Of a stretch of DNA of 64,000 bases, positions 1 through 64,000 are shown piece by piece; position 1 is the first letter of the stretch, and each line of letters starts with the position of its first letter. The stretch is from Arthrobacter terricola (lineage in GTDB: Bacteria; Actinomycetota; Actinomycetes; Actinomycetales; Micrococcaceae): the NCBI RefSeq assembly GCF_004354015.1, contig NZ_SMRU01000004.1, positions 42,953 to 106,952 on the forward strand. Reading direction: 5' to 3'. Under the pieces are notes generated by a model that ran no database searches, was not told the origin of the DNA, and saw nothing but the letters and a program-made list of their open reading frames with translations. The position numbers were made by a program, and so were the translations under genes.

Positions 1-2721
1 CGTGAGCACGGCGTCTATGGCTCCAAGCCCGAGGGAAGACGCGATCACTGCATGGGTCACGATGGTCCAGAAACCGAAACCGGCCCGGCGAAGAATTCCG
101 CAGTCAGCCTCTCCAACTTGGCGGTAGTTCGTGCCCGTGGGCTGCGCCGGCGAGCCGTTCCACGCGGCGCCTTCGGGAACCGTTTGGAAGCGATGCAACG
201 ATGAGCTGTGACCCAACTGGGCAGCATCGCCCATTGCGGTGTCGATGTCCAACGTGGTCATTTCACCAATCAGGACATTTCGCCCCAAGGTGACGGGACC
301 GGTCTGGATCCTGCCTCCGATGGCGCGGTAGCAGTTCAAGCTGGAGTTCCTCCGAATGACGGTATCCGCGCCAATCGTCAATAGGTCGGTGCAGATTGGG
401 ATCCTGGAAGAGAGGAACGTGACGCGCGGGCCGATCTTCCCGCCCAAGGCCTTGAGGTAGAGGGGAAAGACCGGCGTCCCGACGAACATTCGAATCGGAC
501 TGGTGGTGATCAACGTTTTGACGAACCAGAATCTGACGTAGGCCAGGGACCAGACCGGAAATTCCCGGGTCTTCCACCGGCCGACAAGTACCCATTTGAG
601 CAAGACCGGCATTGAGGTCATCATCAGGAAGGTCGCGGTGCCGACGACGACGGCACGCGCCACGGCGTCGCCGGGCTGCGCAGACTGCACAACCCATTGT
701 TCACCGGCAAGCGGGATGACCATCAATACGTAGGCGTACGCCAGGGCTGCCACCGCCTGCAATGCACCACACAGGAAGTACGGAAAGTTCCCGACCGTCA
801 GGAATGGTTCGGCGACCGCGATTTCCGTGTGTCCTGCACGGTCGGCGGAAAGGTCGGCGTTGCTGGCGGCGTCCAGGGCCGACGCCAAGGCAGTGATGGT
901 CGGGTTCGCATAGACATCACTCATCGAGACCGACGGCGAATTGGATTCACGCCGGACGTTGGCGCAAAAATGAGCCATCAGTAAGGAATTTGCCCCGAGA
1001 TCGTTGAAGAAGTTTGCCGAAGTGGACACTCTCTCGAGCTTTAGTGCCGCCGCCAATGCAGTGGCGAGTATCCGTTCCGTGGGTGATGCAGGCTTGGTAT
1101 CGGCAAAGTCCGCACTGATTGCGCGCGGACCGATGGGATTCGGAAGGCTCTTGCGGTCCGCCTTGCCGCTTGCCAGCATGGGCATGGCCCCCAGCAACTG
1201 GAAATAGCCCGGCACCATGAATCCGGGAAGGCGCCGCCGCAGCCAAGCGAGGATGTCACCCGTTTCCAGCACGATCCCGTCCTGGCGCACCGTGTAGTAC
1301 GCGGCAAGTTCCGTTGTACCCGGTTCGGGCTCCCAGGTCTTCACTACAGCCAACGCAATCCCTGGCAGCTCCAGTAGTACGTTTTCGATCTCGGCCAGCT
1401 CGATCCGGTATCCGCGAAGTTTCACTTGAGTGTCTGTCCGGCCGTGGTATTCGATTTCCCCATTGTCGTTGAACCGACCGAGGTCGCCGGTGCGGTAGAT
1501 GCGGTGCGAAGGATTTCCCTCAAGGCCGAGGAAGTCCCCAATGAATGACTTCTCCGTTAGCTCGGGGCGGTTGATGTAGCCGCGGGCGAGGCCGATGCCG
1601 GCCAAGCCGATTTCGCCCAGCTCGCCGTAAGGCAGGGCGCGATCAGTCTCGGGGTCCAGGATCACCGCCGAATAGCCGGGAAGCGGGGTCCCAAGGGTGA
1701 CGGGCCGGCGCGGGTCCGCCACTCCCCAGGTAGCTGTCACGGTGGCCTCGGTGGGTCCGTAGACATTGAGGAACCGACGGCCGGGTCTATGCCAACGCGC
1801 GATGAGGTCGGGCGGGCAGGCCTCCCCCGAAACGAGCAGGAAGCGCAGTCCGGGAAGGTCGTCGTCGAGCGTGGCGAGCAACGTCGGTACGCAGCACAGC
1901 GCAGTGATGTTCCGGGTTCCGATGAACTCTGCCAGGTCCGGCCCGAGGAGGTTGTTCCCGGCCGGTCGAGGCACCAACGTTGCTCCGACTTTCCACGGTA
2001 CCCAGATTTCCTCGACGGAGAAGTCGAAAGCCACGGTCATGCCCTGGTACACGCGGTCGTGGAATTCGTATCCGTAGACATCGGCAGCAACCCGGACGAA
2101 GTGACAGATGCTGGCATGGGCTATGGCCACGCCCTTGGGCAATCCGGTGGATCCCGAGGTGTAGATAATATAGGCGAGGCCATCATCCGCGTTCTCCGGC
2201 CCCGCCCAGTCCACCCGCCCTGGATCAAACGCCGCGATGCGAGGGTCCTCTTCGTTGACGCAGATGACGTGTGCCGCACCTTCCTGCGGCAGGCGCTCCG
2301 CCAAGTGGGACGAGGTCAGTACGACGGTTACCTCGGCGTCGGCGAGAATAAAGGAGATTCTTTCGGAGGGGAAAGCCGTGTCGATGGGTACATAGACGGC
2401 ATGCGCCTTGAGGACTGCAAGCATGCTGACGTATGACCGCACGGCCTCATCGAAGAACAGCGCGATCCGATCGCCTTGGCGCACTCCGCGGGCCATAAGG
2501 TAACGGGCGAGCATGTTCGCCCGGGCGTCCAGTTCCGGATAGCTTATCGCGCCGTCCGGCGTCTCAACGGCTGGATGGTGGCCACGTCCTTCGGTCTGTA
2601 ATTGGTCGCATCGTGCCTCGAAGAGCTGTTCCAGCCGCTCGCCGGGACTCCACCGGATGCTCTTGTCACGAAGGGCACTGGCAAGGACCGGGGAACGGTC
2701 CGGGACTCTACCGTGGCGCAT
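1..2721 (-). CDS. Pls-type single-module NRPS (A-PCP-membrane/LbH terminal domain), C-terminus cut by window start
   Basis: 907 codons are open from an ATG at 2721 to the window edge, so the C-terminus is missing. Residues about 30-530 form an adenylation domain: P-loop [11 protein letters not shown]4 motif [10 protein letters not shown], and YRTGDLG. A carrier domain follows with LGANSL (phosphopantetheine Ser579). Then come hydrophobic segments from about residue 640 and a left-handed beta-helix-like stretch ([16 protein letters not shown]). This order (A, PCP, membrane part with hexapeptide-like terminal domain, no ordinary condensation domain) is that of the epsilon-poly-lysine synthetase (Pls) family and its terminal domain family TIGR02353. 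The gene overlaps the diaminobutyrate aminotransferase by 14 bases. Inference: an enzyme that activates and oligomerises a diamino acid at the membrane. The substrate cannot be read with certainty by eye. Confidence 0.85.
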
Positions 2722-4120
2722 CGCCCGGGATCCCTGCGGTGGCGCGACCCTTTGCGGCGGCAGTCTCTTCGGCGAAGGCGGCCAGCAGCAGCTTGCACGC
2801 TTCGTCGGTGGTCTCTTCCGTGATGATCAGGGGAGGAAGGAGCCTGACGACGCAATCGTCCCGCCCACCGCATTCGAGGATCAGGCCATGCTGCAGGGCC
2901 CTCCTTTGCACAGCCCGCGCCATGTGTCCGGCGGGGCGGCCTGTCTCCGGATCGGCCAGCTCGATTCCCCACATGAGGCCCCAGCCCCGCACTTCGCGCA
3001 CCCAGGGATTGCTGGCCAACGGCTCGAGAAGGAGGCCGATCTGCGTTCCACGCCGACGGACGTTTTCCAAGACGTTATCGCGCCGAATAATCTCCACTGC
3101 CGCGGCTCCCGCAGCGAAAGCAAGCTGGTTGCCGCGGAACGTGCCGGTGTGGGCGCCGGGGAGCCACCGGTCAAGCTTCCTGTCGTACATAATCACGGCA
3201 ACCGGGAGGCCGAACCCGCTCAGGGCTTTCGACGCGATGATGACATCCGGCTCGATCCCGAACTGCTCAAATGCAAACCAGGTCCCTGTGCGGCCGCCTC
3301 CGGTTTGGATCTCATCGACAATCAACGGTATGTCGAGTTCACGGGTTACCCGCCGCACTGTCCGCACGAATTCCGGGGTCGCGCGGACCACGCCGCCTTC
3401 TCCCTGGATCATCTCCATGATGACGGCCGCCGGGCGCGGAATCCCCCCGAGCGGGTCCTTGAGCGAATTTTCGAAGAACTGGACGCAGTTGGTCGAACAG
3501 GTTTCGGGCCGAAGGCCAACCGGACACCGCGAACAGTAGGAATAAGGAAAGAAGTGAACGCCTGGCAACCCGTTCGCGACCGGTTCTTTCTGCTCGAGGA
3601 GTCCCGACAAAGCCATGCCGGCCGCGCTGCTCCCATGGAATCCGCCCTGGAAGGAAACTATGTCACCCCGTCCCGTTGCCGTCTTGCATAGTTTGATGGC
3701 CGCATCGACTGCGTTTGCACCGGTCGGTCCGCAAAAGTGCATCTTCATCCGGTTCGCGAGCCCCGGGGGAAGCATGGACAGTTGGGCCGTCATGAACGCG
3801 TCCTTGGCTGGCGTTGGCAGGTCAAGTCCATGGGTTAGCGTGCCCGCTTGGCCTGCCACAACGTCAGTCAACTCCGGATGGCTGTGGCCCAAGGTCAAAA
3901 CCCCTGCGCCTGCCAGGAAATCAATGAACACATTGTCATCGACGTCCCGGACGAACGCACCCGCGCCCTCGGCAATGGCTATGGGCAAGTGCCGCGGGTA
4001 TGTACGGGCGTTGGATTCATCGCGTTCCTGGCGTGCCAGCAGTTCGGCGGACCTGGGTCCCGGCAGGGGTCCGGTCACGTGGGCCGCGCTAAACGTAGCC
4101 GGCTGCGGGAGAACGTTCAT
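2708..4120 (-). CDS. dat: L-2,4-diaminobutyrate--2-oxoglutarate aminotransferase
   Basis: 470 aa class III PLP aminotransferase that makes 2,4-diaminobutyrate from aspartate semialdehyde and glutamate. Visible motifs are the [13 protein letters not shown]-terminal segment, the substrate-region stretch [13 protein letters not shown] typical of DABA aminotransferases, the metal/cofactor motif [12 protein letters not shown] and the PLP lysine in SKALSGFG. The length fits EctB/Dat (about 420-470). An AAGGA ribosome binding site precedes the ATG. It lies between a LysC-type aspartate kinase and a Pls-type NRPS; neither ectA/ectC (ectoine) nor a diaminobutyrate decarboxylase (siderophores) is adjacent, so supply of monomer to the NRPS is the favoured role. 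Confidence 0.92.
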
Positions 4121-4226
4121 GGCGATTTGTCCTTATCTCACGGATCCGCAGAAGCGGGTCGGATTACGTGGCCCTTCCGGGCTCAGGTGTCCAGCTGCGG
4201 GAAGAACCGGGGACGCATTGGCCCCG

Positions 4227-5597
4227 CTAAGGCGCTGGCGTGGCCTCCACTTTCCGGTCGTCCAACCCGAAGGACCGAAGCACAGCATTCCGGGCGTCCT
4301 CAAGGACCTCCGCCCGGATGGCTACATCTATCCGGATGTCCGAGGCCGATATCAGTTCGACGTCGATTCCTGCGGCTGCAAGGGACCTGAAGAGCCGGGA
4401 TACCACCTTTCCTCCGGCACGCATCCCCAGCCCCACCAACGAAAGCCTTGCGATGCCGGCGTCGTATTGAAGGTCCTCGAAGCCGATGGGGGCCTGGGCC
4501 GCTGACAATGCGGCGCGTAGGCGGTACCCGTCCCGGCGATGGACCAACAGCGAGAGGTCGCTCGTGGCTCCGTTCCCGGACGGGACGTTTTGCGCGATCA
4601 TGTCGACGTTGGCCTCTTCATCGGCTATTACTTCGAAGATTCCGGCGGATCTTCCCACTTCATCCGTCACTCCCACCACCGTCAATTTCCCCATCGACGT
4701 GTCACCGAGGACCGCCGATACAACAGGCTGCTCAACGGACGCCGCCTTGTTCCAGTGCGACCCGTGATTGGGTGCCGGGAGGACCAACGTACCCGCCGAG
4801 CCGTTGAAGGAAGAGCGTACATGGATGGGGACGTCGAAACGGCGGGCATATTCGACGCACCTGGGGTTCAGGATTCTGGAACCGCACGCTGCTAGTTCCA
4901 GCATTTCCTCGGTGGAGATGACGTCGATTTTCCGCGCCATTGGAACGATCCGCGGGTCCGCGGTGAAGACGCCCTCCACGTCGGTGTAAATCTCGCATAT
5001 GCCGGCACGCAATGCGGCGGCCAGAGCGATCGCCGTGAGGTCTGAACCGCCCCTGCCCAGGGTTGTCACCCCTTTGCTCTTACGGCCCTTGCCTTGGAAA
5101 CCGGCGACGATAGCCACTTCTTCGCGGTTCAGGCAGGCGCGTATGCGATGCGGATCCACTGCGACAATGTGCGCCCTGCCGTGGATGCCGTCGGTGATGA
5201 GCCCCGCCTTCTTGCCGCTGAATGTCCGGGAGGGAACCCCCAGGTCTGCCAGCGCAATCGCCAGCAGCGTGACGGAAATCCGTTCACCGGTGGTCAGCAA
5301 CTCGTCAAGTTCGTCGCCAGGCGGCCGGGAACTGAGGGCTGCGGCGAGGTGGAGCAATTCGTCGGTGGTATCACCCATGGCCGATACCACCACCACCAAC
5401 GGATGCCCGACCCTGCGTGTGTCGGAGATCCTCCGGGCAACACGCTTTATGGCGGCAACGTCAGCGACCGATGAGCCACCGTATTTCTGGACGATGAGAT
5501 CCTCGGCTCGAAGATTTGTAGGCGGACGAAGCGGGTCCAAAGTCGGGGATGTTGCCGAATCCGGGCGGGCCCGGACCCCGACTGCCTGTTGGTACAT
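4227..5597 (-). CDS. lysC: Aspartate kinase (LysC type), probably dedicated to the adjacent diaminobutyrate pathway
   Basis: 456 aa. Phosphorylates aspartate, first step to aspartate semialdehyde. Kinase domain motifs: VQKYGGSSV near the start, SAMGDTTDELL, TTGERIS, and TTLGRGGSDLTA. Two ACT domains follow (GKLTVVGVTDEVG and IARLSLVGLGM). The ATG at 5597 is chosen because an ideal AGGAGG lies just upstream; the frame stays open to 5744 but without homology. It is the first gene of the operon with dat and the Pls-type NRPS. Compared by eye with Corynebacterium glutamicum LysC, the positions of A279, S301, T308 and T311 carry Ser317, Pro339, Ser346 and Ser349; changes at these places relieve lysine/threonine inhibition in that enzyme. 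A relaxed-feedback, pathway-dedicated kinase is the inference. Confidence 0.93.
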   Translation of the reverse strand: MYQQAVGVRARPDSATSPTLDPLRPPTNLRAEDLIVQKYGGSSVADVAAIKRVARRISDTRRVGHPLVVVVSAMGDTTDELLHLAAALSSRPPGDELDELLTTGERISVTLLAIALADLGVPSRTFSGKKAGLITDGIHGRAHIVAVDPHRIRACLNREEVAIVAGFQGKGRKSKGVTTLGRGGSDLTAIALAAALRAGICEIYTDVEGVFTADPRIVPMARKIDVISTEEMLELAACGSRILNPRCVEYARRFDVPIHVRSSFNGSAGTLVLPAPNHGSHWNKAASVEQPVVSAVLGDTSMGKLTVVGVTDEVGRSAGIFEVIADEEANVDMIAQNVPSGNGATSDLSLLVHRRDGYRLRAALSAAQAPIGFEDLQYDAGIARLSLVGLGMRAGGKVVSRLFRSLAAAGIDVELISASDIRIDVAIRAEVLEDARNAVLRSFGLDDRKVEATPAP

Positions 5598-5764
5598 GGT
5601 GCCTCCTGAAGACCGCACCCCCTTTTTGAGATTACAACGTTTTGGCAACACCGGCGGTTCACTTAGGCAACTTAAAACTCCGCTTTCGGGCGCGGAAATA
5701 CAGCACGCCGGGCTCATGCAATTCAAAATCTTGACGTTCGTCATGAAAGTGATATCTTTGAAGT

Positions 5765-7009
5765 ATGGAAAACCACACTCCGGGTTCCGGCACTTCCCCG
5801 ACGTCCGCCGAACTCGACGCCGCAGATCCCCTCGCCGCGCAGCGAGCGGCTTTCTACTCTCCTGACGAAGGGGAACTGGCGGCGTACCTGGACGGCAATT
5901 CGCTTGGCCGCCCCCTCAAGGCCACAGCCTCGAACCTCGCCTCCTTTGTGCAGGACGCCTGGGGAAGCCGGCTGATCCGCGGCTGGGACGAACAATGGAT
6001 GGACGAACCCACCGTGGTCGGAGACCGCATCGGCGAGGTCACCCTGGGGGCGGCAGCGGGCCAAGTCACGGTGGGCGACTCAACCTCCGTGATGCTCTAC
6101 AAGCTCATCCGCGCCGCAGTCGACGCACAACCAGGCCGCGACGAAATCGTCGTGGACCGGGACAACTTCCCCACCGACCGCTTCATCATCGAAGGTATCG
6201 CCGCCGAAAAAGGCGCGTCCATCGTGTGGGTCTCCGCCAATCCTGCCAGCGGAGTCCGCACCGGCGACCTGGAGGGACTCGTCGGCGAACGCACCGCCGT
6301 CGTCGTGCTCAGCCATGTTGCGTACCGCTCGGGCTTCCTCGCGGACGCAAGGGCGATCACGGCGATGGTCAAGGACGCGGGCGCGCTCATGCTCTGGGAC
6401 CTCTGCCACTCCGTGGGCTCAGTGCCCCTGGAGCTGGACGAGTGGGGCGTGGACCTCGCAGTGGGTTGCACCTACAAATACCTCAACGGCGGCCCGGGCT
6501 CGCCGGCCTTTGCCTACGTGAATGCCTCGCAGCAGGGCCGTCTGCGGCAGCCTATCTGGGGCTGGATGGGGGCGGACAACCCCTTCGGCATGACGGAAAG
6601 CTACAAACCGGCCACGGGTATCCGGAGCTTCATCACGGGAACGCCGCCGGTACTGGCGATGCAACCGCTCAAGGACATGGTGGAATTGATCGCGTCCGTA
6701 GGCATGGAGGCAGTGCGGGAGAAATCCATCAGACTCACCGAACACGCGATCTCCCTGGCGGATGAGCTGCTGGTCCCGCTGGGCGTCGAAATCGCGAGCC
6801 CGCGTGACCCGGCAGAACGCGGCTCCCACATCACGGTTGACCATCCCTTGTTCGGCCAAGTCACCACGGTTCTTTGGGAACGTGGCGTCATTCCGGACTT
6901 CCGTCCGCCGCACGGCCTGCGGATCGGGCTGTCGCCGCTGAGCACGGGATACGGTGAACTCGAACTGGGCATGACCGCCATCCGCGATGCCCTCGCCGAA
7001 CTCTTGTGA
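5765..7009 (+). CDS. kynU: Kynureninase
   Basis: 414 aa PLP enzyme that cleaves kynurenine (or 3-hydroxykynurenine) to anthranilate and alanine in tryptophan breakdown. Seen: AAYLDGNSLGRP near the N-terminus, the WDLCHSVGSVPLELD segment with the PLP-binding Asp, and the Schiff-base lysine K238 in TYKYLNGGPGSPAF. The length matches the family (about 410). The ribosome binding site is weak. Its stop overlaps the start of a PaaX-family regulator by four bases, so the two are co-translated; no kynA or kynB is in view. Confidence 0.93.
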   Translation: MENHTPGSGTSPTSAELDAADPLAAQRAAFYSPDEGELAAYLDGNSLGRPLKATASNLASFVQDAWGSRLIRGWDEQWMDEPTVVGDRIGEVTLGAAAGQVTVGDSTSVMLYKLIRAAVDAQPGRDEIVVDRDNFPTDRFIIEGIAAEKGASIVWVSANPASGVRTGDLEGLVGERTAVVVLSHVAYRSGFLADARAITAMVKDAGALMLWDLCHSVGSVPLELDEWGVDLAVGCTYKYLNGGPGSPAFAYVNASQQGRLRQPIWGWMGADNPFGMTESYKPATGIRSFITGTPPVLAMQPLKDMVELIASVGMEAVREKSIRLTEHAISLADELLVPLGVEIASPRDPAERGSHITVDHPLFGQVTTVLWERGVIPDFRPPHGLRIGLSPLSTGYGELELGMTAIRDALAELL

Positions 7010-7845
7010 GTGCCGTCCTCGATGACATGGACTCCCGTCCGGGGAGCACCACATCGTTGCTCCGGACGGTAATCGGCCTGTACCTGCGTGACGCCGGCGG
7101 ATGGATGCCCACGAAGCACCTCGTCGTCCTCATGGAGGCGCTCGGCGTCGCCCCGGCAATCACGCGGACTGCATTGTCGCGGCTGAAGAAGAAGGGCGTG
7201 GTCGTCCCGCAGGTGCGCCAGGGCACGGCCGGCTTCGTGCTCACGGACGGCGCCGCCGCCATGCTCGCCCGCGGCGACCGCCGTATCTTCAATCCGCGCT
7301 TGATGTCCGCGGGCGACCGCTGGTGCCTTGTCTCGTTTTCCATACCGGAGAAGGAACGGGAAAAGCGGCACCAGTTGCGCCGCAGGCTGCATTGGGTCGG
7401 GTGCGGGATGGTCGCGGCAGGACTGTGGATCAGCCCGGACTTCCTGCGGGACGAGGTTGAAGAGATCCTCGAAGACCTCGGTTTGCGCGGCATGGCCACC
7501 ATGTTTACCGCGGACACTCCGCAGGTCGGAGGCAGCCTGCGCGAGGCCGCGGCCGCTTGGTGGGACCTTGACGCCGTGGCGGAACTGCATCGCGATTTCA
7601 TCCGCCAATACGGCGGGTTTGCGTCCAACCAGGATGCTTCGGTCGAAGTCTCCGCCGAAACCTTCGCCACGTTCGTGCGGTGCATCGACCACTGGCGGAC
7701 CATTCCGTATCTTGATCCCGGTTTGCCGCCGGAGTTCCTCCCGACGGACTGGCCCGGCGCGGAAGGGACCAGTGTCTTCCGACGGATCGTTTCCTCATCC
7801 TCGCAGCCAAGCAAGGAATTTGTCCGCTCGGTAGCGGGCAACTAG
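7006..7845 (+). CDS. PaaX-family transcriptional regulator
   Basis: 279 aa. N-terminal winged helix (residues about 15-75: SLLRTVIGLYLRDAGGW, then ITRTALSRLKKKGVV), a central Cas2-like linker and a PaaX C-terminal domain (WWDLDAV...LHRDFI). PaaX proteins normally repress phenylacetate degradation and respond to an acyl-CoA. Here the GTG start overlaps the kynU stop (GTGA), so it probably controls kynurenine or anthranilate use instead; that is inferred from position. An ATG at 7027 is an alternative start. Confidence 0.85.
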   Translation: MSAVLDDMDSRPGSTTSLLRTVIGLYLRDAGGWMPTKHLVVLMEALGVAPAITRTALSRLKKKGVVVPQVRQGTAGFVLTDGAAAMLARGDRRIFNPRLMSAGDRWCLVSFSIPEKEREKRHQLRRRLHWVGCGMVAAGLWISPDFLRDEVEEILEDLGLRGMATMFTADTPQVGGSLREAAAAWWDLDAVAELHRDFIRQYGGFASNQDASVEVSAETFATFVRCIDHWRTIPYLDPGLPPEFLPTDWPGAEGTSVFRRIVSSSSQPSKEFVRSVAGN

Positions 7846-7920
7846 TACGTGATGCCCCGGGAGACCAGGAGTAGTCTGGATTCGTAAGCTTCCCGACGGC
7901 GGTTGGTTTGCGAGGTTGCC

Positions 7921-9012
7921 ATGAAACGTGCGTGGATGCGTTGGTTGCCGGCGGCGCTGGTTCCCGTTGCCTTTACGGCCGCGGCGTTGGCTGGTTCCTA
8001 CCAGGCGGGTGCAGCGACGAGCCTGCCGCACAAGTCACCGGCGGATGTCATCGCCATGATGGGCCACGCCAATGTGCAGGCCTTGTCCGGCACGCTCCAG
8101 CAGACTTCCGACCTCGGTCTTCCGAGCCTCCCAACCACGGGACCGGCCGCCACGCAGGGTCCAGCCTCCACGCTCGAGCTATTGACTGGTTCGCACACTG
8201 CCCGCGTCTACATGGACGGGCCCTCGAAAGCCCGGTTCCAGGTCATGGACCTCCTAGCGGAACGTGACCTGGTCCGCAACGGGAACGACGTCTGGCTATA
8301 CAACTCGGCTGACAACAGCGCGGCCCACGTGACGCTTCCGGCCCGGCAGTCCGCGGAAAGGACGCTTCCGTCCGCTCCGGCAACACCGGGAATGACCACT
8401 CCCGAGGCCCTTGCGCAGCGCTTCCTCGCCGCCGTCGAACCCAGCACCGATGTGACTGTGGGCGATGGAACCATGGTGGCCGGGCGCACCGCGTATCCGC
8501 TCGTCATCGCCCCGAAGAGCAACGGAACGCTCGTGGAGTCGGTGACGATCGCCGTCGACTCCGCGACAGGACTCCCCCTGAGCGTGGACGTCCGGGCACG
8601 CGGCCAGGCCGCTTCGGCGTTCTCGCTCGCGTTCACGGAGGTGAACCTGTCGGCGCCTGACGTCGGGCTGTTCGCGTTCACGCCGCCTCCCGGTGCCGCC
8701 GTCGAGCAAAAGTCGCTTCCAGCGGTTCCCGCGCAAAAAGCGATGCCAATGGTGCCGGGCGCGTCCGGTAAGGCCCTCCCGGTCCATCCGACGATCACAG
8801 GCAGCGGATGGGACGCCGTCATGGCATTCCCGGCGGGAGCGATGCCTAGCCAGGCCAGGACCGCACCGTTGCTGTCCCAGCTGACGCAAGCCGTTCCGGG
8901 CGGTCGCGCACTGACCACCAGTTTGGTGACGGTTCTCATGCTCGACGACGGCCGCGTTTTCGCGGGGATGGTGCCACTTGAGCGGCTGCAGGCTGTGGCC
9001 GCCGCGAAATGA
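7921..9012 (+). CDS. Exported LolA-like lipoprotein-sorting-fold protein
   Basis: 363 aa from the ATG at 7921, which has GAGG upstream. An N-terminal signal peptide (about residues 1-30, KRAWMRWLPAALVPVAFTAA) suggests export. The middle part (RVYMDGPSKARFQVMD, DVWLYNSADNSAAHVTLP) resembles the beta-sheet fold of LolA-like proteins that actinobacteria often carry next to an ABC-2 transporter. Its stop overlaps the ATPase start (ATGA). Cargo unknown; may work with the downstream exporter on a lipid or lipoprotein. Family placement is by resemblance only. Confidence 0.65.
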   Translation: MKRAWMRWLPAALVPVAFTAAALAGSYQAGAATSLPHKSPADVIAMMGHANVQALSGTLQQTSDLGLPSLPTTGPAATQGPASTLELLTGSHTARVYMDGPSKARFQVMDLLAERDLVRNGNDVWLYNSADNSAAHVTLPARQSAERTLPSAPATPGMTTPEALAQRFLAAVEPSTDVTVGDGTMVAGRTAYPLVIAPKSNGTLVESVTIAVDSATGLPLSVDVRARGQAASAFSLAFTEVNLSAPDVGLFAFTPPPGAAVEQKSLPAVPAQKAMPMVPGASGKALPVHPTITGSGWDAVMAFPAGAMPSQARTAPLLSQLTQAVPGGRALTTSLVTVLMLDDGRVFAGMVPLERLQAVAAAK

Positions 9013-9986
9013 CGGAAGCTACCCTGCCGGCTGAACTGGCGATAGAAACCCGTAACCTGAGCAAGCGCTTCGGCCACCGAGCCGCAGTCGACGACGTCCA
9101 CCTCGCCGTGCCGCGTGGCTCCGTCTTTGGCTTCCTCGGACCGAACGGGTCCGGCAAGACAACCACCATCCGCCTCCTGCTAGGGCTGGCGGGCGCGACG
9201 ACGGGCAGCATCCGGGTGCTCGGCGGGGACGTGCCCGGCCAGCTCTCCGCCGTCCTGCCCCGCGTGGGCGCCTTGGTGGAAGGACCAGCGTTCTACCCTT
9301 TTCTTTCCGGCGCCGCGAACCTGCGGCGGTTGGACAGCGCTGATCCCCACGCCCCGGCGAAATCCAGGGCGGCACGTATCGACGAAGCGCTGGAGAGAGT
9401 GGGCCTGACCCACGCCGCGGACAAAAAGGTCCGCGCGTACTCGCTCGGCATGAAACAGCGGCTGGGGATTGCCCATGCCCTGATGCGGCCGAGGGAACTC
9501 CTCGTGCTGGATGAACCCACCAATGGACTCGACCCCCAGGGCACGCGGGAAGTGCGAAGCCTCGTGCGGTCCCTGGCTGCCGGAGGAACCACCGTTTTCG
9601 TGTCCAGCCATCTGCTGGCCGAGGTGGAGCAAATGTGCACCCATGTGGGGGTGATGAGCACCGGCAGGCTCGTGGCACAAGGCACGCTGCGCGAACTTCG
9701 GGCGGACGGGACGGCGACGATCCGGCTGCAGACGCCGGACATCGAAACGGCGATCCGCGTCCTGGCCGGGCTGGGCCTGCAGTCCGAACTTTCGACGACA
9801 GGCCCCGGCTCCGATGGCCTAAACCTGGTCAGCACCGGACCGTCCAGCTTGCAACTGGCTCCAGAAACCGTGGTGGCGGCACTCGTGGCCGGGGGCGTGC
9901 GGGTCAGGGGTTTCGGCGTCGAAAACGCCTCATTGGAAGAGCGCTTCGTCTCTTTGACAGGAGAAGGCTTTGATGTTGCCGGCTGA
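9009..9986 (+). CDS. ABC transporter ATP-binding protein (ABC-2 exporter type)
   Basis: 325 aa cytoplasmic ATPase. Walker A GFLGPNGSGKTTTIR, signature YSLGMKQRLGIAHAL, Walker B LLVLDEPTNGLDP and the switch His in VSSHLLAEVEQM are all intact. It is of the DrrA/CcmA-like class that partners one ABC-2 permease. Its start overlaps the upstream LolA-like gene and its end overlaps the permease start by 14 bases: a tight three-gene unit. Confidence 0.93.
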   Translation: MTEATLPAELAIETRNLSKRFGHRAAVDDVHLAVPRGSVFGFLGPNGSGKTTTIRLLLGLAGATTGSIRVLGGDVPGQLSAVLPRVGALVEGPAFYPFLSGAANLRRLDSADPHAPAKSRAARIDEALERVGLTHAADKKVRAYSLGMKQRLGIAHALMRPRELLVLDEPTNGLDPQGTREVRSLVRSLAAGGTTVFVSSHLLAEVEQMCTHVGVMSTGRLVAQGTLRELRADGTATIRLQTPDIETAIRVLAGLGLQSELSTTGPGSDGLNLVSTGPSSLQLAPETVVAALVAGGVRVRGFGVENASLEERFVSLTGEGFDVAG

Positions 9987-10851
9987 AGCCAATCCCCCAG
10001 TAACGATCCCGCGGCTGACGGCACCGCGACCGACGAGCCCGTGGGCACTCCTGGCCTCGGAGCTCGCGGTGTTGTTCGGACGGCTGCGGACGTGGGCCCT
10101 GTTGCTGGCACTCGCCGCGATCCCGCTCCTCATTGCCGCGGCGGTCAAGCTCAGTTCCCATCCGGTAGCCCCGGGCCGCGGCCCGCCCTTCCTGGACCGC
10201 ATCACCCAGAACGGGCTCTTCGTCGGCGTGACTGCGATGGTGGTTTCCGTACCCCTTTTCCTGCCGCTGACCATCGGCGTCGTGGCGGGAGACACGATCG
10301 CCGGCGAGGCGAACCTCGGCACGCTCAGGTACCTGCTCGCGGCGCCTGCCGGCCGGGTCCGCTTGCTGCTCGTCAAGTACGCGGCCGCGGCCGCATTTTG
10401 CTTGGCAGCGACCCTGACCGTGGCCGCCGCCGGTGCGCTGGCCGGCGTCGTGCTCTTTCCCATAGGCCCGGCGACGCTGCTGTCCGGGGACACTATCGAC
10501 GTCGGCGAATCCGTGGTGCGGTTGCTGCTGATCGCCGCGTACGTCACGGTGTCCCTCTTGGGGCTGTCGGCCGTGGGGCTCGCCATTTCCACGTTCACGG
10601 ACGTGCCGGTCGGAGCCATGGCGGCCACTATCGTATTGTCTGTGGCGTCCCAAGTCATGGACAATCTCCCGCAACTGGACTGGCTGCATCCGTGGCTGTT
10701 CAGCCATTACTGGCTCAATTTCGCCGATCTGTTGCGCCAGCCGATTTCCTGGGCCGACTTCGGCAACAATGCCATCCTGCAAGCGGGGTACATCCTGGCA
10801 GGTGGCGCCGTGGCTTTCGGCAAGTTCACGGGCAAGGATGTCCTGTCCTGA
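9973..10851 (+). CDS. ABC-2 family transporter permease
   Basis: 292 aa from ATG 9973 (AGGAG upstream). About six hydrophobic segments are visible: LLLALAAIPLLIAAAV, VGVTAMVVSVPLFLPLTIGVV, AAAAFCLAATLTVAAAGALAG, LLLIAAYVTVSLLGLSAVGLAI and further ones towards the C-terminus. The GEANLGTLRYLLAAP segment before the third helix is typical of ABC-2 permeases. It is the membrane partner of the ATPase encoded just upstream. Substrate unknown. Confidence 0.88.
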   Translation: MLPAEANPPVTIPRLTAPRPTSPWALLASELAVLFGRLRTWALLLALAAIPLLIAAAVKLSSHPVAPGRGPPFLDRITQNGLFVGVTAMVVSVPLFLPLTIGVVAGDTIAGEANLGTLRYLLAAPAGRVRLLLVKYAAAAAFCLAATLTVAAAGALAGVVLFPIGPATLLSGDTIDVGESVVRLLLIAAYVTVSLLGLSAVGLAISTFTDVPVGAMAATIVLSVASQVMDNLPQLDWLHPWLFSHYWLNFADLLRQPISWADFGNNAILQAGYILAGGAVAFGKFTGKDVLS

Positions 10852-10877
10852 ACAGCAGGCTGCCGTAAGCTCGAGGG

Positions 10878-11498
10878 ATGGCGAGATTCTTTGATGTCCA
10901 CCCCGAGGACCCCCAACCGCGGGCCATTGCCCAAGTAGTCAACATCGTGCGGTCCGGCGGGCTGATCGCGTACCCCACCGATTCCTGCTACGCACTCGGC
11001 GCACAGTTGGGCAACAAGGAGGCCTTGGACCGCATCCGCTCCATCCGGCGACTCGACGACAAGCACCACTTCACATTGGTCTGCAAGGATTTCGCCCAGC
11101 TGGGGCAATTCGTGATGATCGACAACGACGTCTTCCGGAGCATCAAGGCCGTCACTCCCGGTAGCTACACCTTCATCCTGCCCGCCACCAAGGAAGTTCC
11201 GCGCCGCCTCCTGCATCCGAAGAAGAAGACGGTGGGCGTCCGGATTCCGGACCACAACGTCGTCCACGCCCTCCTGGCCGAGCTAGGTGAGCCGCTTCTC
11301 TCCAGCACATTGCTCCTGCCCGACGAGGAAGAACCGTTGACCCAAGGTTGGGAAATCAAGGAGCGCCTGGACAACGTGGTGGATGCCGTGATCGATTCGG
11401 GCGACACCGGCGCGGAACCCACTACCGTGGTGGACTTTTCCAGCGGCACGCCGGAAGTGGTGCGGCGCGGGACCGGCGACCCCTCGCGATTCGAGTGA
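10878..11498 (+). CDS. YciO/TsaC-like (L-threonylcarbamoyladenylate synthase family) protein
   Basis: 206 aa YrdC-fold protein. Seen: GGLIAYPTDSCYALG near residue 30, RIRSIRRLDDKHHFTLVC, PGSYTFILPATKEVP and VGVRIPDH. This pattern, with KHHFTLVCKD in place of the usual KR.P..L, fits the YciO branch rather than canonical TsaC, so a role in tRNA t6A synthesis is possible but not certain. The start lies 26 bases after the ABC permease. Confidence 0.85.
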   Translation: MARFFDVHPEDPQPRAIAQVVNIVRSGGLIAYPTDSCYALGAQLGNKEALDRIRSIRRLDDKHHFTLVCKDFAQLGQFVMIDNDVFRSIKAVTPGSYTFILPATKEVPRRLLHPKKKTVGVRIPDHNVVHALLAELGEPLLSSTLLLPDEEEPLTQGWEIKERLDNVVDAVIDSGDTGAEPTTVVDFSSGTPEVVRRGTGDPSRFE

Positions 11499-11500
11499 CC

Positions 11501-12166
11501 GTGCGGCCCGAAGAATCCCGTATCGCCATTGATGTGGACGGGACGCAGATCTCCGCCATCTACGCCCGGCCGGAAAGGCCGTTCGCTACCCTCGTGCTTG
11601 CGCACGGTGCCGGCGCGGGCATGGAGCACCCCTTCCTCGGCGGCCTCGCCCAGGCGTTGAACGACGACGGCGTAGCCACCTTGCGCTTCAACTTCCCCTA
11701 CCGTGAAGCCGGCAGAAAGTTCCCCGACCGGCCGCCCGCGGCGATCGCCGCCTGGAAAGCGGTCATGAATGAGGCGGCAGCACGTTCCGACGGAGAGCCA
11801 CTTTGGGCTGCGGGCAAGTCCTTCGGGGGCAGGATGGCATCCATGGCGGTAGCTGAGGGAATGCCGGCCGCCGGACTCGTCTACCTCGGATATCCCCTGC
11901 ATCCGCCAGGGAAGCCGGACAAGCTCCGCGACGAGCATCTCTACGGGCTCACGCTTCCCATGCTCTTCCTGCAAGGAACCCGGGACACTTTCGCAACGCC
12001 GGAACTGCTGGAAGGCGTCATTGCCCGGATCGGGCCTTCGGCCACCATCGGCTGGCGGGAAGGCGGCGACCATTCCTTTGCCCGCAAGGGAGTCAAGGAG
12101 GGCGCCGGATCAGTGGGGGCTTCGTTGGCCCCTGAAGTGTCGGCGTTCCTCCGCGCGAACAGCTAG
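11501..12166 (+). CDS. Alpha/beta-hydrolase (KANL3/Tex30-like) family protein
   Basis: 221 aa from a GTG at 11501, two bases after the preceding stop. LVLAHGAGAGMEHPF (oxyanion region), the nucleophile elbow GKSFGGRM (Ser in GxSxGG), a late Asp (FLQGTRDTF) and His (EGGDHSF) form a plausible catalytic triad. The match is to small predicted dienelactone-hydrolase-like proteins of bacteria. Substrate unknown. The frame is open further upstream, but only the GTG fits the coupling to the YciO-like gene. Confidence 0.82.
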   Translation: MRPEESRIAIDVDGTQISAIYARPERPFATLVLAHGAGAGMEHPFLGGLAQALNDDGVATLRFNFPYREAGRKFPDRPPAAIAAWKAVMNEAAARSDGEPLWAAGKSFGGRMASMAVAEGMPAAGLVYLGYPLHPPGKPDKLRDEHLYGLTLPMLFLQGTRDTFATPELLEGVIARIGPSATIGWREGGDHSFARKGVKEGAGSVGASLAPEVSAFLRANS

Positions 12167-12168
12167 CG

Positions 12169-14325
12169 TCACGCCCTCGCTGCAGCGACCGCAATGCCCG
12201 GCGGGAGTGGTTCGTGCCTCAAGTACTCCCGCCGGAAACGGCCGCCGCCGGCGGTCAATCCCCGCAGCACGATCGCATACCTCAGTAACTCCTGTTCCGG
12301 CACTTCGGCGCTGATTTCCGTGTTTTCCCCGCCCACCGACGTCGTTCCCGTCACCTTGCCGCGGCGGGAGGAAAGGTCGCTCATGACGGCCCCCACGTGG
12401 TCGTCGGCGACGAGTACGGTGACGGCGGATATTGGTTCGAGAAGTTGGATGTTGCTCGCAGCAGCGGCTTCGCGGAGCGCCAGCGCTCCGGCGGCCTGGA
12501 ATGCGGCATCCGAAGAATCCACGCTGTGCGTCTTGCCGCCCACCAAGGTCACCCTGATGTCCACCACGGGGAAGCCTGCCCGGACTCCCTTGTTCATCTG
12601 GGAACGGACGCCTTTTTCGACGGAGACGACGTACGTGCCGGGGATGACTCCGCCGACGATCTTGTCGACGAACTCGAAACCGGCCCCACGTTCAAGCGGC
12701 TCCACTTCGATATCGCAAATGGCGTATTGGCCATGGCCGCCTGATTGCTTGACGTAGCGCCCGTGGCCGGCTGCTTGGGCGGCGAAGGTCTCCCTGAGGG
12801 GTGTGACGACGTCGACCGTCTGGAGTTTCACGCCTTGCTCACGCAGGCGGTCCAGGACTGCCTCCGAGTGCGCCTCCCCCATGCACCACAGGACCAATTG
12901 GTGGGTCTCCGCGTTGCGTTCCACCCGGAGCGTCGGATCGCCGGCGGCGACTTTGGCGAGGCTCTTGGACAGGGCGTCCTCGTCGCCGTGCGAAGCGGCC
13001 TCGACCGCCACGGGCATCAATGGCTCGGGCATGTCCCAGGTTTCCACCAGCAAGGGGGCCTCGCGTGCCGAGACAGTATCGCCCGTTTCGGCACTCGCCA
13101 CTTTGGCCAGCGCGCAGATGTCTCCCGCCACGGCAAACGGCACCGGGCGGAGGTTGGCTCCCAAGGGCGAATAGAGATGCGTGATCCGCTCATCGCTGTC
13201 GTGGTCCGGGTGTCCGCGATCCGCCAATCCATGGCCGCCCACGTGGACGGCCGAGTCCTCGCGGAGCGTCCCGGAGAACAGGCGGACCAAGCAGACTCGG
13301 CCTAGGAAGGAGTCAACGGTGGTCCGGACTACCTCTCCGGCGATCGGACCGTCGGGATCGCACGTTAGGGGTGCGACGGGGTTGCCGGTGAGGTCGGTGG
13401 CAGGTGGAAGGCTCCGCTCCGCCGGCGAAGGGAAGGCGCGGGTCAGGACTTCAAGCAGTTCGGCGGTGCCAAGCCCTGTAGTGGAGGATGCGGCGATGAC
13501 CGGGAAGAACGTACCGCGGACGATAGCCGTTTCCAGGTCCTCGATGAGGGTATCCACGGAGACGTCCTCGCCTTCGAGGTAACGGTCCATCAGGGTCTCG
13601 TCTTCGCTCTCGGAGATGATACCTTCGATGAGCTCGCCGCGTTGCTGCTCGGACGAAGCTAGTTCGGCGGCCTCCGCCGGGCGGGTCGAGGGACGTGGCT
13701 CGCCCGCCGAATATTCCGAAACGGATCCGGACAGCAAACCGAGCAATCCCGTGACACTGCCCCCGGCACGAACCGGCAAGTAGAGAGGGAGGACGGAGTC
13801 GCCGAAAGAGTGCCGGCACTCGGCCAGGACGGCATCGAAGTCCGCCCGGGGATGGTCCAGGCGGCTGATCACAACGGCCCTCGGCATGCCGACCCGTTCG
13901 CATTCGCCCCACAAAGCGATCGTCCCGGCGTCGACGCCGTCAACAGCGGAAACCACAAACAGCGCCGCATCCGCCGCCCTCAGTCCAGCACGCAGTTCGC
14001 CCATGAAATCCGCGTAGCCAGGCGTGTCCAGGAGGTTCACTTTGATGTCGTCGAAAACCAGGGGCGCTGCGGACAACCCCGTGGAGCGCTGCTGGTGGAC
14101 TGCGGTCGCCTCCGAATCGCCCACTGTGGTGCCTTCCACGATCGATCCCATGCGGGATACGACGCCGGTGGCATACAGGAGCGATTCGAGCAGCATGGTC
14201 TTCCCGGCACCCGAACGTCCGATCAGCACTACGTTGCGGATATTCTCCGGCCGATCGGCAGATGCCGCCGATGCGTCCGCACGTCGAAGGTCGGGATTGA
14301 CCCTGTTCGGCCCCTTCACCGACAT
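12169..14325 (-). CDS. EF-G-like (EF-G2 type) GTPase
   Basis: 718 aa from ATG 14325 behind AGGAGGT; the frame stays open to 14448. All EF-G domains can be followed: G domain with P-loop GRSGAGKTML, then domains II-V, including the GHGRYVKQSGGHGQYAICD segment of domain IV. The GTPase motifs are abnormal: G3 reads DTPGYADF with Tyr104 where EF-G has the catalytic His, and G4 reads SRLD (154-157) instead of NKxD. Known from Mycobacterium smegmatis: EF-G2 binds nucleotide but lacks ribosome-stimulated GTPase and cannot replace EF-G. A regulatory or ribosome-rescue role rather than translocation is inferred. Confidence 0.9.
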   Translation of the reverse strand: MSVKGPNRVNPDLRRADASAASADRPENIRNVVLIGRSGAGKTMLLESLLYATGVVSRMGSIVEGTTVGDSEATAVHQQRSTGLSAAPLVFDDIKVNLLDTPGYADFMGELRAGLRAADAALFVVSAVDGVDAGTIALWGECERVGMPRAVVISRLDHPRADFDAVLAECRHSFGDSVLPLYLPVRAGGSVTGLLGLLSGSVSEYSAGEPRPSTRPAEAAELASSEQQRGELIEGIISESEDETLMDRYLEGEDVSVDTLIEDLETAIVRGTFFPVIAASSTTGLGTAELLEVLTRAFPSPAERSLPPATDLTGNPVAPLTCDPDGPIAGEVVRTTVDSFLGRVCLVRLFSGTLREDSAVHVGGHGLADRGHPDHDSDERITHLYSPLGANLRPVPFAVAGDICALAKVASAETGDTVSAREAPLLVETWDMPEPLMPVAVEAASHGDEDALSKSLAKVAAGDPTLRVERNAETHQLVLWCMGEAHSEAVLDRLREQGVKLQTVDVVTPLRETFAAQAAGHGRYVKQSGGHGQYAICDIEVEPLERGAGFEFVDKIVGGVIPGTYVVSVEKGVRSQMNKGVRAGFPVVDIRVTLVGGKTHSVDSSDAAFQAAGALALREAAAASNIQLLEPISAVTVLVADDHVGAVMSDLSSRRGKVTGTTSVGGENTEISAEVPEQELLRYAIVLRGLTAGGGRFRREYLRHEPLPPGIAVAAARA

Positions 14326-14451
14326 GAGCACCTCCTGGAGTCGCTTTGCAACCGATTCCACACCCTGGGGCGACGGACGGCAAGGGGTCAAGGCAGACTC
14401 GACAGAAACCAGGGACCCGGCCAGGGTGCGTGGTTCGGTGCACACCAAGGC

Positions 14452-15207
14452 TCAGATGAGCATGCTCCACACCAGGCGAACAGACAGGGCAGCGCTCGTG
14501 GCGATGACCGTGGCGAAGCCAAAGAGCCACAACCACGACGGAACGCCGGTGGATCGGGAAAGGATGAATGCGTCCGACGACGCCAGGCGGTTGCGGCGCC
14601 GGGTATGGACGGCAGCCACCTTGCACCAGTCCCGCACCGCTCCGACTTCCAGCGCCATTCCAAGGCCCAGCACGACGTGGCTCACCGTGGCGGCGTTTGC
14701 GAAGACCAGAAGCAGCTGGGCAATCGCGGCGCAGCAAACGGCCACGAAGATGCCGGCGAACCCCCTCAGGAAGACCAGTGCCACCAGCAACACCAGCGCG
14801 CCGATAGACATCGCAGCACCGGAGTGGCCGGCTGAGACAGACCAGATGAGTGCCAGCCCGACTACCGCGGGACTCGGATATCCCCAGAACCCGGACCAGA
14901 TCGCGCCGAACCTACCGCGGCCGCTGCTAAGCAGCTGCCCTGAATGGTCCAGCCCGATCCTCAGTCCGTGAACCACCCTTCCCGTCATCAGCGCAGCGAA
15001 GGCGTGCCCGAGCTCGTGGATAAACGTCACATAGAGGCCGAACCATCGCCACGTCTGCCGCGGACCGCTCAGCAGGACCGCGGCAATGAGTATGCCGAGG
15101 ACAACAGGAGTAGAGATGGGAGGAAGCTGCGTAGTGCTGAAGCCACTGATTACGGCGTGCCACCAGTTTGCCGCAAGGTCAGCTGGCCCCGGATCCAAAT
15201 TCGTCAC
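14452..15207 (-). CDS. M50-type membrane metallopeptidase
   Basis: 251 aa membrane protein, GTG start. Zinc motif HELGH at residues 64-68 (FIHELGHAFAALMTGR) lies in the second hydrophobic stretch; several more helices follow (AVVGLALIWSVSAG, ALVLLVALVFLRGFAGIFVAV). This is the M50B-like group common in actinobacteria, with unknown substrate. It ends three bases before the EF-G-like frame opens upstream and has its own unlinked start, so coupling is unclear. Confidence 0.85.
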   Translation of the reverse strand: MTNLDPGPADLAANWWHAVISGFSTTQLPPISTPVVLGILIAAVLLSGPRQTWRWFGLYVTFIHELGHAFAALMTGRVVHGLRIGLDHSGQLLSSGRGRFGAIWSGFWGYPSPAVVGLALIWSVSAGHSGAAMSIGALVLLVALVFLRGFAGIFVAVCCAAIAQLLLVFANAATVSHVVLGLGMALEVGAVRDWCKVAAVHTRRRNRLASSDAFILSRSTGVPSWLWLFGFATVIATSAALSVRLVWSMLI

Positions 15208-15248
15208 CGTGGCATCCTAAAGGGACAGCCTGTGAATCCGTGCCAGCA

Positions 15249-17945
15249 TCACATCTTCCGCTTAATCTTGGCCGTTGCCGGCGCCGTCCAGGGATCTTCG
15301 GGCCAAGGGTGTTTCGGGTACCGGCCCCGCATTTCCGCACGGACCTGGGCGTAGGGTCCGGACCAGAACGACGCCAGGTCGTCCGTCACGGCCAAGGGTC
15401 GGCGCGCGGGCGAAAGCAGGTGGAACAGGACGGGCACCCGCCCTCCCGCCACCCGCGGGGTTTCGGACCAGCCGAAGCACTCCTGCAGCTTCACCGCGAC
15501 CACCGGCCGCCCGCCGTCGTCCGCTGCGTCCGGGTAGTCGATGCGCACGCGCGAACCGCTCGGCACCTCAAGCGACTCAGGGGCCAGCTCGCCGAGGTTC
15601 GCGGCTTCGGGCCACGGGAGCAGCCGGCGCAGCGGCTCGGCAAGGTCGATGCCCCGCGCGGGAGTTCCGCTCGCCAGGGCGTCGACTTCGGGACCGAGCC
15701 ACGTGTCGAGGCTGGACAGCAGCGCCGCTTCTGAGACGTCGGGCCACGGATCGCCGATTTCCCTGTGCAGGATGGCAAGCCGCCGTCGCAACCCGTCCGC
15801 CGCCGTCGACCATCCGATCATCCCCAGTCCTTCGGAAGCCAGTCCGCGGGCTACCGCCCTGCGCCCGTCCTCGGCCGACGCACGCACTGGCGTCGAAGAC
15901 AAGACGATCGCCCCGAGCCGGCGTTCCTTGCGGGCCGTGACGCGGCCTTGGAGGAACTCCGCCTCCACCGATTCGCGGATGAGGTGGTTGGCGGCCGCTT
16001 CCGCGGACTCCGGGTCCAACGGGGCTGCCGATCGGATCACTGCGCCCGTGCCTGCGGCGTCGCGCCCGTCCGAGCGCGATACCTCCCCAACCGCAAGCCA
16101 CTCGTGTCCGCTGAGCGTGCTTCCGAACGGGAGCCCCGCCCGCGTCCCGGAACTGAGAAGGTAGCGTTCCGGCCCCGCGCCGGGAACACGCCTTGCCACA
16201 CGGTCCGGGAACGCAAGCGCGACGACGTAACCAAGGGATTCGGACGGACTCGCCGGATGCGGTACCTTCGCCGTCGCTTCGAGGGAGCGCCCGACGCCGG
16301 ATCCGGCCTGCCGTACGATTCCCTCCAAGCGCCGTGCCTCCTCTGACCAGCGCCGGCTTGCGGGGTCCTTGCCTGGGCGGAGCGCCGCCAGGAGTCGGGT
16401 GAGGTCGGCTCCCGGTGCCCGCTGGTCCCCCGCGACGAGGGCCACGGCTTCGGCGGCCGTCCGGAGACCGACGGCGCCGGCTCCGTCCAGCACTGCGCGG
16501 GCCAGTCGCGGATCGGCGGGAATCCGCGCCAGTGCCTTCCCCAGTTCGCTCGCGTGGCCGCCATCCGAGATCGCGCCCAGTTCACTGAGGACTTCGACGG
16601 CGTCATCCATTGCTGCCGCGGGCGGCGCGTCAGGCAGTGCGAGGCCGGCCCCTCGCGGGGATCCCCAGCACGCGAGGATGAGTGCCGCGCTTGTGAGGTC
16701 GGCTACCGCGATTTCCGGTGTGGGATGTGCCGGTGCAGCGGCGAACGCCTTTTGCTCGTAACAGCGGACCACCCGTCCCGGGCCTTGCCGCGCCGCGCGT
16801 CCCGCGCGCTGCTCCGCAGATGCACGGGAACACGAAACGGTCACCAATCCCGACATGCCCCGCCCAGCGTCACGCCGCACCTCGCGGGAGAGCCCGGAGT
16901 CGATGACGAGCCGTACTCCGGGGACGGTGAGCGAGGACTCCGCCAGCGCCGTCGACACGATGATGCGGGGCGGTCCGCCAGGCTCGCGGCCGGACACTGC
17001 CCTGTCTTGTTCCGCAGGGCTGGCCTGGCCGTGGAGCTCGAGGACTTCCGCGTCGATCCTGCCGCGGAGACGGGAAGCTGTCAGGGATACTTCCCGGGCA
17101 CCAGGCACGAACACCAGGGCGTCAATGTCCGGATTGCCCGTGAGCATTTCCGCATGCGCCGCCGCGGCTGTGTCTGCGACGTGCTCGAGGAAGGCCGTCG
17201 TGACGCCGCGCCCGTCCACGCGCGGCACGGCCGCCGGTGCCCAGTCCACCTCCAAGGGGTGGAGGGCGGAAGGACAGTCGACGACGGCGGCTGGATTCCC
17301 GCCGTCGAACGCTGCTCCCTGGCTTGCACTTGCACCGTCAGCTCCGCCGATGAGGGCCGCGAACCGCGGGGCGTCAAGGGTGGCGGACATAGCCACCAGG
17401 GTGAGGTCGTTCCGTAATTCGCGGACCTCTATGAGCATTCCGAGCAGCAGGTCTGTTTCGAGCCCGCGTTCGTGGACTTCGTCCAGGATCACCGCGTGGG
17501 TGCCTTCGAGGCCGGGGTCGTCGAGCAAGCGGCGAAGGAGGATTCCGGGAGTGACGAACTCGACAATCGTCCCCGTGCCCGCCTTCCGTTCTCCCCGGAC
17601 GGTATAGCCGACGCGCCCGCCAAGGGTTCCGCCGTCGAGGGCCGCGAGCCGACGCGCCGCCGATCGCGCGGCGACCCTGCGCGGCTGCGTCACCACAACG
17701 CGCGGAAGCTCACCTTCGGGAATAGTGCGGGCCGCGAGATTCGCCAGGAGGGGCGGAACAAGAGTCGTCTTGCCGGTTCCCGGAGGAGCTTGCACGACGG
17801 CGGCGCCCGCGGCTCCCGGAGAAGCGGCGAGGGCTGCGGCGAGGACCTCCAACGAATCCCGAAACACCAGGCCGGCACCGATCGACTCAAGGTCAAAAGG
17901 TCGGTAGCCGGGCCAGGCGTCACGTGTGGTGTCAGTGGGGTTCAC
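15249..17945 (-). CDS. hrpB: ATP-dependent helicase HrpB
   Basis: 898 aa DEAH-box helicase. Walker A QAPPGTGKTTLVPPLL, DEVHERGLETDLLLG (DEVH box), SATLDAPRFAAL (motif III), STALAESSLTVPGV and EQRAGRAARQGPG (motif VI) are present, followed by an HA2 region and the HrpB-specific C-terminal domain. The GTG at 17945 fits the usual HrpB N-terminus (FDLESIGAGL near residue 15); the open frame reaches 18083 without homology. Cellular role poorly known; related to RNA helicases. Confidence 0.92.
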   Translation of the reverse strand: MNPTDTTRDAWPGYRPFDLESIGAGLVFRDSLEVLAAALAASPGAAGAAVVQAPPGTGKTTLVPPLLANLAARTIPEGELPRVVVTQPRRVAARSAARRLAALDGGTLGGRVGYTVRGERKAGTGTIVEFVTPGILLRRLLDDPGLEGTHAVILDEVHERGLETDLLLGMLIEVRELRNDLTLVAMSATLDAPRFAALIGGADGASASQGAAFDGGNPAAVVDCPSALHPLEVDWAPAAVPRVDGRGVTTAFLEHVADTAAAAHAEMLTGNPDIDALVFVPGAREVSLTASRLRGRIDAEVLELHGQASPAEQDRAVSGREPGGPPRIIVSTALAESSLTVPGVRLVIDSGLSREVRRDAGRGMSGLVTVSCSRASAEQRAGRAARQGPGRVVRCYEQKAFAAAPAHPTPEIAVADLTSAALILACWGSPRGAGLALPDAPPAAAMDDAVEVLSELGAISDGGHASELGKALARIPADPRLARAVLDGAGAVGLRTAAEAVALVAGDQRAPGADLTRLLAALRPGKDPASRRWSEEARRLEGIVRQAGSGVGRSLEATAKVPHPASPSESLGYVVALAFPDRVARRVPGAGPERYLLSSGTRAGLPFGSTLSGHEWLAVGEVSRSDGRDAAGTGAVIRSAAPLDPESAEAAANHLIRESVEAEFLQGRVTARKERRLGAIVLSSTPVRASAEDGRRAVARGLASEGLGMIGWSTAADGLRRRLAILHREIGDPWPDVSEAALLSSLDTWLGPEVDALASGTPARGIDLAEPLRRLLPWPEAANLGELAPESLEVPSGSRVRIDYPDAADDGGRPVVAVKLQECFGWSETPRVAGGRVPVLFHLLSPARRPLAVTDDLASFWSGPYAQVRAEMRGRYPKHPWPEDPWTAPATAKIKRKM

Positions 17946-18043
17946 CCCTCCATTCTCCCTAGCCGCGGGACACGCAGAGGACGATGGACTGCGTAACGGA
18001 TCGGGAGGAGGATTAATGTGCAGTCGCTGGAAGGAGGTCTGTG

Positions 18044-18229
18044 ATGTGCTACGGGTACTACAAGGATTACCGGCGGGAAACAAAGACGGAAACGAAGCCG
18101 GAACCCGAGGAACGCCCTGAGCCCAAGGTGGAGGTAAAGGACTTTACGTTCTGGCCCTTCCCTCGCCGCCACCGTGAGTTCACGAACGATCCCGAGCCTG
18201 TTATCGACCGGACCCGCGAGAGGGTCTAA
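18044..18229 (+). CDS. Small charged protein of unknown function
   Basis: 61 aa from ATG 18044; a perfect AAGGAGG precedes it, and a strong hairpin terminator follows the stop at once, which supports real expression. The protein is rich in Lys, Glu, Pro and Arg (ETKTETKPEPEERPEPKVE) with an aromatic patch DFTFWPFPRR. No signal peptide, membrane segment or known domain seen. A GTG three bases earlier is an alternative start. Confidence 0.6.
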   Translation: MCYGYYKDYRRETKTETKPEPEERPEPKVEVKDFTFWPFPRRHREFTNDPEPVIDRTRERV

Positions 18230-18240
18230 GCAGGAAATAT

Positions 18241-18272
18241 GAAAGGAATGCCCCAGGAGGGGCGTTCCTTTC
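18241..18272. terminator. Hairpin terminator after the small charged protein
   Basis: Inverted repeat with 14-base arms (18241-18254 and 18259-18272, one G-T pair) and a 4-base loop. It begins 11 bases after the stop of the small gene. No long T-run follows, as is usual in high-GC actinobacteria. Confidence 0.75.
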
Positions 18273-18330
18273 GTTTGCGGACCTCCAAAGCCAGTAGCCT
18301 TGGGAACAGCATGAGCGAAGGAGGAAGACC

Positions 18331-18735
18331 ATGACCGACCCCCGCCGGCGCCGTTCTCCCGCCTTCCTTCGCCGCGTGGGGCTGTTCGCGACTTTGTTGT
18401 CCGTCGTCGCCGGCATCCTGGGGATGCACGTCCTGTCCCCCGGCCACGGCACCCATACCGTAGGCACCGGGCACGGCATCATCGCGCATGCCGACCACCA
18501 CGAACAGACCGCCATGGCCGGTCACTCCTGCGAAAGTCCAGGTACGTGCACCGCTATGTCAGCAGGCGCCGGCACCTGCGTTCCTGCGCCGAGCCATACC
18601 ACTTTGGCCGCGCCCCTGCCGGGCGTCCTTGCTTTCGTGACCGAACCGGCAGGCTCGATGGCTGCCGGGATTTCGCGTTACCCGCACCGTCCGGAGAGTC
18701 CTTCCCCGGGCGATCTCTGCATCAGTCGCACGTAA
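18331..18735 (+). CDS. DUF6153 family protein, envelope-located
   Basis: 134 aa, ATG behind GGAGGAAG. After a basic N-terminus (TDPRRRRSPAFLRRVGL) comes one hydrophobic segment (FATLLSVVAGILGMHVL), then a His-rich part (GHGTHTVGTGHGIIAHADHH) with two to three Cys residues. This is the DUF6153 pattern. The His/Met/Cys content and the following DUF305 lipoprotein suggest a metal-linked (copper-like) envelope role, an inference from composition only. Confidence 0.75.
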   Translation: MTDPRRRRSPAFLRRVGLFATLLSVVAGILGMHVLSPGHGTHTVGTGHGIIAHADHHEQTAMAGHSCESPGTCTAMSAGAGTCVPAPSHTTLAAPLPGVLAFVTEPAGSMAAGISRYPHRPESPSPGDLCISRT

Positions 18736-18880
18736 ATTGCTCCCCGCACCGGTCCTGCCGATCCGGTGCAGCAGATTTCGCCACCACGCGCGCATTCGCG
18801 GGCTTTGCCGTGAGCGTCCCATGCCCATGCGCGCTCCATGCAGCCGCGACCTGCCGGCTGATGATTGAAGGACTACACAC

Positions 18881-19513
18881 ATGAAGAAAAACGTGACTTT
18901 CACTGCCGTTGCCCTTGCCGCCGCGATCGGACTTGCCGGTTGTGCAAGCGGTAGCGACAGCAACAACGAAGGCGCCATGTCCGGTATGAACCACCAAGGC
19001 ACGTCGGCAGCCGCATCCCCGACTGCCTCCGCAACCGCCTCAGGACCGGCGGCTTCGACTGACCGCAACGCGGCCGACGTCGCCTTCGCGCAAATGATGA
19101 TCCCGCACCATACCCAGGCCGTCCACATGAGCGACGTGGTTCTCGCAAAGAAAGACATCCCGCTCCAAGTCTCTGAACTGGCTAACAGAATCAAGGCCGC
19201 GCAGGGCCCGGAAATCGAAAAGATGCAGGGTTGGCTGAAGGCCTGGAACCAACCGGCGGAGATGGCGGGAAGCCATGACATGGACGGGATGATGAGCGAT
19301 AGCGACATGAAAGCGTTGGATGCCGCCCAAGGTGCAGCGGCGGCGAAGCTGTACCTCACCCAAATGATCGCCCATCACGAAGGGGCAGTCGCCATGGCCA
19401 AGGCGGAAATCAAGGGCGGCACGAACGCGGATGCCCTGGCGCTCGGCAAGGACATCGTGTCCGCGCAACAAGCGGAGATTGCCGAAATGCAGGGGCTGCT
19501 GAAAACCCTCTAG
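18881..19513 (+). CDS. DUF305 (ferritin-like fold) lipoprotein
   Basis: 210 aa. Signal peptide with lipobox GLAGC (Cys21), a Met/His-rich linker, then the paired DUF305 motifs DVAFAQMMIPHHTQAVHM and LYLTQMIAHHEGAVAMA. DUF305 proteins often sit in copper-handling loci of actinobacteria, and the His/Met pairs could bind metal. It follows the DUF6153 gene on the same strand after 145 bases without an obvious gene. A strong hairpin terminator follows. Confidence 0.88.
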   Translation: MKKNVTFTAVALAAAIGLAGCASGSDSNNEGAMSGMNHQGTSAAASPTASATASGPAASTDRNAADVAFAQMMIPHHTQAVHMSDVVLAKKDIPLQVSELANRIKAAQGPEIEKMQGWLKAWNQPAEMAGSHDMDGMMSDSDMKALDAAQGAAAAKLYLTQMIAHHEGAVAMAKAEIKGGTNADALALGKDIVSAQQAEIAEMQGLLKTL

Positions 19514-19570
19514 GGATTAAACAGGGGCGCTTAGGGGTTAACAGAGCCTCTAGGAATTAAACAGAGCGCG
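19511..19570. repeat. Three imperfect direct repeats of about 20 bases
   Basis: Copies begin at 19511, 19532 and 19551; each follows the pattern TAGGxxTTAA(A)CAG(A/G)G. The first copy includes the DUF305 stop codon. They sit directly before the terminator hairpin. Confidence 0.6.
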
Positions 19571-19607
19571 CCGGCCTGCTGTGGTTTTCACCGCAGCAGG
19601 CCGGCGC
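19568..19607. terminator. Strong hairpin, probably a two-way terminator
   Basis: Perfect 14-base arms (19568-19581 and 19594-19607), which extend by about three further pairs towards the TTTTCA loop. It separates the DUF305 gene (plus) from the convergent small gene ending at 19625. Confidence 0.82.
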
Positions 19608-19624
19608 ACACGGAACAAGCAGGC

Positions 19625-19885
19625 TCAAGCGAGGGCGTCCGCGGGATCCTCCGTAGCCAGCAGTACGGCTTCGGCCACATCCTCGCGGAGGTGGTAGTCC
19701 CTGGCTTCGACTGGATAGAGGGAGCCACTGACGACGTAGTAGCCCCGGCCTTCTCCCGGACCTCCAGCGGCCGTATCGATCGCGTCGATCAAGTCGGAGT
19801 CAAGGGATCGTTCCCTGCCGGATTCACGTAATCGCGCGAGTTCTTCGGCCTCGAGCCGGCTGATCAATCCCGGAATATCGCACAT
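19625..19885 (-). CDS. Hypothetical small protein
   Basis: 86 aa, acidic, starting MCDIPGLISRLEAEELARLR and containing YYVVSGSLYPVEARDYHLRE. Codon use is like its neighbours. No domain recognised; the ribosome binding site is poor. It converges with the DUF305 gene across the terminator hairpin, which supports a transcript ending there. Confidence 0.5.
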   Translation of the reverse strand: MCDIPGLISRLEAEELARLRESGRERSLDSDLIDAIDTAAGGPGEGRGYYVVSGSLYPVEARDYHLREDVAEAVLLATEDPADALA

Positions 19886-20254
19886 GGAGGCACCGTCCTG
19901 TCGGTCCGTCGGAAAGGTTTGCGCCGTCGCCCCAGCCGTTGGTGCATGCCAAGAAGATTAAGCCCGGGCATGGTGCGTGGCAAGGGACAAATGGTTAAAA
20001 ACCCGATCATGAAGTCATCAAGCGAAGCCGACCGCGAACTCACGCGGTGACCCCGATTAACATGCTCTGACGCCGATTAAAGGGGGCACTCCCAGTACCC
20101 CTATCAGCAGTGACTCCCTCGGTTCGGGAAAGTCCTGTTGGATGGATAGAGTCGTTCGGGGCCGAAGGGCCATCCCAGACTCAAACGGCATGGCGCCGCA
20201 CTCGCCCTGGAAGACACCGCGAACACCGATCCTCCGTCCACAAGCAGGAGAAAC
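19886..20254. other. Intergenic region before the alcohol dehydrogenase
   Basis: 369 bases without a supported gene. It must hold the promoters of the divergent small gene and of the alcohol dehydrogenase. A direct repeat CCGATTAA occurs twice about 20 bases apart (near 20053 and 20073). No riboswitch or clear operator seen. Confidence 0.5.
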
Positions 20255-21298
20255 ATGCTTAGCGTTAATGCATACGCCGCCCCGTCCGCGAGCGAAGACC
20301 TCGTTCCGACAACTATCGAGCGACGCGACGTCGGCCCACACGACGTGCTGATCGAGATCAAGTATGCGGGCATCTGCCATTCCGATATCCACACTGTGCG
20401 CGGCGACTGGGGACCCCAGGCGTACCCGCTTGCACCTGGCCACGAAATCGCCGGCATCGTCACCGAAGTCGGCTCGGAAGTCACCCGGCACAAAGTCGGC
20501 GACCGCGTAGGCGTCGGCTGCATGGTGAATTCATGCCGGGAGTGCGCCAACTGCCTCGCCGGCGAAGAGCAGTACTGCCTCAAAGGCAACGTCGGTACCT
20601 ACGGCGCCGTCGACCGCGACGGGACCATCACGCAGGGCGGCTATTCGACCCACGTCGTGGTCACCGAGGACTTTGTGGTGCGGATTCCAGAAGGGATCGA
20701 CCTCGACGTCGCTGCTCCGCTCCTGTGCGCCGGAATCACCACCTATTCGCCGCTGCGGCACTGGGGTGCCGGACCCGGGAAGAAGATTGCCGTCGTCGGG
20801 CTCGGCGGACTGGGACACATGGCAGTCAAGCTCGCGCACGCGATGGGCGCTGAAGTCACCGTCCTGTCCCAGTCGCTCAAGAAGATGGAAGACGGCCTGA
20901 ACCTGGGCGCCAACCACTATTACGCCACGTCCGATCCCGCTACCTTCGAAAAGCTGGCAGGCTCGCTGGACCTCATCATCAACACGGTCAGCGCGTCGAT
21001 CGACATCAGCTCCTACCTTCAGTTGCTGAAACTCGACGGTGCCCTGGTGAATGTGGGAGCGCCGGCCGAACCGCTGCCGGTCAACGCGTTCGCGCTCATC
21101 GGGGGCCGCAGGTCCTTCGCCGGATCCGCCATCGGCGGCATCAGGGAGACCCAGGAAATGCTCGACTTCTGTGCCGAGCACGGCCTGGGAGCAGAGGTCG
21201 AGGTCATTCCGGCCGAGAAGATCAACGACGCCTACGAGCGCGTCCTTGCCTCCGACGTGCGGTACCGCTTCGTGATCGATACCTCCACATTCGCCTGA
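20255..21298 (+). CDS. Zinc-dependent NAD(P)-dependent alcohol dehydrogenase (YahK/CAD type)
   Basis: 347 aa, AGGAG before the ATG. Catalytic zinc site GICHSDIH and GHEIAG; structural zinc cysteines [15 protein letters not shown]; Rossmann motif [12 protein letters not shown] near residue 180. This is the cinnamyl-alcohol-dehydrogenase-like aldehyde reductase group, usually NADPH-dependent. It stands alone, closed by a strong terminator. Confidence 0.92.
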
Positions 21299-21330
21299 TC
21301 AGTTGCTCTGATCAGACGCTTCGCGTAAGT

Positions 21331-21365
21331 GAACGCCCCTGCGGTTTCGTGCCGCAGGGGCGTTC
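21331..21365. terminator. Terminator of the alcohol dehydrogenase gene
   Basis: Perfect 14-base arms (21331-21344 and 21352-21365) with a 7-base loop, 33 bases after the stop codon. Confidence 0.88.
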
Positions 21366-21459
21366 TGCGTTGGCGGAGGGTTTTGCGGAGGGTTTTGCGA
21401 AGGTGCACTTTGCGAAGGTGACGCGCCACCAACGATGATGTGCTCATGGAGGCAACCCG

Positions 21460-22047
21460 ATGAACAAGAACCGGCTCGAGGCATTCAGCGACGGCGTCCT
21501 CGCCATCATCATCACCATCATGGTGCTGGAGCTTCGCACGCCTCCGGAACCCACATGGCATGGCCTGCTTGAGGTGCTGCCCACATTCCTCAGCTACCTG
21601 CTCAGCTTCGTCTACGTGGGAATCTACTGGAACAACCACCACCACATGATCCACCTGGCGGATCGCGTCAACGGCGGAATCCTCTGGGCCAACCTGCATT
21701 TGTTGTTCTGGCTGTCCCTCTTTCCGTTCAGCACGCGCTGGATGGATGAGACAGGGTTCGTCGAAGTCCCTGTGCTGGCGTATGGGTTCAACCTACTGTG
21801 CGCCGCGGTTGCCTACTTCGTCCTGCAGCAGAGGTTCATCCGCCAGCAGGGCCGGCAAGGCGCACTCTCCCTGGCCATTGGACGCGACTGGAAGGGCAAG
21901 ACCTCGCCTTTCATCTATTTGGCGGGCCTGGGGCTCTGCTTCGTGCACCCGCTCCTGGCTGTTGCCGCCTACACCGTGGTGGCCTTGATCTGGCTGGTAC
22001 CGGACCGCCGGGTGGAGCATTACGTCGTCACGGCGCACCAAGAGTAA
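21460..22047 (+). CDS. TMEM175-family (DUF1211) potassium channel-like protein
   Basis: 195 aa, GGAGG before the ATG. The first helix carries the family signature [17 protein letters not shown]; about five further helices follow ([40 protein letters not shown] and others). Bacterial TMEM175 proteins are tetrameric potassium-permeable channels. A single repeat unit, as expected for bacteria. Confidence 0.88.
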
Positions 22048-22166
22048 AGGACAGGTTCCAGACCCCGCGCGCACTCCGCGGCGTAACGTTAGGCCATTGT
22101 CCAGCCCGCTCCGCCGGCACTATGCTCCGTGGAAACGCTACTTCCGTTCCCGGCCAGGAGTGTCCC

Positions 22167-23144
22167 ATGAGTAACGAGCAGCTCATCATCATAGGATCCG
22201 GCCCTGCCGGCTACACGGCGGCAATTTACGCCGCGCGTGCGGGCTTGAGCCCGCTGGTCCTCGCCGGATCGGTGACAGCCGGCGGTGCCCTGATGAACAC
22301 TACCGAAGTGGAGAACTTTCCAGGGTTCCCGGCGGGTATCCAGGGTCCGGAGCTCATGGACGGCCTCCAGGAGCAGGCAGAACGGTTCGGCGCCAAGATA
22401 GTGTTCGACGACGTCACGACGGTCCGGTTGTCAGGCCACCTTAAGAGCGTGGTCACAGGGGGCGGCAAAACCCATCAGGCACCGGCCGTGATCCTGGCGA
22501 CCGGTTCCGCTTATAAGGAACTCGGCTTGCCGGAGGAGAAAAAGCTCAGCGGGCACGGCGTCTCCTGGTGCGCCACGTGTGACGGCTTTTTCTTCCGGGA
22601 GCAGGACATCATTGTGGTGGGCGGCGGGGACTCCGCCATGGAGGAAGCGATGTTCCTCACCCGCTTCGCCACGTCGGTGACAGTGGTCGTCAGGCGCGAA
22701 CAGCTCCGTGCCTCACGGATCATGGCGCAGCGGGCCAAGGGCAATCCAAAGATCCACTTTGCCTGGAACTCGGCCATCACCGCGATCCACGGCGACACCA
22801 AGGTCAGCGGGGTCACCATCACGGATACCCGGACCGGTGAAACACGTGAGCATCCGGCCACCGGTATTTTCGTGGCCATTGGACATGTCCCGCGCACGGA
22901 CCTTGTCGAGGGCCAAGTGGAGTTGGACGATGAGGGCTACATCAGGGTGGTCTCGCCCACCACGGTGACCAACCTCGCGGGAGTCTTCGCCTGTGGCGAC
23001 GCCGTGGACCATCGCTACCGGCAGGCCATCACAGCGGCAGGCACGGGTTGCTCGGCTGCTTTGGATGCCGAACGGTATCTGGCGGCCCTTGATGATGCGG
23101 ACAGTATCGCCACTGCACTGGTGGAAGAAACCACCCACGCGTGA
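22167..23144 (+). CDS. trxB: Thioredoxin reductase (TrxB-like)
   Basis: 325 aa from ATG 22167 (AGGAG upstream; the frame is open far upstream but without homology). FAD motif [19 protein letters not shown], redox pair CATC at residues 135-138, NADPH motif [15 protein letters not shown] and the C-terminal [19 protein letters not shown]. It reduces thioredoxin or a similar small thiol protein in the cytoplasm. No trxA is next to it, so this may be a second paralogue. Confidence 0.9.
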
Positions 23145-23207
23145 ATCCGGACCGGACGTAGGAAGGAGCGGCAGTTCCGCCATTTATACAGCGCGCCTAA
23201 AAATGAC

Positions 23208-23225
23208 TTTTCGGTGTGCCTAAAT
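23208..23225. promoter_or_regulatory. DtxR/MntR-like palindrome before the Nramp gene
   Basis: TTTTCGG and CCTAAAT half-sites flank a TGTG spacer; a further half-site CCTAAAA lies at 23196-23202, giving alternate inverted pairs. It is 46 bases before the mntH start. The form resembles DtxR/MntR-family operators, which fits manganese-dependent repression; the match is by eye. Confidence 0.5.
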
Positions 23226-23270
23226 TTGCGGTATCCTCATTGTGTCCGTATCCCCGATGATGAGGAAACC

Positions 23271-24521
23271 ATGGCTTCCACCCTCGCCCGGCCACCTGTA
23301 ACCACTTCGCGGTGGCGTTCCAGGCTGCTCTTGCTCGGTCCGGCTTTCGTGGCGGCAATCGCCTATGTTGATCCGGGAAACGTCGCAGCGAACCTCACGG
23401 CGGGCGCGAACTACGGATACCTGCTCGTCTGGGTGTTGGTCGCCGCCAACATCATGGCGGTCCTCGTGCAGTACCAATCGGCAAAGCTTGGCCTGGCCAC
23501 CGGCCACAGCCTCCCCGAACTCCTCGGCAAGAGGCTGGGAACCCGCCAACGCAGGCTCTTCTGGGCTCAGGCGGAACTCGTCGCAGGAGCCACGGACATG
23601 GCCGAGGTCATTGGCGGCGCCGTGGCGCTCAACCTCCTATTCGGCGTGCCGCTCCTCTTGGGCGGAGTGATCATCGGGTTCGCGTCCATGCTGATCCTGA
23701 CACTCCAATCATCGCGGGGCCAAAAGACATTCGAATCCGCCATCATCGCGCTCCTCGCGGTCATCGCCGTCGGATTCGTGTCCGGGCTATTCGTCAGCCC
23801 TCCGCAGGCCGGAGGCGTCCTGTCCGGCCTCGTGCCGCGGTTCGAAGGCCCTGACACCGTCCTCCTCGCGGCCAGCATGCTGGGAGCCACGGTGATGCCA
23901 CATGCGATCTACCTGCACTCTGCCCTCGCGCGGGACAGGCACGGCTTCTCGGCAGACCCTGTTGTACGGACCAAGCTCATCCGCACAACCCGGGTGGATG
24001 TCGTCGGCGCCCTCCTCCTCGCAGGCATCGTTAACATCGCCATGCTCCTGCTGGCCGCCACCAGCCTGCGCGGCGTCGAGGGAACCGACACCATCGCCGG
24101 GGCCCACGCCGCCGTCACCTCCGCGTTGGGCCCTGTCATCGGAGTCGCCTTCGGGGTGGGCCTCCTCGCCTCCGGCCTGGCCTCGACCTCCGTGGGATGC
24201 TATGCCGGGGCGACCATCATGGGCGGACTGCTCAAGTTCCGCGTGCCCTTGCTGCTTCGCCGGGTTATCACGCTCGTCCCAGCCTTGATCATCCTCGGAG
24301 CGGGAATCGAACCCACATTGGCGTTGGTCACGAGCCAGGTCCTCTTGAGCTTCGGCATCCCGTTCGCTTTGATACCCTTGATCAGGCTGACCGGAAAACG
24401 CGAGGTCATGGGCATCCACGCCGATTCTCCCGCCCTGAAAATCGCAGGATGGACCAGCGCGGTACTCATCGTGGGACTCAACTGCGTCCTGATCGTGCTG
24501 ACCGTCACGGGGAATTCTTAG
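23271..24521 (+). CDS. mntH: Nramp-family divalent metal (manganese) transporter
   Basis: 416 aa, ATG with GAGGA upstream. Eleven or so membrane helices. The metal-site motifs are intact: DPGN in helix 1 (YVDPGNVAANLTAGA) and MPH in helix 6 (MPHAIYLHSAL). These bind Mn2+/Fe2+ in the inward proton-coupled transporter MntH. A DtxR/MntR-like palindrome lies directly upstream. The frame is open back to 23214, but that would run through the operator. Confidence 0.93.
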   Translation: MASTLARPPVTTSRWRSRLLLLGPAFVAAIAYVDPGNVAANLTAGANYGYLLVWVLVAANIMAVLVQYQSAKLGLATGHSLPELLGKRLGTRQRRLFWAQAELVAGATDMAEVIGGAVALNLLFGVPLLLGGVIIGFASMLILTLQSSRGQKTFESAIIALLAVIAVGFVSGLFVSPPQAGGVLSGLVPRFEGPDTVLLAASMLGATVMPHAIYLHSALARDRHGFSADPVVRTKLIRTTRVDVVGALLLAGIVNIAMLLLAATSLRGVEGTDTIAGAHAAVTSALGPVIGVAFGVGLLASGLASTSVGCYAGATIMGGLLKFRVPLLLRRVITLVPALIILGAGIEPTLALVTSQVLLSFGIPFALIPLIRLTGKREVMGIHADSPALKIAGWTSAVLIVGLNCVLIVLTVTGNS

Positions 24522-24569
24522 GCCCCCTCAAGGGCACGTGGGCTTGGGGCGAGCCCAGGAGGAACCCCC

Positions 24570-25817
24570 ATGAGCAATCCCCCAACCCTGGCCAGGCGGC
24601 TGGGAACGTTTGACGCGGTTTTGATCGGGCTGGGCTCGATGATCGGTGCGGGAGTGTTTGCCGCGTTCACCCCGGCTGCTGCCGCCGCCGGCTCCGGACT
24701 ATTGATCGCGCTGGCCGCCGCGGCCATTGTGGCCTTCTGCAACGCGACGTCGTCCGCCCAGCTCGCTGCCGCCTACCCGACGTCCGGCGGAACTTACATT
24801 TACGGACGCGAGCGATTGGGACCCTGGCCCGGATACTTGGCCGGATGGGGGTTCGTGATCGGAAAGACCGCCAGCGCGGCCGCCATGGCCATGACCTTCG
24901 CAGCGTACGCGGCACCTGCCGGGTGGGAGCGTCCCGTGGCGATTGCCGCCGTCGTCATCCTTGCCGCGGTGAACTACCACGGCGTCACCCGCACGGCAGC
25001 CCTCACGCGCGTCCTCGTGATCGCTGTCCTGGCCGCCCTCACCGTGGCGGTGGCCGCGTGCTTGGGCGGTTCCGCACCCACGCTGGCCAACGTCCCCGGG
25101 AATGGGCTCCTCGCGCATGGTTGGTACGGGATCCTGCAGTCAGCCGGGCTTCTGTTCTTCGCCTTCGCGGGTTACGCGAGGATCGCGACCATGGGAGAAG
25201 AAGTCAGGAACCCGCGCCGCGCCATCCCCCGAGCCATCGGGATCGCGCTGGGAATCACCGTCGTGGTTTACGCCGCCATTGCACTGACGCTCTTGGCGAC
25301 GCTTGGCCCGAACGGAATCGCGGCCACAGCGGCACCGCTGGTGGCCGCCGTCGGGCACGGCTCCCTCTCGTGGGCCGCACCCGTGGTACGGGTCGGGGCC
25401 GCCGTTGCTTCCTTGGGCGCCCTCCTCGCCCTCATCGCGGGACTGGGCCGGACAACCTTGGCGATGGCCCGTCACCATGACCTGCCGCACTGGCTCGCGG
25501 CGGTCCATCCTCGCTACCGCGTTCCCCACAAGGCCGAGATCGCTCTTGCGGTAGCGATTTGCGTGATCATCAGCGTCGCGGACCTGCGTGGGGCGATCGG
25601 CTTCTCGTCCTTCGGCGTGCTCATCTACTATTTGGTGGCCAACATCGCCGCGTTCACGCAACCGGCCACGGACCGTCGGTACCCGAAAGCGCTCCAGGTC
25701 TTCGGCGCGGTGGCGTGCGTGATCCTCGTCGCCACACTACCGCCGCTATCGGCCGGGCTCGGTGTCTTGATGTTCGCCGTAGGCGTCGTCCTGCGCATGG
25801 TGCGGGTTCGCCGTTAG
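24570..25817 (+). CDS. APC-superfamily amino acid permease
   Basis: 415 aa, AGGAGGAA before the ATG. The helix 1 signature GLGSMIGAGVFAAFTPAAAAAG and helix 6 FFAFAGYARIATMGEEVRNPRR are those of amino acid/polyamine permeases; twelve helices can be counted. Substrate not readable. It starts 48 bases after mntH and may share its transcript. Confidence 0.88.
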   Translation: MSNPPTLARRLGTFDAVLIGLGSMIGAGVFAAFTPAAAAAGSGLLIALAAAAIVAFCNATSSAQLAAAYPTSGGTYIYGRERLGPWPGYLAGWGFVIGKTASAAAMAMTFAAYAAPAGWERPVAIAAVVILAAVNYHGVTRTAALTRVLVIAVLAALTVAVAACLGGSAPTLANVPGNGLLAHGWYGILQSAGLLFFAFAGYARIATMGEEVRNPRRAIPRAIGIALGITVVVYAAIALTLLATLGPNGIAATAAPLVAAVGHGSLSWAAPVVRVGAAVASLGALLALIAGLGRTTLAMARHHDLPHWLAAVHPRYRVPHKAEIALAVAICVIISVADLRGAIGFSSFGVLIYYLVANIAAFTQPATDRRYPKALQVFGAVACVILVATLPPLSAGLGVLMFAVGVVLRMVRVRR

Positions 25818-25819
25818 CA

Positions 25820-27019
25820 TCACGATGACGCTGCGGCCGGCGGCACCGCTTCGGCTTGTCGCTCGGTCGGCGGAATGCCGCGTGCCTTCCTGCCGCTCAA
25901 CACGATGAGCGCCAGCGCCAGAACAGTGAGGGCGGCACAAGCGGCGAAGACACCCGGGTAGCCGATCGCCGTCGTCGAACCGAAGGCGATGATCGGACCC
26001 GAGACGATAGCGCCAAGGCGCCGAGTGTTGGTGTAGAGGCCTGAAGCGAGGCCGGGCCGCGGAATCAACCGCTGGAACAGCGTCAGGCCCACGCCCGCCA
26101 CAATGCCGAAGAACCACGCGTTCAACACTTGCAGGGCTATCAGCGCGGCAGGGTTACTAACGAAAGCCATCAATCCGTAATAGGCGATTCCTGCCACGCA
26201 GCCCGAGGCGATAAGCGCCCGGCTGGAGAAACGGCGGGCCAGCCGTCCGATCAGGAAGAGCGCCGGAATTTCGAGCGCGGCCGAGACGCCCAGCGCAATA
26301 CCTGCCCACACGATGCCCGCACCGAGCCCCTGCGTGACGAACAGTCCCATAATCGATACTGCCGCGCTATTGGTCGCCTGCAAGGCGATAAAGCCGAGGA
26401 CGACGGCGGCGACTCCCGCCTTCGAGAAGCCGCGGCCGCCGTCGGGGTCCTCGTGCCGCGGCTGGACGTCCGCGTCAACAGGGCGCCGCTGCTTCAGCAT
26501 GGCCGCCGTGGTGGCGACGTTCAGGATCGCCACCCCCGCGAGGGCCAGCAAGATGGCGCGATTGCCCAGCGTCCCCATAATGAGGGTTGCCAAGGGCGGG
26601 CCAGCGACCCAGGCAAACGAAACAATCGCCCTCGTGTTCATCACATCCGCCGGGCCTGCCCCGGAATGCTTGAGTTGGGCGAACAAGAGGGAACTGCCCA
26701 CCCCGGCCGGCCCTCCCAAGACAATCAAGCCCACGACGGCGAGCGGCAGGGCCGTGCTGGCCGCGAGCAGCGCGGACAACGCCAGCGTCAGTGCCCCGCA
26801 GGCCAACATGGGCCGCAAGTAGTCCTTTGCACGGTCGGCATAAGCGGGCAAAAGAAGCGAGGCAACGAACCCGCTCGCATTGTAGACAGCAAGCACCCAG
26901 CCCACCTCGGCCGGAGTCGCGTTGAAGAGGGCCACCAAGAGGAGGGCCAAGGCCGGGTTGAGGAAAGCGAACTGCAGTCCCCACAACAACGCCGCGGACG
27001 GCACAAGCAAACGCCTCAT
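25820..27019 (-). CDS. MFS transporter resembling SET sugar efflux proteins
   Basis: About 399 aa, twelve helices in two halves joined by a charged linker (QRRPVDADVQPRHEDPDGG). It starts MRRLLVPSAALLWGLQFAFL; GGAG lies nine bases before this ATG, though a GTG at 27034 is possible. The helix 5/11 features (GLTLFQRLIPRPGLASGLYTN) recall the SetA/SetB sugar efflux family. It converges with the APC permease, stops two bases apart. Confidence 0.75.
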   Translation of the reverse strand: MRRLLVPSAALLWGLQFAFLNPALALLLVALFNATPAEVGWVLAVYNASGFVASLLLPAYADRAKDYLRPMLACGALTLALSALLAASTALPLAVVGLIVLGGPAGVGSSLLFAQLKHSGAGPADVMNTRAIVSFAWVAGPPLATLIMGTLGNRAILLALAGVAILNVATTAAMLKQRRPVDADVQPRHEDPDGGRGFSKAGVAAVVLGFIALQATNSAAVSIMGLFVTQGLGAGIVWAGIALGVSAALEIPALFLIGRLARRFSSRALIASGCVAGIAYYGLMAFVSNPAALIALQVLNAWFFGIVAGVGLTLFQRLIPRPGLASGLYTNTRRLGAIVSGPIIAFGSTTAIGYPGVFAACAALTVLALALIVLSGRKARGIPPTERQAEAVPPAAASS

Positions 27020-27246
27020 GCCCTGGCACTCCACTGGTGGGGTTCAATCGATCGATCCATGCATTCCACCCTAGAATCGCGGCTATCCGCGTGGGAGGGC
27101 CTGCCGGTACCTGTATTACCAGGCCTTCCCGCTGCTCAGGGGCACTTTTCGGTCGTCCACCCGTGAGCGTCCGGGCCGGGGATCAGCTCGGACAATTTCC
27201 TGAATCAGGGGTGGACGGCGGGAGGCGCACAGAGCAGGATTGAGCC

Positions 27247-27636
27247 ATGAGCAACGATGACGCACTTCTGAAGCAGGCCAGCATCACCGCCACGGAAGCC
27301 ACGCTCGTGGCCAAGTTCGAGATCGAGGGCAACATCCCCGGTTCCGGCGCGTTCGTTGTGGGCTTGGTCGCTGCGAGTCCTGACTATTCCTCCCAGCGAA
27401 GACTGGGCATCGAATTCATGAACGGGGAAGCAATCGCCTTCTTCTCGTTTAACCATGACCAAAGCGCCGAAGAGAACTACGACCTCAAGGGCGTGGAACA
27501 CGAGGGAAGCACCATCACAGGCCATTTCCCGCTTTCCGCGATCAACGGCCTTGGCAAGGGGCACGTGATGACGGCCTTCAGCGAAGCGGACGGCCGGGAT
27601 TTCCAATCGGGCGTCGCCGTCAACGAGGCCATCTAG
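27247..27636 (+). CDS. Conserved-looking hypothetical protein
   Basis: 129 aa soluble protein, no signal peptide, no cysteine. Codon use and length support a real gene. The body alternates short beta-like stretches (ATLVAKFEIEGNIPG, RLGIEFMNGEAIAFFSFNHD). No domain recognised. It precedes the VOC protein by 17 bases, so the two may be one transcript. Confidence 0.65.
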   Translation: MSNDDALLKQASITATEATLVAKFEIEGNIPGSGAFVVGLVAASPDYSSQRRLGIEFMNGEAIAFFSFNHDQSAEENYDLKGVEHEGSTITGHFPLSAINGLGKGHVMTAFSEADGRDFQSGVAVNEAI

Positions 27637-27653
27637 GGTTCGGTCCTGGCCCT

Positions 27654-28076
27654 GTGGAGCCGCGCGTCGATTTCATCTCTTTGGGCGTGCGTGACGTCGA
27701 TGCGTCGCGCCGTTTCTATGTGGACGGCCTTGGCTGGCCGGTCCACGCCGAGTATCCCGGGGACGTCCTCTTCCTCCAGGTGAACCACGGGCTGATGCTG
27801 TCCTTGTGGAACGTGGAGCAAATGCAAGGGGAAGCCGCCGTCGACCCACCCACGGGCGTGCCGTGCATCACGTTGAGCCATAACGTTTCCGGTCCCGAAG
27901 AAGTCGACCGGATGATGTCCGAGGCGCAGGCCGCGGGCGCCGTCGTCGTCGCTCCCCCGAAGTCCCAGCCTTGGGACGGTTACACCGGATACTTCGCGGA
28001 CCCGGACGGGTTCCGTTGGGAGATTGCCTACAACCCGACCTGGACGGTCGACGACGGCGGAAAGGTCACCGTGTGA
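27654..28076 (+). CDS. VOC-fold (glyoxalase/dioxygenase superfamily) protein
   Basis: 140 aa from GTG 27654. Two beta-alpha-beta-beta-beta units: ISLGVRDVDASRRFYVDGLGW and the C-terminal YFADPDGFRWEIAYNP with the metal Glu. This is the typical single-subunit VOC pattern; the actual substrate (lyase, resistance protein or dioxygenase) cannot be told. Confidence 0.85.
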   Translation: MEPRVDFISLGVRDVDASRRFYVDGLGWPVHAEYPGDVLFLQVNHGLMLSLWNVEQMQGEAAVDPPTGVPCITLSHNVSGPEEVDRMMSEAQAAGAVVVAPPKSQPWDGYTGYFADPDGFRWEIAYNPTWTVDDGGKVTV

Positions 28077-28196
28077 GCGCGGCTTCGGCGCCTCCGTGGG
28101 CGGTGCGTGTCATGTGACACATGCGCTCCAAGGAATAGTCGGCATCGGGTTACCGTTGATGCGAATAGTTCGTTACAGCATCGACAGGAGAAATCC

Positions 28197-28454
28197 GTGG
28201 ACTTCACTCCCGAAGCCGGCACCATCACCATGTTCTCGACCACGTGGTGCGGCTACTGCAACCGCTTGAAGAAGCAGTTGGACGCCAAGGGCATTGGCTA
28301 CAACGAAATCAACATTGAAGAGGTTGACGGCACCGCCGAACTCGTGGAGAAGCTCAACGGCGGCAACCAGACCGTTCCCACTGTCTTGTTCCCGGACGGC
28401 TCCGCGGCGACGAACCCATCCGCAGCCGAGGTTGAAGCACGCCTCGCGGCCTGA
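28197..28454 (+). CDS. mrx1: Mycoredoxin
   Basis: 85 aa glutaredoxin-fold protein from a GTG with AGGAG upstream. Redox motif CGYC (Cys18/Cys21) in MFSTTWCGYCNRLKKQL, and the cis-Pro motif NQTVPTVLF. It matches the actinobacterial mycoredoxins that use mycothiol as electron source, so the organism should make mycothiol. Confidence 0.9.
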   Translation: MDFTPEAGTITMFSTTWCGYCNRLKKQLDAKGIGYNEINIEEVDGTAELVEKLNGGNQTVPTVLFPDGSAATNPSAAEVEARLAA

Positions 28455-28461
28455 GAACCGG

Positions 28462-28537
28462 GTGCCGTGCCGCACTGCTTGTACGGTGCCGCACTGCTAG
28501 TGCCGTGCCGCCCTGCTTGTACGGTGCCGCCCTATAG
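28462..28537. repeat. Two tandem copies of a 38-base repeat after mycoredoxin
   Basis: Copies 28462-28499 and 28500-28537; they differ mainly by CCGCACTGC versus CCGCCCTGC/CCCTATAG. Each copy itself holds a shorter GTGCCG(C/T)xC element. The second copy merges into the terminator hairpin. Confidence 0.8.
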
Positions 28538-28548
28538 GGGCGGCACCG
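28522..28548. terminator. Terminator between mycoredoxin and the lipoate ligase-like gene
   Basis: Perfect 11-base arms (28522-28532 and 28538-28548) around TATAG. The left arm touches the last bases of the convergent minus-strand gene. Confidence 0.75.
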
Positions 28549-29326
28549 GGCTCGCCGACGACACGGTGCTTGCCGCCGGCATCAAGCTCCGAAAGTCGCC
28601 GTCGAGCAATTCTGCGTAATCCGAATAAGCCGCGATAATCGCATCCTCGACGGCTGGCACATCCAATTGGGGCAGGAGATCGTTGGCCGCCCCCGCGGTT
28701 GAAGGATCCCATTCGAGGCCCAAAGCCTCATAGCTCGCAGTCAAGACCGCGCGGATGGGCGCCGAGTCCTCCACGACCACCACCGAGCTGAAGAGCCAAC
28801 CGCCGGACACCACGCGCTGCGCGGTCCCGATCAGCTTGATCTGGTGGGCGGGGAAGTCCGGGTCGAGGCCGTGGACGCTGAATTCACCCGGGCAGTACTC
28901 GCCGGGAATTTCCCCCACGCCGGCCTGGAGTCCGACCCGGCGCAGCGCGCCCGCCAGGAGCTCGCCAAAGAGTGCGAACCGCGCCTTCGCCCCGGCGATT
29001 GCGTCCACGTGTGGCTCAACGTGATCGATCACCAGGGTGCCCCGGTGGTAGGCGGCGGCCCGTCCCCCGGCTTTGCGGATCAGTGGCTCGAAACCGAGTT
29101 CGCGGCAGGCCTCGGCGGCGGCCGGGAATCCCGCCAGCTTGGCGTCGCGTTGGCCGAAAGCAACCGTGGGCTGCGGCCGGTACAGCCGCAGCGTGGGCGC
29201 CAAGAGTCCCCTGCGCGCGCGATTGAGCAGTTCTATCCCGAAGTCGAGGTCCTCGGTGGCGCCAAGCGATTCCTGCTGGCGGACCACGGTGAGCGTACGG
29301 TTTGCTCCCTGCATGTCGGCGGCCAT
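28532..29326 (-). CDS. Lipoate--protein ligase (LplA/BirA-fold) family protein
   Basis: 264 aa from ATG 29326, which shares one base with the upstream TGA. Fold motifs: YRPQPTVAFGQRD, IRKAGGRAAAYHRGTLVID (cf. the RR.SGGGAVYH lipoyl motif) and QIKLIGTAQRV with the catalytic lysine position. It would attach lipoate or a related acyl group to a protein domain, or act as an octanoyl amidotransferase. It is the last gene of an operon with the thioesterase-like and DedA genes. Confidence 0.82.
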   Translation of the reverse strand: MAADMQGANRTLTVVRQQESLGATEDLDFGIELLNRARRGLLAPTLRLYRPQPTVAFGQRDAKLAGFPAAAEACRELGFEPLIRKAGGRAAAYHRGTLVIDHVEPHVDAIAGAKARFALFGELLAGALRRVGLQAGVGEIPGEYCPGEFSVHGLDPDFPAHQIKLIGTAQRVVSGGWLFSSVVVVEDSAPIRAVLTASYEALGLEWDPSTAGAANDLLPQLDVPAVEDAIIAAYSDYAELLDGDFRSLMPAASTVSSASPVPPL

Positions 29327-30129
29327 CAGCTCTTCCTCACCGTGAGGATCTGTTCGGCGCGGCCGAACGGTCCTTCGAGGTCGTGCAGGACCGAGGAGGT
29401 CAACCCAATGCCGTCGCTGCCAAAGGAAACCATGTTGTCCACCCCGAGCCACTCGCCCGCCGGCTCGCGGTACATGTGGATCTGGAGATCGAGGTTGGGA
29501 AAGATGTAGCTGTTCTTGCCCGGTGACACCCGGGCTGCGATGCCATTCGCGGTATCCACGAGTCCTACGAGCCTCGCGACGTCGCTGCTGTCACCAGCAT
29601 CGGTGAGGGGGTGGTCTGTGCGGATCCAGACCTTCCCCGAACCTGAGCGGTGTCCTTCGGCGATCCTCATCTCGAGTGACCGGATATAGCCGCCTGGCCA
29701 CACACTCGCGCCGTCCCACGGTTTGCATTCATCCGGCGCGGGCATCGGGAAGTCCTCTATGGCAGCTACGGCGCTTGTGTCGCTCGTCGCCATTCGCCAA
29801 GCGGTGGCACGGATGGCTACCCGACCGGCCGCCGTGAGTTCCGCTTGGACCAATTCGATGGTCCTGCCGGGGCGCAAAGTCTTGGTGGTGACCTCGAACT
29901 CGCCACCGGGAATAAGGCCCAGGATCTCGTAGCTCAGCCGGGCCATGCGGACGTCCCCACGAGGCTCATGGCGGAGAAGCGCATCGGCCATGATGCCCGA
30001 CGCCGGGGCCATGTGCTGCTCTTGTGGGTTCCACGCACCTTGGGCGTGAATAGTGGACCTGAACCGTCCACCTCCCTGCGATTCGTAGTAGAAATCGCCT
30101 TCCGCAAGTTCCGGAAGCTCAATACCCAC
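29326..30129 (-). CDS. TesB-like acyl-CoA thioesterase family protein
   Basis: 267 aa from a GTG at 30129 with AAGGG upstream; the open frame reaches 30285 inside the DedA gene. Two hotdog halves: N-terminal EGDFYYESQGGGRFRSTIHAQGAW is split by APASGIMADALLRHE, and the C-terminal half has WIRTDHPLTDAG and IFPNLDLQIHMYREPAGEW. Known relatives cleave acyl-CoA thioesters. Coupling to a lipoate ligase-like gene hints at an acyl-group function. Confidence 0.78.
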   Translation of the reverse strand: MGIELPELAEGDFYYESQGGGRFRSTIHAQGAWNPQEQHMAPASGIMADALLRHEPRGDVRMARLSYEILGLIPGGEFEVTTKTLRPGRTIELVQAELTAAGRVAIRATAWRMATSDTSAVAAIEDFPMPAPDECKPWDGASVWPGGYIRSLEMRIAEGHRSGSGKVWIRTDHPLTDAGDSSDVARLVGLVDTANGIAARVSPGKNSYIFPNLDLQIHMYREPAGEWLGVDNMVSFGSDGIGLTSSVLHDLEGPFGRAEQILTVRKS

Positions 30130-30160
30130 GCTCGCCCTTTCGCTGGCCGGAAGTGGAAAC

Positions 30161-30712
30161 TCAGACCACTGTATCTTCTGGAGCCACTGTATCCCCCCGG
30201 AGGTCCTGTTCCGGTTTTGCCTGTTCCGGGATTCTTTGTCCCCGAACCTCGGCTGTCCGCCGCCTGCGCCAAACAACCGCTCCAAGGACGATACCTACAA
30301 GTGCAAGGGCGAGAATGAGTGCAGTCAGTGGCGAGGCCGCCATGACTGTGAGCCAAGCATCGATGGCCGCAAGCCCGATCGTGGCGTAGACGAACGCCCA
30401 AATCGCTGAGCCTGCGATTGCCGCGGGGAGGTAACGCCGCAGCGGCATCCTCGCGGCACCGGCCGCGAAGTTGACGGCGGTCTGGAGTCCGATTGTCAGG
30501 AACGTCAGTACGACGGCGTAGGGACCCAAGCGCTGTATCAGGACTTGGGCTCTGGCTGCTTGGGGGCGCTTCAACGCCGCGGCGAACCGCGTGCGTTCGA
30601 CGCCCGCTGCCGCGCCCCTGCCGATCCAATACGTAGCATTGACGCGAACCATCACCACCCCGAAGAGGGCTGCGAGTGCCGCTTCAAAGGGCAAGTCCAG
30701 GATCTGGTCCAC
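30161..30712 (-). CDS. DedA/VTT-domain membrane protein
   Basis: 183 aa, GTG start. Hydrophobic helices and the VTT-like block IQRLGPYAVVLTFLTIGLQTAVNFAAGAARMPLRRY; the C-terminal helix LALALVGIVLGAVVW is followed by a charged tail. DedA proteins move or flip phospholipids such as undecaprenyl phosphate. It is shorter than classic DedA (about 200 aa). An iron-box-like site lies 26 bases upstream. Confidence 0.72.
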   Translation of the reverse strand: MDQILDLPFEAALAALFGVVMVRVNATYWIGRGAAAGVERTRFAAALKRPQAARAQVLIQRLGPYAVVLTFLTIGLQTAVNFAAGAARMPLRRYLPAAIAGSAIWAFVYATIGLAAIDAWLTVMAASPLTALILALALVGIVLGAVVWRRRRTAEVRGQRIPEQAKPEQDLRGDTVAPEDTVV

Positions 30713-30737
30713 GCGCCGCCCTCCCCGGTGTCATAAG

Positions 30738-30756
30738 CAAAGTAAGTCTTACCTTA
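30738..30756 (-). promoter_or_regulatory. IdeR/DtxR iron-box-like site before the DedA operon
   Basis: The 19 bases match the TWAGGTWAGSCTWACCTWA consensus at 16 positions (core AAGTAAGTCTTACCTTA). The site lies just upstream of the DedA start, where a repressor would block transcription. Consensus from established IdeR/DtxR work; the match was counted by eye. Confidence 0.6.
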
Positions 30757-30823
30757 CCTCACTGCCGGACGCAGGCCTGGGCCTTGGCCTGGCGGGCTGC
30801 TTCCCTATCCTGCCGCCCGTTCC

Positions 30824-31018
30824 CTAGCCTGTCCGGCTTGAGTGATCGATGCTGAAATCGCCTCCCGGATACAGGATGGTTTCGTGGCCATCGTCAAAGC
30901 GCACGAAATACGGCGGGGCACCGTTGTCACCACGGACTTCGATGATCTCTCCGTGCCGGTCCGACGCGCCGACCGTCCTGCCATGAATGATGATGCGATC
31001 TCCCTGGGCTGCTTCCAC
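30824..31018 (-). CDS. DUF1918 small protein
   Basis: 64 aa. The pattern GDRIIIHGRTVGASDRHGEI, then VRGDNGAPPYFVRFDDGHE is the SH3-like DUF1918 domain of actinobacteria. GTG 31018 is preferred because GGGAGG lies eight bases before it; GTG 31027 is an alternative. Function unknown. Confidence 0.82.
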   Translation of the reverse strand: MEAAQGDRIIIHGRTVGASDRHGEIIEVRGDNGAPPYFVRFDDGHETILYPGGDFSIDHSSRTG

Positions 31019-31225
31019 AGGAACCACCTCCCAGGATCAGACTACGAGTCCCGGCCCGGAGAAGGAACAGGGCGCGTTGACCTATTGTGCAGGACTTGTC
31101 CTGCCTGCGCTGATGGTCCCTTGCCTTCAATGTCCGACCCCCTCGCTAACTTCAAGAACAGCATTCGGAAGTTCCGGAACCAACCGTGATCGAACAAGGC
31201 CAACAGGTCGAGGAGGGAGAGCAGC

Positions 31226-32386
31226 ATGTCGAGTCGAGGGGCGCAGAGCAGCCCGTCTACCGAGGTGGACACCGGGCCAGGCACGCGCAAGCATTCGGGG
31301 CGCGCTTCTTTTCCGTGCACTCCGGCAAAAAGCACCATGCCCGGGTGGTACAACGAGCTACTCCGCTCCATCTCGCAAAGGGTTGAGCTTGGCCGGCGCG
31401 CGGCTACAACCGCCGTCAACCGCGAACTCGTCGCTACCAATTGGGCCATCGGCAAGCTCATTCTCGATCGGCAAGGCAGTGAGGGGTGGGGTGCAAAAGT
31501 CATCGACCGGCTCTCCGCCGACCTCCAGTCCGCGTTCCCCGGGGCTGCCGGATTTTCTCCCCGCAACCTCAAATACATGCGCGCATTCGCCGAAGCGTGG
31601 CCGGACTATGCAATTGTGCAACGCATTGCACAATTGCCCTGGATCCATCAGATCTCCTTGATCCAGAAGCTCAGCGATCCCGAAAGCCGCCTCTGGTACG
31701 CAGCTGCCGCCGTCGAGCACGGGTGGTCACGGAACGTGCTGGTCCACCACATCGAGACAAAACGCATGGAACGCTCAGGCAAGGCCATCAGCAACTTCGG
31801 CGCGACCCTGCCGCCTGTCGATTCCGATCTGACGCAGGAAGCCACCAAGGACCCGTACGTGTTCGACTTTGTAGCCATGACGGACCGGCGCAACGAACGT
31901 GAATTGGAATCGCAATTGGTCAAGCACGTTGAGAAATTCCTCTTGGAACTCGGGCACGGTTTCGCCTACGTCGGGCGCCAGGTTCGCCTCCTTATCAATG
32001 ACCAGGAGTTCTTCGCGGACCTGCTTTTCTACAACTTCAAGCTCCGCTGCTTCGTGGTGATCGAACTCAAGGCCACGGACTTCAAGCCGGGATACCTCGG
32101 CCAGCTCGGGATGTACATGGCAGCCGTGGACGATTTGCTGGCCCACCCGGACGACAAACCGACAATCGGGCTCCTATTGTGCAAATCCAAGGACAGCCTG
32201 GTAGCTGAATATGCCCTGCGAACTACATCCATGCCGATCGGAGTCTCGGAGTGGAAGACCGAAATCATGGAGTCGATGCCGGAGGAATTCGCTTCCAACC
32301 TGCCCAGCATCGAACTCATCGAAGCCGAGCTGGCCGGCGGCCCTCCGCTGCACGACTCAACAACAAGCCGCAACTCACGCAACTGA
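31226..32386 (+). CDS. YhcG-family PD-(D/E)XK nuclease (DUF1016)
   Basis: 386 aa, GGAGGGAG before the ATG. N-terminal DUF1016_N (residues about 45-180: LLRSISQRVELGRR, NLKYMRAFAEAWPD, WIHQISLIQKL) and C-terminal nuclease domain (about 210-360). Catalytic residues are intact: Asp265 (FADLLFYN), Glu280-Leu-Lys282 and Gln293 (GYLGQLGMY). Family members occur beside restriction or phage-defence genes, but none is adjacent here. The first 35 residues are low in similarity and may be dispensable. Confidence 0.9.
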   Translation: MSSRGAQSSPSTEVDTGPGTRKHSGRASFPCTPAKSTMPGWYNELLRSISQRVELGRRAATTAVNRELVATNWAIGKLILDRQGSEGWGAKVIDRLSADLQSAFPGAAGFSPRNLKYMRAFAEAWPDYAIVQRIAQLPWIHQISLIQKLSDPESRLWYAAAAVEHGWSRNVLVHHIETKRMERSGKAISNFGATLPPVDSDLTQEATKDPYVFDFVAMTDRRNERELESQLVKHVEKFLLELGHGFAYVGRQVRLLINDQEFFADLLFYNFKLRCFVVIELKATDFKPGYLGQLGMYMAAVDDLLAHPDDKPTIGLLLCKSKDSLVAEYALRTTSMPIGVSEWKTEIMESMPEEFASNLPSIELIEAELAGGPPLHDSTTSRNSRN

Positions 32387-33028
32387 CGGAGGAAATTGCA
32401 ATTCCGGTCGGCGTTTCGCCAATTCAGCCAAGATGGTGGAAATTGCGTCTCGGACTTCCGCTTCGTCTTCGCTGCCCCGGGCCGCATCGAGCGCCGAGGA
32501 GGTGTCCTTGACGAAGGCATCCCAGTCCCCTCCTCCGGCTCGGAGGCCGGCCAGGGGCGACATCAGCGCCGCGCGGCGCAGCCACTTGTCGGACCCGGTC
32601 AACCAACGTTGCCGGACGCCCTCAGCACGGGACTTCGCTTGACCTTCCAGCCCGGCGATCAAGGGTCCGATCACATCCGCCGCGAGGGGATCCACGAGTT
32701 CGCGGACGCGCGCCTCGCGGACAAATCCCTCGAGGCGTGTCAGGTCGCTGTTATTGAGCAAATGGACTTTGGACTGCAACAGCACAACCGCCGCGAGCCG
32801 ACGCTCGTAAACCGGAGGCTCCCACAGTTCCGAGCTCAGCATGGTGACGTCATCGTGCGTGAGGTCCGGGTGGCGCCGTAGCGCGTCCCGCACGGTTCCG
32901 CGAATGGCGCCTACCGACGATCCATAGAATCGGAGGTCCGCCCCGAGCCGAGCTTCGGTTTCTTCAGCCCGGAGCCACGAGCTTTCCCTCTGCAAAGTCT
33001 CATCGATGAACTCAGCGGCCTCACTCAT
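32375..33028 (-). CDS. DNA alkylation repair (AlkD-like HEAT-repeat) protein
   Basis: 217 aa from ATG 33028. All-helical HEAT-like protein: RFYGSSVGAIRGTVRDALRR, LSSELWEPPVYERRLAAVVL and the DKWLRRAALMSPL segment are typical of AlkD, the DNA glycosylase for 3-methyladenine and 7-methylguanine. Its end overlaps the YhcG gene end by 12 bases (convergent). Confidence 0.85.
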   Translation of the reverse strand: MSEAAEFIDETLQRESSWLRAEETEARLGADLRFYGSSVGAIRGTVRDALRRHPDLTHDDVTMLSSELWEPPVYERRLAAVVLLQSKVHLLNNSDLTRLEGFVREARVRELVDPLAADVIGPLIAGLEGQAKSRAEGVRQRWLTGSDKWLRRAALMSPLAGLRAGGGDWDAFVKDTSSALDAARGSEDEAEVRDAISTILAELAKRRPELQFPPSVA

Positions 33029-33123
33029 GCAGACATTCTTTCGCAGCTGGCTCTGGCTCAACGAATTGGCCGGTAGATGGAGAGGCCGGGACACGCGCAC
33101 CAAGCAGTGGAAGACTCGACTCC

Positions 33124-34014
33124 ATGCGCGAATTCGTGGTGCTTGGCACTTCTTCCCACGTTCCTACCCGGGAGCGCAACCAGAATGGCTATGTGCTCAT
33201 CTGGGACCGCGATGGTTACCTCTTCGACCCCGGCGAAGGAACGCAGCGCCAAATGATCCATGCCGGCGTCTCGTCGAACAAGATCACACACATTTGCATC
33301 ACCCACGTCCACGGCGACCATTGCCTCGGCTTGCCCGGAGTGGTGTCGCGCATGGTCTTGGACGGAGTGCAACACCCAGTCCACCTGCACTATCCGGCCT
33401 CCGGCGAGGGCGCGATCCGTGCGCTGCTCTCAGTCGCGACCCCGGGCCTGGACCTCCGGCTCCATCCGCATGGCGGCGCGGGAGAAATCGCCCCCGGACT
33501 GGAAGTGCAACCCCTCCTGCACAGGATCGAAGCCTTCGGTTACCGGCTGACCGAGCCCGCTGGCAGGCGCCTCCTCCCCGGGCGGTTGGCAGCTGCCGGG
33601 ATCACGGGACCCGACATCGCGCGCTTGCAGCGCGAAGGCAGCTTGGGTGGCGTGCGTTTGGAGGATGTAAGCGTTCCGAGGGTCGGGCAGGGTTTTGCCT
33701 TCGTCATGGACACGGAACCTTGCGCCGGCGCCGAGGAGCTGGCCGACGGCGTCGACCTCCTAGTCGCGGAGTCCACCTTCAGCGACGACGACGCCGGACT
33801 CGCAGCGCATTATCGCCACCTCACCGCCGGGCAGGCCGGCGCTCTGGCGGCCACTTCCGGCGTCGGCGCGCTTGTCCTCACCCACTTTTCGTCGCGCTAC
33901 CCCGACGTCGGAGTGCTCGCCGAACAGGCCAGGGCACGCGCTGGAGCAACCACGGTGGTGGCCGCGAACGATTTTGACCGGATCCCCTTCCCGAAGCGGC
34001 AAAGGTCAACTTAA
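33124..34014 (+). CDS. rnz: Ribonuclease Z-like MBL-fold protein
   Basis: 296 aa. Metal motif ITHVHGDHCLGLPG, GTSSHVPTRERNQNGY at the N-terminus, the FDPGEGTQRQMIHAG segment of tRNase Z, and the C-terminal LTHFSSRYPD and late His/Asp ligands. It trims 3' tails from tRNA precursors. The short length fits the bacterial tRNase Z S form. The ribosome binding site is weak. Confidence 0.88.
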   Translation: MREFVVLGTSSHVPTRERNQNGYVLIWDRDGYLFDPGEGTQRQMIHAGVSSNKITHICITHVHGDHCLGLPGVVSRMVLDGVQHPVHLHYPASGEGAIRALLSVATPGLDLRLHPHGGAGEIAPGLEVQPLLHRIEAFGYRLTEPAGRRLLPGRLAAAGITGPDIARLQREGSLGGVRLEDVSVPRVGQGFAFVMDTEPCAGAEELADGVDLLVAESTFSDDDAGLAAHYRHLTAGQAGALAATSGVGALVLTHFSSRYPDVGVLAEQARARAGATTVVAANDFDRIPFPKRQRST

Positions 34015-34649
34015 CTGGGAGGAAAGTCCGCTTAGGTGAACGGCAGCCGGAAAACAGGTAGGCGATACTCGTGCGATGGAGCCGCGTTCGCGGTTGAATA
34101 TTACTAATAGAACATCCGGCAGTCGATGAGCTACCGGCCCTACGGGACCGGCAAAGACGGGGCCGACGGCGGGAGGGCCCCTGGAGCCCGGGGCTCGGGG
34201 CTCTCTACCCCAGACGCCGCCGGCCCCCCATTTCTTGTGCTGCTTTTGTGCGGCGGCTTGTTGGACGCGAGATCCTGCGGGCCGCTACATCTGCGGTACG
34301 AGAAAATACCATCGACGTCGTTGGCACGAGCCGCTCTTTGGTGGGCCAAGGCCTTCCGCGGCCGACTCCTGTATCCCGCAATAGTGGACTGTCCTTCTTT
34401 CATCGAAGCAGTTTGATGCGCTGACCGGGGAATGTCAGCTTAGCTGCTCGTTTCGGTTGAGGTTGAGTGGCGGCCTCTGTTCCTGACCCTCTTGAGTCCG
34501 CGAACGTCCGACAACCCGTGGTTTACCGGCGCGCCGCCGTCGAGGTCTGGTCAAAAGAGGTCAGGAGCGGGGCGGCCATTCCTGGTGTGGACTCATATCG
34601 CGAAAGTGGATAACGGGATCTGTCCGGCTTTTCGCTGGGGATCGAGCAG
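34015..34649. other. Intergenic region with a motif shared with the DUF4082 promoter region
   Basis: 635 bases without a supported gene. At 34047-34075 the motif GGAAAACAGGTA followed by GATACTCGTGC occurs; a close relative sits 74 bases before the DUF4082 gene (59403-59474). A 96-codon open frame at 34126 has no ribosome binding site or known domain. The rest is GC-rich, with a G/C-run stretch at 34155-34235. Confidence 0.55.
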
Positions 34650-37004
34650 GTGGCTAATAATGTCGTACCCCTTTGGCAGGCTTGGAGTATGGATCGAGGG
34701 GCAGCGTGGAGCGCGGAGGGCGCGGCGGCAGTTGGGGCTGTTGCGGCGTCCGTTGCTGTGCTGTCTTCGCTCGTGACGGGCGGGACCAGTCCGTGGGGCG
34801 GGGCTGGTCTTGAGGACGTGACCGGTCTTGACGGGGTAGTCGGCGACCGCGGGGTGGCTGGTCCCGACGGCGTGGTCAGCGGTTCGGGACCAGCTGGCGC
34901 GGTTGAACCAAGTGGTGCAGTTGAACCAACCGATGCGGTTAAGCCAGCCGGGACCGGTTCTGGTCCCCAGGGCCTGGAGCCTTCCGGTGACGCTGGCCCA
35001 TCCGGGGCCCTGGGCTCGGAGACTTTCGGTGCCGGCCCCCAAGGCCTGAAACCTTCCGGGGACGCTGGTCCGGAGTCTTCCCGTGCGGGAGTTGAGGTGT
35101 CGGACGATTCTGATCCGTTGCGGGTGGTGGCGGATGGGTGTCTGGATGCGTTGGCAGAGGTGGCGCGTTTGGAGGCCAGGACGGCGGCGTTAAAGGCCCG
35201 GCTGCTCACGCAGTATGTGAACGCGGCCACGGCGTTGGCACCGCCCGCAGGCTCCCCGACCGAGGCGACTGCGCAGGAACTGTCCGTGGTGGCCGAAGTC
35301 GCGTGCGTGCTGACCGTGTCCGAACGCACCGCGTCCGGACTGATCGGGGACGCCCACGCCCTGACGGGGCTGCCGTTGACCGCGGCCGCGTTGGGTGCCG
35401 GGAGAATTTCCTGGCAGCATGCCCGCATCATTATCGACCAAACCGGGACCCTGGACTGTGCCGGAACGGCAGCGTTGGAGGAGCATTTCCTGCACCCGGA
35501 CACCCCTGCCCTAGGGTGCACGGCCGGGGAACTGGTGCCGGCACGATTCCGGTCCAAGGTGCGTACGTGGCGGGAACGGCACCACCGGGACAGCATCGAA
35601 GAACGTCACGCCAAAAGCGCCCGCGACCGCAGGGTCGAATACGTCCCCGACGCCGACGGGATGGCCTGGCTCTCGGCCTACCTGCCGGCCGGGACCGCGG
35701 CCGGCATCTGGAACCGGACCACCGCCGCCGCCCGCGCCTGCCAAGGCCCCGACGAACCCCGCACCTTGGCCCAACTCCGCGCCGACATCACCGCCACCTG
35801 GCTCCTCACCACCAACGAACTACCCCGCTTAGGTGGCCTGCCCGACGGCGGTCCCGGAGTCAAGGGCAGCAGCGCACCCACCACCGGTGTAGCCGTGCGC
35901 GGCGGCGCGCCCTCGGCTGGTGCTCACGTGCGCGGCGGCGCGCCCACCACTGGTGTAGCCGTGCCCGGCAGCGCACGCACCACTGGTTTAGCCGTGCCCG
36001 GCAACCCGGAGGCACCTGACGACGACGGCGTACTTCGGCTTCCCGACCGCGAAACCGGCGACGCCGATATCCTCCGCAACGGACCAAGGCTCCCCGACAC
36101 CGTGCCCGGACTTCCCGTCGGCGCCGACGTCATTCCCGATGTCGTGCCGCTCGAGGCCGCTTCTAGTGGCGGCATGCCTTTCGGTGCGGTTCCGGTGCCG
36201 CAGGCCCAGGTGCTGGTCACGGTGCCGGTGCTCTCGTTGCTGGGCGTTACGGAGGAAGCGGCGATGCTGGACGGGTACGGGCCGATCCCGCCGTCGATGG
36301 CCAGGGAATTGGTCGCGGGCGGGGCGGGGTCGTTTTACCGGGTCCTGACCGATCCGCGAGACGGTGCGCCGTTGGAAATCGGGCGGACGAGTTACCGGTT
36401 GACGAAGGCGATGCGGCAATGGTTGCGGCTCCGTGATGGCAAGTGCCCGTTCCCGGGCTGCGGCAACCAGTCCCCGGACAACGAAGCCGACCATCTGCTC
36501 GCCTGGGCGAAAGGCGGAACGACCGGGATCAGCAACCTCGGCCAACCCTGTCCGAAACACCACCGCCTCAAACACGGCACCGCCTGGACACCGACCGGCG
36601 CGGACAAACACCGCCCGCCCGGCTGGACCTCACCCACCGGACGGCAATACTCCAGCGAACACCAAGACTGGGAACCACCCCACCTCCCCGGCACCATCAC
36701 CCACCGGAACCCATCCCCAGGCCGGGACGGCTCTTCGGCGATCTCTCCGGACACGGACCTGCCGTACCAAGCAGTGCCTGGTTACGATCCGAATCTGCCC
36801 GAGGACCTGTTGCCCGAAGACCCTGACTTGCAGCAAGACCGGGAGCTGCCCCCGGACCCGCTGCCGGACTGGCGCGCTTTCATCTCTGCACACCCTTGGC
36901 CCGAATCAGACCACCACGACTTACCCGAAGACGAAGCCCTGCCAAGCTACCCTGCGCCCATCGACGACCCGATTCGGGACCACGCCTATATCCAAACCGC
37001 CTAA
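34650..37004 (+). CDS. DUF222/HNH endonuclease-signature protein with expanded low-complexity linkers
   Basis: 784 aa if the GTG at 34650 is used; ATG 34689 is an alternative. Residues about 50-155 are a Gly/Pro/Ala/Glu-rich stretch with repeated GPQGLxPSGDAGP. DUF222 (13E12-type) covers about 155-400, then a linker with four 11-residue repeats (408-451). The HNH domain is at about 590-640: CPFPGC, EADHLLAWAKGG, NLGQPCPKHHRLKH. Actinobacteria carry many paralogues; function not settled. The acidic proline-rich tail is also unusually long. Confidence 0.88.
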   Translation: MANNVVPLWQAWSMDRGAAWSAEGAAAVGAVAASVAVLSSLVTGGTSPWGGAGLEDVTGLDGVVGDRGVAGPDGVVSGSGPAGAVEPSGAVEPTDAVKPAGTGSGPQGLEPSGDAGPSGALGSETFGAGPQGLKPSGDAGPESSRAGVEVSDDSDPLRVVADGCLDALAEVARLEARTAALKARLLTQYVNAATALAPPAGSPTEATAQELSVVAEVACVLTVSERTASGLIGDAHALTGLPLTAAALGAGRISWQHARIIIDQTGTLDCAGTAALEEHFLHPDTPALGCTAGELVPARFRSKVRTWRERHHRDSIEERHAKSARDRRVEYVPDADGMAWLSAYLPAGTAAGIWNRTTAAARACQGPDEPRTLAQLRADITATWLLTTNELPRLGGLPDGGPGVKGSSAPTTGVAVRGGAPSAGAHVRGGAPTTGVAVPGSARTTGLAVPGNPEAPDDDGVLRLPDRETGDADILRNGPRLPDTVPGLPVGADVIPDVVPLEAASSGGMPFGAVPVPQAQVLVTVPVLSLLGVTEEAAMLDGYGPIPPSMARELVAGGAGSFYRVLTDPRDGAPLEIGRTSYRLTKAMRQWLRLRDGKCPFPGCGNQSPDNEADHLLAWAKGGTTGISNLGQPCPKHHRLKHGTAWTPTGADKHRPPGWTSPTGRQYSSEHQDWEPPHLPGTITHRNPSPGRDGSSAISPDTDLPYQAVPGYDPNLPEDLLPEDPDLQQDRELPPDPLPDWRAFISAHPWPESDHHDLPEDEALPSYPAPIDDPIRDHAYIQTA
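35871..36002 (+). repeat. Four in-frame 33-base tandem repeats inside the HNH gene
   Basis: Copies start at 35871, 35904, 35937 and 35970; each encodes an 11-residue unit such as GAPTTGVAVPG. The copies differ by few bases, so the array is recent. Being in frame, copy-number change keeps the protein intact. Confidence 0.9.
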
Positions 37005-37640
37005 AGCACGCAGTACCCCGACACCGACAACCGCAAGACAACAAACCAACTCGGCTGCCGCCGTCGGGCCCAGAGCTAGGGCAATACTCCTGAATGCGGG
37101 CTGCGTCTTGCAACGGCAGATGCGCCGTGTACGTGCGTTGAGCCGTGAACGTGGGCTGCGCCGTGAGTGGCAGACCCGGCGGAAATGGTGACCGTACCCA
37201 GAACGTAGGCTCAATCCCCAGCACCCCGGCCACAAACAGCGGCACCGACACCAGAACAACCGCAAGACAACAACCCAACGCACGCACCGTCGTCGGGCAC
37301 TGAGCCGTCCGCCCGGGACCGAAGAGGTCGCGATTCATCGTGGACCGAGCCATTATGATCGCCACGCCGGTGAGGATATGGGGTGCCGACAAGATGGCAA
37401 GATCTCGGCGTCCGGCAGTACCCAGCACGGTGGCATCCAGTGAGCGTGCCCCGGCGCCGCCGCCCAACCGGCCTCAGCTGTTGACGCAAACCTGTCGCTG
37501 CTCACAGGCGGCGACGGCCCACAAGGCCTGTCCACGAAGCCCGGGCCAGACTACGATTTTCTCCTCGGGCCCAATAGATTGGGCCAAGTGCCGCGGCAGC
37601 AAAAGAAAATAACAAAGCAAAAAGTCGTGAGGACAGCGTT
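37005..37640. other. Intergenic region with a diverged direct repeat
   Basis: 636 bases without a supported gene. The stretch CAACCGCAAGACAACAA and what follows (37028-37050) recur at 37257-37279, 229 bases on, with one mismatch in about 23; CCGTCGGGC-like sequence follows in both. Short GTGAACGTGGGCTGCGCCGTGA-like near repeats lie at 37110-37170. It may be the remains of duplicated 3' sequence of the HNH gene. Confidence 0.5.
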
Positions 37641-38180
37641 GTGACCAGACGAACCGAGCCGGGAGGTCCACACTGGCGGAGAGTGATGTCAGCCCTCGCC
37701 AATAAGGACGCGCGCATCGTCTACGCAGAAACAGTGCTCGGCGCGCAAGTCCCCGACATCCCCGGCGGTCCGCACGGAAGCAGGCTGAGCGACCGTCGTC
37801 GAAACCAAGCTACCGCCCTCCTGCTCGAATCCGGACTCATCGAACGGAAGGCAGGGAACCAACTAGCGGCGTCCGAGGCAATCTTTCGCGACCTGCTCAC
37901 GCAGCAGCCCAGACGCCACGCCCAGACGGGGTTGGACCGCTTCATGCGGCTGGGCAGAATCGAGAGGTATCCAGCCAACATGGGCGAACGACGGGAACTG
38001 CTGGCCCGGATCGTCAGTGAAGCATTCAGCCCCGGAGAACACCTGACCGAAAGGCAGGTGAACGAACGGCTCCTCGGCTACACCGACGACGTCGTCATGC
38101 TGCGCCGCTACCTGATCGACTTCGAATTATTGGATCGGACACCGTCAGGCTCGTCGTACTCACGGAAGATGGCACCGTAA
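37641..38180 (+). CDS. DUF2087-domain protein
   Basis: 179 aa, GTG with GAGGA upstream (ATG 37686 also possible). A helical N-terminal part resembles a winged-helix segment (RRNQATALLLESGLIER); the C-terminal DUF2087 follows: RIERYPANMGERRELLARI, LTERQVNERLLGYTDDVVML and RRYLIDFELLDRTPSGSSY. Such proteins are probably transcription-related; ligand unknown. Confidence 0.82.
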   Translation: MTRRTEPGGPHWRRVMSALANKDARIVYAETVLGAQVPDIPGGPHGSRLSDRRRNQATALLLESGLIERKAGNQLAASEAIFRDLLTQQPRRHAQTGLDRFMRLGRIERYPANMGERRELLARIVSEAFSPGEHLTERQVNERLLGYTDDVVMLRRYLIDFELLDRTPSGSSYSRKMAP

Positions 38181-38198
38181 GCGGCTTGCCACAATCCC

Positions 38199-39056
38199 CT
38201 ACACACTCGCCGATTGCCGGGCGCGGTAGGCATCAGCGGCATAGACGCCGAGAATCCGAATGTCCGTGGTGAAGAATTCCAGCTCTTCCAGGGCCCGCCG
38301 AAGACGTGGGTCCTCGGGGTGGCCCTCGACGTCGGCAATGAAGGTGGTAGCGGTGAATTCGTTGCCCACCATGTAGCTTTCCAAACGGGTCATGTTGACG
38401 CCGTTAGTCGCGAAACCGCCCAGCGCCTTGTACAAGGCGGACGGGACGTTTCGGACGCTGAAAACGAAGCTCGTGATCGCTGGACCAGTGAGCTCGTCCC
38501 TCGAGGGAAGGTCTCCTTCCCTCGCCAAGACCACGAAGCGGGTGGTGTTGGTGGGGTCGTCCTCGACGCTGGACGCCAGCACCTCGAGCCCGTACAGCTC
38601 GGCTGCCAGGGGCGGAGCCAGCGAGAGCTTTCGGGGATCGTTCCAGTCACGAACCTCCCGGGCAGAGCCGGCGGTATCTCCAGCAATAACCGGCTTCAAG
38701 CCTGCCTGGCGGATGATCCGCCGGCACTGGCCGAGGGCGTGGATGTGGCTGTGCACCTCGGTGGCGTCTTCGATGGTGCTTCCCGGTATGCCCAGAAGGT
38801 CGAAACGGATGGGCAGGAAGTACTCGCCAACAATCTGCAGCTTGGACTGCGGAAGCAGGATGTGGATATCGGCGACACGGCCGGCGATCGAGTTTTCGAT
38901 CGGGATCATGGCCAAATCCACGGACCCTCCGGAGACCTGTTCAAACGCGTCCTCAAAGCTGGCACAAGGCACGCTCCCGAGATCGGGAAACATTTCCCTA
39001 CACGCCATATCCGAGTTGGCCCCGGGCTCTCCTTGGTACGCAATCATCTGGGTCAT
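38199..39056 (-). CDS. pheA: Prephenate dehydratase
   Basis: 285 aa from ATG 39056. Converts prephenate to phenylpyruvate in phenylalanine synthesis. The catalytic domain has IAYQGEPGANSDMACRE, MIPIENSIAGRVADIH, HALGQCRRIIRQ and the catalytic NTTRFVVLA. The ACT domain (SFVFSVRNVPSALYKALGGF) ends MTRLESYMVG where most PheA proteins have TRIESRP. This form, and the catalytic-domain wording, resemble alphaproteobacterial enzymes rather than the usual actinobacterial ones, which hints at transfer or a second copy. Confidence 0.93.
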   Translation of the reverse strand: MTQMIAYQGEPGANSDMACREMFPDLGSVPCASFEDAFEQVSGGSVDLAMIPIENSIAGRVADIHILLPQSKLQIVGEYFLPIRFDLLGIPGSTIEDATEVHSHIHALGQCRRIIRQAGLKPVIAGDTAGSAREVRDWNDPRKLSLAPPLAAELYGLEVLASSVEDDPTNTTRFVVLAREGDLPSRDELTGPAITSFVFSVRNVPSALYKALGGFATNGVNMTRLESYMVGNEFTATTFIADVEGHPEDPRLRRALEELEFFTTDIRILGVYAADAYRARQSASV

Positions 39057-39108
39057 GCTGCCCATCGTTTCACGCGCCGCTTGGCGGCCCAACTATGTCG
39101 TAAACGGG

Positions 39109-39678
39109 TCAGCGGGCAGCCAATGCCTCCAGCACCTCGGCGGTGGTCCCGAGCTCCCCCAGCTTCGGGAACTGGTGCTTGACTGACGCCTCATGCGCTT
39201 CGGCATTACCGTCAGTCATCGCGTCCAGCACGAAGGCAACGTGGTAACCAAGCTCGTATGCCGAGCGGGCTGTCGACTCCACACCGGAAGTGGTGGAGAC
39301 CCCGGTCAGCACGATCTGGTTGGCCCCGGCTCCCTTGAGCTTCGCATCGAGATCGGTGGACAAGAAGGCACCGAAAGTCCTCTTCGTGACGGTGATGTCA
39401 CTCGGCTGCTGGTTCAACTCCGGAACGAGAACGGTGGCCTCAGCCGGCAATGACTGCGGACCGGACCGGCCCAGTGCTTTGCTCCGCTCAGTGCGGCCGG
39501 GTGCCGTGGCATCGACATTGACGAGCACAACGGGCAAACCCTTCGCCCGGAACGCCTCAGCGAGGTCCGCGGAATTCCTGATGACCTGGTCGATCGGGTG
39601 CGCAGCGGGCTGACCGACAATGCCGGACTGCAGGTCGATGACAACAAGGGCAGGTACCTGCTCAAGTTCGATGCTCAT
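39109..39678 (-). CDS. Isochorismatase-fold cysteine-hydrolase family protein without the cysteine
   Basis: 189 aa, GAAGGAG before the ATG. Asp in LVVIDLQSGIV and Lys in TVTKRTFGAF fit two triad residues, but the nucleophile position reads GVSTTSGVESTAR: Gly instead of Cys. EntB-type isochorismatases share Gly at this place (GVYAHIGC), so an amidase reaction by cysteine is unlikely and ether/vinyl-ether hydrolysis or a lost activity is possible. Confidence 0.83.
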   Translation of the reverse strand: MSIELEQVPALVVIDLQSGIVGQPAAHPIDQVIRNSADLAEAFRAKGLPVVLVNVDATAPGRTERSKALGRSGPQSLPAEATVLVPELNQQPSDITVTKRTFGAFLSTDLDAKLKGAGANQIVLTGVSTTSGVESTARSAYELGYHVAFVLDAMTDGNAEAHEASVKHQFPKLGELGTTAEVLEALAAR

Positions 39679-39740
39679 GGAGACTCCTTCGAGAGGCGGC
39701 GGTAGTTAAGACCGAGGTTGAGTAGTTGAGGCGGCAAACA

Positions 39741-39769
39741 GATGGCGGGCAGCAACGCTGCCCGCCATC
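39741..39769. terminator. Terminator after nrdF
   Basis: Perfect 13-base arms (39741-39753 and 39757-39769) around AAC, 16 bases beyond the nrdF stop on the minus strand. Confidence 0.85.
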
Positions 39770-39784
39770 ATCCAAAGAAAGAAG

Positions 39785-40768
<984 letters not shown>

Positions 40769-40795
40769 TTAAGGTGTGTGTTCTTTAAGGTAAGC

Positions 40796-40827
40796 GTACG
40801 ACGCCGGGCGCTCACCCGGCGTCGTAC
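40796..40827. terminator. Hairpin between nrdE and nrdF
   Basis: Perfect 13-base arms (40796-40808 and 40815-40827) with loop CGCTCA. It lies 54 bases after nrdE on the minus strand and 37 bases before nrdF: either a partial terminator, or an RNA stability element that sets the E:F ratio. Confidence 0.75.
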
Positions 40828-40880
40828 TCTTCAGTTTTAGGGCGCGGCGGCTGCCGCAATTCATCAACCTAAATCGGTTG

Positions 40881-43028
40881 TCACAGCATGCAGCTGACGC
40901 AACCCTCAACCTCGGTCCCTTCCAGCGCGAGCTGGCGGAGGCGGATGTAGTAGAGCGTCTTGATGCCCTTGCGCCAGGCGTAAATCTGAGCCTTGTTGAT
41001 GTCGCGCGTGGTGGCGGTGTCCTTGAAGAACAGGGTCAGGGACAGGCCCTGGTCCACGTGCTGCGTGGCAGCGGCGTAGGTGTCGATGATCTTCTCGTAA
41101 CCGATCTCGTACGCATCCTGGTAGTACTCCAGGTTGTCATTCGTCAGGTACGGCGCCGGGTAGTAGACGCGGCCGATCTTGCCTTCCTTGCGGATCTCGA
41201 TCTTCGAGGCAACCGGGTGGATGGAGGAGGTCGAGTTGTTGATGTAGCTGATGGAACCGGTGGGCGGTACGGCCTGCAAGTTCTGGTTGTAGATGCCGTG
41301 CTCCATAACGGAAGCCTTCAGCTCGCGCCAGTCATCCTGCGTGGGGATGTCGATCCCGGCGAAAAGCTCGCGCACACGCTCGGTTTCCGGAGCCCATTCC
41401 TGCTCGGTGTACTTGTCGAAGAACTCGCCGCTTGCGTAGGCGGAGTTCTCGAAGCCGCCGAACCGCTCGCCTGTTTCGATGGCGAGCTTGTTCGAGGCAC
41501 GCAGCGCGTGGAACAGCACCGAGTAGAAGTAGATGTTCGTGAAGTCCAGGCCCTCTTCGGAACCGTAGTGGACCCGCTCGCGGGCAAGGTAGCCGTGCAG
41601 GTTCATCTGGCCAAGGCCGATCGCGTGGCTCTGGGCATTGCCCTGCGCGATGGACGGCACCGAGTTGATGTAGGACATGTCCGAAACGGCGCTCAGGGCC
41701 CGGATGGACGTCTCGATCGAGAGGCCGAAGTCCGGGGAATCCATGGTCTTGGCGATGTTCATCGAACCGAGGTTGCAGGAGATGTCCTTGCCCACGGTCT
41801 CGTAGGTCAGGTCCTCGTTGTAGATGGACGGCGTGGAAACCTGCAGGATCTCCGAGCACAGGTTGCTCATAGTGATCTTGCCGGCAACCGGGTTGGCCCG
41901 GTTCACAGTGTCCTCGAACATGATGTAGGGGTAGCCGGACTCGAACTGGATCTCCGCAAGTGTCTGGAAGAACTCGCGGGCGTTGATCTTGGTCTTCTTG
42001 ATCCGGGAGTCGTCCACCATCTCGTAGTACTTCTCGGTGACCGAAACATCCGAGAACGGCACACCATAGACGCGTTCGACGTCGTACGGCGAGAAGAGGT
42101 ACATGTCCTCGTTCTTCTTGGCCAGTTCGAAGGTGATGTCCGGAACCACGACGCCGAGGGACAGCGTCTTGATGCGGATCTTCTCGTCGGCGTTCTCGCG
42201 CTTCGTGTCCAGGAAGCGGTAGATGTCCGGGTGGTGAGCGTGCAGGTACACGGCACCCGCGCCCTGTCGGGCACCGAGCTGGTTGGCGTAGGAGAAGCTG
42301 TCTTCGAGGAGCTTCATGACGGGAATGACGCCGGAGGACTGGTTCTCGATCTGCTTGATCGGCGCGCCGTGCTCACGGATGTTCGTCAAGGAAAGGGCGA
42401 CACCGCCGCCGCGCTTGGACAACTGCAGCGCCGAGTTGATGCCGCGCGCGATCGACTCCATATTGTCTTCGATGCGCAGGAGGAAGCACGAAACCAGCTC
42501 GCCACGCTGCGCCTTTCCCGCGTTGAGGAACGTGGGGGTCGCCGGCTGGAAGCGCCCTTCGATGATCTCATCCACCAGACGCGTGGCGAGCTCTTCGTTT
42601 CCACGGCCCAAGTGCAAGGCGACCATGCAGACACGGTCCTCATAGCGCTCCAGGAAACGCTTGCCGTCGAACGTCTTGAGCGTGTAGGAGGTGTAGAACT
42701 TGAAGGCGCCAAGGAAGGTCTCGAAACGGAACTTCTTCTTGTACGCGCGGTTGAACAGGTCACGGATGAAGTTCATCGTGTACTGGTCGAGGGTCTCGCG
42801 CTCGTAGTACTGGTTCTTGACCAGGTAGTCGAGCTTTTCTTCGAGGTCGTGGAAGAAAACCGTGTTGTTGTTGACGTGCTGCAGGAAGTACTGGTGCGCG
42901 GCCTCACGGTCGGCTTCGAACTGGATCTCTCCGTTGGCGCCGTAGAGGTTCAGCATTGCGTTGAGCTCATGGTAGCCAAGGCCCTTGTAGGCCTCCGGCA
43001 ACGGCTTCTTGGCCTTAGTGGTGTCCAC
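40881..43028 (-). CDS. nrdE: Class Ib ribonucleotide reductase alpha subunit
   Basis: 715 aa from GTG 43028, chosen because AAGGG sits just before it and the length then fits the family; the open frame goes on to a TTG at 43070 inside nrdI. Catalytic subunit that reduces ribonucleoside diphosphates. Seen: [14 protein letters not shown] with an active-site Cys, [13 protein letters not shown] (Asn/Cys/Glu of the active site), [17 protein letters not shown], and the C-terminal CVSC pair that takes electrons from NrdH. Confidence 0.96.
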
Positions 43029-43039
43029 AGCGCCCTTCG

Positions 43040-43510
43040 TTACTTCTGTTTCTGCGACAGTCGTGTCCAAAACGTTTCCAATCCTTGATTGACCCGAACG
43101 ACGTCTTCCGGCGTCCCCATGAGTTCAAACCTGTAAAGATGCGGCACCTTGCACTTGGCGGCGACGATGTCTCCCGCTGCGCAATAGTTGTCCGCGAAGT
43201 TGGTGTTTCCTGCTCCGATCACTCCGCGGATCAGTTCCCTGTTCCGCGGGTTGTTCAGAAACCTGATGACTTGCTTGGGCACCGACCCTTCACCGTTGGT
43301 ACCACCATACGTAGGCAGAACCAGGACGAAAGGCTCGAGTGCGAGCAGCGGAGCGTCCTTGGCATGGAGCGGAATGCGTGCCGCGTCAACGCCAAGCTTC
43401 TCGACGAAGCGCTTGGTGTTCTCAGATGTGGAGGAAAAGTAGATGAGGTGACTCCTCGTACTGACCGCTTCAGCGTGTCCTTGCGCAGATGCTGTTGCCA
43501 GCGCTGCCAT
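43040..43510 (-). CDS. nrdI: NrdI flavodoxin-like protein
   Basis: 156 aa from ATG 43510 (GAGGTG upstream). Flavodoxin-like protein that supplies oxidant to assemble the NrdF manganese cofactor. [17 protein letters not shown] (FMN phosphate loop), LPTYGGTNG and [14 protein letters not shown] are the NrdI signatures. It stops 12 bases before the nrdE start. Confidence 0.95.
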
Positions 43511-43602
43511 GGGAGTCACCTCGACTACTACTTTGAAATGCTAATCCGTGCGTTGCGTGCCGCCTGCGCCCGGTCTTGAATGGAGGCCCGGCTTGAAAAA
43601 GG

Positions 43603-43845
43603 CTAGGCCACGGACGCGGCAGCCTGAGCCAGTTCCTCGATCTTGTCCGGACGGAATCCTGACCAGTGGTCCTGCTCGGTCACCACGACGGGAGCCTGCA
43701 TGTATCCAAGGGCCTTCAGGCGCTCAAGGGCCTCGGCATCCTGGGAGATGTCAACGCTCTGGTAGGCAATGCCCTTCTTATCAAGTGCACGGTAGGTTGC
43801 GTTGCACTGAACACAGGCCGGCTTCGTGTACACCGTTACAGTCAT
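43603..43845 (-). CDS. nrdH: NrdH redoxin
   Basis: 80 aa glutaredoxin-like electron donor for NrdE. Redox pair CVQC at residues 11-14 (YTKPACVQCNATYRAL), cis-Pro motif QAPVVV, and WSGFRPDKI, the NrdH signature that binds thioredoxin reductase. Start ATG 43845; GGGGACAGG lies before it. First gene of the nrd operon, behind NrdR-like sites. Confidence 0.95.
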   Translation of the reverse strand: MTVTVYTKPACVQCNATYRALDKKGIAYQSVDISQDAEALERLKALGYMQAPVVVTEQDHWSGFRPDKIEELAQAAASVA

Positions 43846-44369
43846 GGTCCCTGTCCCCTTAGTTGAAGTCTTAACTCTTCGTATTGGCAGGCCCCGACCG
43901 GAACTGTTCCGTCTCCGATACCGGCCCGCTGGCCACCGAGGCAACCAAACGCTCTATTACGTCCTGCGCTGTTTCCGTCTAGCGCTTCCAGCGCTTCGTG
44001 TCTTGCGCTGGTTTCCCGCTCAATCCGTACAGTCGATACTACATGTAGTGCAAGCGCCTCTGCGGACCCCCAAGATGATGTATTACAAGTATGTCATTTA
44101 ACACACCGGTAGTCCACAGGCCGAGGGGTCAAAAATGTCCGGAAATCCGCCAAATCCGGAGACGAAATCCACACCCTGTGGAGTACTTAGCCACATTTAA
44201 TCGGCAGCGTGTCGCCCGGTTCCCGGCGTGTCGCGCCACCTTTCAAGCAGCGCTCCGATGAGGTCTGCGGCACACTCGCGGGGATGGCGGGAACACCATC
44301 AGAGATGCAATTCACACCGCTATGCTGGCTTGGCACGGATTCGACCGGCAACGAGCCTAAGGAACACTG
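43846..44369. other. Divergent nrdH/LysR control region
   Basis: 524 bases without a gene. It holds the NrdR-like box at 44036-44051 and a weaker one at 44080-44095, and must hold the promoters of nrdH (minus) and the LysR gene (plus). The repeated GCGCT(T/G) words around 43980-44012 have no clear meaning. Confidence 0.6.
44036..44051. promoter_or_regulatory. NrdR-box-like palindrome upstream of nrdH
   Basis: ATACTACATGTAGTGC has a perfect ACTACATGTAGT core and resembles the NrdR consensus ACACWATATWGTGT-like box. A weaker partner (44080-44095) lies 44 bases away, about four helical turns. NrdR boxes occur in pairs before RNR operons; match by eye. Confidence 0.55.
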
Positions 44370-45347
44370 ATGGTCAACCTCCTCCACTTGCGGACGCTGC
44401 TTGAGGTCACGCGCCTGGGTTCATTCGCGGCGGCCGCAACGCGCCTCGGCTATACCTCCTCAGCCGTCTCCCAACAGATGGCTGCGCTGGAACGCGATAC
44501 CGGCGTCGAACTCTTCCACCGCTCCGCCCGCAGCGTGGTTCCCACCGAAGCTGCTTTCACCATGGTGAGGCACGCCACCAAGGTGCTCACCGACGTCGAA
44601 ACTCTGCTGGCCGCCGCCTCAAGGAGCACGGACTCCCCAGTTCAGGAGCTGCGGGTGGGCATCTTCCCGAGCCTCGCCACATATGTCCTGCCGGACATCC
44701 TCCGGAATCCGCGCTGGAAGAAGCTGGGAATTGAACTCCGCGTGTCCGTGGCGGAACCGGTCCAGACCATCCAGGGGCTGCGCACCGGCGGCGACCTCGA
44801 CCTCGCCCTGGTTTACCAGGTGGGCCAATCGGGGCTTGCCTGGCCCCACACCCTCGAACGGCAATGGATCGGCGACGACGACTTCAAAGTTGTGCTCCCC
44901 GCATCCTGGGGAATCCGGGAAGACGCGGAAATGCAGGCATCCCAGTTGTCGGACATGCCCTGGATCATCCACCATCCGGGCACGAGCGATGCAGTGGTGA
45001 TCGAGCGCCTTTTCGCGAGCTGCAACCTCCACCCCCACGTGGTGGCGTACAGCGACGACTTCCACGCGAGCCTCGAGATGGCCGCGGCCGGCCTCGGCGC
45101 CGCGCTGGTGCCGGAACTGGCACTGCGGAACCGGCCGCCCGGCGTCGTGCTCCTCGACGTTCCGGACATCCGGCTGGCCCGGAACGTGTTCGCGTTGCTC
45201 ATCAACGAGAAACGCACGGCGCATGTTCAGCTCTTCACGGAGCTGCTCGCCGACACGCTTCGCGGAAGCGCATCGGCCGTGCGGGCCGGAGTCGCGGCGA
45301 CGACGCCCAAAACCCGCCAAAAGTCAACGACAAAACCGCTTACCTGA
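44370..45347 (+). CDS. LysR-family transcriptional regulator
   Basis: 325 aa, AAGGAA before the ATG. N-terminal HTH (residues 1-60): LLEVTRLGSFAAAATRLGYTSSAVSQQMAALE is split by the usual turn; the C-terminal substrate-binding domain follows (LRVGIFPSLATYVLP). It stands opposite nrdH. No catabolic genes are next to it, so the target is unknown. Confidence 0.9.
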   Translation: MVNLLHLRTLLEVTRLGSFAAAATRLGYTSSAVSQQMAALERDTGVELFHRSARSVVPTEAAFTMVRHATKVLTDVETLLAAASRSTDSPVQELRVGIFPSLATYVLPDILRNPRWKKLGIELRVSVAEPVQTIQGLRTGGDLDLALVYQVGQSGLAWPHTLERQWIGDDDFKVVLPASWGIREDAEMQASQLSDMPWIIHHPGTSDAVVIERLFASCNLHPHVVAYSDDFHASLEMAAAGLGAALVPELALRNRPPGVVLLDVPDIRLARNVFALLINEKRTAHVQLFTELLADTLRGSASAVRAGVAATTPKTRQKSTTKPLT

Positions 45348-45398
45348 AATCTTCCAGGAAGGTGGAACACGCCGCTTGTTTGGGATTATCTTGAAGAC

Positions 45399-45905
45399 AT
45401 GAGCAAGGTTGCGAGCAAACATTTTGGGGATATCGAGCTCAACCACGGGCGGGAGCACTGTTATGTGGCCTCACACGAGCTCGCAGGAAATCCCCTCGAA
45501 CTGGACCTGAACGTCACAGCGCACGATCACTTTGACGAGAAGGCACTCCACAAAGTGGATTACCGCCTGGGCTACCTCCCAGAGCTGGTGGACCAAGTCC
45601 GGGACATGATCGCCGACGAGCTGGGCCAGGACGGCACCAACTCCCAGCAGTTCCTCCATTTCCACTCCACGCAGCTCAAGGAAGAGCAACTGGAAGCGGT
45701 CTTCGGCGTGCGGGACAAAACGCAGCTGACCAACGAGGTCTTCCTCAAGGCCCTCAAACTCGGCCACGTGGCGATCTATCCAGGCCAGCCGGAACGCTAT
45801 TTTGTCCTCGATTTCACGCTGGGTTCGCGATTCACCGACGAACTGCTGGTGGTTTCGGCCGATGAAGACGGCGTCGTAGACGACGAAATCGTCTGGGAGT
45901 CGTAG
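45399..45905 (+). CDS. DUF2004-domain protein
   Basis: 168 aa soluble acidic protein (SKHFGDIELN at the N-terminus; LDFTLGSRFTDELLVVSAD near the C-terminus). This is the DUF2004 pattern. No known activity. A strong hairpin terminator follows. Confidence 0.8.
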   Translation: MSKVASKHFGDIELNHGREHCYVASHELAGNPLELDLNVTAHDHFDEKALHKVDYRLGYLPELVDQVRDMIADELGQDGTNSQQFLHFHSTQLKEEQLEAVFGVRDKTQLTNEVFLKALKLGHVAIYPGQPERYFVLDFTLGSRFTDELLVVSADEDGVVDDEIVWES

Positions 45906-45942
45906 GCGGACCCAAAACGGGATCGAAGAGCAAATAACGACT

Positions 45943-45973
45943 GCGGCCGGTCACCATTGAGGTGACCGGCCGC
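45943..45973. terminator. Two-way terminator between the DUF2004 gene and metE
   Basis: Perfect 13-base arms (45943-45955 and 45961-45973) with loop ATTGA. It sits between the two convergent stop codons. Confidence 0.88.
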
Positions 45974-45995
45974 CGTCGTTTGTACTACTTGCGTG

Positions 45996-48338
45996 CTACT
46001 TAGCTGATTCCAGCAGGCTCGCGCGGACCGTCTTGGTCGCCTTGACGAGGTTGCGCAGGGACTCTTCGGTCTCGGCGTAGCCGCGGGTCTTCAGGCCGCA
46101 GTCCGGGTTGACCCAGAGCTGGCGGGACGGGACGTGCTTGACAGCGGTTGCCAGGAGCTCGGTGACTTCGGCCTCGCCCGGGACACGCGGCGAGTGGATG
46201 TCGTAGACGCCCGGACCAACGCCGCGGCCGAAGCCGTGGGACTCGAGGTCGTGGACAACCTCCATGCGGGAGCGGGCAGCTTCGATCGAGGTGACGTCGG
46301 CGTCGAGGCCGTCGATCGCATCGATGATCACGCCGAACTCCGAGTAGCAGAGGTGGGTGTGGATCTGGGTGGAGTCCGCGGCCCCGGCGGTGGCCAGGCG
46401 GAAGGAGTCCACGGACCACTTCAGGTAAGCCTCGTGGTCGGCCTTGCGCAGCGGGAGGAGTTCGCGCAGCGCGGGCTCGTCCACCTGGATGACCTTGATG
46501 CCGGCGGCCTCGAGGTCTGCGATCTCGTCGCGCAGAGCGAGGCCTACCTGGTTGGCGGTCTCGCCCAGCGGCTGGTCGTCACGGACGAAGGACCAGGCCA
46601 GGATGGTGACCGGACCGGTCAACATGCCCTTCATCGGCTTGTTGGTCAGGGACTGTGCGTACTCTGCCCAGGCAACCGTGATGGGAGCCGAGCGGGTGAC
46701 GTCGCCCCACAGGATGGAGGGACGGGTGCAGCGGGAGCCGTAGGACTGGACCCAGCCGTGGACCGTGACGTCGAAGCCTTCAAGGTTCTCCGCGAAGTAC
46801 TGCACCATGTCGTTGCGCTCGGGCTCGCCGTGCACCAGGACGTCGTAGCCGAGCTCTTCCTGCAGGTCGACGACGCGCTTGATCTCGTCCTTCATGAGCT
46901 GCTCGTACTGAGCGTCGCTCAGCTCGCCCTTGTTGTTGCGTGCACGGGCCGAACGGATTTCGGAGGTCTGCGGGAAGGAGCCGATGGTGGTGGTGGGCAG
47001 CGGCGGCAGGTGCAGTGCTGCTTCCTGGGCGGCTTCACGGACCGAGTACTCGGAGCGGTTGAAGTCGGCTTCGGTCAGGGCGGCGGTGCGGGCACGGACG
47101 TCTGCGCGCTGGACGCCTTCCGCGGTGGCGCGGGAAGCAATCACGGCGGAAGCTTCGTCGATGGCAGCCTTGGCGGACGCGGGGTCGGCCAGGTAGTCGG
47201 CGAGGGTCTTGACCTCGACGGCCTTCTGGTCCGAGAACGCGAGCCAGCTGCGCAGCTGCTCGGAGAGCTGGGTCTCCTCAGCGGTGTCGTGCGGGACGTG
47301 CTGGGTGGACGTGGAGGTGCTGACGGCGAGCTTGCCGGCTGCGGCCTTCAGTTCGTCGAGCTTCGCGGCGGAAGCCGCGAGGTCGTTGCGCCAGATGTTG
47401 TGGCCGTCGACGACGCCGGCAACCAAGGTCTTGTCGCCAAGGCCCGCAAGGGCTGCCGCGGACGGGACCGCACCCTTGAAGACGTCGATGTGGAGGGCGT
47501 CGATGTTGGTCGCAGCGAGGGCACCAAGCTGGCCGTCAAGCGAACCGTACGGCGTGGAGACGAAGAGCTGCGGACGGGCAGCCGCACCGGCGAGAACCTC
47601 GTAGGCACGGGCAACAGCGGCCTGGATCTCCGCGGCCGGGGTGTCCTGGTCAACAACCAGGGCAGGCTCGTCGAGCTGGACCCAACTGGCGCCCGCAGCA
47701 GCGAGCTTGCCGAGGAGTTCGACGTAGACCGGGAGGATGTCCTCGAGGCGGGACAGCGGCGCGAAACCGGCGGGGGCGTCGTCGGAAGCCTTGGAGAGCA
47801 GCAGGTAGGTTACCGGTCCCACGATGTACGGGCGGGTCTCGACGCCGTTGGCCAGGGCGAACTCGAACTCTTCGACCTTGCGGGTGGACGCGAGGGTGAA
47901 CTCGGTCTCCGGTCCGATTTCCGGCACCAGGTAGTGGTAGTTGGTGTCGAACCACTTGGTCATTTCGAGCGGCTGCTGTTCCTTGTTGCCGCGGGCCAGG
48001 GTGAAGTAGCCGTCGATGTCCAGCTGTCCCTCAGCGTTGAGGAGCTTGCCGAAACGGGCCGGCACGGCGCCGAGGTGGGCCGTGGTGTCCAGGACCTGGT
48101 CGTAGTAGGAGAAGGTGCCCGGCACGGCGGCGGCTTCGGTGAGGCCGAGCTCCTGCAGGCGCTTCGCGATCGTCAGCTGGATGTCCTTGGCAGCGGCGTC
48201 AAGGGCTGCAGCGTCGATCTTGCCGGCCCAGTAAGCCTCGACGGCCTTCTTGAGCTCGCGACGGCGGCCGATGCGCGGGTAGCCGAGGAGCGAAGCGGAC
48301 GGGAAGGGAGTGGCGGTGGTGGTGTTCTGTTCAGTCAT
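45996..48338 (-). CDS. metE: Cobalamin-independent methionine synthase
   Basis: 780 aa from ATG 48338. Transfers methyl from 5-methyltetrahydrofolate triglutamate to homocysteine. N-terminal domain starts with LLGYPRIGRRRELKKAVE; the C-terminal catalytic half has zinc ligands in IHTHLCYSEF and NPDCGLKTR, and VIQVDEPALRE. It follows metF by 51 bases, so methyl donor and methyltransferase are made together. Confidence 0.96.
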   Translation of the reverse strand: MTEQNTTTATPFPSASLLGYPRIGRRRELKKAVEAYWAGKIDAAALDAAAKDIQLTIAKRLQELGLTEAAAVPGTFSYYDQVLDTTAHLGAVPARFGKLLNAEGQLDIDGYFTLARGNKEQQPLEMTKWFDTNYHYLVPEIGPETEFTLASTRKVEEFEFALANGVETRPYIVGPVTYLLLSKASDDAPAGFAPLSRLEDILPVYVELLGKLAAAGASWVQLDEPALVVDQDTPAAEIQAAVARAYEVLAGAAARPQLFVSTPYGSLDGQLGALAATNIDALHIDVFKGAVPSAAALAGLGDKTLVAGVVDGHNIWRNDLAASAAKLDELKAAAGKLAVSTSTSTQHVPHDTAEETQLSEQLRSWLAFSDQKAVEVKTLADYLADPASAKAAIDEASAVIASRATAEGVQRADVRARTAALTEADFNRSEYSVREAAQEAALHLPPLPTTTIGSFPQTSEIRSARARNNKGELSDAQYEQLMKDEIKRVVDLQEELGYDVLVHGEPERNDMVQYFAENLEGFDVTVHGWVQSYGSRCTRPSILWGDVTRSAPITVAWAEYAQSLTNKPMKGMLTGPVTILAWSFVRDDQPLGETANQVGLALRDEIADLEAAGIKVIQVDEPALRELLPLRKADHEAYLKWSVDSFRLATAGAADSTQIHTHLCYSEFGVIIDAIDGLDADVTSIEAARSRMEVVHDLESHGFGRGVGPGVYDIHSPRVPGEAEVTELLATAVKHVPSRQLWVNPDCGLKTRGYAETEESLRNLVKATKTVRASLLESAK

Positions 48339-48389
48339 GGGGGTTTCCTTGGGCAGTAGGTGCAAATCGTTGGACCGGAGACCGGCTGT

Positions 48390-49358
48390 TCAGCTGACGA
48401 GTTCTTGGCGGCGGGCGATGGCGTGGAGCCGGCTCGCCGGGCGGGCGGGCCGGGGCAAGGCAAGCTTGTCCAACACGTCCAGGGCGCACGCTTGCTCGTT
48501 GAAGGTGTAGAGGTGGATGCCGGGTGCGCCGGCGTCCAAGGCGGCGTTGGCGAGGTCCACCGTGGCGCGCACCCCGATCCTGCGACGTTCCGCGTCGGTA
48601 TCCGCGGCGGCGAGGCGTTCGATGAGCTCCGGTGCCGGTTCGACGCCGGTCAGCTCGCCCAGTCGCTTGAGGCGGCGGAGGCTCGTGAGCGGCATGACGC
48701 CCGGGATGATCGGAATGGTAACGCCGGCACGCCGGGCGCGGGAGATCAGGTCCGTGTACTGCTCGGCGTGGAAGAAGACCTGCGTGATGGCGAAATCGGC
48801 GCCGGAACGCTGCTTCGCGAGCAGCACCTCGACGTCGTGCTCCACGCTCGGGGATTCCGGGTGGCGGGTGGGGTACGCGGCCACACCGACGGCGATCTTT
48901 CCCGCGCAGAGCAATGCCGAACGGCGCTGTTCCACCCGACGGATCAGCTCGATGAGGTCCTGGGCGTACCGCAATGAACCGGCTACGGGCTGGCCGCTGT
49001 CCTTGGGCAGGTCGCCGCGCAGGGCCAGGATGCCGCGCACGCCGTTGTCCAGGAGCTCGCCGATGATTCCCGCCAGCTCTTCCGGCGTGTTTCCAACGCA
49101 CGTCAAGTGGGCCAGGGGACGCAGGGTGGTTTCAAGCAGGAGCCGGTTGATGAGTTCGACGGCGGTGTCCCGGTTGGAGCCGCTGGCGCCGTAGGTGACC
49201 GAGACGTAGTCCGGGTCCGTGGCTTCAAGCTCGCCGATGGTGGTCCACAGCGACGCGGCGGCCGCGGGTGTGCGCGGCGGGAAGAGTTCGTACGACAGTG
49301 CGACAGGGGCGGCGCCGGTCAAATTTGGATGTGTGTCGATGAGGCTTGGTGGTGACAT
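48390..49358 (-). CDS. metF: Methylenetetrahydrofolate reductase
   Basis: 322 aa from ATG 49358 (AAGGA upstream; the frame is open to 49532). Reduces 5,10-methylene-THF to 5-methyl-THF with FAD. Catalytic Glu in LSYELFPPRTP, VTYGASGSNRD, ILALRGDLPKD and IPGVMPLTS are visible. First gene of metF-metE. Confidence 0.94.
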   Translation of the reverse strand: MSPPSLIDTHPNLTGAAPVALSYELFPPRTPAAAASLWTTIGELEATDPDYVSVTYGASGSNRDTAVELINRLLLETTLRPLAHLTCVGNTPEELAGIIGELLDNGVRGILALRGDLPKDSGQPVAGSLRYAQDLIELIRRVEQRRSALLCAGKIAVGVAAYPTRHPESPSVEHDVEVLLAKQRSGADFAITQVFFHAEQYTDLISRARRAGVTIPIIPGVMPLTSLRRLKRLGELTGVEPAPELIERLAAADTDAERRRIGVRATVDLANAALDAGAPGIHLYTFNEQACALDVLDKLALPRPARPASRLHAIARRQELVS

Positions 49359-49808
49359 TTGCGTCCTTAGGCTGTGTGTCAGCGGGCCTGGGTTCATGGA
49401 CTTGATAACCAAGGCCATGGACTGCAGAATCGGTGAATTGAGTTTGGGGATACACGCAACGAACTCCAGCAGGACGCAGCCGCGACTGTTACGCCTGGAA
49501 TGAAGTTGCCCGTGTGCAAATGTCAGGCCCACATGGGGGCACCCACACCCTCCTGCCTGCCCTCAAGGAGCAGATCCGGCGGAGGATCGCTGACACGTTA
49601 CCGCGGTAACTTGTGTACGACTCTAGATCGGGGGCGGGGGCGCCACAAATCGTCTGCCGAATTAAGACGCAGTTTTACGTTACGTTTCGGCTGATTTCTG
49701 AACATTCTTCGCCCCGGTTTTCTCCGCAGGATGTCCGATCGGAAACTCCCCCGGACAAGCCCCGCCCGAACCCTCCTCAGGACGCCGGCCCGGGACTATC
49801 CTTTTGCC
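49359..49808. other. metF upstream region
   Basis: 450 bases without a gene, holding the metF promoter. A perfect 14-base palindrome GTTACCGCGGTAAC is at 49597-49610. No SAM or cobalamin riboswitch fold was recognised, so a protein regulator is more likely. Confidence 0.55.
49597..49610. promoter_or_regulatory. Perfect palindrome, candidate operator for metFE
   Basis: GTTACCGCGGTAAC is a perfect 7+7 palindrome 239 bases before metF and about 200 before the small plus-strand gene. It could serve either. Regulator unknown. Confidence 0.4.
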
Positions 49809-50012
49809 ATGATCCAGCTACCAGACAGTTACCAGGAGTACCTCGACGGCAAGGATGAAAAGTTCGTACAGACCATCCGACCCATTTTGATGCAGTCCGC
49901 GGCTGACAAGCTCCACGGTGTCCGGGTGATCTACAACCCGGGCCTCACAGGCCACCAGGCCCACCTGGATGAAACACTCCCCTACGGCACCATCATGGAG
50001 GACATCGACTAG
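49809..50012 (+). CDS. Small hypothetical protein
   Basis: 67 aa from ATG 49809: MIQLPDSYQEYLDGKDEKF then a mixed alpha/beta body ending TLPYGTIMEDID. Soluble, acidic. The ribosome binding site is poor. The frame is open back to 49731. No domain recognised; codon bias supports coding. Confidence 0.6.
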   Translation: MIQLPDSYQEYLDGKDEKFVQTIRPILMQSAADKLHGVRVIYNPGLTGHQAHLDETLPYGTIMEDID

Positions 50013-50030
50013 TCCATTTGATTGCTGCAC

Positions 50031-50903
50031 CTACGCAGCAATCGACGGGGAAAGCTCGAACTTTGAACCGCGTGCCACCACGGTGTAAAGGACGAGCACG
50101 GGAACCGAATACAGGATGGAAAACGCGGCGAGTTGCCCGTAGGCGATCGCGCCATGCTGGCCGAAGAAGCTGAAGACCGAAACGGAGGCCGGTTGCTTTG
50201 CCGTGGTCAGCAAGAGGATGAACGGGACGAAGAAGTTCCCCCACGCCTGCATGAAGACAAAGACGAACACCACGCCCAATCCTTGGCGCATGAGGGGCAG
50301 GACGATTTTCCGCAGCGTCGCCGGCCCGGACGCACCGTCCATCCAAGCGGCTTCTTCCAGTTCCAAGGGCACCGAGTCCATGAAGTTCCTGGTCATCCAA
50401 ATGGCCATCGGCAACGTGGTGGTCGCCATGAAGAAGATGGTGGCGGGCATCGAATCCAGCAACTGCAACTGTACGAACAAGCCATAGACCGGCACCATGA
50501 TCGCGGTGACCGGGAGGGACGTGCCGATCAAGATCGCGTACATGAATGGCTTGTTGAACCGGGACCTGTAACGGGACAGCGGATAGGCAGCCAGGACGGC
50601 GGCCACCATGTTCACGATCGCCGTGCCGGCCGACAACAGCAAACTGTTAACTAGTGGTTGGAACAACAACTCGGGCGTAAGGACAGCCGCGAAATTGGCG
50701 AACGACGGCGATGCGGGCCAACGCGTCTGGTAACCGGCGTGCGGGTCGACAGACGCCAGGAGAAGCCACGCCAAGGGAAGCACGAAGCACAAGCCAATCA
50801 CAGCCAAAGCCGAGTTGGCAGCCAGCCGCGCCCGGCGCGCACCGGCGCGTGCCGCCGTCGGGCGCTTTACAGTAAGTGCTTGGGCCGCTCGGAAGACTGT
50901 CAC
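50031..50903 (-). CDS. Carbohydrate ABC transporter permease (MalG type)
   Basis: 290 aa from a GTG that overlaps the upstream permease stop (GTGA). Six helices; the cytoplasmic EAA loop reads LEEAAWMDGASGPATLRKIVLPL, typical of the MalG/AraQ branch (split here by normal variation). It forms the channel with the MalF-type partner. No ATPase gene is in the operon, so a shared MsiK-like ATPase is expected. Confidence 0.9.
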   Translation of the reverse strand: MTVFRAAQALTVKRPTAARAGARRARLAANSALAVIGLCFVLPLAWLLLASVDPHAGYQTRWPASPSFANFAAVLTPELLFQPLVNSLLLSAGTAIVNMVAAVLAAYPLSRYRSRFNKPFMYAILIGTSLPVTAIMVPVYGLFVQLQLLDSMPATIFFMATTTLPMAIWMTRNFMDSVPLELEEAAWMDGASGPATLRKIVLPLMRQGLGVVFVFVFMQAWGNFFVPFILLLTTAKQPASVSVFSFFGQHGAIAYGQLAAFSILYSVPVLVLYTVVARGSKFELSPSIAA

Positions 50904-51793
50904 TGCTTCTCCCCGCGGAGCAACCTGACGTAGGCCGCCCCGAAAACCAGGCCGATCAGGATCAGTACTGAAGCAATCGCGGTACCGTAGCCGATATCGC
51001 CGAGCTTGAACGCCTCTTGGTACGCGAGAACGGGCAAAGTGGTGCTCGCGTTGGAGGGGCCGCCCGCCGTCATGACCCAAATCAGCGTGAACACCGCGAG
51101 CGTCTGCAAGGTGATCAGCATCAAGTTGGTGGCGATACTGCCCCGGATGATCGGGAGCGTGATGTAGGCCAAACGCTGCCAGCCGCGCGCACCGTCCATG
51201 AGCGCGGCTTCGGAAACGTCGCGGGGAACCTCCGAGAGCGCCGCTCGGTAGACGAGCATCGAGAACGCAGTGCCGCGCCAGATATTGGCGAGGATGATCG
51301 TGGCCATCGGGAGGGCATAAAGCCAGTTCGCGCCGTGCACGCCGAACATCCCCAAGACCTGGTTGAGGGTGCCGTCCTGGCTGAAGTATGCGTACGCCGC
51401 GAAGGCAGCCACGATCTCAGGAAGGACCCACGCCGCAACCACCGCGGTGCCGACGAACGAGTTCATGGTTCCCCCGGCCTTGCCCATGAGAACGGCGATG
51501 GCCAGGCCCAACAGGTTTTGCCCGAGGATCGCGGAAGCGCCCACGAAAACCACGGTCAACCATGCCGAGAGCGGAAAGACCGCGTCGCCCAGCATCCTCG
51601 CGTAGTTGTCCACACCGACCCACTGGGGATGGAGGGCGGCCTTTCCGGTCAGTGCGGCGTCAGTAAAGGACGCACCGAAAGACCACGCCACCGGAGCCAG
51701 GAAGAACAAGGCCAGGAGGAGGATGGACGGCACCACCGGCAGGAGCCGGAGGAAGCGGTGCTTTATTGCCCTGCGTCGGGTTGAGTCAGGCAC
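50900..51793 (-). CDS. Carbohydrate ABC transporter permease (MalF type)
   Basis: 297 aa. First helix LLPVVPSILLLALFFLAP; EAA loop VSEAALMDGARGWQRLAYI. It follows the solute-binding protein by nine bases and overlaps the MalG-type gene by four. MalF/UgpA-like member of the CUT1 family. Confidence 0.9.
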   Translation of the reverse strand: MPDSTRRRAIKHRFLRLLPVVPSILLLALFFLAPVAWSFGASFTDAALTGKAALHPQWVGVDNYARMLGDAVFPLSAWLTVVFVGASAILGQNLLGLAIAVLMGKAGGTMNSFVGTAVVAAWVLPEIVAAFAAYAYFSQDGTLNQVLGMFGVHGANWLYALPMATIILANIWRGTAFSMLVYRAALSEVPRDVSEAALMDGARGWQRLAYITLPIIRGSIATNLMLITLQTLAVFTLIWVMTAGGPSNASTTLPVLAYQEAFKLGDIGYGTAIASVLILIGLVFGAAYVRLLRGEKQ

Positions 51794-51802
51794 TGCCGTT
51801 CG

Positions 51803-53158
51803 TCACTTTTGGATGACTTTGGCATCGCCGACGAGTTTCCTGACCGATGCGTCGTAATCGGCGGCGGCCTCGGCGGGACTCCGCTTGCCTGTAATGACGG
51901 CCTCGGTGGCTTCCTGGACCGCGAGCGAGATGCTCGGGTAATCCGCTGTCGCCGGGCGGAAATGGGTCACGTCCACGAGGTTGGACACATCCTTCACGAA
52001 CGGATTGGCGGCTTGGTATCCGGGATCGGACGCTACGTCAGTGCGCACGGCGATCTGCGAATTGTCCACGTCGAAGGCCAGTGCGTTCTTCTTGCTCAGG
52101 GCGGTGGTGAGGAACTTGAAGGCCAGGTCCGCGTTTTTGGACTTCGCCCCGACCGCGAGCGTCCATCCGCCGGACATGCTCACTCCCCCGGGATCCTGCC
52201 CGAACTGGGTGGGGAACATGGCCACGCCCATGTCCTGGGCGTAACCGGGCCATTCGTAGGCCCCGCCCTTCTGCCAGAACGACGGCGCGTAGGAACCTTC
52301 CACTGTGGCGCCCATCTTTCCTTGCGGAAGCCACTCTCCGAAGACCTTCTTCCATACGTTGGAGTCGAGGGCATCCGCCGGATCCACCGCGAGCTTCTCG
52401 TCGTACAGCGTCTTCAGGAACTGGAGCGAGTCAATGAATCCCTTGGATCCGAGCACCCATTTCTTGTCGCTCTCGGAATACAGCGAGTTTCCCGTGCCGT
52501 AGAGCAGTTCGTAGAAACCCTGCATCACGGTACCCTCGCCCGTCGCTTTGCCGGCGTACATGTTGAACGGAACCAGGCTTGGGTCGGCTGCCTTCATCTT
52601 CCTCGCGGCGGACAGGATGTCATCCCAGGTCTTCGGTTGCCACGGGACGGGGATCCCGGCCTTTTGGAGGACCGTCTTGTTGTACCAAATGGCCCTCGTA
52701 TCGGTGCCGAGCGGAACAGCGTAGATGCCGCCGTCGTCACCCCGCCCCGCGGCTTTGGCGCCTTCGTTGAAGGTCGACCAGTCGCTCCACGTGGCGAGCT
52801 TATCGTCGAGCTTCAGCAGGTATCCGGCGTCGACGTCGGAGCGGACTTTGAAGGTGTCCTCATAGAAGACATCCGGCGCGGTGTCCGGAGAACGCTGGGC
52901 GAGCGCGAGTTTGGTGCCGTAATCGTCGTCGTTCGCCTGGATGGGTTGAAGATCCACGGTGACGCCGGCGTTGGCGGCTTCGAACTCCTGTTTCGCGTCC
53001 TTGAACACTTTGTCCAAAGCCGTGAACGAGTCGGTTTTCTGGTAGACGACCTTGATCGTCTGCTTCTCATTGGTTTGCGGTTGGCTGGAACACGCGGCAG
53101 AGGCCAGCAGGGCCAATACGCCGAACAATGCTGCCCCCATCCGGGCACGACGACGCAT
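51803..53158 (-). CDS. Sugar ABC transporter solute-binding lipoprotein
   Basis: 451 aa from ATG 53158. Lipobox LLASAAC with Cys23; then a family 1 extracellular solute-binding domain (DLQPIQANDDDYGTKLALAQ, DTRAIWYNKTVLQKAGIPVP, GATVEGSY). It captures an oligosaccharide outside the cell for the two permeases. Ligand unknown. Confidence 0.92.
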   Translation of the reverse strand: MRRRARMGAALFGVLALLASAACSSQPQTNEKQTIKVVYQKTDSFTALDKVFKDAKQEFEAANAGVTVDLQPIQANDDDYGTKLALAQRSPDTAPDVFYEDTFKVRSDVDAGYLLKLDDKLATWSDWSTFNEGAKAAGRGDDGGIYAVPLGTDTRAIWYNKTVLQKAGIPVPWQPKTWDDILSAARKMKAADPSLVPFNMYAGKATGEGTVMQGFYELLYGTGNSLYSESDKKWVLGSKGFIDSLQFLKTLYDEKLAVDPADALDSNVWKKVFGEWLPQGKMGATVEGSYAPSFWQKGGAYEWPGYAQDMGVAMFPTQFGQDPGGVSMSGGWTLAVGAKSKNADLAFKFLTTALSKKNALAFDVDNSQIAVRTDVASDPGYQAANPFVKDVSNLVDVTHFRPATADYPSISLAVQEATEAVITGKRSPAEAAADYDASVRKLVGDAKVIQK

Positions 53159-53262
53159 GATGCTCCGATCTTCAAGCGGCTGCAGCCCCCCACACTTCAG
53201 CTGGCCCAGCCTGTTACCGATATTGATATTTGTGACTCCGCAAGCGGAGCTTCGTGGAAAAC

Positions 53263-54516
53263 TCAACCTTCCAACAAGAGCCGCTGGGCGCGCGGCGCGA
53301 GCGTATGTTCCAGGACCAGACAGGCCGCGCCGATGGCGCCCACGTCTTCGCCCACTCCAGTCCCGACGACCTCAATCCCGTGGATGCTGTTTGCCGCGCT
53401 GTTCGCGGCAAGCAGGGCCGGGATGCGCTCCAGGTAGCGTTCGGACATGCGGGCCCAGAAGGGCCCGCCGAAGACAACGCGTTCAACGTCAAGCGTATTG
53501 GTGACGACGGCGACGGCCCGGGCCACGAGGACCGCAGACTTGTCGATGATTGCGATGGCGCGTTCATCGCCGGAATCGGCGGCATCGCACAGCCTGGCGA
53601 AACCTTCCTGCACTTCCGGGCCTTCCGTGCCCTTGCGCCCGCCGTCCAGGATGCCCTGTTCTTCGGCCTCGGCCACGAGGACCTGCGGGATGCACGATGA
53701 TTTGACGCATCCCCGGAGGCCGCAGTCACAAGGGGGCCCGTCCGGGTCCACAATGATGTGCCCGATTTCGCCGGCATTGCCGGACGTTCCACGGACCACT
53801 TCGTCGTTCAGGACAATTCCGCAACCTATGCCCGTACCCATGTACATGAAGACAAAGCTCCCTGTGCCGCTGGCCCCACCGGCCCAGGTCTCCGCGACCG
53901 CGGCGCTGGTGACGTCCTTGTCGACGAGGGTTTCGAGTCCCGTGGCCTCGGCCAGTGCGTCCCGAAGATACACCCGGTCCCAGCCGACCAGGAGAGGCGG
54001 ATCCACCACGGTCCCTTCGTCGAGGTCGATAGGCCCGGGAGCCGCGACCCCCAGCCCGGCGATCTTCCCCGGATCGACGCCGGAGTCCTCGATCAACCCC
54101 TTGATCTCGTCCGCGATGGCGGCGATGACCCGTTGCGGATTGCTGCCGGCGGGGGTGGGAATGCGGGAATGCTTCACGACGTCGCCCACGAGGTCCAGGA
54201 CTACGGACGTGATGACCGCGGGATCCACATGGACGCCGAGAGCGTACATCCCGGCGGGGTTCAAGCGGAGGATGGTGCGGGGCTTGCCCGGACCGCTGCC
54301 TTCCTTGCCTGCTTCGACAATGAGCCGTTGGTCCAGAAGGCGGCGCGAAATATTGGAGATGGTCTGGGGCGAAAGACCCACGATCTGGGCGAGTTCCACC
54401 CGGCTCAGGCCGCCCGACGAACGCCTGATGGCGTCCAGGATGACGGTCAGATTGAAGTCCCCCATGCGTGGCAGATTGGTTCCGCGCCTCGGAGTGGGCT
54501 GGCGGATCTCAGTCAC
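53263..54516 (-). CDS. ROK-family transcriptional regulator
   Basis: 417 aa from GTG 54516 with AGGGGAA upstream. N-terminal winged helix (LSRVELAQIVGLSPQTISNI), then the ROK domain with ALGVHVDPAVI, GVAAPGPIDLDEG and the zinc motif CDCGLRGC. It heads the ABC importer operon and most likely represses it until sugar binds. An imperfect palindrome ATGC-N11-GCAT at 54542-54560 just upstream might be its site (weak). Confidence 0.9.
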   Translation of the reverse strand: MTEIRQPTPRRGTNLPRMGDFNLTVILDAIRRSSGGLSRVELAQIVGLSPQTISNISRRLLDQRLIVEAGKEGSGPGKPRTILRLNPAGMYALGVHVDPAVITSVVLDLVGDVVKHSRIPTPAGSNPQRVIAAIADEIKGLIEDSGVDPGKIAGLGVAAPGPIDLDEGTVVDPPLLVGWDRVYLRDALAEATGLETLVDKDVTSAAVAETWAGGASGTGSFVFMYMGTGIGCGIVLNDEVVRGTSGNAGEIGHIIVDPDGPPCDCGLRGCVKSSCIPQVLVAEAEEQGILDGGRKGTEGPEVQEGFARLCDAADSGDERAIAIIDKSAVLVARAVAVVTNTLDVERVVFGGPFWARMSERYLERIPALLAANSAANSIHGIEVVGTGVGEDVGAIGAACLVLEHTLAPRAQRLLLEG

Positions 54517-54643
54517 GTATTCCCCTAAAATCGCTGGAAGAATGCTATTGCATTTTGCATGGTACGGCACGTGTGCGCGTCCCGGTATGCCCACACGCTG
54601 GTCATCTGGAACGGACACCGGGAACGCAGGCTGGAGGCACGGC

Positions 54644-55531
54644 ATGGCGGTGATGCCCCGCGCCGAAGTGGACGTCACCGCGCAGCTCGTGAAAGCGCTT
54701 CTCAAGGAACAAGCGCCGGCGTTTTCCGATCTTCCTTTGACGTTGTTCGCCAACGGATGGGACAACGTCATCTACCGGCTGGGCGACGAAATGGCTGTCC
54801 GGATGCCCCGGCGCGAAGCCGCAGCGCATTTGGTGCTCCACGAACAGCAATATCTGGCCGGATATGCCCTGCGTTCGCCCGTTCCGGTTCCTGCCCCGAT
54901 CCACGCGGGACGCCCGAGCGGAACATACCCGTGGCCGTGGAGCGTAGTCCCGTGGTTGGACGGCACCCCGGCGATGCTCGCTCTACAAGAGTCCCGGAAT
55001 GCTGCCGCCGAAGACCTGGCCGCTTTCCTTCTCGCCATCCACGTGCCCGCCGCGGCCGGCGCGCCCGTCAACCCGGTCCGCGGAGTTCCCTTGGCGGCCC
55101 GGTCCAGCGTGGTCCAGGAACGACTGGACGATTCACGGCGGTATCCCCAAGGCGACCGTTTGCGCGACATCTGGCTGCGGGCCTGCGCCGCTCCTCCGTG
55201 GTCCGGGCCTGGGTTGTGGCTCCACGGGGACCTCCATCCGGCCAACGTGCTGCTCCAGCCCGACGGCCGCCTTGCAGCGGTCATCGACTTCGGGGACCTC
55301 GGTGCCTGGGACCCCGCCGTCGACCTCGCCGTCGCGTGGTTGATGTTCGACGACGGCGCGCGGCACCGTTTCGTCGCGGCGCTCGGTCCCGCCGTCGGTG
55401 CCGACGACTGGGTCCGCGCGCGTGGCTGGGCCGTGGCCCTCGCGACGGCGATGGTCACCTTCTCGGACGACAACCCCGGAATGGCAGGGGTCGGCAGGTT
55501 TGCGGTAACGCAATTGCTAGGCGGAGATTGA
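54644..55531 (+). CDS. Aminoglycoside phosphotransferase-fold (APH) family protein
   Basis: 295 aa, GGAGG before the ATG; the frame is open far upstream only as an antisense shadow of the ROK gene. Catalytic loop LHGDLHPANVLL and metal motif VIDFGDLGAWDP are intact, with WDNVIYRLGDEMAVRMP in the N-lobe. Kinase for a small molecule (drug, sugar or choline-like); substrate unknown. Confidence 0.87.
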   Translation: MAVMPRAEVDVTAQLVKALLKEQAPAFSDLPLTLFANGWDNVIYRLGDEMAVRMPRREAAAHLVLHEQQYLAGYALRSPVPVPAPIHAGRPSGTYPWPWSVVPWLDGTPAMLALQESRNAAAEDLAAFLLAIHVPAAAGAPVNPVRGVPLAARSSVVQERLDDSRRYPQGDRLRDIWLRACAAPPWSGPGLWLHGDLHPANVLLQPDGRLAAVIDFGDLGAWDPAVDLAVAWLMFDDGARHRFVAALGPAVGADDWVRARGWAVALATAMVTFSDDNPGMAGVGRFAVTQLLGGD

Positions 55532-55540
55532 GGGTTAGTC

Positions 55541-55670
55541 CCGCTTCACGCTCCGCGTCACCGTGAACTTCGGGTTCCTGCCCACCTCTGTCGTCGGACT
55601 GGTTTCAGCTACCGCTTCACGCTCCGCGTCACCGTGAACTTCGGGTTCCGGCCCACCTCGGTTGTCGGAC
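55541..55670. repeat. 59-base duplication of the 3' end of the methyltransferase gene
   Basis: 55541-55599 and 55612-55670 are 56/59 identical, offset 71 bases. The copy at 55612 encodes the true C-terminus (TTEVGRNPKFTVTRSVKR); the other lies beyond the stop and still reads TTEVGRNPKFTVTRSVKRD in another frame. Confidence 0.9.
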
Positions 55671-56754
55671 CAATGAGGCGCTCCAGAACGGGGCGATACC
55701 GCAAATGGCTGTTGTAAACGGTCCACAATTCACCACCGGGGGCGAGGACCCTCGAAGCTGCCTCGAACATCTTTATCGCCGCCCCCGCGTGCACGCTCGC
55801 ACCGAGGTGGAACGGTGGGTTCAGCAAGATGAGGTCAGCGCTTCCGGGTTCGAAGCCGGACATCGCGTCGTCCTGGACCACGTTGATCCGCTCGCCCAGT
55901 CCGTTTGCTTCCGCCGTCGCCCTCGCGGATGCGACGGCCGCCGCCGATTGGTCGGTCGCCGTCACCCGGGCATTCGGCCGCGACTTCGCGTACATCGCGG
56001 CAAGGATCCCTGTTCCGCAACCGAGGTCGACGGCGTGGCGGGCCTCGGGAATCCCTCCCATGAAACCCAACAGGAAGCGCGTGCCGATATCGAGCTTTGT
56101 CCCCGAGAAAGCGGCTCCATGCGCCGTGACAGTGATGCCAAGTTCTTCGTTGTGGTGGCTGACGGGGAAGGGCGGAGGTGTGGCCGGACGCCGGAGACCG
56201 GTCGCGAGCAAGACACGCGACTTCCGCTGGGCGAGTTGGGGCTGGACCGTTTCGAAGTTCCGTTCCAGGACCGCGTTCATCCCAAGGGACATGTGCTTGA
56301 TTCGTCCGCCAGCGAGCAAGACCGCACCCGGGGCAGCAAAGCGGGCAACGGCGTCGGAAACCTCTTCCAGTTCGCCGAGCGATTTGGGCAGTTGCATGAT
56401 CACCAGTTGGACGCCGTCGAGCAGCCCGGCTCCCAACTCCAGTTGGTCGAAGCGGCCGGACAAGCCGGACGCTTCGGCGTTCCGCCGAAGTGCCAAGTGG
56501 CTCGTGTACAGGTCCTGCGTCACGCGGACGCGTTCGACGCCGAGGGAGGCGAGGGCGCCCAAGGTCAGGGCCCCGTAACGGTCGCCGACCACCGCGAGCC
56601 GGAGCCCGGGATCAGTGATAAAAGGCGCTGCAGTTTCGAGGAGCAGCCGGTCGGTGGCATCGTAGGCCTGCAGGTTCTCGGCTTCGACGTCGGGAAACCG
56701 GCTCAGGGTTTCAAACAATGGCTGCAACGACGCTTCGAGATCGGGTGGAGTCAC
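55609..56754 (-). CDS. RlmG/RsmC-like class I methyltransferase (rRNA guanine-N2)
   Basis: 381 aa from GTG 56754 (poor ribosome binding site; frame open to 56907). Two domains: an N-terminal degenerate half (residues about 1-190, LRLAVVGDRYGALTLGAL) and a C-terminal SAM domain with VDLGCGTGILAAMYA and the catalytic LLNPPFH. This duplicated arrangement is that of RlmG/RsmC, which modify guanine N2 in rRNA. Which rRNA site cannot be told. The 3' end is duplicated downstream. Confidence 0.85.
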   Translation of the reverse strand: MTPPDLEASLQPLFETLSRFPDVEAENLQAYDATDRLLLETAAPFITDPGLRLAVVGDRYGALTLGALASLGVERVRVTQDLYTSHLALRRNAEASGLSGRFDQLELGAGLLDGVQLVIMQLPKSLGELEEVSDAVARFAAPGAVLLAGGRIKHMSLGMNAVLERNFETVQPQLAQRKSRVLLATGLRRPATPPPFPVSHHNEELGITVTAHGAAFSGTKLDIGTRFLLGFMGGIPEARHAVDLGCGTGILAAMYAKSRPNARVTATDQSAAAVASARATAEANGLGERINVVQDDAMSGFEPGSADLILLNPPFHLGASVHAGAAIKMFEAASRVLAPGGELWTVYNSHLRYRPVLERLIGPTTEVGRNPKFTVTRSVKR

Positions 56755-56954
56755 GCTGCACCAATCTATCCGCCGCCGGAACCCTCGACAACACGGGGGC
56801 GCCGGAGGATGGTAGAGAATGCAAGTAAACGACCGTCTGCCCACTGCCGCGACACACGGTGAGTGCCGGGTGCAGCCCAGACCCACTGGTCCGTTGCGCA
56901 GAGCCACGTTGCGGACCTGTCACATCAGGCTCCCGCACCCCCTGTGAGAAAACC

Positions 56955-57332
56955 ATGACTGTCAATGTCGTCACGCAGCTCGAAGTTAAGTCGCATAATT
57001 CCCCCGATGAGTCACGCCGCCCGGACAAGACCGTGGTGGACGTCGTCACCGTGGGTGACTACACCATCGGACGCTTGACGTTCGAGCCCGGATGGAGCTG
57101 GGAAAGCTGCATCAAGCCCGTAGTCCAGACGGACTCCTGCCAGGCAAACCACGTCGGATTCTGCGTCGCCGGAACGCTTGAAGTCGAAACCACCGACGGC
57201 AAGAAGATGACCATCTCCCAAGGCGATTCGTACACCATTCCCCCCGGCCACAACGCCTGGGTTGTTGGTGACGAGACCTTCACCTCCATCGAATTTGTCA
57301 GCGCGGCAGAGTTTGGAGTCAAGCCGGACTAG
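56955..57332 (+). CDS. Cupin-domain protein
   Basis: 125 aa from ATG 56955. Single cupin barrel: GRLTFEPGWSWESCIKP, NHVGFCVAGTLEVETTDGK and YTIPPGHNAWVVGDE. Only part of the usual metal-binding His/Glu set is visible, so it may bind a ligand without catalysis. Two cysteine pairs (SCIKP, DSCQANH). Function unknown. Confidence 0.82.
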   Translation: MTVNVVTQLEVKSHNSPDESRRPDKTVVDVVTVGDYTIGRLTFEPGWSWESCIKPVVQTDSCQANHVGFCVAGTLEVETTDGKKMTISQGDSYTIPPGHNAWVVGDETFTSIEFVSAAEFGVKPD

Positions 57333-57482
57333 CGTTGCGGTTTCGTCCACGATCTCCTGCTATCGGGCGCCAAACGTGTTTACAATCGTCGCAGGCCAGG
57401 GTCCATCCGGCTTTTAATCCCGGACGGACCGCGGCCGCGATTCATTGGACTCATTCAATCGCTCGATAGAGGACGTGCTTCC

Positions 57483-58076
57483 ATGACTTCAGTTGAACCA
57501 AGTGCCGATGTCTCAGAGCGCGCCAGCATTGGTGCAGGCACAAGGATCTGGCACCTCGCCCACATCAGGGAAGATGCGAGCCTCGGCGAAAACTGCACCA
57601 TCGGCCGGGGAGCTTACGTCGGGCCCGGAGTCCACATCGGATCCAATTGCAAGCTCCAGAACTACTCCCTCGTCTACGAGCCCGCACGGCTTGGCGAGGG
57701 AGTTTTCATCGGACCGGCTGCCGTCCTCACCAACGACACCTACCCCCGAGCGGTAAGCCCTGACGGTGTACTGAAATCCGCCGACGACTGGACACCCGTC
57801 GGCGTGACGATCGAGGACGGGGCGGCCATCGGAGCGCGCGCCGTCTGCGTCGCGCCCATCACGATCGGGAAGTGGGCAACGGTGGCCGCGGGCGCCGTCG
57901 TCGTCAAGGACGTTCCAGCGTTCGCCCTGGTCGCCGGTGTCCCGGCCAGGCAAATCGGCTGGGTGGGAAAGTCGGGACACCGCCTGCAACCGGACGGCGA
58001 CGAATTGGTCTGCCCCGAAACCGGGGAACGCTACATCAAAGACGGTGACACACTCAAAGAAGCCCGCCGGGCATGA
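57483..58076 (+). CDS. WbpD/WlbB-like UDP-3-amino-sugar N-acetyltransferase (LbH fold)
   Basis: 197 aa, GAGGA before the ATG. Left-handed beta-helix of hexapeptides: RIWHLAHIREDASLGENC, GPGVHIGSNCKLQNYSLVYE, then VGVTIEDGAAIGARAVC. The C-terminal GVPARQIGWVGKSG and VCPETGERYI closely follow WbpD, which acetylates the 3-amino group of UDP-GlcNAc(3N)A for O-antigen sugars. Translation is coupled to the lhgO-like gene. Confidence 0.87.
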   Translation: MTSVEPSADVSERASIGAGTRIWHLAHIREDASLGENCTIGRGAYVGPGVHIGSNCKLQNYSLVYEPARLGEGVFIGPAAVLTNDTYPRAVSPDGVLKSADDWTPVGVTIEDGAAIGARAVCVAPITIGKWATVAAGAVVVKDVPAFALVAGVPARQIGWVGKSGHRLQPDGDELVCPETGERYIKDGDTLKEARRA

Positions 58077-59281
58077 GCAGGGTCCGCGCGGCCGTCGTCG
58101 GGGGCGGCATCATCGGGGTCGCCGTCGCACGCCAGCTCACCCGTAGCCTGGGCAACGTTGACGTGACCGTGTTCGAGAAGGAAGATGAACTGGCCGCGCA
58201 CCAGACCGGCCACAACAGCGGCGTAGTGCATGCCGGCCTCTATTACGAACCCGGGAGCCTCAAGGCGAGGCTGTGCCGCCGCGGAGTCGAACTGCTCCAG
58301 GAATTCACAGCCGGGAAGGGCGTGGGCTACGAGGAATGCGGCAAAGTGGTGGTGGCCCACAACGCGAGCGAGCTTGGCCGGCTCGAAGCCATCCATCGAC
58401 GGGCCATCGCCAACGGCGTGCCCGATGTCCGCATGATCAACGCAGACGAGCTTGCCGCCGTCGAGCCCCACGCGCGCGGGCTGGCGGCCCTGCATTCGCC
58501 GCGGACCGCGATAGTCGACTACCGCGCGGTCACCAACGCGCTGGCCGGGGATGTCACCGACGCCGGCGGCACTGTAGCGCTCGGAGTGGCTGTCACGGGC
58601 ATCGAGGAGCGCGGACCCGAAATCCGGGTAGCCTCCACAAGTGGGACTGAAGTATACGACCTCGTCATCACGTGCGCGGGCCTGCAGTCCGATCGCCTGG
58701 CGCATGCTTCCGGAGACCCCGCCAATCCCAGGATCGTGCCGTTCTTCGGCGACTACTACCTGCTCCGGCCGGAGAAACGCGGCCTGGTGAAGGGCCTCAT
58801 CTATCCTGTTCCGGACCCGCGTTATCCCTTCCTTGGCGTCCACCTCACCAAACGCATCGACGGTGCCATCATGGTGGGTCCCAATGCCTTCCTGGCCGCA
58901 GGACGCGAAGCCTACCGCCGCGCGCAGGTGTCCCCCGGTGACCTGGGCGAGGTCCTGGGCTTTCCCGGATTCTGGCGGTTCGCCGCCGGCAACCTTCCCA
59001 CCGCCGCACGGGAAACGCGGCTCGTCGTTAACAGCCGCGCCTTCGTCGAGGAAGCCCGGAAATATGTTCCGGAACTCCAAGCAGGCGACGTCACACGCGG
59101 ACCCCGCGGGATCCGGGCCCAGGCCATGACCCGGGACGGCAGCCTCGTGGATGACTTCGTGATCACCGGGACGAACCGGCTGGTCCATGTCCGGAATGCC
59201 CCGTCTCCCGGCGCGACGTCGTCGATGGCCATCGCGGAGCACATCGTCTCCGAAGCCATGGATCGGGCGAGCCTCTCGTAA
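58073..59281 (+). CDS. lhgO: L-2-hydroxyglutarate oxidase (LhgO family FAD enzyme)
   Basis: 402 aa; the ATG overlaps the previous stop (ATGA). FAD motif VVGGGIIGVAVARQL, HQTGHNSGVVHAGLYYEPGS (typical of LhgO), and VTCAGLQSDRLAH. It oxidises L-2-hydroxyglutarate to 2-oxoglutarate, probably passing electrons to the quinone pool. Pairing with a WbpD-like enzyme suggests removal of 2-hydroxyglutarate made during sugar-nucleotide oxidation. Confidence 0.9.
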   Translation: MSRVRAAVVGGGIIGVAVARQLTRSLGNVDVTVFEKEDELAAHQTGHNSGVVHAGLYYEPGSLKARLCRRGVELLQEFTAGKGVGYEECGKVVVAHNASELGRLEAIHRRAIANGVPDVRMINADELAAVEPHARGLAALHSPRTAIVDYRAVTNALAGDVTDAGGTVALGVAVTGIEERGPEIRVASTSGTEVYDLVITCAGLQSDRLAHASGDPANPRIVPFFGDYYLLRPEKRGLVKGLIYPVPDPRYPFLGVHLTKRIDGAIMVGPNAFLAAGREAYRRAQVSPGDLGEVLGFPGFWRFAAGNLPTAARETRLVVNSRAFVEEARKYVPELQAGDVTRGPRGIRAQAMTRDGSLVDDFVITGTNRLVHVRNAPSPGATSSMAIAEHIVSEAMDRASLS

Positions 59282-59402
59282 GCGAGGCACCCGCCCATCC
59301 TCGCTAAGGGCAGCTGCCGCCCATGCACCAAGGCATCACCTTCATCTAAGCAACGCTTCCATCGTCCGGTTTCCGGCATCTTGGACACTCGCATGCCCAA
59401 CT

Positions 59403-59474
59403 CCGGAAAACAGGTAAAACCCGTCGCCGACCCCGCGTGCGGAGGCTGAAAAGACGGGTACCGCTACTCGTGCC
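59403..59474 (+). promoter_or_regulatory. Repeated motif upstream of the DUF4082 gene
   Basis: GGAAAACAGGTA at 59405-59416 and a second form GAAAAGACGGGTA followed by CGCTACTCGTGCC (59448-59474); an ACCCGTC/GACGGGT inverted repeat links them. A single-copy relative is at 34047-34075. The site ends 73 bases before the DUF4082 start and may bind a regulator or form an RNA stem. Confidence 0.45.
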
Positions 59475-59547
59475 CCGTCCCCGCGCCCATCCATATGCTT
59501 CCGTCATTGAGTGCCTGAACCAACTTTGGACAGAAGCGGGTCGCGAC

Positions 59548-62500
59548 ATGAGCTCCAACCGAACTTTCCCCCTGGCAGTGCGCCACTTGGTCCTCCCAAC
59601 CGTCCTGGCTTTGATCGCAGCGCTCCTCACGTTGCAGGTTCCGGCTGTCCCGGCCGTGGCCGCGACGAATCCGTGCACCGCGCCGATCACAAGTCCGGTG
59701 GCTTGCGAGAACACCCTTCCGGGGAGCCCCGCCTCGGAATGGCAAGTCTCCGGAGCCGGAGACTCCACCATCCAGGGGTACGGGACGACGATGAGCGTCA
59801 ACATCGGCCAAACGATCTCGTTCAAGATCCTGACTCCGGCCTCGGCGTACCATATCGACATCTACCGGCTCGGCTACTACCAGGGGTCTGGTGCCCGCAA
59901 AGTCGCCGCGAACGTGCTCCCCTCCGTCGCGCTTCCGCAGTCGCAGCCGGCCTGCGCCACGTTCTCCGATACCGGCCTCATCGACTGCGGAAACTGGGCA
60001 GTCTCGGCTTCCTGGGCAGTTCCATCCACAGCCGTCTCCGGGGTCTACATCGCCCGGCTCGTGCGCAACGACACCAACGGCGCAAGCCTCATACCGTTCG
60101 TGGTCCGCAACGACGCGGCCCATTCGGACCTACTGATTTCGACCTCCGATGCGACGTGGGAGGCCTACAACACGTACGGCGGGAACAGCCTGTACAGCTG
60201 CACCGTCTCCTGCCCGCCAGGCAACCCGCAGGCCTACAAAGGGGCCTTCAAAGTCTCCTATAACCGCCCGTTCCACACGGCCGAAGACGACCAGGGACGC
60301 AGCTGGCTGATGTACGCCGAGTACCCCATGATCCGGTTCATGGAGGCCAACGGGTATGACATCAGCTACACGAGCAGCAATGACGTAGCCACCAACGGCT
60401 CCCTGCTCCTCAACCACAAGACCTTCATGTCCTCCGGCCATGACGAATACTGGTCCGCCGACCAACGCGCCAACGTCGAAGCCGCCCGGGACGCCGGCGT
60501 CAACCTTGCATTCTTCAGCGGAAACGAGTCCTTCTGGCGTACCCGTTGGGAATCGAGCTACGCCGGAACCAGCACTCCCGGGCGGACCCTCGTGGCCTAC
60601 AAGGACACGCACTTCAACGCACCGACGGATCCGGTCACCTGGACAGGCACGTACAGGGACCCGCGCTTCGGGACATCCACCGGCGGCGGAAATCCCGAAA
60701 ACTCAATGACGGGCCAGTTCTTCCTGGTCAATTCAGGAACCACCGACATTACCGTTCCCTACCAGTACAGCAAGCTCCGGTTATGGCGTAACACCTCGGT
60801 TGCCACGATGGCGCCGGGAAGCACCGTGACGCTCGCCCCCGGTGTAGGAACGCTGGGCTATGAGTGGGATATCGACGCCGACAACGGGTTCCGGCCAGCC
60901 GGTCTCTTCGACATGTCGTCCACAACGAACACGTCGGCAGAAGTCTTCACCGACTACGGTTCACAAACAGCCACCGGGAAAACAGCCACCCATAACCTCA
61001 CCATGTACAAGGCGCCAAGCGGGGCGCTCGTCTTTGGCGCCGGAACAGTCCAATGGGCGTGGGGACTTGACGGATTCACCACCGGTAAAGCGGTGGACAA
61101 GAACATGCAACAAGCAACCGTCAACCTCTTCGCCGACATGGGCATCCAGCCCACCACTCTTATCAGCGGGCTGGTGGCCGCCACGAAGTCCACGGACACG
61201 ACCCCGCCGACGTCGACCATCACCTCTCCGGCTTTCGGTGCGAACATCGCCGATGGAACCATCGTCACGATCAGCGGAACGGCGTCGGACACGGGCGGCG
61301 GAGTGGTCACCGGCGTCGAAGTTTCCACCGACAACGGCACCACCTGGCATCCGGCCGCCGGCACGACGAATTGGACGTACACCTGGAACGCCCACGGCAA
61401 CCCCACCTCGACCATTCGCTCACGGGCTGTTGATGACAGCGGCAATATCGAGTCGCCGTCGTCGGGAACTGTCACCAACATTGCCTGCCCGTGCAGCCTT
61501 TCCGGTGTCAACGTCACGCCCGCCGTCGCTGATGCCGGAGACCCGACCGCTATCGAGGTGGGGGCGAAGTTCTACTCCGAGGTGAACGGAACCATCACGG
61601 GCGTGCGCTTCTACAAAGCAGCCAAGAACACCGGAACGCACATCGGAAACATCTGGTCCGCCAGCGGGCAGCTACTCGCCACGGTGACCTTCACCGGCGA
61701 GTCCGCCACAGGCTGGCAGACCGCGAACTTCTCACCACCGCTTTCCGTGACAGCGAACACCATCTACACGGTCTCCTACTACGCTCCGGCCGGCCACTAC
61801 ACCGAAGACACGGCGTACTTCTACCTCCATCCGTCGCCGCCGCCCGCCGGAAACAGCCGGGTAGACAGCGCACCGTTGCACTACCCGCGGAGCGTGCCCG
61901 GCACCCCCAACGGCATGTACAACTACGGCCCGTCATCGGCGTTCCCCACGAATTCCTACGACGCCGAGTACTACTGGGTGGACGCGATTTTCGTTCCATC
62001 GAGCACGGCACCGGCCGTTTCCACGACGTCCCCGGCGAATAACGCGACCGGCGTGGCCCTTAACAGCGCCCTCACGGCGACTTTCAACCAGGCCGTGACG
62101 GGATCCTCGGTCACCTTCACCCTCAAGGACGCCACCAACACGGCCGTGCCGGGAACCTCCAGCTACAACAGCGGAACAAACACTGCGACCTTCACCCCCA
62201 CCGCCGCCTTGGCTTACAGCACCACCTACACGGCCACCATCAGCGGAGCCACCAACAGCGGCGGACAAGCCATGACCGCCCCCTACACCTGGACCTTCAC
62301 GACCACCGCGCCTCCGCCGCCACCGGCCGTTTCTTCCACCGCACCCACGAACAACGCCACGGCCGTACCGACCAGCAGCGCTCCCACGGCGACATTCAAC
62401 CAGGCCGTCATCGCTTCGTCGGTCACCTTCACCCTTAAGGACGCCAGCAACACAGCAGTACCCGGAACGGCCAGCTACACCGCCGCAACCAATACCGCCT

Positions 62501-64000
62501 CGTTCACGCCCACCTCAGCCCTGGCCTTCAGCACCAGCTACACCGCGACCGTCAGCGGAGCCACCAACAGCGCCGGCCAAACAATGACCGCGCCTTACTC
62601 GTGGACCTTTACGACCGCAGCTCCGCCACCTCCGCCGACGGTTTCCACGACGACACCCGCGAGCAATGCCACTGCTGTTCCTGTCGGCACGGCACCGACA
62701 GCAACGTTCAGCCAGGCCGTGACCGCATCCTCGGTCACCTTCACCCTCAAGGACCCCAGCAACACCGCAGTCCCGGGAACCTCCAGCTACAACAGCGGAA
62801 ACAACACCGCGACCTTCACCCCCACAGCGGCCCTGGCCTACAGCACCACCTACACGGCCACCATCAGCGGAGCCACCAACTCCACCGGCCAAACCATGAC
62901 CGCCCCCTACACCTGGACCTTCACCACAGCGGCGCCGCCGGCTTGCCCGTGCACCGTGTTCAGCGCTACGTCGACCCCTGCGACAGTAAGCGTCAGTGAC
63001 CCGAGTGCCGTGGAACTCGGCATGAAGTTCCGCTCCGACGTCGCCGGCAACATCACCGGCGTCCGCTTCTACAAAGGCAGCCAAAACACCGGAACCCACA
63101 CCGGCTACCTCTGGTCCGGCACCGGCTCCCTCCTGGCCTCCGTCACCTTCACCAACGAAACCGCCAGCGGCTGGCAACAAGCAACCTTCACCACCCCCGT
63201 CGCCATCACCGCCAACACCACCTACCTCGTCTCCTACTACGCCCCCAACGGCAACTACTCCGCCACCAGCGGATACTTCAGCAGCGCCGCCGACAACCCA
63301 CCACTACACGGCCTAGCCAGCGGAACCGACGGACCCAACGGCGTCTACAACTACGGCAACGCCGCCTTCCCCACCAACAGCTACAACAACACCAACTACT
63401 GGGTCGACGCCATCTTCACCACCACCGGCCAAGCCCCCGCACCAACCGTCAGCTCCACAAACCCGGCCAGCAGCGCCACCGCCGTACCCGTCGGCACGGC
63501 ACCGACAGCAACGTTCAGCCAGGCCGTGACCGCATCCTCGGTCACCTTCACCCTCAAGGACCCCAGCAACACCGCAGTCCCGGGAACCTCCAGCTACAAC
63601 AGCGGAAACAACACCGCGACCTTCACCCCCACAGCGGCCCTGGCCTACAGCACCACCTACACGGCCACCATCAGCGGAGCCACCAACTCCACCGGCCAAA
63701 CCATGACCGCCCCCTACACCTGGACCTTCACCACCGCAGCCGCACCATCCTCCTGCCCCTGCACGGTCTTCAGCGCCACCTCCACACCAGCCACCATCAA
63801 CGTCAACGACACCAGCGCCGTCGAACTCGGCATGAAGTTCCGCTCCGACGTCGCCGGCAACATCACCGGCGTCCGCTTCTACAAAGGCAGCCAAAACACC
63901 GGAACCCACACCGGCTACCTCTGGTCCGGCACCGGCTCCCTCCTGGCCTCCGTCACCTTCACCAACGAAACCGCCAGCGGCTGGCAACAAGCAACCTTCA
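59548..64000 (+). CDS. Giant secreted protein: N,N-dimethylformamidase-beta-like domain plus Ig-like and DUF4082 repeats (3' end cut)
   Basis: 1,484 codons to the window edge without a stop. Signal peptide about residues 1-39. Residues about 60-540 resemble the N,N-dimethylformamidase beta-subunit-like domain (SSGHDEYWSADQRANVEAA). A Fn/Ig-like domain (about 555-645) follows, then DUF4082 (648-816), three SbsA/Big_5-type Ig domains (820-1128), DUF4082 (1133-1291), an Ig domain (1300-1398) and DUF4082 again (from 1403). Each DUF4082 starts with CPC. Probably cell-surface or secreted; function unknown, and real amidase activity is doubtful. Preceded by the repeated motif at 59403-59474. Confidence 0.88.
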   Translation, partial: MSSNRTFPLAVRHLVLPTVLALIAALLTLQVPAVPAVAATNPCTAPITSPVACENTLPGSPASEWQVSGAGDSTIQGYGTTMSVNIGQTISFKILTPASAYHIDIYRLGYYQGSGARKVAANVLPSVALPQSQPACATFSDTGLIDCGNWAVSASWAVPSTAVSGVYIARLVRNDTNGASLIPFVVRNDAAHSDLLISTSDATWEAYNTYGGNSLYSCTVSCPPGNPQAYKGAFKVSYNRPFHTAEDDQGRSWLMYAEYPMIRFMEANGYDISYTSSNDVATNGSLLLNHKTFMSSGHDEYWSADQRANVEAARDAGVNLAFFSGNESFWRTRWESSYAGTSTPGRTLVAYKDTHFNAPTDPVTWTGTYRDPRFGTSTGGGNPENSMTGQFFLVNSGTTDITVPYQYSKLRLWRNTSVATMAPGSTVTLAPGVGTLGYEWDIDADNGFRPAGLFDMSSTTNTSAEVFTDYGSQTATGKTATHNLTMYKAPSGALVFGAGTVQWAWGLDGFTTGKAVDKNMQQATVNLFADMGIQPTTLISGLVAATKSTDTTPPTSTITSPAFGANIADGTIVTISGTASDTGGGVVTGVEVSTDNGTTWHPAAGTTNWTYTWNAHGNPTSTIRSRAVDDSGNIESPSSGTVTNIACPCSLSGVNVTPAVADAGDPTAIEVGAKFYSEVNGTITGVRFYKAAKNTGTHIGNIWSASGQLLATVTFTGESATGWQTANFSPPLSVTANTIYTVSYYAPAGHYTEDTAYFYLHPSPPPAGNSRVDSAPLHYPRSVPGTPNGMYNYGPSSAFPTNSYDAEYYWVDAIFVPSSTAPAVSTTSPANNATGVALNSALTATFNQAVTGSSVTFTLKDATNTAVPGTSSYNSGTNTATFTPTAALAYSTTYTATISGATNSGGQAMTAPYTWTFTTTAPPPPPAVSSTAPTNNATAVPTSSAPTATFNQAVIASSVTFTLKDASNTAVPGTASYTAATNTASFTPTSALAFSTSYTATVSGATNSAGQTMTAPYSWTFTTAAPPPPPTVSTTTPASNATAVPVGTAPTATFSQAVTASSVTFTLKDPSNTAVPGTSSYNSGNNTATFTPTAALAYSTTYTATISGATNSTGQTMTAPYTWTFTTAAPPACPCTVFSATSTPATVSVSDPSAVELGMKFRSDVAGNITGVRFYKGSQNTGTHTGYLWSGTGSLLASVTFTNETASGWQQATFTTPVAITANTTYLVSYYAPNGNYSATSGYFSSAADNPPLHGLASGTDGPNGVYNYGNAAFPTNSYNNTNYWVDAIFTTTGQAPAPTVSSTNPASSATAVPVGTAPTATFSQAVTASSVTFTLKDPSNTAVPGTSSYNSGNNTATFTPTAALAYSTTYTATISGATNSTGQTMTAPYTWTFTTAAAPSSCPCTVFSATSTPATINVNDTSAVELGMKFRSDVAGNITGVRFYKGSQNTGTHTGYLWSGTGSLLASVTFTNETASGWQQATF
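62683..63734 (+). repeat. Identical 245-base copies in the Ig-like domains
   Basis: 62683-62927 and 63490-63734 are identical base for base (offset 807) when read through; they encode most of the third and fourth Big_5-type domains. Confidence 0.93.
63013..64000 (+). repeat. Identical 178-base copies in the DUF4082 domains
   Basis: 63013-63190 and 63823-64000 are identical (offset 810) up to the window end. With the Ig repeat this makes a unit of about 808 bases (269 residues) that probably continues beyond the window. Confidence 0.93.

Follow-up and report, generated by a model that had tools for sequence, protein, structure and literature searches.

A predicted gamma-poly-L-diaminobutyric acid synthetase linked to aspartate kinase and diaminobutyrate transaminase genes in Arthrobacter terricola

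According to an excerpt of PMC8117764, proven producers of poly-diaminobutyric acid (poly-Dab) are limited to Streptoalloteichus hindustanus and certain strains of Streptomyces. Compared with polylysine, gamma-poly-L-Dab, the product of the Streptomyces synthetase PldA, is more active against fungi and less so against bacteria (PMC8117764), and the gene-context figure legend of that source has dat and ask accompanying pldA. Gamma-poly-D-Dab is formed by the pddA-pddD system of S. hindustanus, where a DapF-like racemase, PddB, is coupled to the synthetase, and where the transaminase PddC and the aspartate kinase PddD serve it (PMC8225329, in excerpt). An aspartate kinase and a Dab transaminase beside such a synthetase are therefore already published for poly-Dab producers (excerpts of PMC8225329 and PMC8117764), and the cassette described below is less new than was first judged. 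What these polymers do in nature is described as largely elusive so far (PMC9606270, in excerpt).

Other members of the Pls/PosA family differ in their substrate pockets and neighboring genes. The epsilon-poly-L-lysine synthetase Pls (PDB 7wew; Corynebacterium variabile) consists of an adenylation (A) domain, a carrier domain (PCP) and a terminal domain (TIGR02353), with a DAESIGTVVK pocket and a peptidase neighbor. In the delta-poly-L-ornithine synthetase PosA, Glu occupies position 3 of the pocket and Met position 2 (code DMEHNGTVSK), while the beta-poly-L-Dap synthetase of S. albulus PD-1 has Phe at position 2. From the excerpt of PMC10522769 that gives these assignments, Phe at position 2 marks PDAP and PDAB synthetases, which are hard to tell apart, Ala marks synthetases for Lys and Met those for Orn, and Glu at position 3 binds the side-chain amine. 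The Dap precursor genes of strain PD-1, homologues of cysteine synthetase and ornithine cyclodeaminase genes, are distant from the synthetase (PMC4668381, in excerpt). In cheese and skin coryneforms polylysine synthetases were found, and poly-Dab queries gave no match at that study's cut-offs (PMC8117764). A literature search found no poly-Dab report for the genus Arthrobacter.

The window analyzed here, a stretch of 64,000 nucleotides (G000:C43:42953-106952 in the parent contig, C43), carries adjacent ask, dat and synthetase open reading frames, all on the minus strand (Table 1). Positions and family profiles agree with the preliminary description, which had placed an aspartate kinase, a Dab aminotransferase and a Pls-type nonribosomal peptide synthetase (NRPS) on this strand, and its 14-base overlap of dat with the synthetase gene was reproduced from the coordinates. 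On the basis of the sequence, the cassette probably directs synthesis of gamma-poly-L-diaminobutyric acid, a cationic isopeptide polymer.

Table 1. Positions of the cassette and its parts; numbers are those of the window unless prefixed L005 (parent contig).
Feature	Position	Strand	Basis or remark
Synthetase gene, Pls/PosA family, N-terminal 907 of 1359 aa	1..2721	-	start ATG 2721; runs off left edge
Synthetase remainder outside window	L005:8595-9953		left of window edge
Adenylation domain, residues 43-520	1162..2595	-	PF00501 at 43-382 and PF13193 at 444-520
Pocket residues F234 (position 2) and E237 (position 3) of DFECLSVVTK	2011..2022	-	MAFFT columns; roles from PMC10522769 (excerpt)
Ser579, predicted phosphopantetheine attachment site (LGANS)	985..987	-	PF00550, 30.9 bits at 552-616
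Start of terminal membrane domain, residues 651-907	1..771	-	TIGR02353; hydropathy
dat, diaminobutyrate--2-oxoglutarate transaminase, 470 aa	2708..4120	-	TIGR00709
ask, second aspartate kinase, 456 aa, altered ACT region	4227..5597	-	family profiles; regulatory-site alignment
ask-to-kynU intergenic region, kynU divergent	5598..5764	.	possible promoter side of the ask-dat-synthetase operon

In the parent contig the full synthetase comprises 1359 amino acids (L005:8595-12674), and its stop lies 1358 bases left of the window. It displays a single A domain (400 bits to AA-adenyl-dom), a single PCP and a Pls/PosA terminal domain, the last matching TIGR02353 at residues 651-1347 with 672 bits against a cut-off of 423.1 and covering profile positions 2-695 of 695. 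Adenylation motifs are present in the A domain. Five Pfam families match the full-length protein, and neither a condensation nor a thioesterase domain is among them. The preliminary description, which saw only the N-terminal part, would have been refuted by a standard condensation or reductase domain at the C-terminus or by further NRPS modules downstream; the extension to the left reveals a complete Pls-type terminal domain instead, and a genome search for AMP-binding proteins yields this synthetase alone on C43. In family members, three soluble domains alternate with pairs of membrane helices. Hydropathy shows three groups of hydrophobic stretches in the protein, with those of the terminal domain at residues 653-708 and from 887 within the window; hexapeptide profile matches are near the cut-off. 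An AlphaFold model of the C-terminal half, built for the relative L009 from a 7-row alignment, has a mean pLDDT of 34.

Genes to the left of the synthetase include those for a HAD protein, a phosphate transporter and DNA polymerase I. The HAD gene begins 10 bases past the synthetase stop. It was considered as a fourth cassette member and rejected, as it is present in 46 of 61 sampled genomes of the genus and at all five loci that lack the cassette.

The window pocket, DFECLSVVTK in the MAFFT alignment, combines Phe at position 2 with Glu at position 3, as in PDAB synthetases, a combination common to PDAP synthetases too. A pocket for a neutral amino acid, which would have spoken against a Dab polymer, is thus not what is found. 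A second synthetase gene is present in the genome on contig C32; it is adjoined by an M1 peptidase gene and has the polylysine-type pocket DAESIGTVVK. Its A domain matches that of the solved polylysine synthetase 7wew with 656 bits and, read by eye, the same pocket. This gene is predicted to make polylysine in the same cell. The window synthetase was rejected as an epsilon-polylysine synthetase, since it has neither this pocket nor an adjacent peptidase, both of which the C32 synthetase has. With PldA it shares the family architecture and the dat and ask neighbors, a comparison made by architecture and description, and the host is Arthrobacter instead of Streptomyces. No protein of Streptoalloteichus hindustanus or Streptomyces celluloflavus appears among the 120 matches listed for each protein search, many of which are nameless.

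The transaminase scores 445.7 bits to the TIGR00709 dat profile (cut-off 401.6), and the next-best transaminase in the genome is 34% identical to it. Lys298 (K298) is presumably the lysine that binds PLP. Two transaminase subtypes occur in Arthrobacter cassettes, that of the window and one about 35% identical; the one member of the second subtype examined, L064, scores above the EctB cut-off. Despite this difference, both subtypes retain a Dab transaminase.

Ask matches AA_kinase (164.5 bits) and ACT_9 and is 54% identical to the housekeeping copy on contig C26. Its start is placed at the ATG at 5597, just downstream of AGGAGG; a longer frame begins at 5744. Positions 279, 301 and 308 (Corynebacterium glutamicum numbering) are assumed here to be regulatory sites. 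All 22 housekeeping copies read A/S/T/S at 279/301/308/311, and cassette copies differ from them at 279 in 27 of 27 and at 308 in 26 of 27, in an alignment that is gapped, hence unsure, over this stretch in the second Arthrobacter subtype. The substitution T311I gives a feedback-resistant aspartate kinase (PMC4225761); position 311 is already Ser in the housekeeping copies. The altered sites may relieve feedback inhibition.

A pathway can be proposed from these parts. The extra Ask would form aspartyl phosphate from aspartate despite lysine and threonine, ordinary cellular Asd would yield aspartate semialdehyde, and Dat would transaminate this to L-2,4-diaminobutyrate. The A domain, its pocket shortened by the Phe at position 2, would adenylate Dab and load it onto Ser579; the C-terminal domains between the predicted membrane helices would then repeatedly couple the gamma-amine of each Dab with the carboxyl of its neighbor, and the chain would be passed outside the cell, as is held for polylysine synthetase. 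By analogy with the compounds from Streptomyces the product is likely antimicrobial, perhaps with mild activity against fungi or bacteria. The preliminary description had proposed a Dab polymer or a mixed oligomer; architecture, pocket and the dat and ask neighbors favor the polymer, and nothing found supports a mixed oligomer.

The L-form is preferred because no PddB-like racemase was found. Racemization of L-Dab before activation, giving gamma-poly-D-Dab as with PddA/PddB, appears improbable, although the PddA pathway likewise includes a dedicated transaminase and a dedicated aspartate kinase and the genome holds two DapF homologues (L014:1417-2385 and L017:6477-7841). These DapF matches are on contigs C32 and C53 only, with none on C43, and the C53 match, with 174.6 bits, exceeds the cut-off of the TIGR00652 DapF profile. 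Both keep, read by eye, the Glu-Arg pair, whereas Dab racemases have Val in place of the DapF Arg (PMC8225329). Slightly less probable still is that dat and ask serve another purpose and the synthetase builds its chain from a different short diamino acid, diaminopropionate, or from a mixture rich in Dab. Phe at position 2 is shared with the PDAP synthetase, whose A domain can activate Dab as well, at a lower level than Dap (PMC4668381, in excerpt); however, the genes adjoining the window synthetase are Dab and not Dap genes, linked to it unlike the precursor genes of strain PD-1, and fusions of a synthetase having the same pocket with dat or with Ask exist in more distant relatives (P0185 and P0119, below).

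A decayed or silent cluster that yields no product is very unlikely. Decay is seen in the relatives L060, L079 and L115, and native Corynebacterium variabile has an intact Pls gene with no polylysine detected (PMC8117764), but all three window genes are open and retain the motifs of the adenylation and carrier domains as well as the lysine predicted to be catalytic. Least probable is diversion of Dab to ectoine, a siderophore or a polyamine with the synthetase as bystander, since, although Dat is the common first step of these routes, dat shares bases with the synthetase gene and accompanies it across relatives, one of the two PF00282 decarboxylases of the genome is a glutamate decarboxylase (628 bits), the other is far below both cut-offs (89.8 bits to PanP, 84.1 to Dab decarboxylase), and the genome search for EctC was empty, a result that counts little because 14 control genomes were silent too. 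The earlier judgement that siderophore and ectoine routes are less likely is therefore upheld.

Gene linkage across the genus points to gamma-poly-L-Dab as well. At 26 of 30 loci with the DFEC-type pocket, genes for a Dab transaminase and for an aspartate kinase both lie within 4 kb, as against none of 28 loci with the lysine-type (DAES) pocket (Fisher p 1.3e-12, indicative only, as rows are related). Among 206 genomes of the genus, a DFEC-type synthetase occurs in at least 29, and 26 of these have both supply genes. The counts omit L007-L012, whose synthetase matches duplicate L054-L059; L108 and L111, fetched as lysine-type and unresolved by a simple open reading frame caller; L081-L092, L113, L114 and L116-L123, with neither pocket class or no readable pocket; and L013 (DFEPISAVSK), from outside the genus. 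The four DFEC loci short of the full set are L061, L066 and L079, with neither gene at the threshold used, and L063, where ask is present and the contig ends. L079 retains a 180-amino-acid ACT-bearing frame upstream, dat of L060 is split over two frames and the L115 synthetase is broken.

The order and place of ask, dat and synthetase are the same in all eight close relatives fetched, L060 included, so that the association is more than chance. In these eight, tdo lies between ask and kynU; the window lacks it. An empty site was found in all five chosen non-carriers. Among more distant relatives, P0185 displays a fusion of the synthetase with a Dab transaminase 70% identical to the window dat, and P0119 a fusion with an Ask part that is 36% identical.

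A wider picture is tentative: a mobile cassette might equip a polymerase with a private aspartate-to-Dab supply complexed on it (covalently in some actinobacteria), with a transaminase exchangeable between two families, such that polylysine-making Arthrobacter would gain a second polymer and close soil strains would differ in the polymers they secrete. Arthrobacter, a common soil genus, carries predicted poly-Dab synthetases, and because close relatives either have or clearly lack the cassette at a single site, they offer ready comparisons for testing the role of the polymer.

The left end of the window carries a cassette of ask (aspartate kinase), dat (diaminobutyrate transaminase) and a Pls/PosA-family synthetase gene. 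The best reading is that it makes gamma-poly-L-Dab (Dab, 2,4-diaminobutyric acid), a predicted product that is considered highly probable. The three-gene minus-strand set and the 14-base overlap of dat with the synthetase gene, both claimed in the preliminary description, were found as described. The window represents positions 42953-106952 of contig C43, and the leftward extension proposed there for the missing C-terminus supplies it: in the parent contig the synthetase has 1359 amino acids, with its stop 1358 bases left of the window.

Genes of the left-end cassette, in window coordinates
Gene	Position	Strand	Remarks
ask	5597-4227	minus	AGGAGG upstream of start at 5597
dat	4120-2708	minus	open frame
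synthetase	from 2721 leftwards, off window edge	minus	open frame

The synthetase matches the entire TIGR02353 model ('Pls/PosA family non-ribosomal peptide synthetase') with 672 bits (cut-off 423.1). A Pfam profile search of the full 1359-amino-acid protein gave PF00501, PF13193 and PF00550, and no condensation or thioesterase domain is among its domain matches. In the hydropathy profile, hydrophobic stretches form three clusters (residues 653-708, 887-955 and 1141-1200). Dat scores 445.7 bits against TIGR00709, above the cut-off of 401.6, and falls below the cut-offs of the narrower models PRK06938 and PRK06931; its best other match in the genome shows 34% identity. The cassette Ask is the second copy in the genome, 54% identical to the other copy on contig C26.

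The ten pocket residues of the window synthetase, read from a MAFFT alignment, are DFECLSVVTK. According to excerpts of PMC10522769, position 2 is Ala in enzymes that use lysine, Met in those for ornithine and Phe in those for diaminopropionate (Dap) or Dab, and Asp at position 1 and Glu at position 3 are conserved across the family; by this scheme, the pocket is of the short-side-chain type. The same excerpts describe Dap and Dab enzymes as difficult to distinguish from sequence, and here the gene neighbours decide. Among 235 homologues from the matches listed, picked by similarity and hence non-independent, the pocket is DFECLSVVTK in 220, DFECLSVVSK in 13, DFECLSTVTK in one and incomplete in one.

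Synthetase matches at E 1e-60 or better are present in at least 167 of 206 genus genomes, a lower bound with at most three candidates scored per genome. Every listed locus with at least 52% identity over the whole protein (28 and the window), together with the fragment L115, was compared; all 30, spread over at least 29 genomes, have the pocket DFECLSVVTK. In 26 of the 30, tblastn (>100 bits) places a Dab transaminase as well as an aspartate kinase no more than 4 kb away. By the same measure L061, L066 and L079 have neither, and L063, at a contig end, has ask but no transaminase. A 180-amino-acid frame with ACT_9 is directly upstream of the L079 synthetase. Thirty lysine-type loci were fetched as a control, 28 of them readable (13 from the genus, 15 from outside). 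All 28 display DAESIGTV(V/I)K. No aspartate kinase is present in the same 4-kb range at any of them, and L103 is the sole one with a transaminase match, a weak one. The contrast in neighbours gives a Fisher p of 1.3e-12, kinship between loci ignored. The Dab-polymer reading, as a prediction, is well supported by gene context. It is considered very improbable that the cluster is silent and makes nothing.

The own genome's other Pls-type protein (L006:6141-10103, contig C32) has the pocket DAESIGTVVK, identical in an alignment read by eye to that of the solved polylysine synthetase A domain 7wew, against which it scores 656 bits. An M1 peptidase and a phosphopantetheinyl transferase adjoin it (L006:4001-10103). 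This region of contig C32 is a second cationic-polymer locus, with a synthetase of the polylysine type.

Two subtypes are found in the genus. The window and eight relatives (71-75% identity; dat, 81-85%) have the order ask-dat-synthetase. Twenty further loci (52-56% identity) have, where complete, the order datB-ask-synthetase, and datB is ∼35% identical to the window dat; the one datB tested, from L064, scores 629 bits against the EctB cut-off of 552.2. A quick tree of 83 proteins unites the window subtype in one clade with support of 100, joined by the homologues P0013 and P0014. A separate clade holds 15 of 16 complete second-subtype loci and three of four incomplete ones, with L062 apart; a long branch separates off the lysine enzymes, and the tool issued a long-branch warning. 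As the pocket is constant while transaminase family and gene order vary, the pattern is read as selection for Dab supply. Predicted fusions among the 235 homologues are P0185 (1881 amino acids), a synthetase joined to a dat 70% identical to that of the window, and P0119 (1832 amino acids), joined to an Ask (36%). P0016 of Arthrobacter pigmenti and P0019 are predicted synthetases with an additional, differently coded A domain ahead of the Dab-type one; they are possibly mixed-substrate enzymes or mispredicted.

The gene order polA, pit, had, synthetase, dat, ask, tdo, kynU, paaX is present in all eight window-subtype relatives. In all five chosen non-carriers had adjoins tdo with no cassette genes between, and tdo is beside kynU. 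The three genes were therefore gained or lost together. In the 64-kb window ask faces kynU and tdo was not found; the interval 5598-5764 corresponds to its place in the eight relatives. Membership of had in the cassette was rejected, had being present in 46 of 61 genus genomes sampled. Signs of cluster decay were seen in relatives: dat is split over two frames at L060:5485-6917, and an ACT-only frame occupies the expected place of ask at L079:6125-6664.

Of the 27 carrier genomes tested, 25 have two Asks, vs none of three lysine-only genomes; the single-Ask carriers (G400, G417) are those without an intact ask in the cluster. Numbered on the C. glutamicum aspartokinase, whose positions 279, 301 and 308 we take to be regulatory sites, positions 279, 301, 308 and 311 are A, S, T and S in 22 of 22 housekeeping copies and S, P, S and S in the window cassette Ask. 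Cassette Asks depart from the housekeeping residue at 279 in 27 of 27 and at 308 in 26 of 27, although gaps make the second-subtype stretch unsure. LysC-T311I is feedback-resistant (PMC4225761, excerpts). From these residues, the cassette Ask may escape feedback.

Excerpts of PMC8225329 describe PddC as the transaminase and PddD as the aspartate kinase of the poly-D-Dab pathway, and a gene-context figure legend in PMC8117764 lists pldA along with dat, ask and pddA, so the arrangement is already known in kind. The S. hindustanus poly-D-Dab system has its own transaminase and aspartate kinase, as does the window cassette, but its DapF-like racemase gene is coupled to the synthetase gene (PMC8225329, excerpts), whereas a genome search gave no DapF match on contig C43. 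These racemases carry Val in place of the Arg of the DapF Glu-Arg pair, according to the same excerpts; the genome's two DapFs, read by eye, both retain the pair. As to other fates of Dab, the genome has no EctC match, a weak result since control genomes were likewise silent, and of its two PF00282 proteins, one is a glutamate decarboxylase while the other scores far under the cut-off for Dab decarboxylase.

Other loci were noted. At L082:8408-14148 a ∼1040-amino-acid protein, built of three carrier domains in tandem and a TIGR02353 terminal domain, lies beside a separate A-PCP protein; in L092 the two parts are merged in one 1907-amino-acid frame, the domain check being limited to these two loci. 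The A-PCP pocket is DIWQSTADDK or DIWQCTTDDK, a type also seen at L081, L083, L085, L087-L092, L113, L114, L117 and L118. This system may be linked to the branched Dap polymers of PMC9606270 (excerpts). In a Hyphomicrobiales MAG contig (L013:6595-11990), an EctB-type Dab transaminase is directly ahead of a Pls-family synthetase whose pocket reads DFEPISAVSK; poly-Dab loci may thus extend beyond Actinomycetota. On contig C53 of the own genome (L017:2842-12701), lysA and dapF occur as a second set, accompanied by a class I/II aminotransferase and a DapD-like protein. Close by, an open frame fuses the first 319 GcvP positions to GcvT; the locus could be real, or the contig a contaminant or mis-assembled.

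In excerpts of PMC8117764, Arthrobacter is counted among polylysine-synthetase genera, and cheese and skin bacteria gave polylysine synthetases, whereas the queries for poly-Dab matched nothing there with thresholds of 40% identity and 80% coverage. For Arthrobacter, the accessible parts of the open-licence literature showed no report of poly-Dab. The cassette is of moderate interest, since many genomes of a common soil genus carry it, it is cleanly present or absent at a single site, and gene fusions tie the synthetase to its supply enzymes.
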